Shown one piece after another: positions 1-64,000 of a stretch of 64,000 bases of DNA. Below the pieces are notes generated by a model. It made no database searches. It saw only the letters and a program-made list of their open reading frames with translations, and had not been told where the DNA came from. Position 1 is the first letter of the stretch. Every line of letters starts with the position of its first letter. Source of the stretch: Dentipellis sp. KUC8613 (Eukaryota; Basidiomycota; Agaricomycetes; Russulales; Hericiaceae); the NCBI GenBank assembly GCA_002286715.1, contig NSJX01000020.1:319873-383872 (forward strand), written 5' to 3'. The position numbers and the translations under genes are program-made.

Positions 1-2494
1 CATCCGCTCCATCTCCTCCAGCGCGTCCTCGTCCTCCTCCGCAAACACCGTCGTCCCGAACCCGCCCGCGCGCAACCCCGCGTGCCCGTACGGCGTGCTC
101 GCGCCGCTGCTCGCGGTCCCGGGCGCCGCGGGCACGAAGGCGGGCGCGTTGATGTTCGTCCGCAGCGCCGTGCCGCCGCTCGCGACCCACCGCTTGCCGA
201 GCAGCCGCCGCACCTCCTCCTCGAAGCTGCTGCGCCCGGTGCCGGTGCCCCGCTCCTTGCCCCACACCCACCGCGCGATGTACGCGCCGCCCAGCGCCGC
301 GCGCCCCGGGAAGCCCGTCGCGGGCGAGTTGCGGTGCGGCGCGACCTGCGCCGAGTCGAGCTGCGTCGTCGGGATCAGCACGGGGGCGTTCCAGATCTCG
401 GAGAGCAGCGACGCGACGCTCGGGAAGTTGGCGGCTGCGCCCGTCGTCAGGATGCGCGCGGGCAGCGTCGAGTAGTCGTACGGGTCGAAGGACAGCCCGA
501 TGGTTGTTGCCGCCATGGGCGCGACCGCCACCGGTGTGCCGGTGCGACCTGGTTGCGAGCCGGGCACGGGAGACGCGGTCGAGCTCGCTGCGTTGAGGAA
601 GTTCGGGCCGCGCGCGCGCCCGGAGGAGCCGCCGAGGACGCCCGTGGCGATCATCCGGGACCAGCGCACGCGGAACGAGAGCACTTGGCTCTCGACGAGG
701 CAGCGCGGGTTCGCGCGCAGGTCGCGGAATTCGTTGACTTTGATGCCCGTCTCGAAGCGGAAGATGCCCTTCACGTGCGAGAGCGGGAAGCTGTCGCCCT
801 GCAGCAGCCAGAAGCTGAACAGCTTGTCGTCCAGCCTGCGCCGCGGTCAGTTTGTCGCTATGTGCAGGGCGGGCTGACGTACCCGATGGAGCCACCTGGT
901 GGGACGACGGACACAAGGCGATCGAACGCGCTCCAGCTCTTGGTATACATGTCCCTCACGAGTGCTCGTGGGACGTCTGCGTTTCTGTAGCAGGCTAAGT
1001 CAACACGCGACGAATTATGTAGGTAGGACCTACCGACTGTTGAGCACGACGATGTATTTTCGTTTTTCACTAGGGTCTTGTGCAGGATGCGGGTACACAT
1101 TGTATAGTCGGGTCGGGAGATAGTGCGGGGCGCTGGTCAGCAGGATATCCATAGGTCCAAAGGCAAGAACGGCGTCCGACGGCGCGGGACATAAGGATAG
1201 ATAGGTGGACAGGAAATCCGAGGTAAATGGTGCGACAATTGTATCTTTTCCGCAAGCAAGATTAGCAAGGCTCTTACAACAGGACAAGTCGCTTACCAGG
1301 TTCGAATCCGTATCGTTCTACAAGATATCGTGAGACAGAGCCGATACGCCGCCCGCCGCCCGAGACGTCAACCTCCCCGAGCCACGCGCGTACCCGACGT
1401 CCCTCTTCACGACTTCCACCAACGAAGTCCAAAACGTCGTCGTCCCAATGGCCTTGCCCGCCAGCTGCGTAGACCCACATGCCCGTCGCGCACGCCTCAG
1501 CCTCGCTCATGGTGACCCACGCCCCCGCAATCAGACTCGCGAGGAAAGCAGATGCGACCTGCACGCGGCCCGTGCGAGCCCAGACGTCGGGCGAAGCCTC
1601 GCGCACGCGCAAGAGTTGTGCCGCCATGAGCGACGCGTGGGCGCTCGTGCCGACGCGGGCGGCCATGTGGTCGGGGCCGCCGAGAGCGGCCTCGAGCGCG
1701 AGTGCATGGGAGTGCGAAAATGTGTCTTGTGCAACGGGCGTGTTCGGAAGAGAGAAGGCGCTGGGCGAGATCTGGGAGTGCAGCGGGAGGCGGGAGTCGA
1801 GAGGAGGAAAGGAGGGTATTGGAGTGGATTTCCACCAGACGAGAGCAGGCTTGTCACGGTCACGGGTCAGCGAGCGCACAAGGCATGACGGTCACGCGTG
1901 ACCGTTGCCGACGGCGCGGCGCGTCTCGAAAAACGGAAGCAAATCTCACCTGTGCTGCCCCTCCGATTGATTTAAACCGACCAACGTCATAGTTTCTGCT
2001 AACTTTCTCGAGCAGAAAGTCTGCGACGACGTGTCAAATGCGGGGGAGAGCCGTAGTCACGAGTGCGACAGAACGAAACACGGGACGGCACGAGGCGGAC
2101 GCGACGGACGATCCCGATCATTTTCGCGAAAAAATATGATTTTTCTGTCGTGTCAGGCGAAGTCCAGCGAGCGACGAGCACGAGAGGCGTACCGAGTGCT
2201 TTTACCCACATGTCGACGGGCGTGGTATACGCATCTCCAGGCGTTGTGAAGATGCCTCCCTGAGTCCTGGCAGACCGTCAGCAACGCTGCACGCAGACAG
2301 CGCATGCCAGCACAAAGCTCACGCAAGCGCAGACAGAACGTGACTCACTGGTATTCCGATAGCTCTGTATCAAAGTCCACCGCCTCTACTCCCACCAGCT
2401 CCAGATTCTCATCCACGATCGACGCGCGCAACTGGTCGGTCGCAAGCTCGAGCCCGAGAAAGAGCGCCTGCCCGCTCTTGGCCGGTGCAGGCAT
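1..2494 (-). CDS. XKS1: D-xylulose kinase (FGGY family), 3' end cut off by the window
   Basis: Cytosolic kinase that phosphorylates D-xylulose to xylulose-5-phosphate, feeding xylose into the pentose phosphate pathway. Seven exons: 2494-2349, 2266-2193, 2020-1950, 1849-1297, 1244-1034, 984-883 and 835 to the left edge; the frame stays open to base 1, giving about 664 residues. The start is the ATG followed by an FGGY nucleotide-binding strand (FLGLELATDQLRASIVD, near residues 11-27). Further family blocks are TQGGIFTTPGDAYTTPVDMW, GGPDHMAARVGTSAHASL, EAEACATGMWVYA, FSFWLLQGDSFPLSHVKG and the C-terminal DYSTLPARILTTGAAANFPS before an STQ-like TTQLDSAQ. Beyond that comes a Ser/Gly-rich stretch and an acidic tail; the true stop is outside. 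Exon 4 begins at a gacaag acceptor, the least certain junction. Eukaryotic xylulokinase is very likely; other FGGY sugar kinases lack this combination of blocks. Confidence 0.93.
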
Positions 2495-2971
2495 GTCTAG
2501 CGAGTGCGTTCAAAGTCCAAGACGGAGTGGTATCCTCAGCGATGCGTGTGCAAGCTGGTATGCTCGGGGAGTGCTGTGCGCGTGGTATGTCGTTGCGATC
2601 GTCGTAGAAGTCGTCGTTGTCGTCGTCTTGCCAAGGGCAGTCGGAGCGGGAAAAATGGAGGGTATCAGCGACCGCTCGCGGAGGGCCGGGAGTAGACGCT
2701 TTTGTCGGAAGAGAGAAAGACAAAAATCGAAGAGAAGAGAAAATCAGAAAGGATTCGGTTCTCAGGCTTGCAGAGTCTCATCAGCGCTAATTGCCACGCC
2801 CTCTGACCGGCGCTTATTTCTTCTTTGCGTCTTTCCCACGCCAGACCACGCCTTGCCTAGGCTCCGACTTTCAAATAGTATACGTCTACAACGTTATTGT
2901 GGGTCCACCCAACATGAAATAACATGGCGCATGCATATTCATTAACCAACAACACAACTACTCCGATTCTT
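2495..2971. other. Gap between the xylulokinase start and the protease stop
   Basis: This 477-bp stretch must hold the xylulokinase promoter (minus strand) and the 3' end of the aspartic protease transcript. I see no clear TATA box and no ORF worth calling. Confidence 0.5.
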
Positions 2972-4316
2972 CTACCGCAGCCTCGCAAGGCCAATCTGCC
3001 CCCGTCCCTTGTCTAGTATCTGATAGACGTTCTTCAGGAAAGTACCGCCGAGAAGAATCTCATTCGCCTCTCGGTCTTCATCAGCTTGGATATTAGAGAC
3101 ACAGTATCCAGGGCGCCCAGGGACTGTGTCGAACGCGAGATCCCGTGCATCGATGGGCCACCCCACATTTCCGATACTGACAATGAAGACCGTTTGGGTA
3201 TTGCACGGGATGATGTACTCGCCATCGTCGTTCAACTCCGCGCCGGGAATCTGGGCATGTAGCCGTTGGGCTATGGTAGGATGGACGGTGATGTCGGTGG
3301 TGCCTGAGTCGAAAATGCCGATGCTGGGCCCGACGATCCATGCGTTGTTGGCCGCGATGCCGCCGAGGGCGACCTTGAAGCCGCCGTCGGTCGTGTCGAT
3401 GTTCGGGACCGTGATGCGCGTGTTCGCGTCGAACAAGTTCGAGTTGACGCCGCCCAAGACAATTTCGCCGTCGTTCAACCCGTCCGCCTTGCGCGACAGC
3501 TTCCAACCCGTCACCGCCTCCGGAATGATTCCGGCTTGGACGAGCGAGTCGAGGAGGGTCAAGCCACCTGTGCGTGAGAAGCGCTGCAGCCCGACATGCC
3601 TTGGGTCAGTCCGTGAAGATGCAAGACAACGATATTCATGCTCACGCCGGTAGCAAGCCCGAGGATGCCGTCCTCCCGCGATTCTGCGATATCCTCCGAC
3701 ACTACCTCCGCGGTGCCCATGACCATGCCGCTAATGCCTTTGTTTCCAATAAATACGTTGTCGGTGAAAACCGCGCCATTGATACCCTGGCCGTCTTCGT
3801 ACCCAGTCGACCATGCTCGATTCTGGTTGACAAATGACTGGGGAGACGACGCCGGCCCGATGCCGTTGTGGTTTCCCTGGGGGGCAACAATAAGTCACCC
3901 GCTTTTTGTGCAAGCGAGATAGAAAGAAAAATACGCACACGCTGCGGGGAGGTCTCTGAAAATACCCAGAGATCGTGTGAGCCCGAGTCGGCGAGGAGAT
4001 TGAAAGGCCTTGGGTTCCCTCCGATAAAGAGGCTGGCATAGTACGCTTGATCTTTGCCTATATTTCGGAGTGGTACTGTGATGGGCTCGGGGGCGCGCAC
4101 GATGAGCTGGCTAAAGTGAAGTATCAAACATCATATCTGGAGCTATAAGAAACGTTCTTACTGCGTAGAGCGAGAGGCATAGGAATGGACATCGAGCCCG
4201 GAGCTGGAATTCTGAGCAGCCGGATGCTCGGTGGGCACGGCGCAAGAGCGGTCGGAGAGCGTGACCGCAAAGAGCACGGACACCAGGATCGACGAGAACG
4301 ACGAGGAGAGCTGCAT
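2972..4316 (-). CDS. Secreted pepsin-like aspartic protease (family A1)
   Basis: Predicted 389-residue acid endopeptidase from four exons: 4316-4162, 4110-3939, 3876-3646 and 3583-2972. The N-terminus (MQLSSSFSSILVSVLFAVTL) is a signal peptide, followed by a short pro-region. The first active-site motif is LLADSGSHDLWV with Asp near residue 93; most family members have DTGS, so Ser in the second place is a mild variant. The second is IFDSGTTDITV with Asp near 278. Other family hallmarks are EDGILGLATG before the third intron, EIVLGG and the C-terminal EILLGGTFLKNVYQILDKG. For the last intron I used the ctgcag acceptor at 3584 because it keeps phase; the nearby cacag acceptor would hit a stop. 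Only one disulfide pair looks possible in the C-lobe. It likely acts outside the cell or in the vacuole; secretion is the more probable. Confidence 0.92.
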
Positions 4317-4430
4317 GTTGGCAAGGATGAAAAGAAGAAATATGCGAAGGCGAGCGAAGGTGAAAAGAGTGAAGATCGTTCAACGATGTGGGAAGGGCCA
4401 GCCTTGCTAGAACCGAGGCGGACGCCTGAC

Positions 4431-4440
4431 GTTTATATAT
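4431..4440 (-). promoter_or_regulatory. TATA box of the aspartic protease gene
   Basis: On the minus strand this reads ATATATAAAC, about 115 nt upstream of the protease ATG at 4316. Spacing and sequence fit a TATA-type promoter of a regulated secreted enzyme. Confidence 0.6.
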
Positions 4441-5853
4441 CCTACGCACCGTCCTACTGAGTCCATGCTCAAGTCCAGCTTTCCAGATGACTATGGCCAG
4501 GGTACGTTGAGATTGCATGGAGCAGTGCAGCCAAGGATGGCCAAAGGGAGGAACATACCTGCTATGCCGATCCTCGCGGGCCCGCCGGGAGACTGCGGGC
4601 ATCGAGGTAACCGCATACCAACCCGGACCTGGCTCCACAACGCCACGATCTTTTGAACTATATTTCTCCATGTATTTGGGGCAGCGGCCAGCACCTACGC
4701 GAACGCAGATGATGAATGAACAGAGGCCGTTGGGGGAAATCGCGTACCAGGTTGGGAGAATTCGGAGAGTTCGGAGGTTTTGGCTAGACCGTCGACCCTG
4801 GCTACAGTGTAAGTTTCAGGAATGGCCTAGACGACGATTCGTGATTATGAAAGAGGAGAGACCAAGTTATCATTCCTGAGCTTGATGGCCGTCTACCAGG
4901 TAGCCAGGTTGTGGCGCCCTGTGTCCAAAGAGCAGTGTCAGCGTTCCCCGATGCTCACCCACTCGATCCCGCCGTCGTGTCAGCTGGCACTTTGCCGGGC
5001 ACGACTGCGCTGATTTCTCACGTAGAGTTCGTCTCATCTTGAAGGGGCAGTTCGCAGTCGAGTCGAGATACACTCTGGAGGATCGCGCTCGCTGGCTTCG
5101 CTTGGAATGATGAACTAAAGGAGAAAAATGGCGTTCCTGTGGGATGCAGGGCTGTCAGTTCCAGTCAGCTCGTTATCATCAAGTCGCTGGAGAAACATGC
5201 AATACGGCCCAAATTCAACAGGGACTCGGTGTTCTGGACACGCGACCAGCAACGCCGCGGCGCATGACAAGATGTCGCGGCGTACTATAGTGCCACGGAT
5301 CGCCATCAGCAAATTGAGGGCCATATGGAATCCGCAGGTCATGTTTGGCCTTGCTTGTAGAATTTGCAAGGCATTGCGACGCCATACAAAGGAAGCACCA
5401 ATATTGCGAACCTTATGCAAGTAAGTACCAAGTTTATGATGCCTTCGCAAAGGCCATAAACTAATTGTATTCCTACGAAAACTGAGTAACACTTTGGATT
5501 GCGTCGCAAAGCCATCGGAAGATGGTCAACAAACCTCGAATTGTTTTGCAATTCAGGTGAACCATCGTCATCAGTATCAGCCTGTTACTCGCTACACAAC
5601 CCTGGTTTCCCGTGGATCTTCGCTGTTGTCCTGCCCATATCACACAACCATCGTATATCTCCCACTAATCTTCATGATACCAATATACAATGATATTTCT
5701 CACATCACACGAAATTAGAGCGAGAGTGTATCAGAGCGGCCGTGTACTCATTGCGAGCGCGACTTCACAATGTTTCGATGGCTTGTTCTGTCCTCCTCGA
5801 GGGCCGAAACACGGCGTAGCACGGACCGACGGAGTTGGGAAATTTTCTCGGGA

Positions 5854-5863
5854 CATATAAAGA
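5854..5863 (+). promoter_or_regulatory. Orphan TATA box with no evident coding gene
   Basis: The sequence reads CATATAAAGA. It is followed by a CT-rich stretch with CACTCACACACTCTTACAG, the look of a fungal start-site region. The next 400 nt contain almost no ATG and no long ORF, and an AATAAA lies at 6305-6310. It may drive a non-coding transcript or be a relic. Confidence 0.35.
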
Positions 5864-6606
5864 GCGGTGCGCCCTTGTCAACATCGTCTTCGCCTTCTGT
5901 TCTTCACTCACACACTCTTACAGTGTCGCGCTTGACTCTACAATACTGACTGTCGCGTCGGCGTCGGCGTCACTTCCGCGTCGTCAACGCGTCAACACCT
6001 GCGTGCGCTCTCGGCTCGCTCCTTCGGACTGCCAATGCATACTGTGACGGCCTAGTGCTTCCCTCGGTGCACTCCTTTCGTGCCCTGGTTTCTGTGCTGC
6101 CAACACTCGATCGGACTTGACGCACTCGACGTTACGCGGCGGCTGTCTCATCTGGCCGCTTCCTCACGCGCTCACGGAGACCCGCACACTTGCTGCTTCA
6201 CGACTTTCTGCCGCGCCGCTACCTCGCCGTCTCGTCCACACTTGTACTCTATGTTTCCGTGTCCTTACATCAAATGTATTGTAGTTTGTAGTCTGCATCA
6301 CGACAATAAAAATAAGATTCAAATTCTTTGCCGTTATATTATCAGAGGAATAGAACCCAAAATGATCGGATTTCGGCATCGCTGTCCACGATTCAATGCA
6401 ACATATCCCGGCATGGGCTACCTCATAGGACCATGGGAAGCCAAGGTACTACCTGGTCGAGTTGGAAAGTATGGAACATAATGAAATCTTACCCATTATT
6501 GTGCAGTATGGACAAACCCGGTAGACAACGGAATGTATATAGGACCTTGGGAACCGTATGAATACTCTTGTACAAATTTGGTACTTCCGGGACAGATTGT
6601 AGTCTT

Positions 6607-6630
6607 TGCATTGGCAGGCCTGCCAATGCA
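6607..6630. repeat. Perfect 24-bp palindrome
   Basis: The left half TGCATTGGCAGG is followed at once by its exact reverse complement, with no spacer. It could be a dimeric protein-binding site, a cruciform-forming element or the centre of a decayed mobile element. The neighbouring TTGAAC repeats are not part of it. Confidence 0.85.
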
Positions 6631-7483
6631 TAGTCGGCCCCAATTCGCTGATGGCCAGTTGAACTTGAAGTTGAACTTGAACTTGCTGACTAACGCCCGC
6701 CCATAGCACCAGCGAACCACGATCTAGACATTCTAGACGACCATGCCGCTCAGCGAGTTACCAGGGTGAGTGATTTGTTTCGAAAATAAGCCATGAATTC
6801 AATCACTTTCGTCGTCTGGCTATGGTGCCCGTGGCATCCGCAGACTGGTGAATCCCCCCGTCAAGTCCGACTCGTCGGGATTTGGCACAAGCGAGCAGCG
6901 CTTCGCCACTGCGTTCTAGGTTTTGGGTTGACTCCTGGCACAGTAGCTGACTTTCTCAAGTGACAATTCGGCTGTCCGGGTCGGATACTTTGTGCATGTG
7001 CCCTGCAGCCATCGGAGCAATTACTACCCACCGCACTCGTTAAGCGATTTCTAACGTTCATGAGCGCCGCGCCACTATTCCAGGGAGAACGATGTGCGGA
7101 TGATCAGGGTGGATGAACTACAATGTACCTGCGTTGATCTTCCTGTCACGGTCACTGCTTCGCGGGTAGCGAAACCCAGGCCCCAGGGATATCGGATGGC
7201 CCACAGCCCACGGTCATCGGAACTTGTCAAGTCCTCTCGCACGGCCAGTGCGCGACCCATGATCTATTTCGTATGTATCAGCGTCTCTTGCCTTACTGTA
7301 CGGACATCAGGAGCAGCTCGCCATAAATACAGGAGTGGTCGGACTACCTGTTTCTCCAGCCTGGTTGCTCCCCACAATCGTTCACTACAGGTGCTGGTCT
7401 CCTGTAACTTCTCTTCGTTCATCTTCTACCGACCACCGTGTCTCTGCGACTCTCTACTCCTATCATTCCAGCTCAGATCCAAG

Positions 7484-8684
7484 ATGCGCTCCTACGCTGC
7501 AGCAGTTGCCCTTATGATGGCCGCCCCGTCGCTCGCTGGCCCTGTCCGGTATGCTTTTTTGACTCTCTTCCTGAGTGCTACATGCTGATGCACAAGCCGT
7601 GTGCGCGCAGGTACGCGAGAGACTCGGCGATCGACGTAGCCGCTAGGTGAGATCCGACAAGCATCGGGAGCTTCGTCTTTCATCTAATATCCATCCACCC
7701 TGCAGGCAAAAGAGCGGAGTCGGACGTCGTGGATCGCCCGCAGTCGTCAAGCGCGATGACGCGGCCAGCGGCGGCGTGTAAGCATTTAAACATCCTCCTT
7801 CAATGAGAGTAATAACTCAAAAATTTAACAGCGAAAACGTTGCCGCTGTAGCTCCAGCAGTCGCCAAATCATCCGTGCACGCCGCCCCTTCATCTGCAGC
7901 TGCCCACCCTCTCCCGGCCAAACTGTCCAGCTCCGCCGCGGTTCCTCTTCCAGTCCACACGACTGTAAGCTCAAAGTCGGCCGCCATCGCGAGCACACCA
8001 GCGGTAGCAAGCGCATCGACTCCGCACGCCGTGGCCCCCAGCAGCGTGAAGGCAGTAACCACACCAGTCCCAAGCGGCTCTGCTGCCGCCATCCCGTTCC
8101 CCAGCGGCACCCCCTCTGGCTTCGGCACGTTCCACATAACGGGGACCATCAACACGAGCGCCGTCCCCACCGTCAGCGTCGCCATCGACTCCGCCTTCCT
8201 CGGATTGGGGCCCGAGCCCGTCCCGACGACGCCTATCACGTCCATCGCGTTCACCGGCGGCCCCATCGCGCCTACCCCGTCGGTCACCGGGTCTGCGCCG
8301 ATCCAGAGCCTCCTGCTCCCGCCTGCGTCAGGCGTTCCGACAATTCTGGGAGGTTCGCCCGCTGCGGCGTCTGCTGTGCCAGGATCTGTGAAACCCGCCG
8401 CGGCGGGGGCTAGTACGGCCGCTGCTGTGAGTTCTGCGGCGCCGGTGAAGTCTGCGGCCGTAGCTGCCAGTCCCGCGGCGGCCTCTGCGTCTGCGTCTGC
8501 CGCTCCCGTAGCTGGGAAGCCTGCTCCTGGTGGTAAACCTGGGTATGTCTTACCATCTGTCTCGCTTTGATTCGTATAAATCCTGACCGCTTCTTGTAGC
8601 ACGCCGTCGGCGAATGGGGGCAAACGTCGTCGCAGGGTGAACGGCATTCCGTTCCACGCCCGCTCGCTCGAGAGTCTGGATTAG
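7484..8684 (+). CDS. Secreted Ala/Ser/Pro-rich low-complexity protein
   Basis: Unrecognised 322-residue protein from five exons: 7484-7548, 7611-7646, 7706-7777, 7832-8542 and 8600-8684. It opens with a signal peptide (MRSYAAAVALMMAAPSLAGP). A basic segment with a dibasic site (VVKRDDAASGG) follows, which a Kex2-type protease could cut. The body, residues 60-300, is almost entirely Ala, Ser, Pro, Val and Thr with runs such as SAAAHPLPAKLSSSAAVPLP and no cysteine, so it is disordered and probably O-glycosylated. The C-terminus has a second basic cluster (GGKRRRRVNGIPFHA). There is no GPI signal. A CATAAATAC motif at 7321 may be its TATA box. It could be a cell-wall or matrix protein or a precursor of small peptides; the family is unknown to me. 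Confidence 0.75.
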
Positions 8685-9529
8685 GGACAGGTAATTGGAA
8701 GAGATATGGTCGTAGTGTTCGAGCTGGTGATGACTTGGATTAAATGAGGAATAACGATATAGTTTACTCTCAGCAGACACACGTGCATGGCAACTTGAAC
8801 GATCCTTTCGGTTGCGCACCATTTAATTCATGAGTTCATCCGTCACCATAATTCGCAGAAAATTTTCCGATATGGCAGATGAATGTGGCTAGCCGCTAGC
8901 TTTTGGGTCACCAGTCTGGACTGAAGTCGAGCGAAATCGTAGTGATGCTGTGCTAGTGAACTTGGAGTCGCAGCCACCGGGCCGCCAACCCCGGCTCGCG
9001 GAACTCTCTCTTAACTTTCATGGTGTTTTCGACGAAAGTCGCGTCCTTGCACAACTTGCACAGAATCGTTGTGTCTCTCTAATCTCACACTTGCGACCAC
9101 GTGAAACCAATATATTCCCGCAAACTCGACCAGCGATGAAGACACGAGGATGATGGCAGCTCCGTCCCGTGCCCGAGCTCATATCCTCAAGGTACGTGCT
9201 AAGGTCGGGATTGTTCTCCAAATATAGCTTGGGTATTTGTTCTCTTACAGGAACGTTACGTGCCACAGGGCTAGAATGCGGGCGTAGCTTGAGCCCACAG
9301 CAAAAGCTGTGACGGAGATGACCTCAAAATAGGCGCCCTTCGTATTTCCCGACGCTGATATTGAGACAATATATGATCCTGCGGCTGGAACGCGTGCCTC
9401 GTCCGGAATAAAGGCACGCATATATTGCGAAGGGGACTCCGGTGCTGTGGAGTCGGGACATGTGAGATGCCTCGGAGGGGTCGTGTTCGCCGACACCAAT
9501 AATAGCGCTATTTTGGAGGAGGTGAGTGG
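8685..9529. other. Intergenic gap before the unknown 635-aa gene
   Basis: Two tandem, same-strand genes are separated by about 970 bp. I see only short chance ORFs here, the largest under 85 codons on the minus strand, plus the downstream gene's TATA box at the right end. Confidence 0.5.
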
Positions 9530-9538
9530 TATAAAAGG
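9530..9538 (+). promoter_or_regulatory. TATA box of the 635-aa protein gene
   Basis: TATAAAAGG lies 128 nt upstream of the ATG at 9658 and is followed by a CT-rich tract with repeated CTCACTTA-like start-site sequence. This is the strongest TATA box in the left part of the window and suggests strong or regulated expression. Confidence 0.7.
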
Positions 9539-9657
9539 AGTGGTGCAGAGTGCGTTTTTTCTTCATCCAATACTCTCACTCACTTAACTACTCAGTTGAT
9601 CTCTCACTTCAGAACTCTCATCTCTACCACCGGTATTTTACTCGAATTCTCATCGCC

Positions 9658-11866
9658 ATGGGTTCAACCATCTCCAGCATTATGGAAGGCGTCGCGGGTG
9701 ACGACCAGAAGGAGAAGCAGGCAAACGACGCCCTCAACGTCCTCATGCAGGTCGCGACGAACCGCCAGACGCTCTTCTACGACCACATCCGCTCGCCCGA
9801 GTTCGACCCGGGCCTTGTGCCCATGAGCAAGGTCATCTACAAGTATCAGAGCATCCACTGCTCCGTGACGAGCAACGCGGATGACATTTCCAAGTCGATC
9901 ACCGGTGGGTACATTTCTTCGGGGTATTCAGATCTGTGAGATGATACTGAGCTGGCAACGCGCATTCAACAGACAGCCTTGGCGACTTTATTGACGGCGA
10001 TGTAGTAAGTTTATGCGCTCCCTTTCTTCTCACCTGTATCTTAACTTATGTGCGCAGGCGAAGGGCGTAACCAACATCGTCCAATCCAGCTTGAACTTCC
10101 TGTTCGGTAACTACGCGGCGAACTCGTCCTCTACGACGATGTACACGCTCACGACGGGAAGCCTCGGTGGCCTCGCCCGCATCGACACGGACTTCTACTC
10201 CTACGAGTACACGTCCCAGACGCTCTCCACTATCACGAAGAACGTCATCGTTTGCAGCGTTGTCATCTCTTCTGCTGATGTCACTGGGCTCAACAAGAAC
10301 GATATCTCCGCCATCGTGCAGACACTCTATTCGGCCAGCGACCCTGCTGAGCAGGTTAGTCTTTTGGCGATTCCCACAATTCCGGATTTTGACTGATGCG
10401 CAATGTATACACAGGTCAAGATCCGCGACCAGCTTTGGGAGGCCGTGCAGGAGTCGCAGCACACCGCCGCGGCGGGAAAGCCCCACCCACTGGAGACAGC
10501 TGTCTTCACGGGTCCCGCCGCGAACGTCAACTTCAAGGACCTCGCCGCGCCGGTCCCTCCGCGCCTCTCCGCCGCGGCGCGCAAGCCGCCTGCAGCGGCC
10601 GGTGAGCCCGTGCAGCTGGTGCTGGACACCCCCGGCACAGACGACGCGACAACCATTGCGCGCGTCGAGTCCTTCCTCGGCGGCTTCCTCAAGGGCAAGG
10701 CCACCGACGTCTCGTACGATGTCCAGTGCACGAGCCCCACGCCTGACCAGGTGTGCGTGAAGGTGTGCGCTAGTGGGGACATGCCTGCGGAGAAGGACAT
10801 CGAGGCGAAGCTCAAGGAGGCCATGGACCATTACTGCCAAGGCAAGGCGTGTGGCGTCAAGGGATACAAGATTGCGAGCAAGCAGCAGGGCAAGTCACCC
10901 CTAGGATCGGGGCCTGCGGCGCCTCCCGCCGCCCCTACGGAGCCATGTGCGGGCTCGCAGCACGGCGACTCTAAGGTTGGACCGGGGTCTGTCCCGTCTC
11001 GCCCTGCTGAACCGTGCCCTACTGGCCCTCACCCTGTCGACCCGCCTCCGGTCGATTGCCACCCGAGCGGAGAGTGTCCGCCCCCCAATCAGAAGCCTAA
11101 CGGCTCCTGCCCCGAGGACAAGAAGCCCAACGGCTCCTGCCCTCCCGACCCGCACCCGGTCGACCCGCACCCTGGCAAGCCGAATGGTACTTGCCCGCCT
11201 GCGGTCCCCTGCGAGCCCGACTCGCAGGACATCGCCACCCGTATCACGCAGCTGTTCTCGCAGCTCGGTTGCTGCACCAAGACGGACAGCTGGCACGTCG
11301 CCCTGGACTTGATCACCTACATCACGACGACGCTCGGCGACTTTGAGGACGCTCTGGGGCTCGTCGACGCGTCTACGGTTGCGGGCGCGCTCTTCGAGTG
11401 CGTGAAAGGAGACGGGAAAGGCACAGTGAGCGCTGACCAGGCGGATGTCGGTACGTTCTTGCGGCCTATCCTTTTGATTTGAGCAAGTTGTTGATTGAGG
11501 GGGTCGCAGTTCAATGGATCCTCGGTGGTATCACGTATTTCAATCAGAAACACTCCCTGCCTACCAGCAAGGACGAGGTCGTTCCGCTCTCTCTCCCGGG
11601 CTCGCGCTCGGACGGTGCCGAGAAGTTGCTATCGTCGCTCCTTGCGTCGTGCAATGATAAGGTCAGTCTTTTCTAATGTGCTCTCTTCTGAAGCACAAGA
11701 TGCTGATTACATATCGATATAGGGAAATCCGCCTAGCGTTGCGCTGTTCGTCAATAATCTGGTCGCACGCAAGGTGGTAGCGTCGAAGAAGAGGGCTGCT
11801 ACCAACGGCATCTCTCCTCCGTCTTCCGCTGCGCCTTCACCTTCGCCTGTTCCCAAGCGTCTCTGA
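9658..11866 (+). CDS. Unknown 635-aa protein with a Cys-Pro repeat linker
   Basis: Family not recognised. Six exons: 9658-9904, 9973-10004, 10058-10354, 10415-11450, 11510-11661 and 11723-11866, all with good GT..AG ends. There is no signal peptide (start MGSTISSIMEGVAGDDQKEK; Gly2 could be myristoylated). Residues 1-200 look like one folded alpha/beta domain. Residues 200-340 look like a second, with a Cys-bearing stretch VQCTSPTPDQVCVKVCASG. A Pro/Cys linker near 360-450 repeats PNGSCP-type units (QKPNGSCPEDKKPNGSCPPD). Residues 450-600 form another helical domain beginning TRITQLFSQLGCCTKTDSW. The tail is basic and Ser/Pro-rich (ASKKRAATNG...PKRL). It may be a cytoplasmic multidomain protein; no catalytic motif is visible. 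Confidence 0.85.
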
Positions 11867-14800
11867 ACGCGAATAGCATGTCGAACTAGACATCGAATAC
11901 GTATCTCTTTATTTTTCACCAAGCCTTATAAGCTTATTCCTCCTACTATGCCATCCTCATTCTTATGCAGCCGTGTAGTAACCTGCTCCTAATTTGTCTA
12001 TGCCTTTGATCGTCAATGCCATTGTTTGACCCCCTTTATTTCTCGATTTTTGCGCTTTCTCGCTTCATTTTTACAGAAATTCAACATTTTTGATCAAGGC
12101 CCGATCTCCGCAGTCGTACCACTCCAGCCGATCGAAGAGTAGCATGTAGGCAGCTCCACCGCTGATTAAATTCACCTCCCATATTACAGCCCAGCATTGG
12201 CTCCGGCCAGTTATCTATACCGACGGAAGCTCCAGAAGGCTTCGTTCATATCGCATGAAGTAAGTATGGCTACGATGTGTCTTGTAACCTCGCTGATACC
12301 TCACAGCAGTTATAGACTCAATCGTCTGAGTCGGCACCTGAATCCGCGCTTCGCTTCGTTGCCCACTCCACGCGCATCTTGCATCCAATTCACAGTCTTG
12401 CTCGCTGCGCATGGTCGCACGATGCACGATTTCGCCCGACCCAATCCCCAAGGCCTGAACCTCGAGAACCGAAGCTTATGGGTGGAGCCGAAGCTTAAGC
12501 GTGCAGGGCACCGAAGGCCTGCGGCGCTTACATTAATGTTATCTACAGATATAGAAGGTGCTGAGAAGCACGGAAGAGAAGCGACGCCACAAAGTCGCTG
12601 CCTCCACGTGCCAAGTATAGCAGTTCGGTGCGACATTGCGCACATCTTTGCTACATTTGTCGCTGATCTATCTGCGTACGTGGGATATGTGGGGGTTGTG
12701 GGGAAGTCTAGAGCGGGCTGCATATTCTGGGGAGCGAGAAGAAAGACATCTTTCGACACGGTGTGCACGGTGAGCATCACACTTCAAGCACCTAATCAGA
12801 GACCACCAGCCGTCGATCGGCACATCCCATGAAGCCGCGGATATACGCGATTGGACATCTATACCGGCCTCCCATGATCTCTGGCCAATCTTCGGATGGA
12901 CTGGCTTGTGCAGGACTCGGATCTGGTGGCATCTAAATGAAGAGCGGCTCGGAAACCTGTGTACGCTCGCCATGAAGAACTGACTGTTCCTTCCCCGACT
13001 TGATTCTTCGCTCCACGATAGTGTGGAGAGGACCGTGTAGAATCTAGAACAGACCGCCTCTCCATCCATTCCTCCGGGCGGCTCCACCATGTCGCGTCTC
13101 ACGATGTCAAAAGCGCTGCAGTCTCTTTCCTCCTGTGAGTCCGTCGATCTTCTATTTGTGATTCACTCCTTCTTCATGGCATTAGTTTCACAGGTCTGCT
13201 ATCAGAGCGAACGCCCCGTGTATTCGTCAAGTCTAGAGCGTTTCTCGGTGAACGACCCGCGCGCCAATCCTCCATTCGCCAGCACTCAATGACCCCGCGC
13301 TCACCACAGCTCATGGCCTTATCTGCCACGTTCATAATTCAAGTACGTACATACTATTGCATTCAACTGCACTTCTGAGAAAATTTCACGTTATTAAACG
13401 TTAGCCTTCCCGTAATTTACAAATTAGCCCGCCCTCCTCGTCCTCGCATGTTGCCACAGCCGCCGACATTACCTCTTGTGCCTGTTTCGTGCATGTCTCC
13501 TGCAGGCATCATCCCCTGAGTCGGACTTTGCGTCGTGTCATCCTTATCAGCCTCGGCCCTCGGGGCGTTCAAGAATTATGATGCTTCGCTGGCCTCGTTG
13601 CACTTCGGAACGTAGCGGTCAAAACTCACGGGTATACATTTTCCCCAGTCTCCTCCGAGGTCCAGGATGGACCTCCATGGCGCTGGACGTTGTCAGTGGA
13701 CACTGGATGCTGGATGCCGCTTCTTGTTATCGAACACCCTGTCGAACCGCTCTCACTTTCGTTCGCAACCAACTGTCCACGCGCATCTCCTCCCAAACTC
13801 AGTCTCAGTCTCGACATTCCGAATAGCAGGGCGTGTGCAATCACGCAATGCTCCATGTTGAATTGCGTTCCCATTCCAGGCTCGTGGTGCCGGGAGTTGC
13901 AGGCTCCTGTAGGGTCGCGTCCGAGCCTGCCCTACATAATCGCGCACACGTGACACGCCTTTGTAGCGCGTGCCTGTTGCTGGTGGAGGCTTCGAGACAA
14001 CTTCGAGGTTTAGCCAGAATTTCAACGGTGCAATGTCTCAGGACGTCACGATACGCGGTGTAAACACTACGGTGCGCAGAGTCCACTCTATGGTTATACG
14101 CTGCGAATAATGATAATTACGGTGACTTAAATTTTTTTTTAAACAGGATTGCAACGACAAGGAGACATCTGCCAACCCAAAGTGCTCGAGCGACATCTTA
14201 GTTCTTCCCAGACTTCGCATCCCTAGACCTTGTCTTACATTAGTCACTGAAATTTAAGAAAAGTGAGTGCCAAACGCACCGAAGAAGCACGAGAGTGAAG
14301 AAGATACGCAGCGGAGCAATGCATAATCTGTGTTGCAGAGACCGGAATCTCGAACCTCTGAACCTTGATCCCATGTTCTACAAGTACACACAGCAGCGCC
14401 CTCTCTTCCACGAACTTCGCAGCGCTTTTACATCCGGCGCGGAGGGCCGCACACGATCGAGATTGCCCGAAGTAACGAGGCAGCGATCCCGAACCGCTTT
14501 GTACTGCAGCGTGGTCGGCACTCGTACCGAGTAGGTCATCTCTCAAAAAGCTCTCGGCTTCCACCTTTTCGATATTGGCGTCATATTGATTTTCATAGAT
14601 TGTCTGAATCCTCCAACCTCACGACACTCGATATCCTAGCACCCGCTCGCAGCAGGTTCACGCATACGCTACCGACTCCGCGCGTTCTCTTTCCAGGCCG
14701 TAGACGCCCAAAATACTTCACGTCCCACCTTGCATACTGCGTCCGAGTCGTTGCGCAATTACGACACGTCACCCATGCAACCAAAGAATCGCAGGAGCCA

Positions 14801-15844
14801 TCGGACCTGAACGCGAAGGGAAACCTATTTTGTCAATGTACGTGTACACGTACTTCGCGGGACCAAGTTGCATCCCGAAGCAGCGTTGCGGGCATCCGCC
14901 CCGCGGGGTAACTCAAGTCAACCATGTGAGCACACGTGTCTATTCGCATCCTGCGGAAGCTTATTTCCAGGTGAATTAAGGAAGACTTCAGGATCGCCTT
15001 CATTGTGCTCCCGTCGCGCTTCGAGAACATGCAGTGAGGCGCGAGGAGGTGGCAATGAGAATGGGAGAGGGAAAGGCAACATGCCAGCTCCAGGCTGTCT
15101 TCGAATTCGCGCGGTGAGCGTGCCAGTGAGCGACCCAAAGCCAAGTCTACTTACCATACACATCCAAGTTTCGAAAGGACTCTTCTCAGCGACCACGACC
15201 AGGTCTGGCAGGTCCCACACGCACCTAAATTTGCTCCTGGGACCTATTGCGTTCGCAAACACCAGAGCTTATCCACACCCCGCCCTGACTGACGCATGGT
15301 GACAACGTGCGGCCCAAGCTAACCCAACCCACCCTTACGCACTACCCGTGCCTGGCATGGCATTCCTCGGCAGCATCTCGGCGACGGGCCTCCCATTTTA
15401 ACTTAAACTCAGCGTAATGTAACGTGGAACGTGGAACATGTAACCCCTGAGACCCGCGACCTGAGCTGAGGGATTCAAGCTTCGCCGCCGAGCTTCCATC
15501 CTTCTTACTCACGCTCTCCATTTCGGCGCTCGTACCGAACGGGTAGGCTTCTGAATCGTCCTTTCTTTCCCTCCAATTGCAGGCCTGGAGCGTGCCATTG
15601 CCTCGCTGCATACGTACCTCGGGCCTGTCCACAGTCCACGGCTGTCATGCCGCCTGACGAAGATGCGGATTCTGTGGCAGATCCTGGGAGGGACGGCATG
15701 GCGGCATGGCGGCAGGGTGAAGACACTGCGATGTGTAGTGTATGCCCAAGTGTCCCAGTGCACTACAGCTATGTAGCGCTAGCGGCAGGGCGATGTACCT
15801 GTCTATGCAATGTACCACACGAGGACACACCGACTCACATAGAA
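11867..15844. other. Long stretch without a recognisable gene
   Basis: About 4 kb in which ORFs of 100-210 codons occur on both strands but overlap one another and show no domain, no low-complexity signature of real proteins and no consistent intron structure. The longest (12197-12832, plus, 211 codons) has a composition typical of chance ORFs. The one spot with splice-like order is 13089-13329 (listed separately). The base composition is less GC-rich than in the coding parts of the window. Confidence 0.5.
13089..13329 (+). CDS. Possible short spliced gene with a mitochondrial-type N-terminus (doubtful)
   Basis: An ATG in a good context (caccATGT) opens a 46-nt exon ending at a GTGAGT donor (13135). 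A tttcacag acceptor at 13193 continues in frame for about 45 codons to a GTACGT donor near 13343. The result, MSRLTMSKALQSLSSC then LLSERTPRVFVKSRAFLGER..., is basic, Ser-rich and acid-free at its start, like a mitochondrial presequence. A third exon after an aattag acceptor near 13427 stays open but looks unlike a folded protein. It may be a relic or chance; the 3' end is not fixed. Confidence 0.22.
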
Positions 15845-16620
15845 TGACACGTTCGAAATCGAAATCGAAATCGAATCAGACTCAGAATCGAATCGCACGC
15901 ACGCACGCACACAACAAAAGAAAAACACAAGAAAACCCAGCTTCCATTCCCCCAACCCGAGCCCGAGCCCAAACCGCCATATTTTATCGTACAAGCAATG
16001 GAATGGCAATGGCAATGATGTCTAAGTATGTATGTCAGCAGCAGAAACAGAAACAAAAACAGAAACAGAAACAAGAGATGTGTCCAGAAGAGACGCGTGG
16101 TCGTGGCAGTGATGGAGTAGCATGTTAGTATGTGTATGAGGCTATGTGGCACTGAGTCAGAGAGGCGAGGGAAAGAGATGTGGGTGAGAGAGATCGGGAG
16201 CGATTCGATGATATGGTATGGTATGGTATGGAACTGATGCAGATATGTATGTAGATGGAGAGGAAGATGGATGGACGGACGACCGTATGTAGTTACAGAA
16301 GCAGATGGATGGATGTGACAGACGAGACGAGAGTAGATGCGGCGAGACAGGAAATAAAGAGAAATCTATGGTTCATGAGCTGGAGAGACGATATGAGACG
16401 AGGCGGGATGGAAGAGGAACTGGAAGAGACGAGATGGAAGAGATGAGGAGACGAGATGGAAGAGATGAGGAGACGAGATGGAAGAGACCGAGACGAGATT
16501 ATCGAGGCACGCACGTCGCGTCAAGAATGTAGTGTGCGGCGCAAGCTGAGAGGGGTCCGCGGCCCCGATACACAGGGCAGCGCGGCATAGATAGTGCAGG
16601 GCAGGGCAGGGCAGGGGTGG
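15845..16620. repeat. Cluster of unrelated microsatellites and one minisatellite
   Basis: Within 800 bp there are five or more simple repeats: GAAATC units at 15853-15876, an ACGC run at 15894-15912, CAGAAA/CAAAAA units at 16039-16073, GGTAT units at 16211-16231, a 22-bp unit beginning AGACGAGATGG in about three copies at 16426-16495, and CAGGG units at 16596-16616. The top strand from 16100 to 17150 is strongly purine-rich (GA) overall. Confidence 0.85.
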
Positions 16621-17163
16621 CGTCCTGAAGGCCGAAATCTGTGGTGGGTGTGAAGAGGTCGGATATGTGGCGGCCTAGAAGCAGAAGAAGCGAAGTCGAT
16701 AAATGATGATGGGACATGAGGGCGGTGGCGTGAAAGGCGCTGGAGGAGACGATGTGGTGCTTTAGATTTAGCTCGATCTTGCTTTGGAGTGAGCAGATCG
16801 GTGGGCCGGAGAAAAGAGACTGAGACTGAAGACGAGGCTGTCGAGTGGGAGTGTTGGAGGCCAGAAGAGTCGAGGTGAGAACCGGAAACTGGGAAGTGGT
16901 GCGAAAGCAAGGTCCATGATGGTACGGGAAACAGACGGAATAGCAGATCGTATGGCGTTAACGAGGCGGGGCGGGGTACGCCGGATAGTGATAGAGAGAG
17001 GAAGGGCGATGGAGGCAGACGAGAATAGAAAAGAAAAAATAGTACACAGCAGCGAAGATAGATGGTGAGACGAGACGAGATGGAGGATGGTGAATATACA
17101 AGTGGCGCGGGCGGAGTCGGAAGGCACGAGGGAGGATTTTGGAGAGTCGACAGCCGAGAGTCG

Positions 17164-20100
17164 TCAGAGACTGAACACGCCGCCTTGCCTCTTCCTCGAC
17201 TGGATCGGGTGGGTGATCACCAGCGCAATGCCCAGCCCGACCGTGAGGCCAATGGACACGGAGATGAGCTGCAGGGCGGTCTGGAACCCAGACAGATACG
17301 AGTTCGCCGCGCCCGACGTCTGCTGCTGCGCGAACGTGAGGAGGCCGCCGTTCCCGAGCCCGGAGGGCAGCTGGAACAGGATGCCGGTGATCATGACCAC
17401 GAACGCGTTGCCCCGGAAGAAGCGGCCGTAAATGTTCGCCACGATGCCCACAGCGAATGCACTGCAAAACGACAATATACGTGCGTGAGTGATAATTCAA
17501 GTCAATTGACTGAAGGAGATACGCACCCGACAGCCGCACTAATATCGTTCTGGTTCGGGAACTTGGTGCCTGTGAAATGATTCGTGACCCACCCGATACA
17601 CGAAACGAGCACGCAAACGATCTATCAAACAATCAGCCCATCCGTCTTTGTCAAACCCAAATGAAAAGCACGCACGATCTCCTTCTTGTTCCACGGCGCC
17701 TGATTCCGCAGACTCAAAAACAGCGAGAACATCGGCACCGTCAAGAACGCTGTCCAGCCATAAATTAGTTCCAGCAATGGGCAACGTTGCTGAGATGCTT
17801 ACCCCAATACAACGACGGCGTCTGCTGGTACCACGGCGCACCGGAGTGGCTCTGCACGCAATTGTAATCCTCGGGGCCGACGATGGACTTGTTCGTCGCC
17901 TTCTGGTACACCTCGGCGCCGATCGCGAGTCCGAAGCCGAGGAAGAGCGAGTACACGAGTGCGTAGCAGAGCCGGACGGCGCCGGAGACTATGTTGCGCG
18001 AAGAGAGCTCGAGGGAGCCGCAGAGGACAATAAAACCCTGTCGTCAATCATTAGTGAATGAATTAAAATAGTAGAAGAGAAAGCAGCGTACGGGAAGAAT
18101 AAGCACGACGGAGCTGGATGCGACGGCCGAGTAGCAGAACTTGTGTGTTGACGCAAGCGCCGCAGACAAGAAACTCAACAACGTCGCAATCGTGATCCTA
18201 AAGCGCACAAGACACCATCATCAGCATCCACAATGCATCCACAACTCACAAACAAAAGTAACACGCACTCAAACACGTTCGAATAGAGCTCATTGCGCAC
18301 GGAGAGCAGCTGCACGAACACCAGGAGCGCGCCGAGCGGGAACGAGATGAGGCAGTCGATGAAGGAGCCCTTAAACGAGACGCTGCAGATCGACGCGGAC
18401 GACATGCCGCCGAAGAAGACGATCGCCCACGAGTTGTACAGCGGGCGCTTGCGCATGAGCTCGTCGAGCGCCGTCGACGCGTCCTTGACCGAGATCTCGT
18501 CGTGGATGACCTACTCTGCATCAGCCACCATCCTCCCCACAACAAAGTGAACCAAGCGAACGCACCTTCCAGTACAGCGTATACCCCTGCTTGAGCTTGC
18601 CGAGATCGAGCGCGGACGACTGGCGGATGAACTTGATGTTGGACGTGCTCGTGACCGAGTCGTCGAACGAGATGAGCATGACGTCCGGGAGGTACAGGCA
18701 CGACAGCTCGAGCTCGAGCACGCGCGCCGTGCTCTGGATCTGCGCCTGCAGCCGGTGCGACGGCCCGCCGAACATCATCATCGCGCGCGCGAGCTTGAGG
18801 ATGAACTCCTGCCGCTGGATGATCTCCGCCACGTGCCGCGTGATCTGCGCACCGGCCACCCATCGTCAGCCTTCATCCCACCAGACCAACAATCCAACAC
18901 AACTCCAACTCACATAGATCTCCTCCTTCTTCCTCTTGCGCTTCTTCTCCCTCTTGCGCTCGCGCTCCTTCTCGCGATCCCTCTCCTTCCCGCCATCCCA
19001 CTCCCACATGCTGCCCTCCTCCGTCTCGGGCGTGCCCGGCGTGCTCGGGCCCGGCGTCCCCGCGCGGCTGCCCCACCCGCGCTTCGGCAGCTCGCGCACA
19101 AAGTCCGTCCACTTCTGCTGCCGCGGCGTGAACGTGCCCGTGCTCGCGTTCGAGTGCGCAAAGTGCGAGCTGCTCAGGCTCGGCGCGCCCGCGGCGAACG
19201 TGCCCGGCGGGAACCGCGGCGGCTGCGGCGGCTCGCCGAACTGCGGCGTCCCCGCCCCGCCGCTGTCGTCTTCTGCGCGCTCGCCGCTGCCGTTGCTGCT
19301 GGTGTGGCCGGTGCTGTCGCCGGCGCCGGCGCCGCGCGGCACGTCGAAGCTCTGCGTGCGCCGGTAGTCGAGCCCCGCGGGCGCCGAGGCGGGCGCAGAC
19401 TCAGACTGGCGCTCGAAGTGCATCGAGCGCGGGCGCGGGATCTCGGGGCGCTGGCTCGCGCGCGTCGGGACGACTTCCAGCGAGTACCTGTACGCAATTC
19501 GATCCTCAGTCTCGCGTCTACGAGGCAGCGGCTTCTTGCTTACCTCGACAGATGGTACCCTGGCCGCTTCACGCTCGGCGCAACCGTCGAATTCACCGGC
19601 GCCGCGGCGGCCATGATGCTGCCCGTGCTCGCGATGAGCGGGCCAAACACGCCCGCCGCGCTGCGCTCCTTCGGCGGGCGGCTCTCGCCCAGCCCGACAC
19701 CGCGCCCGAGCTCCTCCACGCCGCGCCCGAGCTCTTCCACGCCCTTCGCGAGCGTGCGCGGGAGCGTGTTGAGCTGCGGGAGGCTCGCGTTCATGGTGAG
19801 CTTCGGCAGCTTCGGCAGGCGCAGCGAGGACGGCGTGGGCGACGGCGGGCCCGTCGACGCGAGGCTCGCGCTGTCGCTCGTGCTTGCGGCCCCACCGCCG
19901 TCGTATAGGGTCAGGAGCGCGCTGAGCACGCCCGTCGGGCGCCGCGGCGGCGTGTACGCCGCGGGCGCGTGCGCGGTGCGCTCGACGTCCTTCGAGGGCG
20001 TGCGGCTGTGCATCTGGAACAGCGACGACAGCGAGAAGCTGCGGCCGTGGCCGTGGCCCGCCCTTCTCTTCTCCTTCTCCTTGCCCTTGCCCTTCTCCTT

Positions 20101-22011
20101 CTCTTCGCTCTTCTCCTCGTCTTCTTCCGCTTTTTCCTTTTCCTTCTCCGCCGCGCGCGCATAGTCGCTCGCGGTAGGCAGCGGGGGCACGGGCGGGGCC
20201 GAGCGGTGCCGGCGGAAGAGGCCGCCGCGCCGGCGGACGGTGTGCGCGCGCACGACGCCCTCCGCGCGGCGCGCGACGTCCGCCTGCGTGCCCTGGCCGG
20301 GGAGCCCCGCGCGCTCCTCGGGCTCGATGTACGCGCCGCCGAGGTGCAGCCCGGGCGCGTCTTCGGCGAGCGCGGGCGGGGTCGCGCCGGGGTCAGCTGC
20401 GGGGGGGATCAGTGGGGCGTCCGAGGCGGCCGGGGACAGCGCAAGCGAGGACGCACCGCTGTACCCGTACGGGTACGGCGACGTGCCGCCGCCGCCGCCG
20501 CCGTCGCTGCTGCGCGTGTCGACGGGCGAGAGCGGCAGGTCGGGCGAGCTTGGGAAGGACGGCGGGAAGTGGTTCTTGTCGTGGTGTGTGGAGGAGGCTG
20601 TGTGGGAATGCGAGTGGGCGTGTGGGATGGAGAGCACGAGCGGCGAGGGCGGCGCGTGCGGGTGCGGCGAGGACGAGGACGAGCGGTGCCGCTCGAGGGC
20701 GCGGGCGAGGCTCTGGAATGCCGCGGGCTGCACGTAATGCGAAATCAATCAGTCAGTGAGGGGTTCGGACGGACGTAAATGATAACAGAAACAAAAACGC
20801 AAGCTGGCCCGAGCACGCCCGCGATGCCGTTCTACACGTCTTCGACGCTCCGAGCTCCCTGAGCCTGCGCAGCAGGGGCACCCGATCCAGACGGGTGACA
20901 GATGCCCCAAGCCCGACGCCCGCTCGCGCCAATTGCAAACCGGTCCCTCGGGGAATATTCTATCTGCAGTCGCCAGCCCGCCACCAGAAAGAATAGCCCG
21001 GCCGGCGCTCGAGCCAATCGGAATAACCCCTCAGCTAATGGTGACGTCCGGTTTCCCAGCACAAAAAAAGACCTGGCACAGCACCGCTGAGCGACCCTGG
21101 TCCAGACTGCGCAGGCAGAACGCAGACCCTCGCGACGCCACGCAGTGCTCGGGGCGGAGACAAACAAGAAACGAGGGTGACTACGCGACGCGGGCTGCGC
21201 CTCGGGATGACGTCATAGATAAGTAGCCTATGGCCACCGCCACCGCGCGGCCGCCACGCGCACGGCGTCTCCAAGAATGGCATGTGCATGCCCTGAATGG
21301 GCACTGCACCAAGCAAGAACGAAGCAAGGAAGGCTGGCATCCATCCGTCGTAGTTCGGGAGTACGAACGAAAGGATAACCGAAATGCGAGACCCCAGCAC
21401 GAAAAGAAAAGAAAATTCGCCCGAGCACAGAGTGCGAATGGGATGAGAAGGGGGACGGGACGTACATCGAGTCCTTTCTCGTCTAGTGCATGTGCATGCG
21501 CATCTGCGTCTTCGAGTTCGCGCCGCCTGCGGTCCTGCGGGGCGTCGGCGTCAGGCGCCCACTGCACCTTGCGCGGCGTCTTTGCGCCCGAGCGCGCGGT
21601 ACCGCCTGCGGGCCTATTATGCGGATGTGGGTGTGGGTGTGGGTGAGGATGCGGGTGTGGACGACCATGAGGGTGGTACTGCGAGTGGTGGCGCTCGAGC
21701 GACACAGCCGGGGGCGGGGGCTGGATGAATGCGCTCGCGAACGCGGTGTCGGGGCTGGCGAGGACGGCCGAGTACGCGTTCGCGGTGGTGTTAGTGGACG
21801 TCGCGGCGGCGCGCTCGCTCTCGGGCGAGGACGAGTGCGAGGACGTCGCGGTGGTGGACGTGGACGACGCCTGGGCGTGCGGCTGCGCGGCGGCGAGCAT
21901 CGGCGTGTCGTCCGTCTCGGTTTCGTCGTTCGGGGTCTCGTGGAGGGACGCCATGATGAGCACGGACGCTATGGAGCGCGGGCGCGCGCGGGGTGAGCGT
22001 CGGTACGACAT
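17164..22011 (-). CDS. PRM10: PRM10-like membrane protein with ThrE (DUF1212) domains
   Basis: Ten exons: 22011-21466, 20727-19544, 19487-18914, 18844-18566, 18510-18269, 18197-18092, 18037-17803, 17749-17676, 17621-17527, 17461-17164; 1210 residues. The first 768 residues are disordered: a His-Pro run (HPHPHPHPHPHPH), a Lys/Glu block near 430, Ser/Pro tracts, and KEKERERKREKKRK just before the domain. Residues 769-1210 are the ThrE-like domain, opening ITRHVAEIIQRQEFILKLAR with MMMFGGPSHRLQ and several membrane spans (SWAIVFFGGMSSASICSVSF, VVLILPGFIVLCGSLEL, ISVSIGLTVGLGIALVI). In bacteria ThrE exports threonine; the yeast homologue is a pheromone-regulated protein of unclear role. Intron 1 is 738 nt, very long here, but it joins DEKGLD to PAAFQSLARALERH as in other fungal members. 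An alternative start lies at 21954 (MASLHE). Confidence 0.88.
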
Positions 22012-23486
22012 TTTTTGGGAGGGGTGAGGGGGGTGAGGGGGGTATGTGGCGGATTAGGGTATGTACACGAGGAAGGGAAGGGACGGCAGGGAAGGCAGGA
22101 TAAAGGGACACGCACAAAGCGGAGGCCTCGAGCGGACGGCAGTCGCGCGTTATATGTAATGATCAGAAAATTGAGACGGCAGTTGTCGTTTCGCGGCAGG
22201 CTCTGCGGGCGATTGGCCGGTGCGCACGAAGGAGTGTGCGATAAGTGTTGATGCGAGGATGTGCGGTCGGCGGTCGGAAGGGAGATGAAGAATGCGAGGC
22301 GAGGCGATAAGGAACGGGGCGCGGGCGAGGGAAGAGAGGGATGGGGGGTGCGCGCTGGATGGGGGCAGTAGCAGGGGAAGATGGAAGACGAAGGCAGGAA
22401 GCAAGAGCGTTGGTCCTTCGTTATGTCGGCCGCTCGCCTCAGTGCGGAGCGAGTCTGGAATTCTCCGTGCCCCACCGCGCAGAACCTCTCCCAACCGACT
22501 GCCTCCGCAAACCGCATCTGCGTGCCGTCATCCGAGCCACACACCCCACCGCGTAGCCTCTCGAAGCTGCCTGTGACGATGTCCGGGTCGTATGTGCATC
22601 GTGCTCGCCATCAGCAGCGACAGCGACGGGCCTTGCTCTTGCGCGCATGCTATTGGTTGTGCAGAAGTTTTTGGCCGACGCCACACCATCGGCACTCCAT
22701 TTGCGCGTAACCAAAAACGGCAGATTTTTTGGCGATCGCTGCACAGGTTTTCCGCCCGAATCTGTTCAGGTCCAGATCCGAGGGTCCGCGCCCAAACAGG
22801 CACATATATGGACAGAATGCGGCCAAACAAGGTCCCACTGGAGGACCACTTCTCGGACCGGGCAGCGCGTGCTCGCAGCTCTCCCGAGAGTCCCCTCGCA
22901 GCAAATGCAGGCTACGAAGGGGCGTTGGCAACAGTCACGCCGCTAGAACCGCGTGCTGCCCGCCGTGCGCTCCACGCCAAACGTGCTTCGCGTGCGTCAT
23001 CGCGCACACACGCGCACCTTCGCAGGCGCGGAATCGCGACCAACTCTGCAGGCCTACGCCGGCGGCACGTCCAGGGGCCCCACCACCCCCATTCCGTGCT
23101 TCGTGCATGCTGGACGTCGACGCCAGACTTACATGGAAGCAAGAACGCGCCAGGCAATGCGTGCACGACGGCGAACGCCACGAAATAATTACGATCCACC
23201 TCGAATCCTCGCAGCGACTCAGACGCATAGCAACCGCCAGAGCATCGTCCTCGGAGAACGCCTTCGATCTGCCAGTCAGTCTACGTCTCACTCGATCGAC
23301 GCGCCCGCTGACTCGATCGCATCCAGAAAGAAGGCCCTTGTCTCGCTTGCTTCGCGTCGCTCCATGCGTCGTCCGCCATTGGCCACTGCCCTGCAGCTGC
23401 CGCCGGCATCCACATGTGCGTTCAGCGTTCATTCTAGCCGTCTGCCCTTGTTCGACTGTCCAGTGACCGCCTCGACTCTGGTACAT

Positions 23487-24580
23487 CCTCGTCCAATGCT
23501 CGGATGCCCTGGTCTTCTGTGTTCTCGCAATCGTACGTACACATCTCATACCCCCGCGCGTCCGCGATCACAAGGCTTCCCCCTCCTCCCCCTTCGAATT
23601 CTGCGAACCACCATATGCACAACGGATCCTCAGGAATGCTTTCACCGCTCGAAGAGGGCTCGAATGACTTGACACGATCGGTGTGCCCGCTCGTTGCCGG
23701 TCGCCCTCGTCTCAACCGCGCTTCGCAGGGCTCCACGTCGTTCAGATTCAGATACACATTCGACGTCGATGGCGACTGACATGATCGGTGCGTTCGCGAG
23801 TTGCCGTCGGTGGTGACGGTGAGGCCCGTCCCGCTCGTGCTCCGCTGCGCGCAGATGTGCGTACGAGCCCCTGGCACGAATGGTCATACACATTCAAGTT
23901 CCGTCCTTCATCTCTCAACGCACACTGCACGGCTGCGTCCCCCCCTTCTCAAACGCAGCCCACGCTGCACGATACACGACGTACAACGCCAGATCCTCGT
24001 CCAATGCTCGGATCCCCGCCTCAGCGATCCATAGACGCAACTCAGACCGGGGTGGCTTCGATGGCATCTGCGCGGATGCAGGAACCCCCTACAGCGCAGC
24101 TCGCGAACCCCGTCTTGCTCTGCTCCACCATGGCACGACCGAGGGAACACGTAGCGCGATGCCGGCGGCAGCATGTCACGGTGTCTTATGCATTCTGGAT
24201 TCTGGTTCTTGTATTGCGGTTCGCCTTCGCCTACGTCTACGTCTACGTCTACGTCGGGGGTGACGCAAGAACCAGCCCGTAGCTTGCATATGCATCGGGC
24301 TAGATTGAATTGACCCTCGTCTCGCACTCGCACCGCTCCACTGGATCTCACGTACTTCAGACCCTTCGCGACTCGGACGATAGAGGTACCTGCATGTCGT
24401 CACGGTATGGGTTCTGGAATTCGCCTTCGTCGGGGTTGAGTTGTAACTTGTTCTTCGCGCGTCGTGTGTATGGTGCTGGGCAGCTCGGGCCGACCACGGC
24501 GGCGGCAACGGCTGGCACTGGCAACGGCAACGGGTGGCACTGGCAGACGTCTGGCAGGCGCATCCTCGTCTTATGCTCGG
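23487..24580 (+). repeat. Short dispersed repeat motif, three copies
   Basis: CCTCGTCCAATGCTCGGAT occurs exactly at 23487-23505 and 23995-24013 and as CCTCGTCTTATGCTCGG at 24564-24580; a weaker form is at 27316-27334. Flanks also share words such as CTGGTT and CACTCTGCTCCACCA, so these may be edges of a decayed low-copy element. Confidence 0.5.
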
Positions 24581-25349
24581 TGTGGTTTTTCTGGGTTCTG
24601 GATTCTGGCTTCTTGGTTCTTGCTTTTGGCAACGGCAATGACGATAGCACTAGTCGTAGTAGCTCTCCCAAGGACTCACTCATCGAATACGAGCACCGGC
24701 TTCATTCATCGTCGACACGTACGACCGAATCCACCCGCGATATGCAACCGCTACCGCGAACGCCACATACATCATCATATCCGTATACGTACATTACACC
24801 GCTCTGCTCAACTCAATTCAGTCGGAGGCTGCAGCGAGGCCCGCGCGACGGACTAGAACCACCACGGCGCACGGCGCGTGACGTCACGTCTACAACCAGC
24901 AGGGGAGGCCCGGGATCCTGGCAGGACTAGGACTAGCGCAATGTCAAGGGCAAGTAAATAAGTAAGTGCTCCTAGTCATGCGGGGCCTCACGTGCGCCGA
25001 TGTGTTTGCTTCAGCGACGAGCCAGTGCAATCGAGAGACGGAAGCGGCGCCTTTATTCTATTTAATTAATGTCCCTCTCGGAACAGCTCCATGGCATGCA
25101 TGCCGTTCTGCGATGGGTTGGGTTGGACTTGGTTGGTTAGTACTCGGCATGTCAAATTCAACGGCATGGATCTCTGGCTTCTTTCGTTTTATTGTCTGGT
25201 TGTTTTTCCGCAGGTGCTTCCTTCCCCCCGCATATAGGAAGGTCTTCTACCCCTCGCCCGTCACGAACTTCGATCCCGATATTTTGCGGGGAAAACTGTC
25301 AGTGAATACAATATCTCTTGCTTACAGCACATCAAGCTTCGCGTTCCAG

Positions 25350-25762
25350 CATGATCCACACCCGCACAAAAATACAAACCACGATGCCCGAAGCGCACTC
25401 GGAGAAAACGAAGCCCCCCGCGCGACACAGGCACTCCCGAAAGAAAGCCATCGATCTAGACTTCCTGACGCCCACAGCGCGTCAAGATAGAGACAAGCAG
25501 ACGCAGACTTCTACTGGCGCTGGCGCTTCGTCCGCGCGGGGTATCACACCCGCCGAAACACGCAAGAAGGCGCATATGTATGTACACACCTACAACTCAG
25601 AACTCAGAACTTCAAATTCAGCAAAGATACGTGCGAACCGCAGCTGAGACGCTCGATGTTGTGAGCGTCCGTTTGGACCGGGCACCTTGCCCATCGCACA
25701 AGTACTGCTACGCCGGTGCACCAGCAGGCCAGAGCACGGCGGATACCGACGCGGATGCATAA
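25350..25762 (+). CDS. Possible small basic protein (doubtful)
   Basis: An ATG at 25350 opens about 75 codons of hydrophilic sequence (MIHTRTKIQTTMPEAHSEKT, then RKKAIDLDFLTP and GITPAETRKKAHM). A GTATGT donor near 25577 or GTACAC near 25581 could join it to a tcag acceptor before 25622, giving YQRYVRTAAETLDVVSVRLD and a stop at 25762. Composition (Lys/Arg-rich, Thr/Gln-rich) looks more protein-like than the surrounding ORFs, but the phase only works with the weaker donor and I know no homologue. Confidence 0.25.
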
Positions 25763-25964
25763 CGCTCGCACACCAAAGCGGGCGCACAACACCTCACATA
25801 CAGACACCAGCGCAACAGCTCGCCGCACGCAGCAGATCCCGCGCTCCCGGCGAACCCTCCCGCATCGTCCATGACGAGCCCTGACGTCCCCCGTCCACGC
25901 CAGACCGCAACCTTTATACACCTCGGACCACCCAAGCTCGAACGCGGGCCGACGAGGCGCGACA

Positions 25965-28580
25965 CGATGCAGCGCGACACGTAAGGGCTCGGGCTCGCGA
26001 GGAAGCAGGCACCGCGCGGGGGCTTTTGCGAATGCACTGGTAATGCTTACGGTAACGGTAACTTTAAAACTTTGTTTTTATCCGGAGCGGCGGGGGGCGC
26101 TTGGGCTTGGTGTTGCGCGTGTGTACATGTGCGGGTAGGGTCCCGGTGCGTCGTGGTCGGAGGCCGTTGCGATGTTGCGAGGTGACGAACGTGCGCGCTG
26201 GAGTGCAGTGCGGGTGGAACTTGGGATTTGGGACTTCGGCGTAAGCGCAGAGTCCGTGAAATTTGCATTGATTCCGCAGGTGGCATCTTCGGCCGAGGTG
26301 GACTTGGCCCGAGTCTGGTTTGGCACAAGGTGCGGGAGCTCGGGGGCGTGCAGGAAAAGAAGACCGCGTCTACGCGTCGCGGTGGCTATACGGTACGTGC
26401 ATCCGATGATAGTGGAGGACCTGGTGGAATGATGTAGAGGCCTCTAGATTCAGGTTACTATGAGCTTGGTCCGAGGCTAAAGGCTATGTTTACGATGCAG
26501 ATGCGCGTGTGGTGCAATATGTATGACTTACATGCATGTCATCTGGGGCACATATCTCTGATATTCTGATCCCCAACGCGTGAAATATTGAGCGAGACTA
26601 CGGTACGCGACCGGGAGTACTTGCTCAAGAGCATTACAAAACTGGAAGATCGACGCTGCGTCACGTGGACGCGACTGTACGCTCACGCCGGACGGAACGT
26701 GCAGGGTAGGCCTACTGGGTGCAGCTCTGTTCTACCGCCAGGATTTCTGGCCAGTGATGACGAACCTCGCTTCCAAAGGCGCTTCAGAGCTTTGACGGTG
26801 CTCATGCCATTTGGCTCAACATGATAGGACCATTCACCACCTTCCAGCGCCCCTCATCTCATTCGCACTTCGCAGTGCTCCACCCTAGGCAGGCCACCAC
26901 CATCGTGCATCCTGCCTTTCAGAATCTCTCTGTGGAGCACGTCTGCGTCATTATTACAACGCAGTCTGGACCACAACGATGCGTGAGTCAGGCTGATCTT
27001 CGTGCAAAGCTCGGATCTTGTCTATACATGCGCAGCTCTGCACGACGCCAGACGCTCGGTGTACTTCAATCGACTCACTCGCAGGCGGATGCAAGAACCA
27101 AGAACGAGCACTCTGCTCCACCACAGGTACCTGTGGACCGCTCTCGCTCTCTGTTGGCAAGAATCGTAGACCGTGCCGGCGGCACCCGCGCGGATCTTTC
27201 GAGTTGAATTGGGTTCTGGAATTCGTCCTCGTCTGTTTTTACTTGCACTTCGCGCGGCCCGGCGGTGGCTCTGGTTCCAACACCGGCGACGACAACGACG
27301 TAATGCATGGCTCAACTTCGTCTAATATTCGGATGGTACGGCTGGCTTCTGTGGTCTCATCGACCTTGACTGCTCCTATATTCAGGACTTGCCCTCGCTA
27401 TGTCGACTTGACCTTCGGCGGGGGCTGGATATCAAAATTTAACCAACCTGATTTTCACTCTTCGACAACGGAAACCAACCCCCATTTTTACAGCCATATC
27501 TGTGCATTGTCGTACCTAATTGGGTTGGTTGGGCTGCAGGTGAGGCGATCCCTGCACGGATCCCGGGTTTCTGGCATCGGTACTTGCTTCAAGTTTACGC
27601 AGTGGCGAGACCCAAGTATCCTGCCGTATGTCCGTCCTTCGTGGTAACGTAAATTTCAACGGACAAAATATAATAAAACGGCCTCTAGATTGCATTACTT
27701 CTGCACCGCACCGCTCTGCATCCTCACGAGGCTTCGCACCCTACTTTCAATGGCGAGCTTGCGAAGTTAGCACTCTACCTCGTGACCCAAACAGAGAACT
27801 CAACGCCCACAGACGTAGAACGGAGAGCTAGGAAAGCGGGACGTCTTCATTTGAGTCGCAGTACATCCGACGAGGCCCACCAGGCAGCTGCTGAAGAGTA
27901 CGTACGCCAACTCTGACAAGAATAACACCCACATTTATTTCTAGAATACCGCTCAATAATAGCACACCTGCAGGTGCTGGGCTTGCACCTCGGCCGCGTG
28001 GGGGAACGCATTCACCGGGATACTGATACTGACACAAACACGCATGCTTCACCGCATCTCCTATTCTAAGACATGAACTTCTGTGAGCCTCCGTGCAAAT
28101 CGGCGATACCCCTCATCGACATCGCGTGCGTATCACCCGGGCCCAGTCTGCGGATGTAAATGGATGCAGACGCAGATTCCAAATGTATATCGGTGTCAAC
28201 CAAAGATTGTCGAGACTCAGAAGAATGATATAGGCACCGGCCGCGGACCACTATCATTGTTGGGGCGTTAGGGCTCGGCGGCGTGTCATTCATGCGGATG
28301 ACGGCGCGTACGGTACGAGACAGCGCGACAGGCCACGTAAGGAATACCGAGGCGTGCGCGGAACAGGCACCCTGCATGCCGCACGTCGGGGCCCTTTACG
28401 AGGCAAGCGGGGACGGTAACGTTAAACTTTAATTTTGCTCGCACTGAGCGCCTGGTGGATGCACTGTGAGTGGGTGTAGATAAGGGAGGGCCGCGGCAGT
28501 GTGTCACCACGATGCATTCTGGGCGGCGGTGGGCGGCCATGGTGAGCGGGGAGCGTGGCAGCGAGCTGTCGAACATGCGG
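25965..28580. repeat. Diverged duplicate pair of about 250 bp
   Basis: The segments 25965-26220 and 28318-28580 share ordered blocks: CAGCGCGACA, CACGTAAGG, CAGGCACC, GGTAACG followed by TTAAA and CTTT, then GTGGGT/GCGGGTAGGG-like and GTCGAAC/GACGAAC. They lie in the same orientation 2.35 kb apart. Between the blocks they differ by many substitutions and indels, so the duplication is old. In the first copy a TATAAAGG on the minus strand lies near 25911. Confidence 0.4.
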
Positions 28581-29008
28581 GGAGTCGAAATAACGGCATT
28601 CATTAGAATGACGAGTAGAGTCGCGGTAAGCTGTCAATATCGGCTGGTTGTACCTAAAAGTGTCAAAACAAGAAAGCTGCGGTGGAGGCAGCGGCTTAGA
28701 CCCACCCAAAATTTCATAACGGACGATACGAGGTTGCTGTCATGTCGCAAAATAGATTCCAAACACGACAATTCATAATCCCCTTGATTCACTTCGGCGC
28801 GACTGCATGTCTCGATTACGGCGATTATATACAAAGAGTAAATTAGCTTTCACAGCCAGCGAACGGGGACCAAAATACCGAACGTGGCCCCAGCCTCTAA
28901 CAAGAAAAAATAAATCAAGTGAACCAAATCCGAAACGACCAAACGAGAATGGGTATCAGCAAGCCACGAACGAAGGAGGACACACCACAGCCCTCCAACT
29001 CCTGCCCT

Positions 29009-32000
29009 CTATTCAGGAATGTCCTCCCCCAGCATCTTCGCCAGCGCATCATTCCCCTCATCCTGCGGCGCCTCATACACCGCAAACGCAGCGCCGTCCT
29101 CCGCCCCCCGCTTCGCTTTCTTGCCGCCGCTCTTGCTGTCCTTATCCCTCGCAACGCCGGCGCTCGTCCAGCCTTTGCCGCGGCCTTCGAAGACTTCGGG
29201 CCGCCGATCGAGCAGTAGGTCCAGCTCGGCGTCGCTGATGATGCTCGCCTTGCCCGCGGCGGTGCCCTGCACAACTTCGATCTTCTCGCCCTCGAGCGCG
29301 AGCAAAGAGGCGGCCATCTCGGTCATGGTCTCCTGCTTTGCGGGCTTGGAGGCCATGTTCGCGGGCATTTTGAATTTACCTGACAAAAGTTCAGGATGGA
29401 GTCGAAGGAGAGGATGTGCGGTGCGGATTCGTACCTTTGGCGATGATCATGGCCTCGAGTTGGCGTTTCTCTGTCGCGCGCTGGATGATCGTGTTCTCGA
29501 TCGTATGTTTGCTGACGAGCCTGAAGATCAACACTGGCTTTGTCTGGCCGATTCTGTGTGCACGGTCGGCCGCTTGCAGGTCCATTTGAGGATTCTAGGT
29601 GAGCGTGTTAGTGAAGGCGAGCAATTGGTACGAAGGCCACGCATACCCAGTCAGAGTCGTAGAACACGACGGTATCGGCGGCCGTGAGGTTGATGCCCAG
29701 CCCGCCTGCTCGTGTACTCAACAGGAATAAACGAGGGGCATTGGGGTCGTCGCCGCCCTTCTGGAAGCGGTTCATCTCATGGCGTCGGTCCATCGGTTTT
29801 GACGAGCCGTCGATACGGCATAGTGGCCATCCTTTGAACTCAGTTGCCCAATCCTAAATGTCAACGTTAGACAAATACTCGGTAAGGAAAGACAGCGCGC
29901 AACGAACCTCGATGACGTCCAGCATTGTAGTAAATTGGCTGAACACCAAGACCTTGTGGCCGCGTTTGAACAACTCATCAAGCAGGCGCTCCAGAACCAT
30001 CATCTTCCCGCTCGCGTTCACCAATTCCTCGTTGACGATGTATGAGCCGGTTCGGTGATCTATTGGCCAGTCGAACAGAAACGGGTGCGAGCATACTTTA
30101 CGCAGCTGCATCACCAGGTTGTCGAGGTGCAGATTATTTATTTTCTTCACTAGAAAGCCACCAAGTATCAAACCCACACCGGAAAAGTTGAAGAGGGCTT
30201 GTACTCACCCATAGCGCGGTACGCATGCTCCCTCCCAAGCATCTCCGCGGACTTCTCAGGCTCTCGCGGTCGTGGTCTTCCGTGACCCTTCTCGAGATTC
30301 TTGAAATACTTGTCGTCGTCTCCATCCATGTCGTACTTCCCGCTCATTCGTCTTTTGCGCAATTTCCGGGGACTATCAAGGTCCGCATGGTGCGCCTTGG
30401 CGTTTGGCTTCGCAGTGACCTCAACGGGGCCCTCGTCCTCTTTCTCCTCATCCGGGCGCGCGCCGACGAGTAGCGAGCGGACGTCGTGCCGGACGAGGGC
30501 ATCGTAGATCTCGTGCTGGCGCTCGCTGAGGGGCGCGTAGAGCACGTATTCCTTCTTGGGGGGAAGGGTACGTTCCACGTCTGTTTTGACGCGCCGGAGA
30601 AGGAACGGCTTGAGGATGGCATGGAGGGTTTGGAGGATGTGCGAGCTGCGATCAGTCGATAGCACGGATGACAGCTCTGGGAGGTTGAACCTGGGCGTAT
30701 TCTGTAGTGAGTCAAACGAATGTTGGTTGGACGATGTGTACACACCATTCTTGGAAGGATTGGACGTCGTCGAAGATGTCTGGTAGGATGAAGTTCAAAA
30801 GGGACCACAGTTCGGCAAGATTGTTCTACGAAGGTATGAGCAAGACAAGATATGGGACGTTTGGCGAGAACACGTACATGTAGCGGTGTTCCTGTCAACA
30901 CCATCCGGCCGGCACTAGTATACTTCTTGATCTCCTGCATCAACTTGCAGTCCATATTCTTCAATCTATGTCCTTCATCGACCACGATATAGCCCCAATT
31001 ATACTTCGCAAGATGCTGGCGATCCTTGATGATAATCTCATAGGTAGTAATAACGACTGGAAAAGTGGACTTCTGGTGCGTCGAATTTTCGGGCTCGTCT
31101 GCCTCTTCTGGCTCGGCATCAGTGGCATCTTCCGTGAAGCCCGCCAGCTCGTCGTCGGAGTCGTTTGCTGGCTTAGACTTGCGGCGCGACGCTCGCCTTG
31201 GTTGAGACTTTCGCGGCCGCCCTCGTTTCGCTTTCGGCTTGGCTGGAGACTCCGTCGAGTTGTCGGCTGTCGCGCCTGGGATATCGAGGGACATGACTGT
31301 GCGCCTCATTTCCTTCCTCTCGTCGGGGGAGCCGTGGTAGATGCATATGGGAATCTGGAATATGTTGTTACAGACACGATCGCGTGGGAGCGGCTCTTCC
31401 GACTTACATCAGGTGCGAATTTCTCAAATTCGTCAGCCCAATTGTGCAGGACGCTTAATGGGCAAACAACAAGAAATGGACGTTCTGCACGCGTCCGGAG
31501 GTATGCAATGAATGCAATGGTTTGGATGGTCTGCAGCATTGTCAGCAAATACGGATATAAGAAAGCAGATAAATACGTTTACCTTGCCAAGACCCATCTC
31601 GTCCGCTGAATATAATTGTATGAGCATAGTGGTCCGGTCACAAGAAGAATAAAGAAATGAGCGAACCCAATATGCCCGAGATGCCGTTCTCCCACAAGCT
31701 CACCATCCACGCAACACCCTCCAGCTGGTAGTCCTTCAATGTGGCACCCGTTAGCAACGCGGGCTGGGTAAACTTAGGTTTGCTAGGTTCTTCGTCATCG
31801 TCTGCATCTTTACTCTTAGCCTCCACCTTGACGCGTTTCGCGTTGGGGGCATCGCCCGCCTCATCGTCCTCGTCCTCGTCGTCGCTGTCAATGCGCCCAC
31901 GCTTACCGCCTTTCGACTTTGAGGACGCAAATCGGCCACTGAGCCGCCCTCGGCCACGCCCCTTGGTCGCTATTTTCTTAGGTTTAGGCGTTTCTTCCGC

Positions 32001-32457
32001 GAGTGCTCCCGCAGCTGCGGCATGCTTCTCACGCGAACGGTCCATTTGGTCTTTGAGAAGATTCGCGTATAATGACGATTTCTCTAAGAGGAAGGAAAGA
32101 CGCTGCAAACGCGCTGCGGTATCCTAGAGTAATGCAATTTAGGCGTAAGCTTTCCAATCTAGTGAATAACGCTTATGACGCGTCAAGTAAACAAATGTGA
32201 ACAGACGTACCGTATCCTCATCTTGGGCTGCTTTCTTCGATGACTATGGGTGGCGGTAAATAACATAACATTGCTAAGGAAAATAAGTCGCGTGAAATGC
32301 TGCGATTACTTACAGGAGCCTTGTTTTTACTAGTGCTAGGTAGTTCGTCCGCGTCGCTAGGGGTACCTTCTATCACCGGAGGGGAAGATGCGACAGTACT
32401 GCTTGCTGGAGGAGAATTCAAATTCGAATGCAACGTTGACGGCGTTGCTGAAGACAT
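29009..32457 (-). CDS. IRC5: SNF2-family chromatin remodeller of the LSH/DDM1/IRC5 type
   Basis: Nuclear DNA-dependent ATPase that slides nucleosomes; 932 residues from twelve exons (32457-32314, 32243-32211, 32123-31667, 31605-31583, 31530-31408, 31354-30878, 30825-30746, 30690-30209, 30149-29908, 29853-29647, 29594-29435, 29379-29009). Motifs in order: [20 protein letters not shown], Walker A DEMGLGKT near 213-220, [18 protein letters not shown] near 386-389, [56 protein letters not shown] and [11 protein letters not shown]. The [18 protein letters not shown] block and N-terminal [12 protein letters not shown] match the LSH/IRC5 group rather than ISWI or Chd1. An insertion before motif II (about 286-350) carries KRGRPRK, an AT-hook core. 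Plant and animal relatives support DNA methylation; yeast Irc5 aids cohesin loading. The ATP-binding loop is encoded by a 23-nt exon. Confidence 0.93.
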
Positions 32458-32953
32458 TTTGAGGGCGGTGAGGTTGTGGTGGAGGAGCGGGGAACTTGAA
32501 CTGAGACAAGCCGTCGGCAGATTGGCGCGACACCAGGACAATTAGGTCAGCGAGACGCGTGCTGCCCGGCCCTAAACAGTTACGGTCACGTGTAACAATG
32601 TCTATATGTTGTGAAATTCGACTTCATCGTTTATTTCTATGATAATGAAGGACCTCTACGGTCAAGTGATGCAGGTGTATATAGTCTCTGAGAATCGACG
32701 ATGTGTCTACTCTTGCCACCGCATTTTTCTGGGGGCAAGGTGGCTGTCACGAAAAAGAGCGCGCCCGATTCGCTCATAGTCGCGGCCTCGAGGCCAGGCA
32801 TAACGTAAAGGACTCGTAATGTGCAAAAGGTGGCTTCAATTCATAGAAGGTGAGCTCCACGACACCGACGAGGACAACAAGGTCAGTCCGCCTCCCCTGC
32901 CTCCTTGTGCTCCCGAACTCTTCACAACCAGCAAGACGAACTCGGTCTAAACC
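32458..32953. promoter_or_regulatory. Divergent promoter region between the remodeller and the RS-rich gene
   Basis: Both neighbours start here and point away from each other. It holds a short ATG-led reading frame (32819, MCKRWLQFIE) ending at a GTGAGC donor with a matching accag acceptor at 32932, so the RS-rich gene may have a spliced leader carrying an upstream ORF. No TATA box is clear. Confidence 0.4.
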
Positions 32954-35695
32954 ATGTCGCTCTCTTCGTTCAGCACTCTATCGAGCTACAGCGACACGGA
33001 GAGTTTCCTCTCGGACAGTGACTCTGGACGCTACCGTCGCAGACGAAGATCGCAATCCCGGCTGAGGATCAAAGACCGCTCGCGCTCACGATCCCGGAGA
33101 CATGAAGACTCGAATCCTCGCTCGCTCATGGTTCCGTACAGGCCCAAGAAGCGCGAGACCTCTCGCAGAAGAAGACAGCCCACGGAGACCAACACCACCA
33201 AAGTCCGGTCCACATTGGACAGCGGATTCACGTTGGAGAGTGGATATACCTCATCCAGCGAACAGTCTTCGGTCACTCAATCTTCGGTGACGGGAACCTC
33301 GTACGAACATGTTCCAAGAAGCCATCGGCGCCGTCGAAGCTCTCGCCGGACATCCGACCTGAGTGACCTTCCTGCCGGGTCAGACAACAACAGCTTTCAG
33401 TATGAGGCTGCAAAATTGTGCAAACATTGTCGTACGTTCTCTGACTATATCTCATCCACGTACTCCAAGTCACTGACTGCTTTCCCAGATCGCTCACCTT
33501 ACGAGATACACGGACGAACGGATGTTCTCCCCGCACTTCAGCTAGACCCTTACTCTTCTTTCTCTGCGGCCTACCGCCTCACACATCTCTCTGGCGCACC
33601 TCCGTCACCCCTTTCGCCAAACTCCCCAGGTGCACCGACCCATCTCCCGCTTCACCTTCTCCCCACTTTATCGCCCACAGAAAGGCGCGCTCGCAGACTA
33701 GCGCTCGCACTCGACGCAGATGATCCAAAACTCAAAGACTGGGCTATGGAGGAGTACGTAAAGCTCGGAAAGGCCGGGCGACGTCTAGTCCGGGAAGGCG
33801 TCTTCGAGGTTCGAACGGGATATCAGGAGCCACTCGAGAGAGAAGACAAGGAAGAGCTAGAAAGAGAACACGAGTGGGCGGCCGAGCAGTTCAGTTTGGG
33901 GAAAGTGGACGACGTGTTCCGAGTTGCTGCAACGATTCTCAACGAGATGTTGGAATTGCAGGACGAGGGTGGCTTTGGGTGGAGGGAAGGCGAATGGGGC
34001 TTGGATACCCCCACCAAACCACGACCCTTCCTGCTTCGGCCCGCAGGAGAACCAGAAGACGAAAGTGGGCATTCGTCCGACGGCCATGAGGTTTCGAGGA
34101 CGCCTACGGATATCAAAGGCAAGGGCAAGGAGCGCGCGGACTCGCCACCTTCTGTGCCCCATTCTGCACCAACTGCAGTACCGACCTCCGTACCAACCAT
34201 GCCGACCTCAATACCATCTATGCCAACTTTTGTGCCCTCTATGCCGATCTCCGAATCACCTTCGCCTTCACCAGCGCCCACACATACCCCTTTCCTTCGC
34301 ACGGCATCCGGAGACACCGATACCCCAAGCGAGGCTCTGCTCAAGTACAGTATGGAGGAGGCGTACCCTCCTGACCCTGACTTATTTCCAGAACCGGAGC
34401 CCGAGCCTGAGGGACATTCGGAACCAGAATTGGAGCCAGAATCGGAGTCGGTGCCTACCGAAACACCACCATCGGCGCAAGATGTTGATCATGAGCACGA
34501 GTATGAGCCTCTGTATACCGCGCCGCATTCGTATCATTCGCCTCCGCGGCACCCGCCTGTGCGTCACTCACCTCCGCGCCGCCATTCTCCGCGTCGCTCG
34601 CCTTCGCGCCACCAGTCTCCCTACCGCTCGTCTCCACATCGCTCGTCCCCACGCCGCTCGTCTCCACACCGTTCATCTTCGCGTCGCACGCCCCAACAGC
34701 ACTCACGCAGCTCGCCTCCGCAACACTCACGCAATTCCCCTGTGCAGCATTCACGTAATTCCCCTGTGCAGCATTCACGCAGTTCGCCTTTGCGCCATTC
34801 ACATCGCTCACCTCCACGGCACTCGCATCCACGCGAGTCGTACGGCCGAGAAACCGAATTGTCGCGCTACACTTACAGAGCTCCTGCCTCTCCTTCTCCG
34901 CCCAGCGACGACGAAAATGTTGCCGTCTCTTCTGACATTGAAGGTTCTGATGGAGGGCTGACGACTCCAGGCGCCTCTCGCGCTGCTTCGCCCATCCATG
35001 GCCGGGGACGCCGACACATCTCCTCTGGGCTAACTACCCCAACGCGCTCCCCGTCGCCCCCGAGCAGCTCAGCGCCCCTTTTCGTCCCTGCTCGTCGCCC
35101 AATGCGTCTCAAAGGCGGCGCAGGTTCCGACTCCGACCCTCCGGAGTCGCATGCAGATCCGCCCTCCGACCCGCCCTCCCCCGCGCGCTCGCCATCCCCA
35201 TCTCTCTCCGCCGACCTGACGCCCGGCCCGCCACCGCCCTCCCCGTCCCCATACGTGATGCAGATCCCCAACAGCGTGCCGTTCATCCCGGCGTCGCTCG
35301 CGCTCCCCTCGCTCAGCGACGGCTCGGGGTCCGACGGCGACGAGCCGCCGTTCCCGCACACCGCGCCGCTGCCGCCGATCCAGTTCTGGCTGCCGGGCTT
35401 CCCGACGTACCCGTCGCCGCACGCGCAGCCGCACGCGCCGACGCCGCCCGCGCTCTTCCTCGCGCTCGGCGCGCGCCGCGCGTGCATCCCGTACACGCCT
35501 GCGTTCCAGGGCCTCGATCTGCGCCTCGTGCGCCCGATCAGCGCGCGCGAGCGCCTCGCGATCAAGGATGCGGTGTCCGTGCTCGAGAGCCTCGGCGCGC
35601 GCGCGTTTGGCGCGGGCGAGCGCGAGGGCGGGAGCGCGGCCGACGAGCGGAGGGCGAAGGGCGAGATGTGGAGTTTGAGTTATGTGGGGTTTTAG
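32954..35695 (+). CDS. RS/Pro-rich 913-aa protein, family unknown
   Basis: One long ORF. The N-terminus is Ser-rich then Arg-rich (GRYRRRRRSQSRLRIKDRSR), followed by an RS-like region; nuclear localisation and SR-type phosphorylation are plausible. Residues 180-340 look partly folded (ERRARRLALALDADDPKLKD, EEYVKLGKAGRRLVREGV, VFRVAATILNEMLELQDEGG). The middle is low complexity: a VPTMPTSIPSMPTFVPSMPI repeat near 415, acidic Glu/Pro near 470-500, and about ten HSR-x-SP or HRSSP units near 540-620 (QHSRNSPVQHSRNSPVQHSR). The C-terminus (810-913) seems folded: FLALGARRACIPYTPAFQGL and a helix after RPISARERLAIKDAV. Bases 33432-33488 have the look of a 57-nt intron (GTACGT, CTGAC, TTTCCCAG) yet stay open and in frame, so both forms would encode protein. 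Confidence 0.85.
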   Translation: MSLSSFSTLSSYSDTESFLSDSDSGRYRRRRRSQSRLRIKDRSRSRSRRHEDSNPRSLMVPYRPKKRETSRRRRQPTETNTTKVRSTLDSGFTLESGYTSSSEQSSVTQSSVTGTSYEHVPRSHRRRRSSRRTSDLSDLPAGSDNNSFQYEAAKLCKHCRTFSDYISSTYSKSLTAFPDRSPYEIHGRTDVLPALQLDPYSSFSAAYRLTHLSGAPPSPLSPNSPGAPTHLPLHLLPTLSPTERRARRLALALDADDPKLKDWAMEEYVKLGKAGRRLVREGVFEVRTGYQEPLEREDKEELEREHEWAAEQFSLGKVDDVFRVAATILNEMLELQDEGGFGWREGEWGLDTPTKPRPFLLRPAGEPEDESGHSSDGHEVSRTPTDIKGKGKERADSPPSVPHSAPTAVPTSVPTMPTSIPSMPTFVPSMPISESPSPSPAPTHTPFLRTASGDTDTPSEALLKYSMEEAYPPDPDLFPEPEPEPEGHSEPELEPESESVPTETPPSAQDVDHEHEYEPLYTAPHSYHSPPRHPPVRHSPPRRHSPRRSPSRHQSPYRSSPHRSSPRRSSPHRSSSRRTPQQHSRSSPPQHSRNSPVQHSRNSPVQHSRSSPLRHSHRSPPRHSHPRESYGRETELSRYTYRAPASPSPPSDDENVAVSSDIEGSDGGLTTPGASRAASPIHGRGRRHISSGLTTPTRSPSPPSSSAPLFVPARRPMRLKGGAGSDSDPPESHADPPSDPPSPARSPSPSLSADLTPGPPPPSPSPYVMQIPNSVPFIPASLALPSLSDGSGSDGDEPPFPHTAPLPPIQFWLPGFPTYPSPHAQPHAPTPPALFLALGARRACIPYTPAFQGLDLRLVRPISARERLAIKDAVSVLESLGARAFGAGEREGGSAADERRAKGEMWSLSYVGF

Positions 35696-38464
35696 GGCCG
35701 TGTGGGGGTTCGGGGGAGTCGGGTTGGAGATGGCCGTATGGGATTTCGGTGATTTGGACGTGTAGTATGTGGAACCGTTTGAATGTGCACGGCCGCTGTG
35801 GACTGCTTGGGACAGTTCGGCCATATAATGACGACATATGCTCGTGCTCTGCAATCGTTAGGATATGGTCCGAGGATCTGTCTCACCTCTACGTAGTAAA
35901 ACCATAGACGGGATAGGATTGAAGCGCTCAAGGCAAAAGTATCCCGAGAGGTTTGAGTGAGGAAGTCGTGAGTCTATGTCAGAGCACCCAATAGGCGGAA
36001 CAAGTGGTGAAGCTACTATACGGGGTTGAGATTGAGTCCCTCAAGCGTGACGTCAATGCCTTGCGATGGGTTCCTGTTTACTCTAAACAATTCTAGCGCT
36101 CAGAGAGCGCAATGCAATTGAATCTAAGATGACGATGGTAAGAAGTAACCGCAGAAAGAAAGCGGCAGGAACATTCTTCGGGCTATTTGGTCCAGGATGA
36201 CTTTGTCTAACATAGCGGTCCTGCGCAGCTCATCAGATGGGCAGCACCAAAGGCACCAGCCGGGGTATTCTGCCCATTTCAACGTTCACCAAGTTAGAAC
36301 TTGTATTTTTAGTCGAGGGTGGAGGCTTGAAACTTCAAGACAGACACGGGTGCCTCGGGGCAAGGCGCGGGACTGTCGTAGAAGAGCGCTCCATGATCAT
36401 AAGACAGCATGGTATAAGCGTCTGAGTGTTGGAGACCAAGGCTATTAGGAAGGTCAAGAGACTGTACAGGGCAACTATATCAGTCTGCCAGGTAAAGTGA
36501 CAGCAGCCGACGGCATCATCAAGATGAACCGCCACTACATGCCGCATACAGATATTTCATTGCGAAGGTACCTACCGGCTTACAGCGGCCGTGACAGGAG
36601 TCAGAACAAGCTGTGTAGTAGTCTTTGACAAGCTGGATCTGCCCAAGAAGTCGAGACCGCGAGGAGACACTGCTTTAATACAGTTAAACTGGCGACATGG
36701 GCCGACGGTTACATGGGTGCGTCGGTCGTGTCCGCAGCCAGCAAAGCGTTGCGCCACGATCGTCGACGATGAGTCGAACTTGGGAGACGAGGTCCGTGAA
36801 GCGCTGATCATGACGGTAGATCTACGCCTGGCGCTCCGCCTCGGCAAAATGCTCGAGTCAGCCAGACTGGGAACCCGGAGCGTGGTGCGGATCTGTGAGT
36901 GTGCTTGAGGGTCCGCGTTACCGCTGCTTGGAGCTGTATTTGGCGCAGCTGACAGCTGGGGAAGCGGCAACTAGAAAGAAGCCCAGGCATGGGTCCGATT
37001 TCTCTCGCGCTGTCGAAGTTGTTACAGTGCCAGTGCATCGCTCTTGACCGGTACAAAAGACCGAAGCGGGTTTTCTTGTGGAGTAAGAGTGCGTGTCGGA
37101 AAAGAGACAGGAGTTCCATGAACAGCATTGTCGCCAGGTTTCATGACAAGAATCGTATCCTGTTAATGGAGGATTGAATGGGTGAAGTATCGGAATCTGG
37201 TTCCGGTCGGTATGTCAGAGATGTCTGGGTATTGTCAGAACTTGATCAAGCGAATAGAAAGTGAAAATCAATGCACATAGCTGGTAGATGGGCCATGCGT
37301 GTCCGGGTCATTCCAAGCAATATCAATGCGCCCATGAACGTTGGCATGTCGTTACACCACCGGTGTACTGGCAACCCGCAGTGCGCGCGACGCGGCCAAT
37401 ACAGTGCTGCACAGCAGCAGATAACCGACTACTATTGCACACGGGGGTCTGCACACTGTGGTGTTAAAGCATGTTAGATAGCTGAACGTCAGTTTCACGT
37501 GGATGGGAAATAGGAACCGGTACGAGCAAGTTTCCTAGGATGCAGCTTGATCTGAAGGAGAAGCAGCTGCAAGTTATACTATAGGCGGACACAGCGTGAG
37601 AGTTCAAACGGCTACGTTATTCGATGGCATCGCCGTAATTCGATAAGAACCCGTTGTAGCGTTCTTTCCTGGTTCAAAATCGCTGAGTTGGTTTAGATGA
37701 TGTTGACTTTGCATAACACAAAGATGACGAGGGGTGAAAGAGACCGGGAGAGCTGAAAACCAATTTAAGTTAGCATAAGGGTAATTATTACATAATAAGT
37801 TAACCTGTGCGCAACTTGAATTGAACTGAACCGGTCTTCTCCCGACTTACTGAAGCGCTCATTGGCATTGTAACAGTAACAGCAACTACAATCCTCGATC
37901 GACCCACATCTCCATGTGCACCGGACCACGTTCATTATAGCCTTGTGGCGATTCGGAATACTCGGCTGCAAGTATAGCGACATGTGCCTGTCATGACTGC
38001 GAAACATGGCGGCTCGCTCTTGGCTCCGATTCCGTGACAGAACGGACGGCGAGCACTAGCTACAATGTCTATGGCACTGAGTCACACTGTGCAGAAAGGT
38101 ACGAACATCCCAAACCGCTCCCGGGCCTTGATGACTACGAAATAGTACGTTACTAGGGCTCGATGCTAGTGCGCCACACCCGAATACACTGGTTTCGTGG
38201 TCTGCACAAAGTCCAGACAGCAGTACCCGGATGACGTCGGGAGCCGCGTACACCTCTCGTCTGCTCCTTGATGAATTGATATATCCAGCACTCTCTAACG
38301 ACCATCAGCCGACACACGGTTTGGCGTACCGGAAGCTGATATTGGCAACTTACGGTCTCCGGATATGCACGCAGATATCTCCGAGTCGCAGCAGGGCCTC
38401 TAGACTTCCAAAATGGACCGCTGCCGTGGACTCGGAATGACTAGGCTGCACGGGTACTTGGGAC
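35696..38464. other. Intergenic stretch of about 2.8 kb without a recognised gene
   Basis: Two overlapping ORFs near 36572-36970 on opposite strands (about 105 and 132 codons) are the longest; neither has a domain, a promoter or plausible splicing. The base composition is clearly more AT-rich than in the genes. I see no terminal repeats or transposase fragments. The right end holds the P450 promoter. Confidence 0.5.
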
Positions 38465-38474
38465 ATATATAAAA
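38465..38474 (+). promoter_or_regulatory. TATA box of the P450 gene
   Basis: TATATAAAAG lies 59 nt upstream of the P450 ATG at 38533. The short distance implies a very short 5' leader. Confidence 0.65.
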
Positions 38475-38532
38475 GACGAATAATCGACCTGTGCGTGTTA
38501 CACCTATACTTCCTCGCAGCACACACACCTCT

Positions 38533-40791
38533 ATGGATCCTAGTTGGTATCGATTGAGGTTCTTCCTCGATGTCATTCGCCTGATTTCCCCTTCCCTGTT
38601 CCTTCTGCTGGCTCTGCGTCTTGCCCATATCAAGCTGAATATCCTGTTCGCTGTGCCTTGTCACATCGCAGCCGTTATCATTGTATTTGTGGCCCGTGTA
38701 CAACTCGCCACCTGGGGCCAAGCACGAGATGCTCGAGCCCGGGGTGTGCAGGAGATCCCTCGTGTCGTCAGCAAGTGGCCTGGCAACATTGACCTCTTGC
38801 TTCATATGCTCCGGGCTGGGAAGACGAGCTATATCCAACAAGTGTACCTCGCCCTTTTCGAGGAATACCAATGCACCACTTTGAACACCCGGATATTATG
38901 GATGGATCAAGTACGTAAAAGTCAATTTCGAGATGCGCACCTTCTCCTTCCATGCTGACTTCACGACTCTCAGGTAATCACGATGGATTCCCAGCATATG
39001 AAGTTTATCCTTGCGACTGGGTTTGAGCACTTCTGGAGAGGAAAGGCGCAGAAAGAGCGGTTGTATGTTTCAACATACGTTCACAAGGCTTGACCTAGAT
39101 TTGCTAACGATGAAACAGTGCCAAATTTGTAGGCAACGGTATATTTAACCGCGATGACGAGGTAAGTGTCAGACATGGCTAATCTGACACGAGGCTGATA
39201 TCGTGGCGTTGCGACAGATGTGGAAAATGGTACGCAGTTACACCTCGACTCGGGTACAAGATCTGACCTGGATCTGATGGCAGCACCGCTCGATGGCGAG
39301 GCCCTTTTTCGCATGGGACCGTATCTCTGACTTCGAGCAGTTCGAGAAGTATTCCGCACATGCCATATCCATCCTGACCGCATTCGCCGAGTCGGGCCGG
39401 CCATGTGATATCCAGGACCTGCACACGCGTTTTTCGCTCGATTCCTCAGCGGAATTCCTCCTCGGTCAAGAACTCAATACCCTGTCAGCCGCGCTTCCCT
39501 CAGCTGGTGCGGAGTCCTTCGGCGCGAAGGGCTCGGAGACACACGATAAATGGGGCGAATTCGTTCGCGCGTTCGACTTGTGCCAGGATATATCGACGCG
39601 CCGAGCGAAGATAGGAAAAATCTGGCCACTCTTCGAGCTATTCGAGGATACGATGGAGAAGCCGGCTAAGACCATCAAGGATGGGCTCGAGCCTCTCGTT
39701 GAGGCGGCGTTAAGGGAGAAGGCCGATTCGAAGCAAGGAAGGAGGAAAGACTCGATGGAGCAAAAGACTTTCTTGCAGCATTTGGTGGAGAGCACGGAAG
39801 ACGTGGGGCTTATCCGTGACCAATTATTGAGCATCATCATTGCGTCTAGAGATACGGTACGTCATTGTCCATCTACGTCTCCGTCGCACTCGCTGATTTT
39901 TCCAACCTTTGCCTTTACAGACTGCGTGCCTCTTATCCTTCGTCGTGTATTTCCTTGCTATGCACCCAGAGATCATGGAGCGCCTACGCGCCGAAGTACT
40001 GGACGTCTGCGGTTCGACAGGCACGCCGGATGCCGACAGCATCCGGCAGATGAGATACAGTACGCGCTCAGCTTCCGCACTGTGCAAATTCGTTCACAAC
40101 ACTGACGTCGTCACTGTCGCAGTGCGCGCTGTCTTGAACGAAACCCTTCGCATCTTCCCCGCCGTCCCCCTGAACGTCCGCGAAAGCCGCGCTGCCTCAT
40201 GCGTCTTCCCGGCAGGCGATCCGACATTTGCCAACGCGACGCCGTTGTACGTGCCTGGCGGAACACCGCTCATGTACTTCCCTCTGCTCATGCAGCGCAA
40301 CCCGACGCTGTGGGGCCCGGACGCGGAGCACTTCAACCCAGAGCGTTGGCTCGATCCTCAGCGTCTAGCCCGGTACACCGCCAACCCGCTCATGTTCCAA
40401 CCGTTTAGCGCTGGCCCCAGAATCGTAAGTACCTTTTCGGCGGTGGCTGCCTTTTGGCCGATCCGCACCCCGGCTGACATACCGTTGGGGCTCCTGCAGT
40501 GCATCGGCCAGAACTACGCATACAACCAGGCGTCATTTTTCTTGGTGCGCCTGCTGCAGCGGTTTGACGGTGTGCGGCTGGCGCCGGACGCTCAGCCGCG
40601 CGAGTCGCTGCCTCCGGCTGAGTGGAAGACTGGCCGAGGTAGGCAGTGCGTTGAGCAGATTTGGCCGGCCGCTGCTATGACGCTCTTCGTGAAGGTAGGT
40701 CTGATCATCGTCATGAAACTGGAGTGCTCTAACAAACATTGTTTTATTTCAGGGAGGGCTGTGGGTCCGTTTCACTCCGGCGAGAGTGTGA
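38533..40791 (+). CDS. Cytochrome P450 monooxygenase, CYP63-like
   Basis: Microsomal haem-thiolate monooxygenase of 589 residues from nine exons: 38533-38910, 38974-39062, 39119-39161, 39218-39229, 39284-39856, 39921-40059, 40123-40424, 40500-40694, 40753-40791. The fourth exon is only 12 nt (MWKM). Residues 15-65 contain two hydrophobic spans (SLFLLLALRL; AVIIVFVARV) that anchor it in the ER. P450 landmarks: GNGIFNRDDEMWKMHRSMAR (helix C), IIIASRDTTACLLSFVVYF (helix I, with RDTT in the place of the usual GxDTT), ETLR (418-421), FNPERW, and the haem loop FSAGPRICIGQ with Cys near 513, the first codon of exon 8. The GIFNRDD...MHRSMARPFF block and ASRDT are typical of the basidiomycete CYP63 group, some members of which oxidise alkanes and aromatics. 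The substrate cannot be read from sequence. Confidence 0.93.
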
Positions 40792-41111
40792 AATCGCTCT
40801 CGCGCTTTGGCATCATCCGCATCAAGAGAACACTGCTGTAGAGGTATCTTATGTATCGCTAGTCATTATCGCAAAGCCCATCGCACGTAACTCCATCTAA
40901 TAATTTCTTATTATCGACATCAGCTTCGACGTTGCGAAGAGGCGCATATTTATATATCTTATTTCCAGTGCATTACGAGCACACCGCACAGCAATAACAT
41001 CACATATCTTTAACGAATCAGTCTTGTATTCAGGCGCATCATACGAGAAACAGGTGGCACAGTGGGTTGTTAAGCTGCGTAACAGGAGCAAGAAAATCCA
41101 AAGTAAAAAGC
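40792..41111. other. Convergent 3' ends of the P450 and transporter genes
   Basis: A 320-bp AT-rich gap between converging genes; both transcripts end here. Nothing else seen. Confidence 0.5.
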
Positions 41112-44100
41112 CTACGGGCTATCTTCGATGGGCTTCACCTCACCAGTCTCTGTGATGACAACCTTGCGGCATTTCTTCAATGGCTATATGGAAGTTTATG
41201 ACATATGATAGACCACAGACCTTGCGCTTTTGTTTCGACGCCTTGACGGGGTACTGGGAAGAAAATATTTCGTCCAATTCCTGAACAACGGCACCGACAC
41301 TGTAAGCGTGATCCGTATGAAGGAACTGCAGCGTCAGATCATACCTCCAATGTCCGTCCCTGTTGGCACGTTAAGTGAGGGTGGTTCAAGATAGATCGGA
41401 GTGCTCTTACCTGAGTCTCGACACAGAAGAAATACCAGATGACGGTTTCCTGCGTAGAAACGCGTTACGTGAGTCTGCATGCTGCTATCGAATTGTCTTG
41501 CGACTGACAAACGCATCCCATCCAACGTACACGAGGACGTATTTCCACTGTGGATTTTATGAGTGCTGAATGGCAACAATCACTGGAGAGCCAAAGGAAC
41601 TTACGCCAATCCGGCCATAGGCGATGCTAGATTAGATAAAATTAGACTATAATCTCGACGCGCGAGCAGAGCTGGACCCACGGAGTGCAGAAGAGATTGA
41701 TGAAAGAAGTGCAGCTAATGATCTGGAGAGATTGTTTAGCAACGTATGCGACGTATGTGAACACCCAGAAACCCACGAAAATCTTGGCGGATACACCTTT
41801 GGCTCTGGTAGTCGTCTCGAGACATTCGGCCGGGTACAATGATTCTAGAAAGCCGTTCAGAGATCAATATACCGTATCACAAATGAGACCTACGAAGTGG
41901 CGTGTACGTGAACGCATACACGATACCGAAGAGGAAGAAAAATGCGACGCCGGCATTTCCTACAGCCTATTGCACCGTCAACATCGTACATAACAAGCAG
42001 AGCTATACGGGCCTTACCAGATTCTTAGGACCGTCGCCGTAAGTTGCCCATTTGGCACTGAACCCCGCGTTCAGAGCCAGCATCACAGAACACAGGAACG
42101 TGCCGATGACAAGGACTTTCCGCCTAGGCATCCGGTCTAGCAACAGCCTCAGTCAGTGTAGAATTCCGAAGGCCAGCGGCGGACTGGGAACACACCCTCT
42201 AACGAAACCGCAATCCATGCCGTAAGGGCAGCCAGGCAGCTGTCTATGACAAATTGGGATTAGCGCCGAAGTATGCCGAGGAAATGGCATATGTACTGAT
42301 GAGGTTCATGTTGAACTGCATCTGGGCTGTGCAACAAAAGGTCGCGATTGATATGGACACGATATTGGACTGCATGCATGACTTACTGCCGAAGCCGAGA
42401 CTCTAATGGAGCCTAACATTCAGTAACTTAGTTCGCGGTGGAAGACGTTGCGTACCTCGTAAATAGACAGCTGCGATCCAGTCGATCCAGTGGTCAGGCA
42501 CCGCACCCGTGCGACGAATTCATTCTCATAATGACTCACATTGAAATAGCCTGATCATCGGACATATCAACTATGTTAACTGACTGTCTTACTACAAGAC
42601 ACTGTGCAATGACTCACCGAGACCGTTGCCACTCATTTGCCCTGAGATCGGTTTCGGTGCATCGGTGTTAGGAATTAGCTCGACCTCCGTGCAAACCACA
42701 TACCGAAAAAGCCCATGAGGAATACCATCTAAAAATCCCCATGAGATTAAGTCTTACTAAACGATGCGATGAGGCTTACCAAGAACCGCCAGCGGGCGTT
42801 ACTCGTAGCTAGGAACGTCCCCTCAGATATCGATAACATTGTGCATCTCCATAAATCCCGACGCACCAAAAAGAGCTCTGGAATTGCATGAGAAAACAGC
42901 CACCGCCAGCGTCACGTAAGGACACAAGTGGGGTGGCGCTCACCGGAAGTCCCACCAGCGCTTGTCAGACCCATCCGTGCGGATGCCCTCTTTGAATTCG
43001 CGGGTCTGCAGCTTGACAATGGGGTGGTTCGGGTCGCCGTTACCTGTGCAGTGCGCGTCTGTTCAGCATACAGGCCCGCCCGGCGATCGCCATTGGCAGA
43101 TGCGTATCACCGTGGTAATTCGTGAGGAACGCAAACGCCTCCGCATCCCGCCCGTGCGCCATGAGCCACCTGTGCTCCATTCAGCCATTGTCCTGCGAAG
43201 CCTGGAGTAGTCGAGAATGACACGCGTACCTCGGACTCTCAGGCTGTGTCGTTTTAAACACATCGACATCCGCATCAGACACGAGGCGTATACAATAAAT
43301 AACAAGACACCGGGTCGACTGACCAAGGACCATACAGTGCACACGACAACACACGCCGGGGCAGCCTGTCACGCCACATCAGTCTGTTGCATGGAGCCAC
43401 GAGACATTCAGTGTGCAGCGCACCTGAAGTATAAGGGGTATCCGCCAGCTCCAATCGCTCTGAATTCTCTGCGTGCCGAGCGTAATTGCAGCCGCTGCTA
43501 TAGCACCGCCATTCCAGCCCGTATTGTACAGGGAGGTCAACCGGCCGCTGGAGAACGCCATGCGTTATGGCATCCGCATCGTACCACTTCTCGTATATTA
43601 GACGTACCGCCATTGAGGGGGCGCAACTTCGACGGTGTATGTCGGAGCACCGATAGTCGCAATGGCGATGCCAAAACCGAGGACAAAGCGCCCGGCGACG
43701 AACTAGATGGTCTGCTTGTTAGCTCTGCGGGGTCATCTGACTTCGTGAGATGGCGCACTTGACGCTTGGCCTCGGACGACGCTATCGTTGCGGCGCCGAC
43801 TATGATGATTACACAGCCTGTACAAAGCTCAAGGTCGACTACAATAGATGATGCAGCGTATATACGCACCAACAAACATGCCGGAGCGACGACCGAATCT
43901 ATCATTTCTCGATTTATAAATTGTTCATGCAAAGAGTCGGTCGGCAGACTCACCGGTCGCAGAGCTGCCCTGCAAACAGGGATCCGCACATTTGACCAAC
44001 CTGACGACGCAATCAGCAGTTCTTCCAGCTGTTAGCGTAAATTGTTCAAAATACTGTGTAAATCGAAAAGATGAGGCCAGTCGAAACATCGAGAGATCCT

Positions 44101-44772
44101 AAAAAATCAAAGTGAGTTCTCCAGAGCGACTACACGCACTCAAACTGCATACCCTGGTTGAACTTCCTTTCGTAACTAGCAGCCAGAACTCCTCAGCCAT
44201 CGTCGACAGTTCGGGGCCCGCCAGGTACACTTACAAGGGCATGCCGTTGATAGCAGTCATCAAGCTTCCATCATACCTGAACGTCGACCCTTCGTCAGCG
44301 GCGCAATACGGGCCGGACCTGGCGCTATGCACACACCCGTTACCGCATGAGCACAAGAAGGCCACGCCGGCACCTGTCAGCCTAATATCAGCCTTTATGA
44401 GTCTCAACGGAACAGAAATTGGCTGGGGGAACTGGCGTACACATATACAGCACGAACGCCGACCACGTAAACGGATTGATATGGCCCTGCTCTACAGCAG
44501 CAGCATAATCGGCTGCATGCAACAAATCGCATCAGCAGCAAGACCCGAGTGAAGCAGAGCCCCAAGAAATAGCACGAACCATTATTCGGAACCTTGATCT
44601 TCGCCTTCTCATCCCTCAGCTCAGGCTCCTCCGAAACATCAACGCTACGGATCTCCTCGACCCTGACATCCTTGTCCTTATCCCCGGCCTTGCTGCCACT
44701 GGTGCCTACGCGCTTCAAGCCAGAGGAGAACATCCGCGTGCGATCTGAGGTATACGATCCCCACCACTCCAT
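41112..44772 (-). CDS. MFS sugar transporter (lactose-permease/hexose type) in 33 exons
   Basis: Plasma-membrane sugar:proton symporter, 577 residues. I traced 33 exons; lengths sum to 1734 nt. Exons: 44772-44580, 44512-44441, 44373-44337, 44276-44235, 44118-44055, 44000-43954, 43898-43870, 43817-43759, 43702-43608, 43547-43424, 43365-43324, 43243-43230, 43169-43111, 43043-42944, 42877-42867, 42808-42780, 42728-42704, 42641-42618, 42550-42540, 42470-42456, 42402-42387, 42326-42297, 42243-42196, 42136-42018, 41966-41894, 41844-41777, 41722-41682, 41626-41605, 41547-41509, 41449-41411, 41359-41345, 41280-41221, 41183-41112. Family blocks: GYDGSLMTAINGMP, GQMCGSLFAGQLCDRFGRRS, GRFVLGFGIAIATIGAPTYT, RLTSLYNTGWNGGAI, PESPRW, YPAECLETTTRAKG, FCVETQGRTLEELDEIF. 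The PESPR and GRTLE blocks are the sugar-transporter signatures. Exon 5 starts at a weak gag acceptor, the least sure join. Confidence 0.9.
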
Positions 44773-45895
44773 AGCGCCACGCGCATATAACAGAGGGCTT
44801 CAAAAGAAAGAACCAGTGCCGCATGCATCTGCAGAAGGCTGGATGCACCGACAACATACCGGGGCGCGCCAACACACAGTCAGCGGACAAGCGCGTCATA
44901 GACACACAGACACACTGCAGTCACGACCGTACACGCGTGTGCGCGTCGAAAGGAGGACGCGTATATCTGGGACATCCTCGGCCTTCCAGCATTCAAAGCG
45001 GGAGCTGTATCCCATCTGTGGCGTGCCCCACATTCTACACGGTGAGAACGTACGGGTCCAGATCTCACCTGTAAGGCGTCAGATTAGAGCTTAGATGCAG
45101 ATTTCGGCAGTCGGGTCGGGAGATGGAGGGCGCAGGGCTGGATATAGGTGCGGATCAGGAATAGGCTGCAGGGATCAGGGTGTGCGGGGTGGGCGTGCTT
45201 CCGACTATGATGACCTGTAGCTATGAGCGCACGGAGACTGAGTGCGGAGCTGTGTTCGGGATGACAACGGTGAGTAAGTGGCAACAGGAAACGCGACTGC
45301 ACTCACATGGTGCGCTCCGCGGCGACGGTGGCAATGGCAGTGGCAGACGTCGCATGTCGCCTGGCAATGAATAGAGAACAGAGGAAGACGTACAGTCACG
45401 GTGTTGGTCGCCTGACACACGCCCCACCCGCTCTCACGCCGACACTCACAAGGCAAGGCGAGATATAAACAGAACCAGAGCGTCGGCCGCAATGACGTCG
45501 AGGCGCGCACCGTGTGTCGGTCTATGCGTAGTTCGTGTTCGTGTTTGCATTCAGAGCCTCCACCCCTCAAGTCTTTGCGAATTTACACTGACTGGTACAT
45601 ACCGGGTCTTATTTGAATATCGGCGGGAACGAGCGGGTATAAGATAGGACGGGGACGGGGACGAAGACGGGGGCGCAAGTATAGTGCGGAGCAGAAACAG
45701 GACACAGGGAAGGCGTCAAATAAGGAGAGGACGTATGGCATAGTCTGTCATGTGACCGGATGGTGCGCGGACGGGAATTCAGGGAGGAAAGGAAAGGAAA
45801 GGAGAGAGCGTACTTAACCAAAGGCGAGAATAAGAAATACGGGAAGAGACGGGGGGTGGCTGCACTTTCAGACGGGGGCACGAGCGCGAGAGGCC
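44773..45895. other. Intergenic gap between transporter and epsin
   Basis: About 1.1 kb holding the transporter promoter and the 3' end of epsin. I see only short overlapping ORFs and no clear TATA box. Confidence 0.5.
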
Positions 45896-47888
45896 TTAGA
45901 TGGAGAAGAAGGGCTGATCGGGGTTCTGCTGGTGCTGCTGTTGTTGCTGTTGCTGCTGCGCCGCGAAGGGGTTGAAGTTCGAATGGGGCGCGCCCGTCTT
46001 CTGTGCGACGATACGGCCCGCGTCGGTATGGCCGTAACTGTGGAGACAGAGTCAGCGGACAGTTGCAATATGTGTAACCAGGTATGGCGCGCTCGTGGAC
46101 ACGAGCAGGCATCCGAGATGCCCACTCTGTCAAATCACGTGACAACAGCCCAAACCCGTATGGGGCCCACAGAAAAGAAAGAGACGATACGCACCGAAGC
46201 TGACCAAAGTTACCAAAGGTATCGATACCGTCGTCGCGTGGCGCGGCGAACAGGTTCGCAAGGTGTGCGTGCTCCTGGTCCGCTCTTGTAGGCCCGCGAC
46301 TTGGCGAGGGCGCAGGCTGCTGGGAGTGGGAAGAGGGAGCGGGAGAGACGGACGACGATAGGTTCGTGCTTGGCGAACGGTTCTCGTATGTTGAGGGAAG
46401 GTTGAAATTCGAGAGTGAGGAGCTGGGTGGGTGGGGAGATGGGGATTGAGAAAAGGAGGGGGACACGGAGGGTTGCGAGAGGGCGAAGGGGTTGTTGGAA
46501 CTGGCAGACAAGAGCAAAGAGGTTAGCTACGTGACAAGTATTACAAGCAGCGGATAAACGCACCCAAAGGAAGTCTGTTGCGGCATCAGAGGCTGCTGGG
46601 GTACTTGCAACTGCTGGTATTGCGCCTGCTGCTGTTGCTGCTGCTGAAGCTGGAGAAGCTGCTGCTGGCGCAGCCACTCTTCCTGTTGCGCCTGCAGCTG
46701 AGCCTGAGCCTGGGCTTGGGCTTGGGCCTCCTGCTGCTGGCGAGCCCAATCCTGCTGCTGGCGCAGATACTCGGCCTGGATGACACACGAAGGGACGCGT
46801 CAATTTGATCCGCTCGGGGCGTCAATCCGGGGAACACACCTGCATCGCCTCCTGCTGCGCTTGCTGTTGGTACGGGTTGAATGATGTGAACTGGGGCTGC
46901 ACGGCGGTGAACTGTGGTTGAACTCCTTGGAACTGCTGCGCGCCAGCGTCGATGAGCAGATTGTTGTTCCTGGGAGGCGCCACCGTCAGAGTTGGCGCAA
47001 GAGATCGGGTCAAATATCACATACTGGTTCTGTTCGTCGAACAAGGATGACGCGTTCGAGTCTGTGACAGCCTGAGCTCGCCTGTCTTCCTCCTCCTTGC
47101 TCAACCGGATAGCCTCTGCGAGATCCCGGTCCTCGCCCGCCTTCGCCTGCTCCTGCGCCAGCGAGCGCTTGCTCTCCTCGATCGCACGCCGGAGCTCGTC
47201 CTCGTCACGGGGCGGGCGGCGGGGCTCGCTGCGACTGCGGCGGAGGGCGTTCTCGTCTTCGTCTTCGTCGTCGCCCGGCTGGCCCAGCATACGGTCCCGC
47301 ATCGAGGAGCGGGCACGCCGCTCCTGCCGGAGACGGCTCTCGTCCTGCAGCAGATTCGTGATATCCTTCGCCTTCTGCCGCACGTTTGCGCCCTGGTCCT
47401 TGCCATACTCGTCGACGTATTGGAATTCCTTGAGCGTCTTCACAACGTAGATATTGTCGCGGAAGTAGATCACGACATTCTCCGAACCGGCGTGCAGGAG
47501 GTAATCTAGGACTGTCAGGGACTGCAGAGAGACACGAATGAGCGCAAGCAAGACAGAATGCAAGGAGGCGGGACCTTGAAGACGTGGCGCCAGTTCTTTC
47601 CCTTGTCGTTCAGCCGCTTGTCCAGCATCTCCATGATCTCCACGAAGTCATTCCTTCAGCACCCAAGTAGCAGCACAGCGTGCTAGATCAATGCCAAAGA
47701 CGAGGTCTCGGTAAGTAGGATACGCACTGGTTGTAGCTCATCTGCGCAATCTCGTTCATTTGGGTGCCCGACGGGCCCCACGGGTCGTTGGACGTGGCCT
47801 CGCGCACCTTGGCCTGCACATCCGAGTAGCCTTTGGTGTAGTTTTTGGCGACGCGAAGGGCGCCTTTGCCGAAATGCTGTATCGACAT
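45896..47888 (-). CDS. ENT1: Epsin (ENTH-domain endocytic adaptor)
   Basis: Clathrin adaptor that binds PI(4,5)P2, ubiquitinated cargo and EH-domain proteins at the plasma membrane. 508 residues from seven exons: 47888-47728, 47653-47575, 47521-47025, 46969-46840, 46775-46564, 46500-46195, 46037-45896. The ENTH domain spans about 15-150 (KVREATSNDPWGPSGTQMNE, FVEIMEMLDKRLNDKGKNWR, SLTVLDYLLHAGSENVV, QYVDEYGKDQGANVRQKAKD). Two ubiquitin-interacting motifs follow near 190-235 (DEDELRRAIEESKRSLAQE and EDRDLAEAIRLSKEEE). A Gln-rich centre (QAQAQAQLQAQQEEWLRQQQ) precedes two NPF motifs (SNNPFALSQ, NFNPFAAQQ) for EH-domain partners, and the end is polyQ. Domain order and length match fungal Ent1/Ent2; a C-terminal clathrin box is not obvious (only PFFSI). 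Confidence 0.95.
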
Positions 47889-48195
47889 TGCCGCTGTTGG
47901 CGATCCTGGAGGTCGAGGAGCGGGTCGAGGTATGCTGCCGCCTGCCGAACGCTCGCGCCTTGCTTTCCCAGCCGTGGGCTCATATTTGTGTATGATAAGT
48001 ACATAATATTATTCCCCAGCTACTTAGCAGTTACTTTGACACTCGTCTGACAGTGATTCGATTCCGATGCTTGGCAGCTGCCCCCTTTCATCTCTTCGAC
48101 ACTCGTATTATCCTATTACAGTATAGAAACAGTAGGCTCTACCTCAAAAGAGGCGCCGCTCAAGACTTGTTTCTCAATACGCTCCTTTTCACATA

Positions 48196-48288
48196 CGCCG
48201 ATGGTGAAGCGGTTATCATGCTTGCCTTCCATGATCTTGTCAGGTCGTCGGTAGCAAGCGGCAGGGGTTCGACTCCCCTTCGGCGTAG
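48196..48288 (+). tRNA. tRNA-Gly(UCC) with a 21-nt intron
   Basis: A full cloverleaf can be drawn. The acceptor stem ACGCCGA (48196-48202) pairs perfectly with TCGGCGT (48281-48287), with A as discriminator. The D arm is GTGA, loop AGCGGTTA, TCAT. The anticodon stem CTTGC (48222-48226) pairs with GCAAG (48255-48259). The T arm is AGGGG TTCGACT CCCCT (48264-48280). The loop reads CT-TCC-A, then 21 extra bases (48233-48253), then A, so the anticodon is UCC (reads GGA) and the intron sits at the canonical site one base after the anticodon. An internal CTTGCCTTCCA agrees with fungal tRNA-Gly. It lies between the epsin and the zinc-protein genes, which diverge. Confidence 0.9.
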
Positions 48289-48538
48289 TGCTTTTCGCCC
48301 CTGTTCTATTTTTTGCATGTACCTGCAGCTGGCAGCTGCACATTCCATTCTACCAATATTAATATTGTATGGACTGATTATGCCCATACTCAAAGACCAG
48401 CGGCAAAGTTCTTGATGTCGCGCGGCACACGAGCGCTTGTGGCCTTCGCTAATAAAGCGCCGCCGTGAAAGGCGTCTTTCCGGTCCACCACCCCTGGTGC
48501 GTCTTCACAGTCCACATTCTTGTTTATTCCTCCTTATC

Positions 48539-49316
48539 ATGCCCACCACCCTCCCCTCTGCTCTTCGTAAGTCAACGCAGTCCAGTTCACAGTGACGCGA
48601 GCTCATACAGAGACCAATACTGCAGGCATGCCTGATCCGACGCTGAAGGAGCATCCCCACAAACGGCGCAGGCTTTCGCCAGGCCTCCTGCACGGCCTCC
48701 ATGTCACAACAACGCCCCTTCCTCACCCCGACCCGTTGCCGAAAGTCAACAAGCTCGTGAGCTGCTCGTCCTGCCACCGCCTGTTGAACGGCAAGTCCGG
48801 CCAGAGCGTCTCGTGCGCAAGGTGCGTTCCGCCTACGCATTGCGCCGGCGTTCAATGATTGATGGACTTTGATCCTCCGAAATATATCATAGGTGTAACG
48901 CAGCGACTTGTACCGTCTGCTCGCGCACCTGCAGCTCTGCGCCGCCCTCTTATCCGCCCACACCAGTGCTCTCACATTCGCCGACCCCACCCACGACCCC
49001 CTCGGCGTCACCCCGGCGTGTGGCTCTGAGCCACAGCAATACCAATGCCGCTGTGACTCGTCGGCGCAAATTCCAGGATGACGAGGAAGATGAAGCCATC
49101 GCGAAGGAGAAGCACGACGCCGAGGGCTGGACTCCTGGCTGTGGGCGGGTCGTCTGCCGCTCCTGCTGTGTGGAGATTCCACAGAGGTATGTTCAGTCCG
49201 GCCTCATGTTGTCTGTATGAATCAAGTAATTGACTTTCTGCGATGTGTTTTGCAATAGCGACTCGACCACCTGCTACGATTGCTATCGCGCGCCTACCTC
49301 CGTGGTTCCAGTCTGA
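48539..49316 (+). CDS. Small Cys-rich zinc-binding protein
   Basis: 196 residues from four exons: 48539-48566, 48611-48821, 48893-49186, 49259-49316. The start is the ATG of MPTTLPSALQTNTAGMPDPT; a second in-frame ATG at 48628 (MPDPTLKEHPHKRRRL) is possible. A basic stretch KRRRLSP could be a nuclear signal. Cysteines come in paired sets: CSSC, CARC, CTVC with a further C four residues on, then after a Ser/Pro/Thr-rich spacer CGRVVCRSCC and CYDC at the very end. The order resembles a RING/FYVE-like treble-clef site with two zincs, the spacer being an insertion between the halves. The exact family is not recognised. It might be a DNA- or ubiquitin-related protein, but nothing proves that. Confidence 0.82.
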
Positions 49317-50073
49317 CCTGGCCCCGGCACGCCTGATTGACCGCACAGAGACCGAAGATCAACTCAATCCCATCATCCATTCATTTCTCAACTGATATGC
49401 AAGGGCGCACGTCTAGACGGAGGCGCGCTTCCGTAGACGCTTCGCACAATGCTCTGCCACATTCCTTCTTCTATCATCATGCTCAATTGTTTCTAACACA
49501 CATACCGACAAGTCTCTTACCCACAATACTGTTTTGTTCTACCCTGTACACATACCCGTTTTCAATCTACTGAATCCCCATCGTAATTAAACATACCTCG
49601 CCCTGGGCTCTATTGTTCTACTCGGTACACCTCTTATTCCGTTCGTTATTCGGTATGCTACTAATCTCAATGATCGCCTGCGTTCTCGTCTCTGCTGCCG
49701 AAGTAATTGACAGAGGTTGAAGAACCCGAGCTGTCAAGCAAGGCGATCATGGAGATCGTTCACCGGGCTGCGTCTTGTTCTTGACCACTACACCGCTAAC
49801 ATGTTTGTTTGGAAACGTCGACCTCCTCGCGATCAAGATGACTGTGACACTGCTTTCTCTTTGACTAGGCACACGTCAGGATGTAAGCATAATAGTGTAG
49901 TATCTAGAGTATATTTGGTCGGACGTAGAGGGCATCACGGTACCTTCTTCACGGTATGCGCGCTTCAGTCACGGTCCTGGCCATCTGCATCCGCCTTTCA
50001 TCCATACTTACCCACTTGCTAGGTTCCTCTCTCTTGCATGATACCGCCCATCAACCCTTGATCAACCCTTGAG
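49317..50073. other. Intergenic gap, nothing recognised
   Basis: About 750 bp, AT-richer than the flanks. It contains the 3' end of the zinc-protein gene (TAATTAAA near 49585) and the upstream region of the ASXH gene. No gene or clear TATA box seen. Confidence 0.5.
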
Positions 50074-51519
50074 ATGTCGGAGGACGTGACAGCAACTGGC
50101 CGCCCACGGCGCTCGACCCGCATTCCTGCACGCCTCGGCGCAGATACCTCGACTACACCAAGCGCAGCTGCTGAAGCAAGCTCCTCGAACGGCACACGTT
50201 TTGGGACTAAGAGGCAACGAGCGCCGACTACTACGACAAAAACATCGACCACTCCGAAGAAAGAGACAAAGCCGAAGGTAGTAGACAAAGATGAGCAGCT
50301 GCGCATCCTTCTGCAGGAGCCGAAGAGCGCGCTGACGACGCTCGACATGACGGTACGTCTCGTCCGGCTTTCGTGGCCCACACAAACGACTATTCGAAGT
50401 CTTCGACAATATGGCACGACGTGATGTAATTCTTGGTGGAACAGGACCTCATCAACCTGAGCACCTGGCAAGCCCTCTCCCCCGCCGCGCGCGCCCATCT
50501 CAGCACCCTGCTCCCGCGCACGGCGTTCACGACGCACAAACGCACCCTCCACCCCACCCATCCGTCCCAAGCATCTGCCTCCACCACCGCCTTTCCTTCT
50601 TCCTCATCCACACATCCACCCCCGGACTCAGCCACGCATCCACCTCCCGACCCAGACACGCTCGACCCGACAGCCTTCACGGACGCGCACACGCTCTCCG
50701 CGCTGCGCACATTCCAGGACCACCTCTACACGGGCTGGCTGACGCCCGCGCACGCGCGCAAGGTCGCGGAGTACGAGGCGGGCGTGCGCGCGGGGACGCT
50801 GCATGCGCCGTGGAAGGACGAGGAGTGGGCGGAGGAGCATCAGGACATCGGTGCCAGCGCTGAGGCTGAAGCTGAGGTCGAGGCTGCGGTGCCGGAGCCG
50901 AGCGCGCGGGCGCGTGCGGGGTGCGCCGTGCTGATTCTCATTTCTTGGAGAGGTGCTGATGGTGTGGGCAGGGATGCCGGGGGGTGGAAGCTGCAGGACC
51001 TGGCGAAGCGCGGGATCGTGCGGGCCGGCGACGTGCTCGCCTACCGCCGGCGGTTCTCCCACCTCGACCTCATCGTCGAGAAGGACGTCTTCGTGCGTGT
51101 TCTCCCCATCGTGCTCACCCATTCTCTCAGCGTCTCTTACGGATGCCCAGATCGACGACATCCACCCGAAATCGCACGCGCTCACCCTCGTCCTCGTGCG
51201 CGGCCCCACGCGCGCGTTGCCCACGCACGTTGTCGTGCCCGGCGCGATGGACACCGACGTCGACGAGGACGACCCGGCGCTGCGCACAGTGACGGTGTCG
51301 ACGGCCGCGCAGATCGAGAGCGCCGTACTCGACCTCGACGGGCGCGTCGCGCGTGGGATGCGCCCGAATGGCAATGCGTGGAAGACGCTGACGGTGTGGC
51401 GCTGGCGCGAGGATGGTGAAGGCGCAGGTGCGGGCGTGGGCGTGGATCCAGAGAGAGGCGGGCGGGAGAATCACAATACGTTGTTTTATCTGAGGGGCTG
51501 TTATTACCATGAGCAGTGA
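50074..51519 (+). CDS. Asx-homology (ASXH) domain protein
   Basis: 414 residues from four exons: 50074-50352, 50445-50920, 50972-51092, 51151-51519. The N-terminus is basic and Ser/Thr-rich (TGRPRRSTRIPARL; FGTKRQRAPTTTTK), likely nuclear. The ASXH domain starts at the exon 1/2 join: LLQEPKSALTTLDMTDLINL, STWQALSPAARAHLSTLLPR, then after a Pro/Ser spacer SALRTFQDHLYTGWLTPAHA and KDEEW. In animals this fold binds the BAP1/PR-DUB deubiquitinase. The C-terminal part is a second conserved fungal block: LQDLAKRGIVRAGDVLAYRR and RPNGNAWKTLTVWRWRED with the ending ENHNTLFYLRGCYYHEQ. The third intron (50921-50971, 51 nt) is a multiple of three without a stop, so its retention would add 17 residues and keep the frame. 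The role is probably chromatin regulation. Confidence 0.85.
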
Positions 51520-52124
51520 GTTGTGGAGGGTAATTGTTGTGCTGAGGTAGGTGTCTTAGTGGCATGGGTGTATTTTCGCTGATGGCTGTATTTGAGATCT
51601 ATGCGAGATATTCAAGTTGTACGATATCGAAGAGCACACGGTGAAACCAATCTATCTGACGGTGTCTCCATACCTACGAGACGTATGTGCTTGAAATTCT
51701 TATTATCGCCGCACCGCCGCACTTTCGATACGGAGAGGTGGCAAATCGCGAAGAGAAGAGGCAACTCCGAGACACTCACCATGCGGTCTCCAGTCAAGTA
51801 AAGATGCGGACAGTGAGAAACAGACAACTGGGCGACATGATTTCGCCGGTGCCGCGGAGGCCCAAAATGGGATACTCGTGCTCTCATTCACTCCATTCAG
51901 GAATTTGGGCACCATGTCGGGCGAACGATGCACAAGGAGCATGCAGTCGCGGTCACGGCATTTATTCGCGTCTCTGGTTCTTCGTGAGACACTATTCGCG
52001 CTTCACGTCAAACCGCCTCTGAACAGCCTCGCTCTTTTCCTCTGACCACGACGTTGCCCGCATAGACTCCCCCGTCGACCTAATTCTTCGAGCCTTACTC
52101 GCGAACGAAGCCTAGGATTCCACG
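51520..52124. other. Intergenic gap upstream of the DUF6535 gene
   Basis: About 600 bp with normal CpG content. No gene or TATA box recognised; the 10-nt first exon proposed for the next gene lies at its right end. Confidence 0.5.
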
Positions 52125-55100
52125 ATGCCGTCGAGTACGTTTCTCGCTATGTATATCGGCTTGAGTTCGACTAACAACTCTGGTTTGGTCAGTTACCGAA
52201 GTCGATGACGCAGACGACAGGCGTTCGTTGAAGCCGTCGTTGCGCACCCGCGCTAGCGAATGGAGCACGGATGTCGGTTCTTCAGGTGAGGGTCCCGTGC
52301 CGTTCGCAAGACTTTATCGGTAGCTGACGCGGCCTACTGTCACGACTCGTGCCCGTTGCGCGGACACAGATCCCGATAGCCAGATAATGCAGGCGACGTT
52401 CTCGCCTTCATCCGGCAGGGAGGACACCTCTGAGAGGAAAGACGTCCGCTTGCGTACGTTCCTGCTTCGCAGTTGCAGTTTGCTGCTACTGAATTTGTCG
52501 TTCAGTTGAATCAGACGCACTGGATATAGCCGCCGAGGATCTGTTTGTACCGCCCGTTGCTTCTTCTGCAGGCATAACTGGTCAGCGGAGCGAGACTACA
52601 CTGAGACCCGACGACGACCGCGTGAATGGTCCACCGCGCAGAAGGCATTCTGACGAATCCATGTCTCAGCAGTCCGGGGATGAGTCCAAACCCTTTGGCA
52701 ATGAGGGCACTGATAGTGAGGAGCCCGGAGTATGGTCCCATGATGTTCGTGCTTCGGGGAGGAGGAAGACAAGGTACATGTTTGGTGTCAGACACAATGT
52801 GCAGAGATCTCGTATGTTGAATTCCTTCATATGATGATATGAAATACTTACTCATTTCTGATGGGTAGAATACATCAATCCAGATGACTATGAGCACAAG
52901 TATCCTCCTGATGACTTCAGGCAATGCCTTAAGCCCAATGCTCGAGTTTGGAAGGTGTACTTTGATGAAGCCAAGATGATGGATGATGATATGGTTGAAG
53001 CATGGAAGGACACCATTGATGTCCTTCTTGTCTTTGTATGTTTTACATATAAAGTTAGTATAAATACTGATGCTTTATCAATTTCAGGCTGGTCTCTTCT
53101 CTGCAGTTGTCACCACTTTTGTTGTCCAGAGCTCTCAGTCTCTCAAGCCTGATTATTCTCAGGTCTCTGCCATGCTTCTCACTGAAATGGTTGGCCTTCA
53201 GAGGGCATTATCTGATGGTGTCTCTCCAAGCATGATTCCTGTGTCCCAGCAAAATGCTACCTCTGGCTTTGAAGTTGCTCTCTCTGATAAATGGGTCAAC
53301 AGACTCTGGTTTATCAGTCTATCTTTCAGCTTGGCTACAGCTCTGATATCTGTCTTGGTGAAGCAATGGCTTCAATATTATGTGTCACCCATCTCTGGGG
53401 GTAGCCAAGAAAAGGCTCATGTCAGACATTTTCATTATACTGGCCTAGAAAAATGGCATGTCCCTGTGATTGTGGGATTTCTCCCTGTCTTCATGCATAC
53501 TGCATTGTTGCTGTTCTTTCTTGGACTGGTGCTCTTCTTGGTATCATTGGACAGACATACTGCAGGCATGATTGGGTTCTTGGCAATGCTTCTAGGTGTT
53601 TCCTATCTGACCACCAATGCCTTACCTGTCTTCTTTGTGGACTGTCCATATAAAACACTCATCTCAGAACTCTTCTCTAATGTCTGGCAATATTTCATGT
53701 CATGTGACCTCTATATAAAATCTCTCAGAGAAATTGAGACAGATGTTGTCAAGCAAAAAACAAGTGCACTAGATATGGAATCTTTGGTGTGGCTGTATAA
53801 TTCATCAACCAATCCCACAGTGTCAAATATTGTCTTACAAGCATTGTCTAACATCAATTTTGATGTGCATGATATGCAGGCCTTCACAAATCTAAACATA
53901 CAGCTCAAGGTGGAGCTGATGCTTCATCATCATCTGTCATTATGTGAAGATCAGGAGAATTATAGCCAGCCTGAGATGATGAATTATATGTGGTCATTGA
54001 TGTTTTTCCCCATTATTTTTCCTGATCTGCAGAGGCTGTACCATACCAGTTCCCAGTACAAGCTGATAGAAGCACTTGAGTCAACTGTCATTCCACTGAC
54101 TGTGCATGTCCCCTACCAGTATAAAACACATGCTCACTTCAAATCATGTGATGAAGCTCATTATATAGTCAATGTTGTGAAAGGGCTGATATATGAATTC
54201 TCTGGGATGTTTGAAGCTCAGGGTGCTGCAGTTGCTCTGAAGGCTATCACAAAAATCTACAAAGGAGTAATCTCCAATCACCCTCATATATTCTTTGGGT
54301 GGTATTTTGATACAATACATGAGATGCCAGATCAAGGTTACCTTGATAATTCATTTGAGACATATGATAACTTTATGGCTTTAAAGCTCATAGCCCAGTG
54401 CTGCAATGTCTATGATGAAGATTCTCATCAACCCTGGGAATCTGAATTCTTAGATGATATCAAGGCTGTCCTGATTGCAGTATTGAAGTTTAATTTTGAA
54501 AACTTGCTGTGGTATGAGATCTATAGTGATAAACAGAAGAGTGCAATGATTTATTTGTGCAACCATCTCATTGAGACAGAATGTGAAGCAATTTCACAAC
54601 ACTCACCACTTGCTCCATATCATGAGCATAAAACTCTTGCTCAAGTAACTGTAGATGCCATCATTTCTCTTCCCTCATTGCTGGAAATTTTACCTGAACA
54701 ATGTGTCATAAATCAGCTCTCTTCTTTCAACAATTTATGCAAATCTTATCAGATCATTATACACAGTGATCAATCATTGAACATGTTCAGCTCTGGCATG
54801 AATTCTGCTGTCTTAAATGTTGACTTTCCAAGCTTGTTGAAAAGCTGGACTTTGATACTCCAACACCTGTTGAATAGAGTCTTTAGAACTGAGTGTGCTG
54901 GAAGATTGTTACTGATCACTGCATCTACAATGGGTCAACTAGTTAAGAATGATATAAAAAGTGGTAGAACTGTCCACATCCTGACTAGACATGGCATATT
55001 TGATATATTGCACAGCTATCATCTCACAATGCCTCATGTCATTGAAGATAATTTTGAGCCTGAAAATGCTTCTGATGTTTTGGATTTATATCATATTGCC

Positions 55101-55448
55101 ATTGAAAATTTTAAAGCTCATCCTGATGTGATTAAATATCTGAGCCATCCTAATAATATCAGACTCTATCTCTTGTTCTTCCCAAACTGTATTATTGACC
55201 CACTAAAATATATACATTGGGTTCATTTATTCAGATGGTTCTCAATTGTTCATGAGAAGAACCTAGTTGACCATACTTTATGGGTTGATCTTGTCAGAAA
55301 GTTGCTGCAAATTGGCATGTCTAGAGAACCATATCCAACTTTGAATCATAAATTCATAGTAGAACTGGTAAAAGTTGTTGATGCCAAACTTTCACCAGCA
55401 GAGGAGCAATTTTTAGAAGAAGTTGAAGCCAGCAACACCAATCTGTAA
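52125..55448 (+). CDS. DUF6535 multi-pass membrane protein in a CpG-free block
   Basis: About 1006 residues from exons 52125-52134, 52193-52285, 52370-52453, 52506-52811, 52869-53035 and 53088-55448. Residues 1-163 are acidic and disordered. The DUF6535 domain follows (about 165-345): VWKVYFDEAKMMDDDMVEAW, KDTIDVLLVFAGLFSAVVTT, FVVQSSQSLKPDYSQ, with four membrane spans (the last two near GFLPVFMHTALLLFFLGLVL and FLAMLLGVSYLTTNALPVFF). The remaining 650 residues are helical and unrecognised. The family is large and lineage-specific in Agaricomycetes; its role is unknown. The 10-nt first exon is a guess. From about 52945 to 55572 the DNA has no CG dinucleotide, so Arg codons are only AGA/AGG, while exons 1-4 have normal CpG. 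The 3' end is unsettled (a GTAAGT overlaps the TAA, and a good-looking ORF follows at 55472-55684). Confidence 0.85.
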
Positions 55449-56427
55449 GTTTTTTTCTTTCTTTTTTTGATGTGTTCAAATTACTGATGCAGCTTGCAAT
55501 AAGGTCAACATTTGAGTCTTCTGAGAGCCAAGAACTACAGCATAGCTATTCCATCATAGTCCACATGCTTCACCGTGATATGTCTTCTCTAGCAGTATGT
55601 GATTTCATGAATTTTGGAGTCTTTCACTCATATCTCTCTTCAGAATCTAGGACCATGGGACAAGTTGCATCCTCAGCCTGTTGAGGCCTCTGTCATGGCA
55701 AAAAAATCTTCAGCTAGATGAAGCACCTAGCTTGAGTGAGCAGAAACACTGGTGGCAATTATCTGCAAAGAAAATGCAAGGAGAAGGTTCTGAAAATGTT
55801 TAACTTGTACCTAAATTTTCTTTAGCTTTACCTGTGCCAATGAATATAAATAGAAGACTGTACTCTCAACTTGTACAGAGTCAGAAAGGTGCACCAAATC
55901 CAGCTTATCAAATGGAATTATACATACTGTGTCACATCAGAGCAAGCCCTAGCCCAATCTCCAATGATTCCACCAACATACCTATGTAAAAAAAATCAGC
56001 AGCAGCCAAATCATTAGACTCACAAGATTACAACCAAAAATCACACAGCACATCATCCTGCAGACCAGCAAAGCCCACAACCAGAGCTTCAATTGCAACC
56101 CAAGCTCAGGCTGAGGCTGATGTTACACAAGTACTGGCAGTACACAAAAGTATGAAATACACGACCACATCATAAACCAGAACCATAACCAAGAGAAGAC
56201 AAAGAAAAAGATGCATAAGGCATAAGATATGACAAAAGGAGACAAAAGGAGAAATGTCTAAGGCAGGCAGGCACATCAGGGTCAGGGGTTGGCACAACAG
56301 GATGTAGAAGATGGTAGGATGGTAGAATGGATGGAGGTATGGATGGAAGAGGAGTAGGATGGGGGGACAGAACTGGAGCAGAAATCCAGCATCAGCAAAT
56401 CAATCCACCAGACCAGAAGCACATCCC
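52945..56427. other. CpG-depleted island inside CpG-rich DNA
   Basis: Read base by base: no CG between about 52945 and 55572, and only about three in the whole 3.5 kb to 56427, against many per 60-base line in the flanks. TG and CA are abundant. This is the footprint of long-term cytosine methylation and deamination. The coding frame inside is still open. The left edge falls within the DUF6535 gene, at the start of the domain; the right edge is in the intergenic region before the PIN gene. Confidence 0.9.
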
Positions 56428-56881
56428 GAATCCAGAAACACATACATTCCCAAAACCAAGCAGCAAACAGACCCAAATCCATGCCCATACCCATCAAACA
56501 ATCCCATGGTCCCAGCTCACCCAAAAACCCGAAACCCCGACCCCGACCCGCTCGAACCGAGGCGCCGACGCACGGACAGGCAGGCACGGACACGGACGTA
56601 GACATGGACACGGACACGGACACGACGCACGCATCTCCGGCGACCAGAGCCCCGCGCACCGAGTCCCGTCAGGCAAAAATCTGCCACCGCCCGGCTCCGA
56701 ATCCGAATCGAGGGGATCCGCAAACCGCAAATCCCCGTCTAGTAGTGTTTGACGATCAATCATGTCTGCCCGGACCCATCACATGAGCAAGGCCATCACA
56801 ACGGCACGACACCACCAGGCGAGAAAGCGACGAGAAGGCGCACCTGGAGTTGTACGCTTGTGCAAGCACACATGCATCCCG
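55449..56881. other. Mostly CpG-poor intergenic stretch with a possible C-terminal relic
   Basis: The first part (55472-55684, plus) is a 70-codon ORF with protein-like composition (FKLLMQLAIRSTFESS, HSYSIIVHMLHRDMSS), which may be the original C-terminus of the DUF6535 gene. After that I see no coding sequence; GGATGG-type simple repeats lie at 56308-56350. From 56430 rightwards CpG content returns to normal and a CGGACA/GACACGGACA run appears at 56578-56624. Confidence 0.5.
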
Positions 56882-58396
56882 CTACGGCTCGAGCTTCTCG
56901 CCGCGCGCAAGGACGCGCACGACCTTGCTCGGCTGCGCGACGAGGTCCATCATCGCCTTCACCGCGGGCGGGCGCTCGACCATCGTCTTGTCGCGGTCGC
57001 TCGCGTAGCCGGGGCCCGCCGGCTTGTAGTTCGCGTTCGCCGGCTTGTAGTTCGCGTTCGCCGGCTTGTAGTTCGCGCTCGCGGGCTTGTAGTTCGCGTT
57101 CGCCGACTTGAAGCTCGCGTTCGCCGGCTTGAAGCCCGCATTCGCCGGCTTGCGCCGGCCGTGGTGCACCGGGCTGCGGCGCGCGTCCTCGTCCGGCACG
57201 CGCGCGGGCTCGGTGGGCCCGTTCGGCTTGACCTCGAAGACGTCGATGCCCGCGCGCCTCGCCCAGTGCAGCACGAGCGCGCCGGACGAGCGCGGCTCGT
57301 ACTTGTTCGCGTGCGGCGCGGGGAGCGGGACGGGCGAGTCGGCCGCGGGCGCGCTCGGGCGGGGCGGGGAGGGCGGGGGGCCGGCGGTCTGCGAGAGGAC
57401 GGCGAGGACGACGCGCGGGCGGGGGTGCTGCTTTCCGGCTTCTTCTTCCTCTTCCTCTCCCTCCTTCCCTTTCTCTTTCTGCTGCTCGGGCGAGGCGCTC
57501 CGCTTGCCGGGGCCTGTGCTCGCGGCGAGCTCGACCTCCGCGTTCTCCTTGGTCCACTGCGCACAGGAGATGGTGCAGCGCAGCCACTCGGGCGATCCCA
57601 TCTGGGGCGCGTTTCCGGGGGACGCCTCGTCGGGGTTTGTCGAGGCCGGAGCCTGTGCTTGGAAGTCGATGTTGTCCCAGAGGACGAACGCCGAGTCGCG
57701 CTGCACGCGGATCCTGGGGTTCGTGCCGACCTGCGCCTCGAGGATGCGGGACGCGGTGCGCGCGCGCTGTGCGAGGTTCGTCGTGCCCTTCTTGAGCAGG
57801 TCGAGCGTGTTGAGTGCTGCGGAGCGCCCGTGAGTGACACAGGAACGGGTGGGGGAATGGAGATAGAGGCGCACCTTCGAGCGGGACGATGACGATTTCT
57901 TCCCGGCCTTCCCGGCACCACCGCTTCATCTGGCCCAGCCCGTAGACGAGGACGCTGGCGTCGACCACCACGATATCGGCGTCCTTTTCCACCTCCTTGC
58001 GCTCGTCCCGGATCTCCTCATCCCGCTTTGCTATCCTGATATCCTTCCCGTCCAGCGGTGCCCTCTCCTTCTCGCCCTCGACGACCTTCTTCGTGATGAC
58101 TTTGGGTCCAGCCGGGGCTTGCGTACGCTTCCCGCCGTAGTAAGGAGCGGGTTTCCCGTTCGGTGCATATATCTCGTGGTTGGTTCGCTGTATCGGCCGT
58201 CGTTCGCGCCAGTTGCGAGAGCCGGGTCCGGCGGTGACTGTCTTCTCGAGCTGTTCGACCTGGTGCGTGAGGAAAGCAGCGCCGAGAGCGCGAGACATGG
58301 CCATCTTGTTGCCTGTGGTGGCCGTGGCTCCCTAGAAAGAAGCATAAGTATCGAAACCAGCAGTATACGAATGAAGTTCACCCTTGCCTCTGCCAT
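56882..58396 (-). CDS. PIN-domain protein with a Lys-Pro-Ala-Asn heptad repeat
   Basis: 468 residues from three exons: 58396-58382, 58331-57875 and 57816-56882. The start is chosen because the 15-nt first exon (MAEAR) has a perfect GTGAAC/tctag intron and joins in frame to GATATTGNKMAMSRAL. Residues 1-110 are basic and partly coiled. The PIN (nuclease-like) fold follows: IVVVDASVLVYGLGQMKRWC with the metal-binding Asp near 129, EIVIVPLEALNTLDLLKKG with acidic residues near 157, then RIRVQRDSAFVLWDNIDF. A charged insertion (EKGKEGEEEEEEAGK) precedes VVLAVLSQ and a strand DVFEVK. The C-terminal third has seven or so KPANANY units (DNA 57005-57135). The domain is typical of RNA endonucleases such as Smg6 and Swt1, but the match to a named one is not firm. 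Confidence 0.83.
57005..57135 (-). repeat. 21-bp tandem repeat coding KPANANY
   Basis: On the top strand the unit is CCGGCTTGTAGTTCGCGTTCG, in about six to seven copies with small changes (KPANAGF, KPANASF, KSANANY, KPASANY, then KPANANY). All copies are in the same frame of the PIN protein gene and none breaks it. Confidence 0.9.
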
Positions 58397-59092
58397 GGTT
58401 GATGTTGTGGTCGGAGGTAAGTCGAGAGTTGTGAGAGCGTGCCACAACCCGCAGGGACCGGGACGACCCCGGCCACCGAATACAATAAGCCCCACATTCG
58501 GCCCGGGACCCCGTGCGCCCGGCTTGGCTCGGCCGCAGCAACTCCGACGCGCGCTTCAAGCTCAGTTCGAACCCACGCTTGGGCGCGCTCAGTCTCGGCT
58601 CAGGCAGAGCAATTCCCCTGGCCAGCTCCAGTGCCACTGGGCCCACAGAATCTCGAGCGAGCGCTGAGCATTGCTGGACCGCATGGACAAGGTCTTTGCC
58701 GCGGATTCCCCGCATGCTTCGCAGCCGCACACTCGATCAAGGTATGTGGCCACTGATGGCGTCGTGAGCGGACGAAGGTCATCTGCTTCTGCCAGCATCA
58801 AGCACATCTGCGCGTGACCGACGGATTTTACGAGGCGACGCGCGATTGGCGAGCTAATCTTGCAGAAGGCGCGGGCGTACGGCAGCTTCGAAGAGAGCGC
58901 ACTAGCGACGATCGACTCAGAGGACGGGGTCGAGAGGACACTTACTTATATACCTCGACGCGTGCGGGGCAGCAACGTAACGAAGGTGGTCCCCCTCCAC
59001 GTTCAAGTTCCAGCTCCCGCACGGCTTCCCCACGTCCGCCCCTCGCGGTCCCCACTCTCCTTTCTCTTCCGTCCTTCATCTCCCCCTCCAAA
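58397..59092. promoter_or_regulatory. Divergent promoter region, PIN gene and beta-glucosidase
   Basis: About 700 bp between two genes that start back to back. A TATATAC motif at 58947-58953 lies 140 nt before the glucosidase ATG. No gene seen. Confidence 0.5.
58947..58953 (+). promoter_or_regulatory. TATA box of the beta-glucosidase gene
   Basis: TATATAC, 140 nt upstream of the ATG, fits a regulated (catabolite- or cellulose-responsive) hydrolase gene. Confidence 0.5.
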
Positions 59093-62000
59093 ATGCGCGT
59101 CCTCGCCGCGCTCGTCGTCGCCGCCGCGTCCCTCGTCGCGCGCGCTGACGTCATTACCCGCATCCCCGACGCCGCCCCGCCCGGCTTCGAGGAGTGGGAG
59201 TCGCCCATCGTCCTCCCCGCCAAGCCCGTCGCCGGCGATGCCGACTGGCACAGCGCCGTCGCCCGCGCCCGCTCCTTCGTCAACGGCCTCTCCCTCGAGG
59301 AAAAGGTCAACCTCACCACCGGCGTCGGGACCAACGGCCGCTGCGTCGGCAACACCGGCGAAATTACGCGTCTCGGCTTCGCGGGCTTCTGCCTCCAGGA
59401 TTCGCCGCTTGGCGTCCGTGACACCGACTTTGCTAGCGCGTTGTACGTCCTTTCGCGCTCCGTCTGTCCAAGTAGCTTGCTCTGACACAGCGCCAGCCCC
59501 GCCGCCATTAACGTCGCGACCACATGGGACCAGGATCTCATCTACAAGCGCGGTCAGGCCATGGGCGCCGAGCACCGCGGTAAGGGTGTCAATGTCGCCC
59601 TCGGCCCGATGACGAACATGGGTCGCGTTGCCGCCGGTGGGCGCAACTGGGAAGGCTTCGGCGCGGATCCCTATCTGAGTGGTGTCAGCACCGCGCAGAC
59701 TGTCCTCGGCATGCAGAGCACGGGCGTCATTGCCTGCGTGAAGCACTAGTGCGTCGTCATTCTTAATTTCCTAGAATATTTAATTCAGATAATCGCAGCA
59801 TCGGAAACGAGCAGGAACACTTCCGCGGTGGCTCCGAGGCGAGCCAGGTTTACAGCTCTAACATCGATGACAAGACCATGCACGAGGTTCGCTCCACATC
59901 TTCTCAATAGCTTACAGCCACTCAATTCCGTGAGCAGCTCTACTCCTGGCCTTTCGCCGAAGCTGTCAAAGCTGGCGTCGGATCCGTGATGTGCTCTTAC
60001 AACTATGTCAACCAGACACAGACCTGCCAGAATTCGAAGCTTCTCAACGGCATCCTCAAAGTAAACCCGTCTCCTCTATTGCCATTTTCCCATCTAACTC
60101 TTCACGCGTCTGCAGGAGGAGCTCGACTTCCAGGGCTTCGTCCTCTCCGACTGGGCCGCGATGATCAACGGCGTCCAGACTGCCCTCGCCGGCGCGGACA
60201 TGAACATGCCCGGCTTCTTCGCATACGGCGACCCTGTCGAACCCAACCCCGACAACACCACCTCTTCGTGCGTATCCCCATCCCGAACATCCCCATCTTT
60301 GTTTTGAGCACTCACACTCACCCACACTCACACTCACACACGCCATCATCAGGTGGTGGGGCTCCGCGCTCATCGAGTCCGTCAAAAATGGCTCCGTCCC
60401 TGAGGCCCGTGTCGACGACATGGTCACGCGCTCGATGGCGGCGTTCTACAAGCTGAACCAGGACTCGCCGTCGTACCCGAAGGTCAACTTCGACTATAAC
60501 ACTGAGGACACTTTCCTCGACGGCGTGAAGGTCAACGAGCATGTCAAGTACGCGAACATCGTGTATGATAGAAAGAGAGGATATTGACTAGCCTCCGGCA
60601 GCGTGCAAGCCGACCACTACAAGCTGATCCGCGAAATCGGCGCTGCGAGCTCCGTCCTGCTGAAGAACACCAAGAATGCACTCCCTCTGAGTGTGAACAA
60701 AATCAAGCGTACGCTAGTCTTCATCTTTTTCTCTCCGAAACTTGATGCTTATGTCTCTCTAGGCATCGCTATCGTTGGCTCTGACGCCGGCCCGAACCCC
60801 GACGGTCCCAACGGCTGCGGCGAGTAAGTCCTCCTCCACGCACGCACGCACCCCACACAGCACGCTCACAAACACCCACAGCCGCGGCTGCGACCAGGGC
60901 ACGCTCGCAATGGGCTGGGGCTCCGGAACCGCCAACGTACGTGCACAACACCAACACCTTCTCGCATCTACTCCCATATTTACGTGTGAATCGTGAATTC
61001 GCTGCGCGCTGACAACTACGTACATAGTTCCCCTACCTCATCGACCCGCTGTCGGCCATCACCAACTTTGTGCACAATGCGGACCCGACGACGGTCGTTG
61101 AGGGCGTGCTGAGTGACTTCAATTATGGCCAGATCCAGAGCGTCGCGAGCCACGCAGATACGTGCTTGGCGTTTGTGAATGCGGACTCTGGCGAAGGTGC
61201 GTCTCCCCATATCTTCCCTCTTTCAGGGTTTAAACTCTTCATGTCGCGTCCATGTGCCCAGGCTACATCACCGTCGACGGCAACGCGGGCGACCGCAAGA
61301 ACCTCACGCTCTGGCACGGCGGCGAGGCGCTCATCAACGCGACCGCGAGCGCGTGCGCCAACACGGTCGTCGTCATGCACGCCGTCGGGCCCGTGCTCGT
61401 CGAGGCCTGGATCGAGCACCCGAACGTCACCGCCGTCGTCCAGGCGGGGCTCCCCGGGCAAGAGTCGGGCAACGCGCTCGTGGACGTGCTCTTCGGCGGC
61501 GTCAGCCCGAGCGGCCGCCTCCCGTACACCGTCGCGAAGCAGATCGGGGACTACCCCGCGCAGGTGCTGTATACGAGCGGCGACAAGGTCCCGCAGATCA
61601 CGTACGAGGAGGGCCTGGATATCGACTACCGGTGCGTCCAGCATCCTCTCGCCTTCTATGCTTCCTGTCGTAATGCTAAGGTGCCAACTGACGCGCGTAA
61701 CAGCCACTTCGACGCGAACAACATCACGCCGCGCTTCGAGTTCGGCTTCGGGCTGAGCTACACCTCCTTCGCGTACAACGGGCTCAACGTCCACCCCGGC
61801 ACGGTCAGCAAGGCGCGCGCCGTGCGCCACGTCCGCCGCAGCCACTCCGCACGCGCGGCCTCCGACGCGCTCGGCAGCCCGGACGTGTCGTCTGTCGTTT
61901 CTGGCTCCGAGTCGAGCGCCGCAGTGCCCAGCAGCGGCACGAGCGCCCCGTCTACGCACGCGTCCGCGTCGCACGCCACCTCCGTACTGACCAGCGCGAG

Positions 62001-62719
62001 CGCGTCGGCGTCGCTCGCGCCCAGCGCCTCCACCACCATCACTTTCAGCGGCACGAACGGCACGCTCGCGCCCACCTCCTCCGCCTCCGCGTCTTTCTCC
62101 TTCTCCGGCTCCACCAACGCCTCCGCCACTGCCACCGCCTCCGCACTCCCCTCCAACGCCACCACCACCGCGCTCCCATCCAACGCCAACACCACCACAA
62201 CCCCAACCACGACGCAATCCGCGCCGCCCGTGATCTCCTCGCCCGCACAGACCTCCCCGGGCGGGCCCGCGGCGCTCTTCGACACCGTCTGGACCGTCAC
62301 GTTCGGCGTGACGAACACGGGCAGGGTCGCGGGGCACGAGGTGTCGCAGCTCTATCTCGGGTTCCCCGACGCGGGCAAGAGCGAGCCCGTGCGTGTGCTA
62401 AGGGGCTTCGCGCGCACGTATTTGAAGCCCGGGCAGACGGAGATCGTGCATCTGAAGCTGAGGAGGAAGGATGTTAGTGTTTGGTGAGTGGTTTTGGTTT
62501 TGGTTTTGGTTTTGGTTTTGGTTTTGGTTTTGGTTTTGGTTTTGGTTTTGGTTTTGGTTTGGTTTATCTTGGATGTGGGGCTGACTGTGATTGGATGGAA
62601 ATAGGGACGTGGTGAAGCAGAAGTGGGTCGTACCCGGCGGCGCGTTCAAAGTCGAGGTCGGCAGCTCGTCGCGCCAGATACACCTCACGGGCACGTTCGT
62701 CGCGTCGTCGGCTGCATAA
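59093..62719 (+). CDS. Secreted GH3 beta-glucosidase with a Ser/Thr-rich insertion
   Basis: Hydrolyses cellobiose and short beta-glucosides to glucose outside the cell. 938 residues from thirteen exons: 59093-59442, 59497-59748, 59799-59886, 59938-60060, 60116-60267, 60353-60547, 60602-60708, 60763-60823, 60882-60936, 61028-61196, 61262-61631, 61704-62483, 62605-62719. Signal peptide [18 protein letters not shown]; then [75 protein letters not shown] and the nucleophile motif GFVLSDWAA (Asp near 283). The second domain is seen in LREI.. [48 protein letters not shown] and GRLPYT. An FnIII-type domain ends the protein. A roughly 140-residue Ser/Thr/Ala insertion (about 687-828), rich in N-glycosylation sites, separates [10 protein letters not shown] from [17 protein letters not shown], which in most family members are close together. 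Confidence 0.95.
62490..62562 (+). repeat. Hexamer TTTTGG repeat inside an intron
   Basis: About 11-12 head-to-tail copies of GGTTTT fill most of the 121-nt last intron of the beta-glucosidase gene, directly after its GTGAGT donor. On RNA this would be a run of GG doublets spaced by U4. Confidence 0.9.
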
Positions 62720-63099
62720 GTGGACGCGTGTTGGACAGCAATCTGGACACTCGGACTCCCTCGGACTCTGTAGATCCTGCATTTGAGAAAACAGACTCCC
62801 TAGTTCTGGACTTCGCTCACATGCTTCACACTTTGAGACTTTGGCTTTTTGGGCGTTATACCAGCGACTCGGACGCACCCATCTCATACCGTATACTACG
62901 AGCGTATACATTACCAGTACATGTTGTATGTACATACCTGAAAATGGGTTTTGTACGAGATCGAGGCAATGCAAAAAATAATGCTGAAGGATGTGTGTGC
63001 ACGTGCTGTTCAATGCGATGATGTAGTCTCGGTCGTCCGCTGTGAGTTGTGGGAGTATATTATAGCAAAGCATTGCGTCCAACGAGTGGTAGAGTTCTA
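62720..63099. other. Convergent 3' ends of beta-glucosidase and ferredoxin reductase
   Basis: A 380-bp gap; both transcripts end here. No other gene seen. Confidence 0.5.
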
Positions 63100-64000
63100 T
63101 CATTGCGCCTTTGCCGACGTCAAAAACGCATGCGCCTCCTCCCAGCCCATCCGCTCCCTCTCCTTATGCCTCGCCTCGCCGCGCTTCACCTCTTCCGCAT
63201 CCACCGCCTTCCACTGCTCATACTGCACCACCCGCCCCTCCCTCACGCCGCGCTCAACCTCCTCCGGCACGCTCTCCAAATCAACCTCGCGCGCCATCAT
63301 ATCCTCCTCAGCATACTCCAGCGGCGGCTTCGGCGCGGCCGCCTCGGGCGTCTCGATGAAATGGTCCGAGAGCATCGTGTCCGCGACGCCGTACGCATCC
63401 ATCATCGTCGACGCGAGCACGCCGCGCGCGCCCATGGCGGCCCAGCCCGACGCGTACACGCCGCGGACCGCGCGCCCCGCGCCGTCGGTGATGCGCCCCG
63501 CGCGCGTGCGCAGGTGCCCCGTGCGCGCGTCGTAGAACGGCGCGGCGGGGTCCGCGCGGTGCCCGAGCGACGTGATGACGAGGTCCGTCGGCTGCGCGGA
63601 CGTCGCGCCCGTCGGCACCGCGCGCGCGTCCGCGTCGAGCGCCGTGTGCGCGAGGGCGAGCGTGAGCTGCGAGGACGGTGTGGGCGTGGATGTGGATGCA
63701 GCGAGGCCGGTGGGCGAGCGGAAGAAGTCGAGCGACCACGTCTTCGCGGTCGACCCGGGCTTGTTCACGGAGCCCTTCTGCAGCAGCTGCAGCGTGCGGC
63801 TCTGCTGGCGCGAGAGCGCCGTGCCCGGCGCGGCGGCCTGCGCGAGCACGGCGGGGTCGAGCGGGACCATCGACGCGTGGCCGAGGTTCATCATCTCGCG
63901 CAGCTCCTTCGTCGTGAACGCGGCCTCGAGCGGGCCGCGGCGGCCGACGATGGAGACGTGCTGGACGGTCGAGCGCCGCAGCACGGCGAGCACGGGCTCG
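63100..64000 (-). CDS. ARH1: Mitochondrial NADPH:adrenodoxin/ferredoxin reductase, C-terminal part
   Basis: FAD enzyme that passes electrons from NADPH to mitochondrial ferredoxin for iron-sulfur cluster and haem A synthesis. The window holds the last 299 residues in one open exon; the N-terminus lies beyond the right edge. It opens EPVLAVLRRSTVQHVSIVGR, continues RRGPLEAAFTTKELREMMNL (the NADPH-binding GRRGPxxAxFT block that marks this family), then WSLDFFRSPTGL, DLVITSLGHRADPAAPFYDA, and the FAD-site block GVYASGWAAMGARGVLASTM. The tail ends RHKERERMGWEEAHAFLTSA, typical of fungal members. Compared with the family, a Pro/Thr/Ser stretch after SPTGLAA is the only visible insertion. Confidence 0.95.
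   Translation of the reverse strand, partial: EPVLAVLRRSTVQHVSIVGRRGPLEAAFTTKELREMMNLGHASMVPLDPAVLAQAAAPGTALSRQQSRTLQLLQKGSVNKPGSTAKTWSLDFFRSPTGLAASTSTPTPSSQLTLALAHTALDADARAVPTGATSAQPTDLVITSLGHRADPAAPFYDARTGHLRTRAGRITDGAGRAVRGVYASGWAAMGARGVLASTMMDAYGVADTMLSDHFIETPEAAAPKPPLEYAEEDMMAREVDLESVPEEVERGVREGRVVQYEQWKAVDAEEVKRGEARHKERERMGWEEAHAFLTSAKAQ

Follow-up and report, generated by a model that had tools for sequence, protein, structure and literature searches.

A clade of DUF6535 genes in Dentipellis sp. KUC8613 lies in long CpG deserts consistent with old gene-body methylation

Introduction

Why does a protein-coding block of 2.6 kb hold not a single CpG dinucleotide when the DNA around it is rich in them, and how has its reading frame stayed open? 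We addressed this question for a DUF6535 gene of the wood-dwelling basidiomycete Dentipellis sp. KUC8613, in a window of 64,000 nucleotides (the whole stretch of DNA analysed; contig NSJX01000020.1, positions 319,873 to 383,872). An initial annotation had read the block as the footprint of the cytosine methylation and deamination that basidiomycetes apply to repeats, left on a gene that was selected while its CpGs were erased, and had offered a methylated but expressed family, a recently moved copy or a normally silenced gene as explanations.

Gene-body methylation in animals and plants comes with CpG depletion, and RIP and MIP in fungi change C to T at methylated or targeted cytosines. Gene-body methylation has been compared across animals and plants (PMC7862722); in fungi it is described as rare, with exceptions (reviews PMC13297926, PMC7862722), among which Uncinocarpus reesii and Metarhizium robertsii are named (PMC7862722). 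RIP and MIP of fungi are named in PMC4352252. CpG methylation has been reported for Heterobasidion parviporum, which belongs to the same order as Dentipellis sp. KUC8613 (Russulales) and in which transcribed genes are less methylated than their own flanks (PMC7074731). A literature search of titles and abstract openings, covering few subscription journals, found no report of the CpG-desert pattern described below and met the name DUF6535 solely as a table entry in one paper.

Results and discussion

A CpG desert that begins inside a gene

By direct count, positions 52945-55573 contain no CpG (2629 bp between the CpGs at 52943 and 55574), which bears out the zero given by the initial annotation for 52945..55572, where about 122 would be expected with the codons of CpG-normal paralogues. 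The roughly three CpGs that it had placed up to 56427 were also recovered (55574, 56162 and 56427), and the desert proved wider than described, with a fourth CpG at 52943 (Table 1). The neighbouring DNA is CpG-rich, as had been stated: CpG density is 78 per kb just before the desert (52301-52811) and 138 per kb just after it (56531-57030). The CpG observed/expected ratio (O/E) of the window is 1.13, and the largest CpG-free gap elsewhere in it is 163 bp.

Three randomisations (n = 1000 each) were compared with the observed count of 0. Back-translation of the window protein with the codons of four CpG-normal paralogues gave 121.7 ± 8.0 CpGs (minimum 97), permutation of the protein's own synonymous codons gave 41.7 (minimum 24), and base shuffling of the block gave 98 (minimum 73). 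The absence of CpG is explicable neither by chance nor by codon use. CA and TG are raised in the block (O/E 1.49 and 1.61, versus 1.08 and 1.07 in the window), the GC dinucleotide is unchanged (O/E 1.12), and an 897-bp stretch 3' of the first stop, with 2 CpGs, has O/E values of 1.37 for TG and 1.53 for CA. CpG-specific loss combined with a gain of TG and CA is one feature of the footprint that gene-body methylation would leave.

Table 1. Coordinates of the CpG desert and of the parts of the DUF6535 gene, as positions in the window.
Feature	Position	Strand	Remarks
CpG desert	52813..56529	.	4 CpG in 3717 bp: 52943, 55574, 56162, 56427
CpG-rich 5' exon of the DUF6535 gene (at least its 3' part)	52493..52811	+	20 CpG in 319 bp; frame ends ...RHNVQRS
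Exon A, YINPDDYEHKYPPDDFRQCLKPNARVWKVYFDEAKMMDDDMVEAWKDTIDVLLVF, start of DUF6535	52869..53035	+	exon limits by eye; includes CpG 52943
Exon B, remaining DUF6535 and fast-evolving, predicted helical C-terminal region	53088..55445	+	ORF 53070-55448; 0 CpG
Possible last intron (55445-55492) and alternative stop (55500-55502)	55445..55502	+	inferred from splice signals seen by eye
3' non-coding portion of the desert	55503..56529	.	three CpGs

The 5' exon ends at a splice donor GT at 52812 (by eye), and the database proteins P0002-P0006 have a long N-terminal part preceding the domain, in the same order as in the window gene. Positions 1-31 of the PF20153 model match exon A at C81:372821-372913, and exon B, with 151.5 bits against PF20153 (cut-off 23.9), belongs to the DUF6535 family. 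The helices of exon B come from a low-confidence AlphaFold model (mean pLDDT 62.9), and a fold search with this model found helical-repeat proteins only as weak matches, without any at E <= 0.001, so we draw no function from it. If the last intron is unspliced, the stop lies at 55446-55448. Because the frame ends at either 55448 or 55502, the last kilobase of the desert is non-coding.

The extent of the desert follows the gene: its left edge is the end of the CpG-rich 5' exon, and its right edge lies within about 1.1 kb 3' of the stop. The last CpG before the desert, at 52811, overlaps the splice donor (C|GT); the desert's own first CpG, at 52943, belongs to an arginine CGA codon. Farther 3', at 57030-57125 of the window, CpGs recur with a periodicity of 21 bp, fitting an NYKPANA-like repeat encoded on the minus strand.

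One DUF6535 clade shares the desert

A PF20153 profile search of the genome gave 31 exon matches, which we grouped into 19 loci (the window gene and 18 others, designated by L numbers). The frames in L016 and L021 end where the database proteins P0004 and P0006, which bear the name Dentipellis sp. KUC8613, also end. Comparison with the other copies, which the initial annotation had proposed as a check, revealed the desert as a state of the family: 13 of the 19 loci are deserts, one (L020) is a half desert, and five (L022-L026) are CpG-normal with longest gaps of 70-95 bp. The desert loci are spread over four contigs, and their longest stretch without CpG measures between 699 and 3032 bp (contig ends truncate L010 and L017). 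By offset rather than alignment, CpGs in positions similar to those of the window gene occur in L012, L013, L014 and L017 (two each) and in L015 (one).

As in the window gene, the 5' end is spared in L021 and apparently in L013. In L021, dense CpG continues until 614 bp past the P0006 start codon; in L013, it continues until 294 bp past an IEVDDPD motif. The start of L013 is uncertain because this motif stands at residue 5 of P0002 but at residue 198 of L013's own model, P0003. Four of the 13 deserts were tried, and in two of these the 5'-end tag was not found. CpG is low, too, in about 1 kb of DNA next to L013. L020 (C80:103.9-106.2 kb), which is from another subfamily, starts CpG-rich, over 1.37 kb from the domain anchor, and then has a CpG-free gap of 927 bp; it is a desert beginning mid-gene.

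In a domain tree of 39 rows (L026 not among them), all 13 deserts group in a single clade (98/94) of 19 rows; the remaining six are five proteins of D. fragilis and one from a metagenome. The CpG-normal copies and L020 lie outside this clade, to which the full deserts of the family in this genome are restricted. The window copy stands well apart from its paralogues, with a domain dS of about 1.0-1.5. Given the divergence of the copies and a left edge within the gene, we rejected the suggestion of a recently moved copy; 13 copies share the same state.

Routes of CpG loss and selection on the protein

Only 30 CpGs occur in 9841 codons of the 13 desert copies, versus 492 in 2303 codons of four normal paralogues (counts exclude L020 and L026, and the baseline paralogues are distant from the desert copies); 18 of these 30 are in CGN arginine codons. 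Compared with the normal copies, TG at phase 3-1 rose by 56 per 1000 codons and CA fell by 14 (Fisher p 2e-10), while at phase 2-3 CA rose by 35 and TG by 13 per 1000 codons (Fisher p 0.008); the contrast at phase 1-2 was not significant (p 0.09). These codon-phase counts indicate that CpG was lost mostly via synonymous routes, leaving TG across codon boundaries and CA at the second and third codon positions. At two-fold third positions followed by G, C is found in 3 of 584 cases in deserts versus 80 of 145 in normal copies; before A or T its frequency in deserts is 0.48-0.51 (normal 0.63 and 0.54). C before C is also lowered (0.23 versus 0.49), and by our estimate the drop in GC is larger than CpG loss alone accounts for, from which it follows that a second bias acts.

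In pairwise comparison of the window copy with the other 12 desert copies, the domain has an omega of 0.12-0.28; outside the domain, substitutions relative to the window copy are saturated or nearly so. Exon B is open in all 13 copies over 754-913 codons (in L017, up to the contig end). However, a simulated ancestor exposed to blind deamination was still stop-free in 130 of 500 runs, so that the absence of stops in one gene is weak evidence for selection. The earlier claim that the gene was selected while its CpGs were erased therefore has to lean on other grounds than the open frame, and the synonymous routes and the low omega of the domain do support selection on the protein during CpG erasure.

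A segment of the C-terminal region behaves differently from the domain. At codons 300-450 after FSAVV, pN/pS is 1.1-1.9 in three of four close pairs and 0.57 in L011/L021 (segment copies L009, L010, L012, L013, L014 and L017), and in the domain it is 0.04-0.16. Diversifying selection may possibly act on this segment.

The loss might have involved no methylation at all, if selection or codon bias acted against CpG in transcripts or if CpG-poor DNA was imported. The composition itself is what speaks for such an origin, and we found nothing further in its favour. The avoidance of CpG spans codon boundaries, introns and the 3' non-coding flank, and the switch occurs inside the gene, with the 5' exon matching the surrounding DNA in composition. 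Moreover, residues after the domain start have a GARP-to-FYMINK ratio of 0.42-0.71 in the 13 desert copies and of at least 0.77 in 77 others, and among the homologues scored this shift was not seen in proteins of other genera. The scoring covered 80 of 91 homologues, three of them from this genome, with a tail limit of 350 residues; the five D. fragilis proteins, whose tails of 130-307 residues are under this limit, were left out. We consider an origin of this kind very improbable.

Persistence of CpG loss among close copies

Six close copies on contigs C2 and C155 (15 pairs, dS 0.14-0.36) allowed a comparison of differences by class. CG/TG differences amount to 5 of 2187 (0.23%), with other pyrimidine transitions at 7-9%, and CG/CA differences to 31 of 1985, with other transition classes at 7-11%. 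The CpG-rich upstream sequence, compared in five of these copies, has its highest values in the same classes, at 169 of 886 for CG/TG and 130 of 779 for CG/CA; as this control alignment is looser (58-91% identity), the comparison is valid for ratios between classes only. Because CG/TG differences are nearly absent, CpGs newly arising in the deserts would seem to be mostly removed, and the pattern indicates that CpG loss is still enforced there. The near-absence of CG/TG differences among close copies also provides an assay of maintenance that needs DNA alone and is applicable to any fungal genome.

Transposons, other families and repeat pairing

The initial annotation had tied the methylation footprint to repeats. 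Methylation and deamination are the best explanation of the CpG-specific loss and the gain of TG and CA, but the sampled repeats did not bear out this tie. None of eight reverse-transcriptase stretches of retroelements (sampled from 24 matches; O/E 0.74-1.08) and none of eight KDZ transposon probes (from 27 matches; O/E 0.62-1.19) is a desert, though three KDZ probes are mildly CpG-low (O/E 0.62-0.85). Likewise, no deserts were found in the samples of FunK1 (0/7, from 133 matches), P450 (0/5, from 114), F-box (0/4, from 142) or TET (0/3 probes, from 9). Probes for KDZ and these four families measured 240-428 bp. Each of the seven TET/JBP matches that pass the cut-off has a KDZ transposase match at a distance of about 2 kb (C171, C46, C24, C84, C1:2.14 Mb, C151 and C116); fungal transposons bearing TET genes are the topic of PMC12730594.

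These samples bear on a repeat-triggered premeiotic process, MIP- or RIP-like, in which paired duplicates were methylated and mutated, leaving the deserts as scars. The clade is multicopy, with six close members on C2 and C155 (dS 0.14-0.36), and multicopy paralogous genes have been reported as modified in Coprinopsis cinerea (PMC8889193). However, the window gene resembles the other copies only at 52856-53683 and 53769-53850, which is 910 of the 3717 bp of the desert (a search of the genome with 53070-55448 agrees; 55449-56529 was compared with the fetched DUF6535 copies only). Detectable similarity stops at 53850 and the desert runs on to 56529, so the mutated stretch does not coincide with the part still recognisable as duplicated. 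With similarity over only a quarter of the desert, repeat pairing is unlikely to be the present cause in the window gene. The upstream part, which the close copies also have in common, stays CpG-rich, and the retroelement, KDZ, FunK1, P450 and F-box samples are free of deserts, although the relatives of the one retroelement used for the repeat test have only 67-71% identity, short of a near-identical repeat.

The deserts thus resemble RIP and MIP in the C-to-T change at methylated or targeted cytosines and differ from them in that exon B is open in 13 copies, the extent is that of the gene rather than of the similar segment, and the sampled repeats are spared. A pairing phase in the past, before the copies diverged, is possible. 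Overall, we regard a RIP- or MIP-like origin as quite improbable.

DNA-methylase genes and the proposed explanation

Genes other than those of the family were expected to retain their CpGs if the loss was special to it. No gene in the rest of the window has an equal CpG loss, nor do 14 of 15 one-kb probes at fixed positions, but two DNA-methylase genes do: of five DNA-methylase matches, two (L042 and L044) are deserts and three are normal. The gene on contig C22 is CpG-rich at its 5' end, where the RFD part lies (135-162 CpG per kb), and falls to 1.6-3.6 CpG per kb inside the gene, across its BAH and methylase parts. On single exons it scores 28.9 bits against PF12047 and 33.8 bits against PF00145 (cut-off 22 for both), and its BAH match, at 20.6 bits on a single exon, is under the cut-off of 30.8; with RFD, BAH and C5 methylase in this order, it is classed by these matches as a DNMT1-RFD gene. 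In the gene on contig C128 the methylase part is a desert and CpGs return near the gene end; it scores 29.3 bits against PF00145 (cut-off 22) and 13.2 against BAH (cut-off 30.8), with an RFD-similar stretch seen by eye only. The methylase motifs look intact by eye.

The CpG-specificity of the loss, the gain of TG and CA, the gene-shaped extent and the persistence fit long-lasting 5-methylcytosine in the gene body followed by deamination. We propose, with a probability of roughly 0.7, that the block forms the body of a functional gene whose CpGs have been densely methylated in the germ line over a very long period, methylation being the cause that we infer from the DNA. Deamination of 5-methylcytosine to T would turn CpG into TpG or CpA, purifying selection would retain chiefly the changes that the protein tolerates, and changes recreating CpG would not persist. 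The putative mark would cover the gene body, beginning within the gene, sparing the 5' exon and ending within about 1.1 kb beyond the stop. It would track one DUF6535 clade and two DNA-methylase genes, one of them the DNMT1-RFD gene, rather than the sampled repeats.

The family might instead be normally unexpressed and heterochromatically silenced, methylated like transposons elsewhere, with its proteins conserved through expression at a rare stage. Strongly methylated genes of C. cinerea are reported as weakly expressed or silent (PMC8889193), and a negative correlation between gene-body methylation and expression is described for two Pleurotus species (PMC5974365). The CpG loss described here far exceeds the usual level under gene-body methylation. 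On the other hand, such a mark does not cover the 5' end, given the high CpG content of the 5' exon and upstream part, the sampled transposons are not deserts, and two DNA-methylase genes are among the deserts. We take silencing to be a possible but somewhat unlikely explanation; because it overlaps with gene-body methylation of a functional gene, differing mainly in the expression state, our confidences do not sum to one.

Gene-body methylation, our preferred reading, would be like that of animals and plants in that the mark lies within the gene and spares the 5' end, CpG becomes TpG or CpA, and the coding function is kept. It would differ in that the loss is near-complete and, as sampled, confined to one gene clade and two DNA-methylase genes. 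The modified multicopy paralogues of C. cinerea and Laccaria bicolor are a parallel among basidiomycetes for cytosine modification on multicopy genes; there, however, transposons are reported as the main target (PMC8889193), whereas here the sampled transposons keep their CpGs, and the FunK1, P450 and F-box samples are untouched.

A bolder version, which we put forward tentatively and think unlikely as it stands, is that permanent gene-body CpG methylation is a targeted state rather than a transposon defence, marking a fast-diversifying clade of membrane proteins and large parts of the fungus's own DNMT1-type genes. The mark would have been inherited through gene duplications, and the maintenance enzyme may have its own genes among its targets. 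If methylation is confirmed, the deserts would be a natural record of very old gene-restricted methylation, with CpG-normal paralogues as a control in the same genome, in a kingdom reported mostly to be without gene-body methylation. Two questions become testable: how a gene body is targeted without repeat pairing, and how coding sequence tolerates methylation over the long term.

Other CpG-poor sequences

Two retroelement stretches have one-sided CpG-free gaps of 519 and 651 bp, and the remaining fixed-position probe (L086, C155:45001-46000) has a CpG-free run of 644 bp. Together with the CpG-low flank of L013, these runs imply that deserts are not exclusive to DUF6535 and methylase genes. 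A+T-run patterns were tried as a desert finder and dropped, as they did not separate deserts from background in a test sequence. L086 has no long open frame and contains repeats with GGTACC; its contig, C155, bears three of the DUF6535 deserts.
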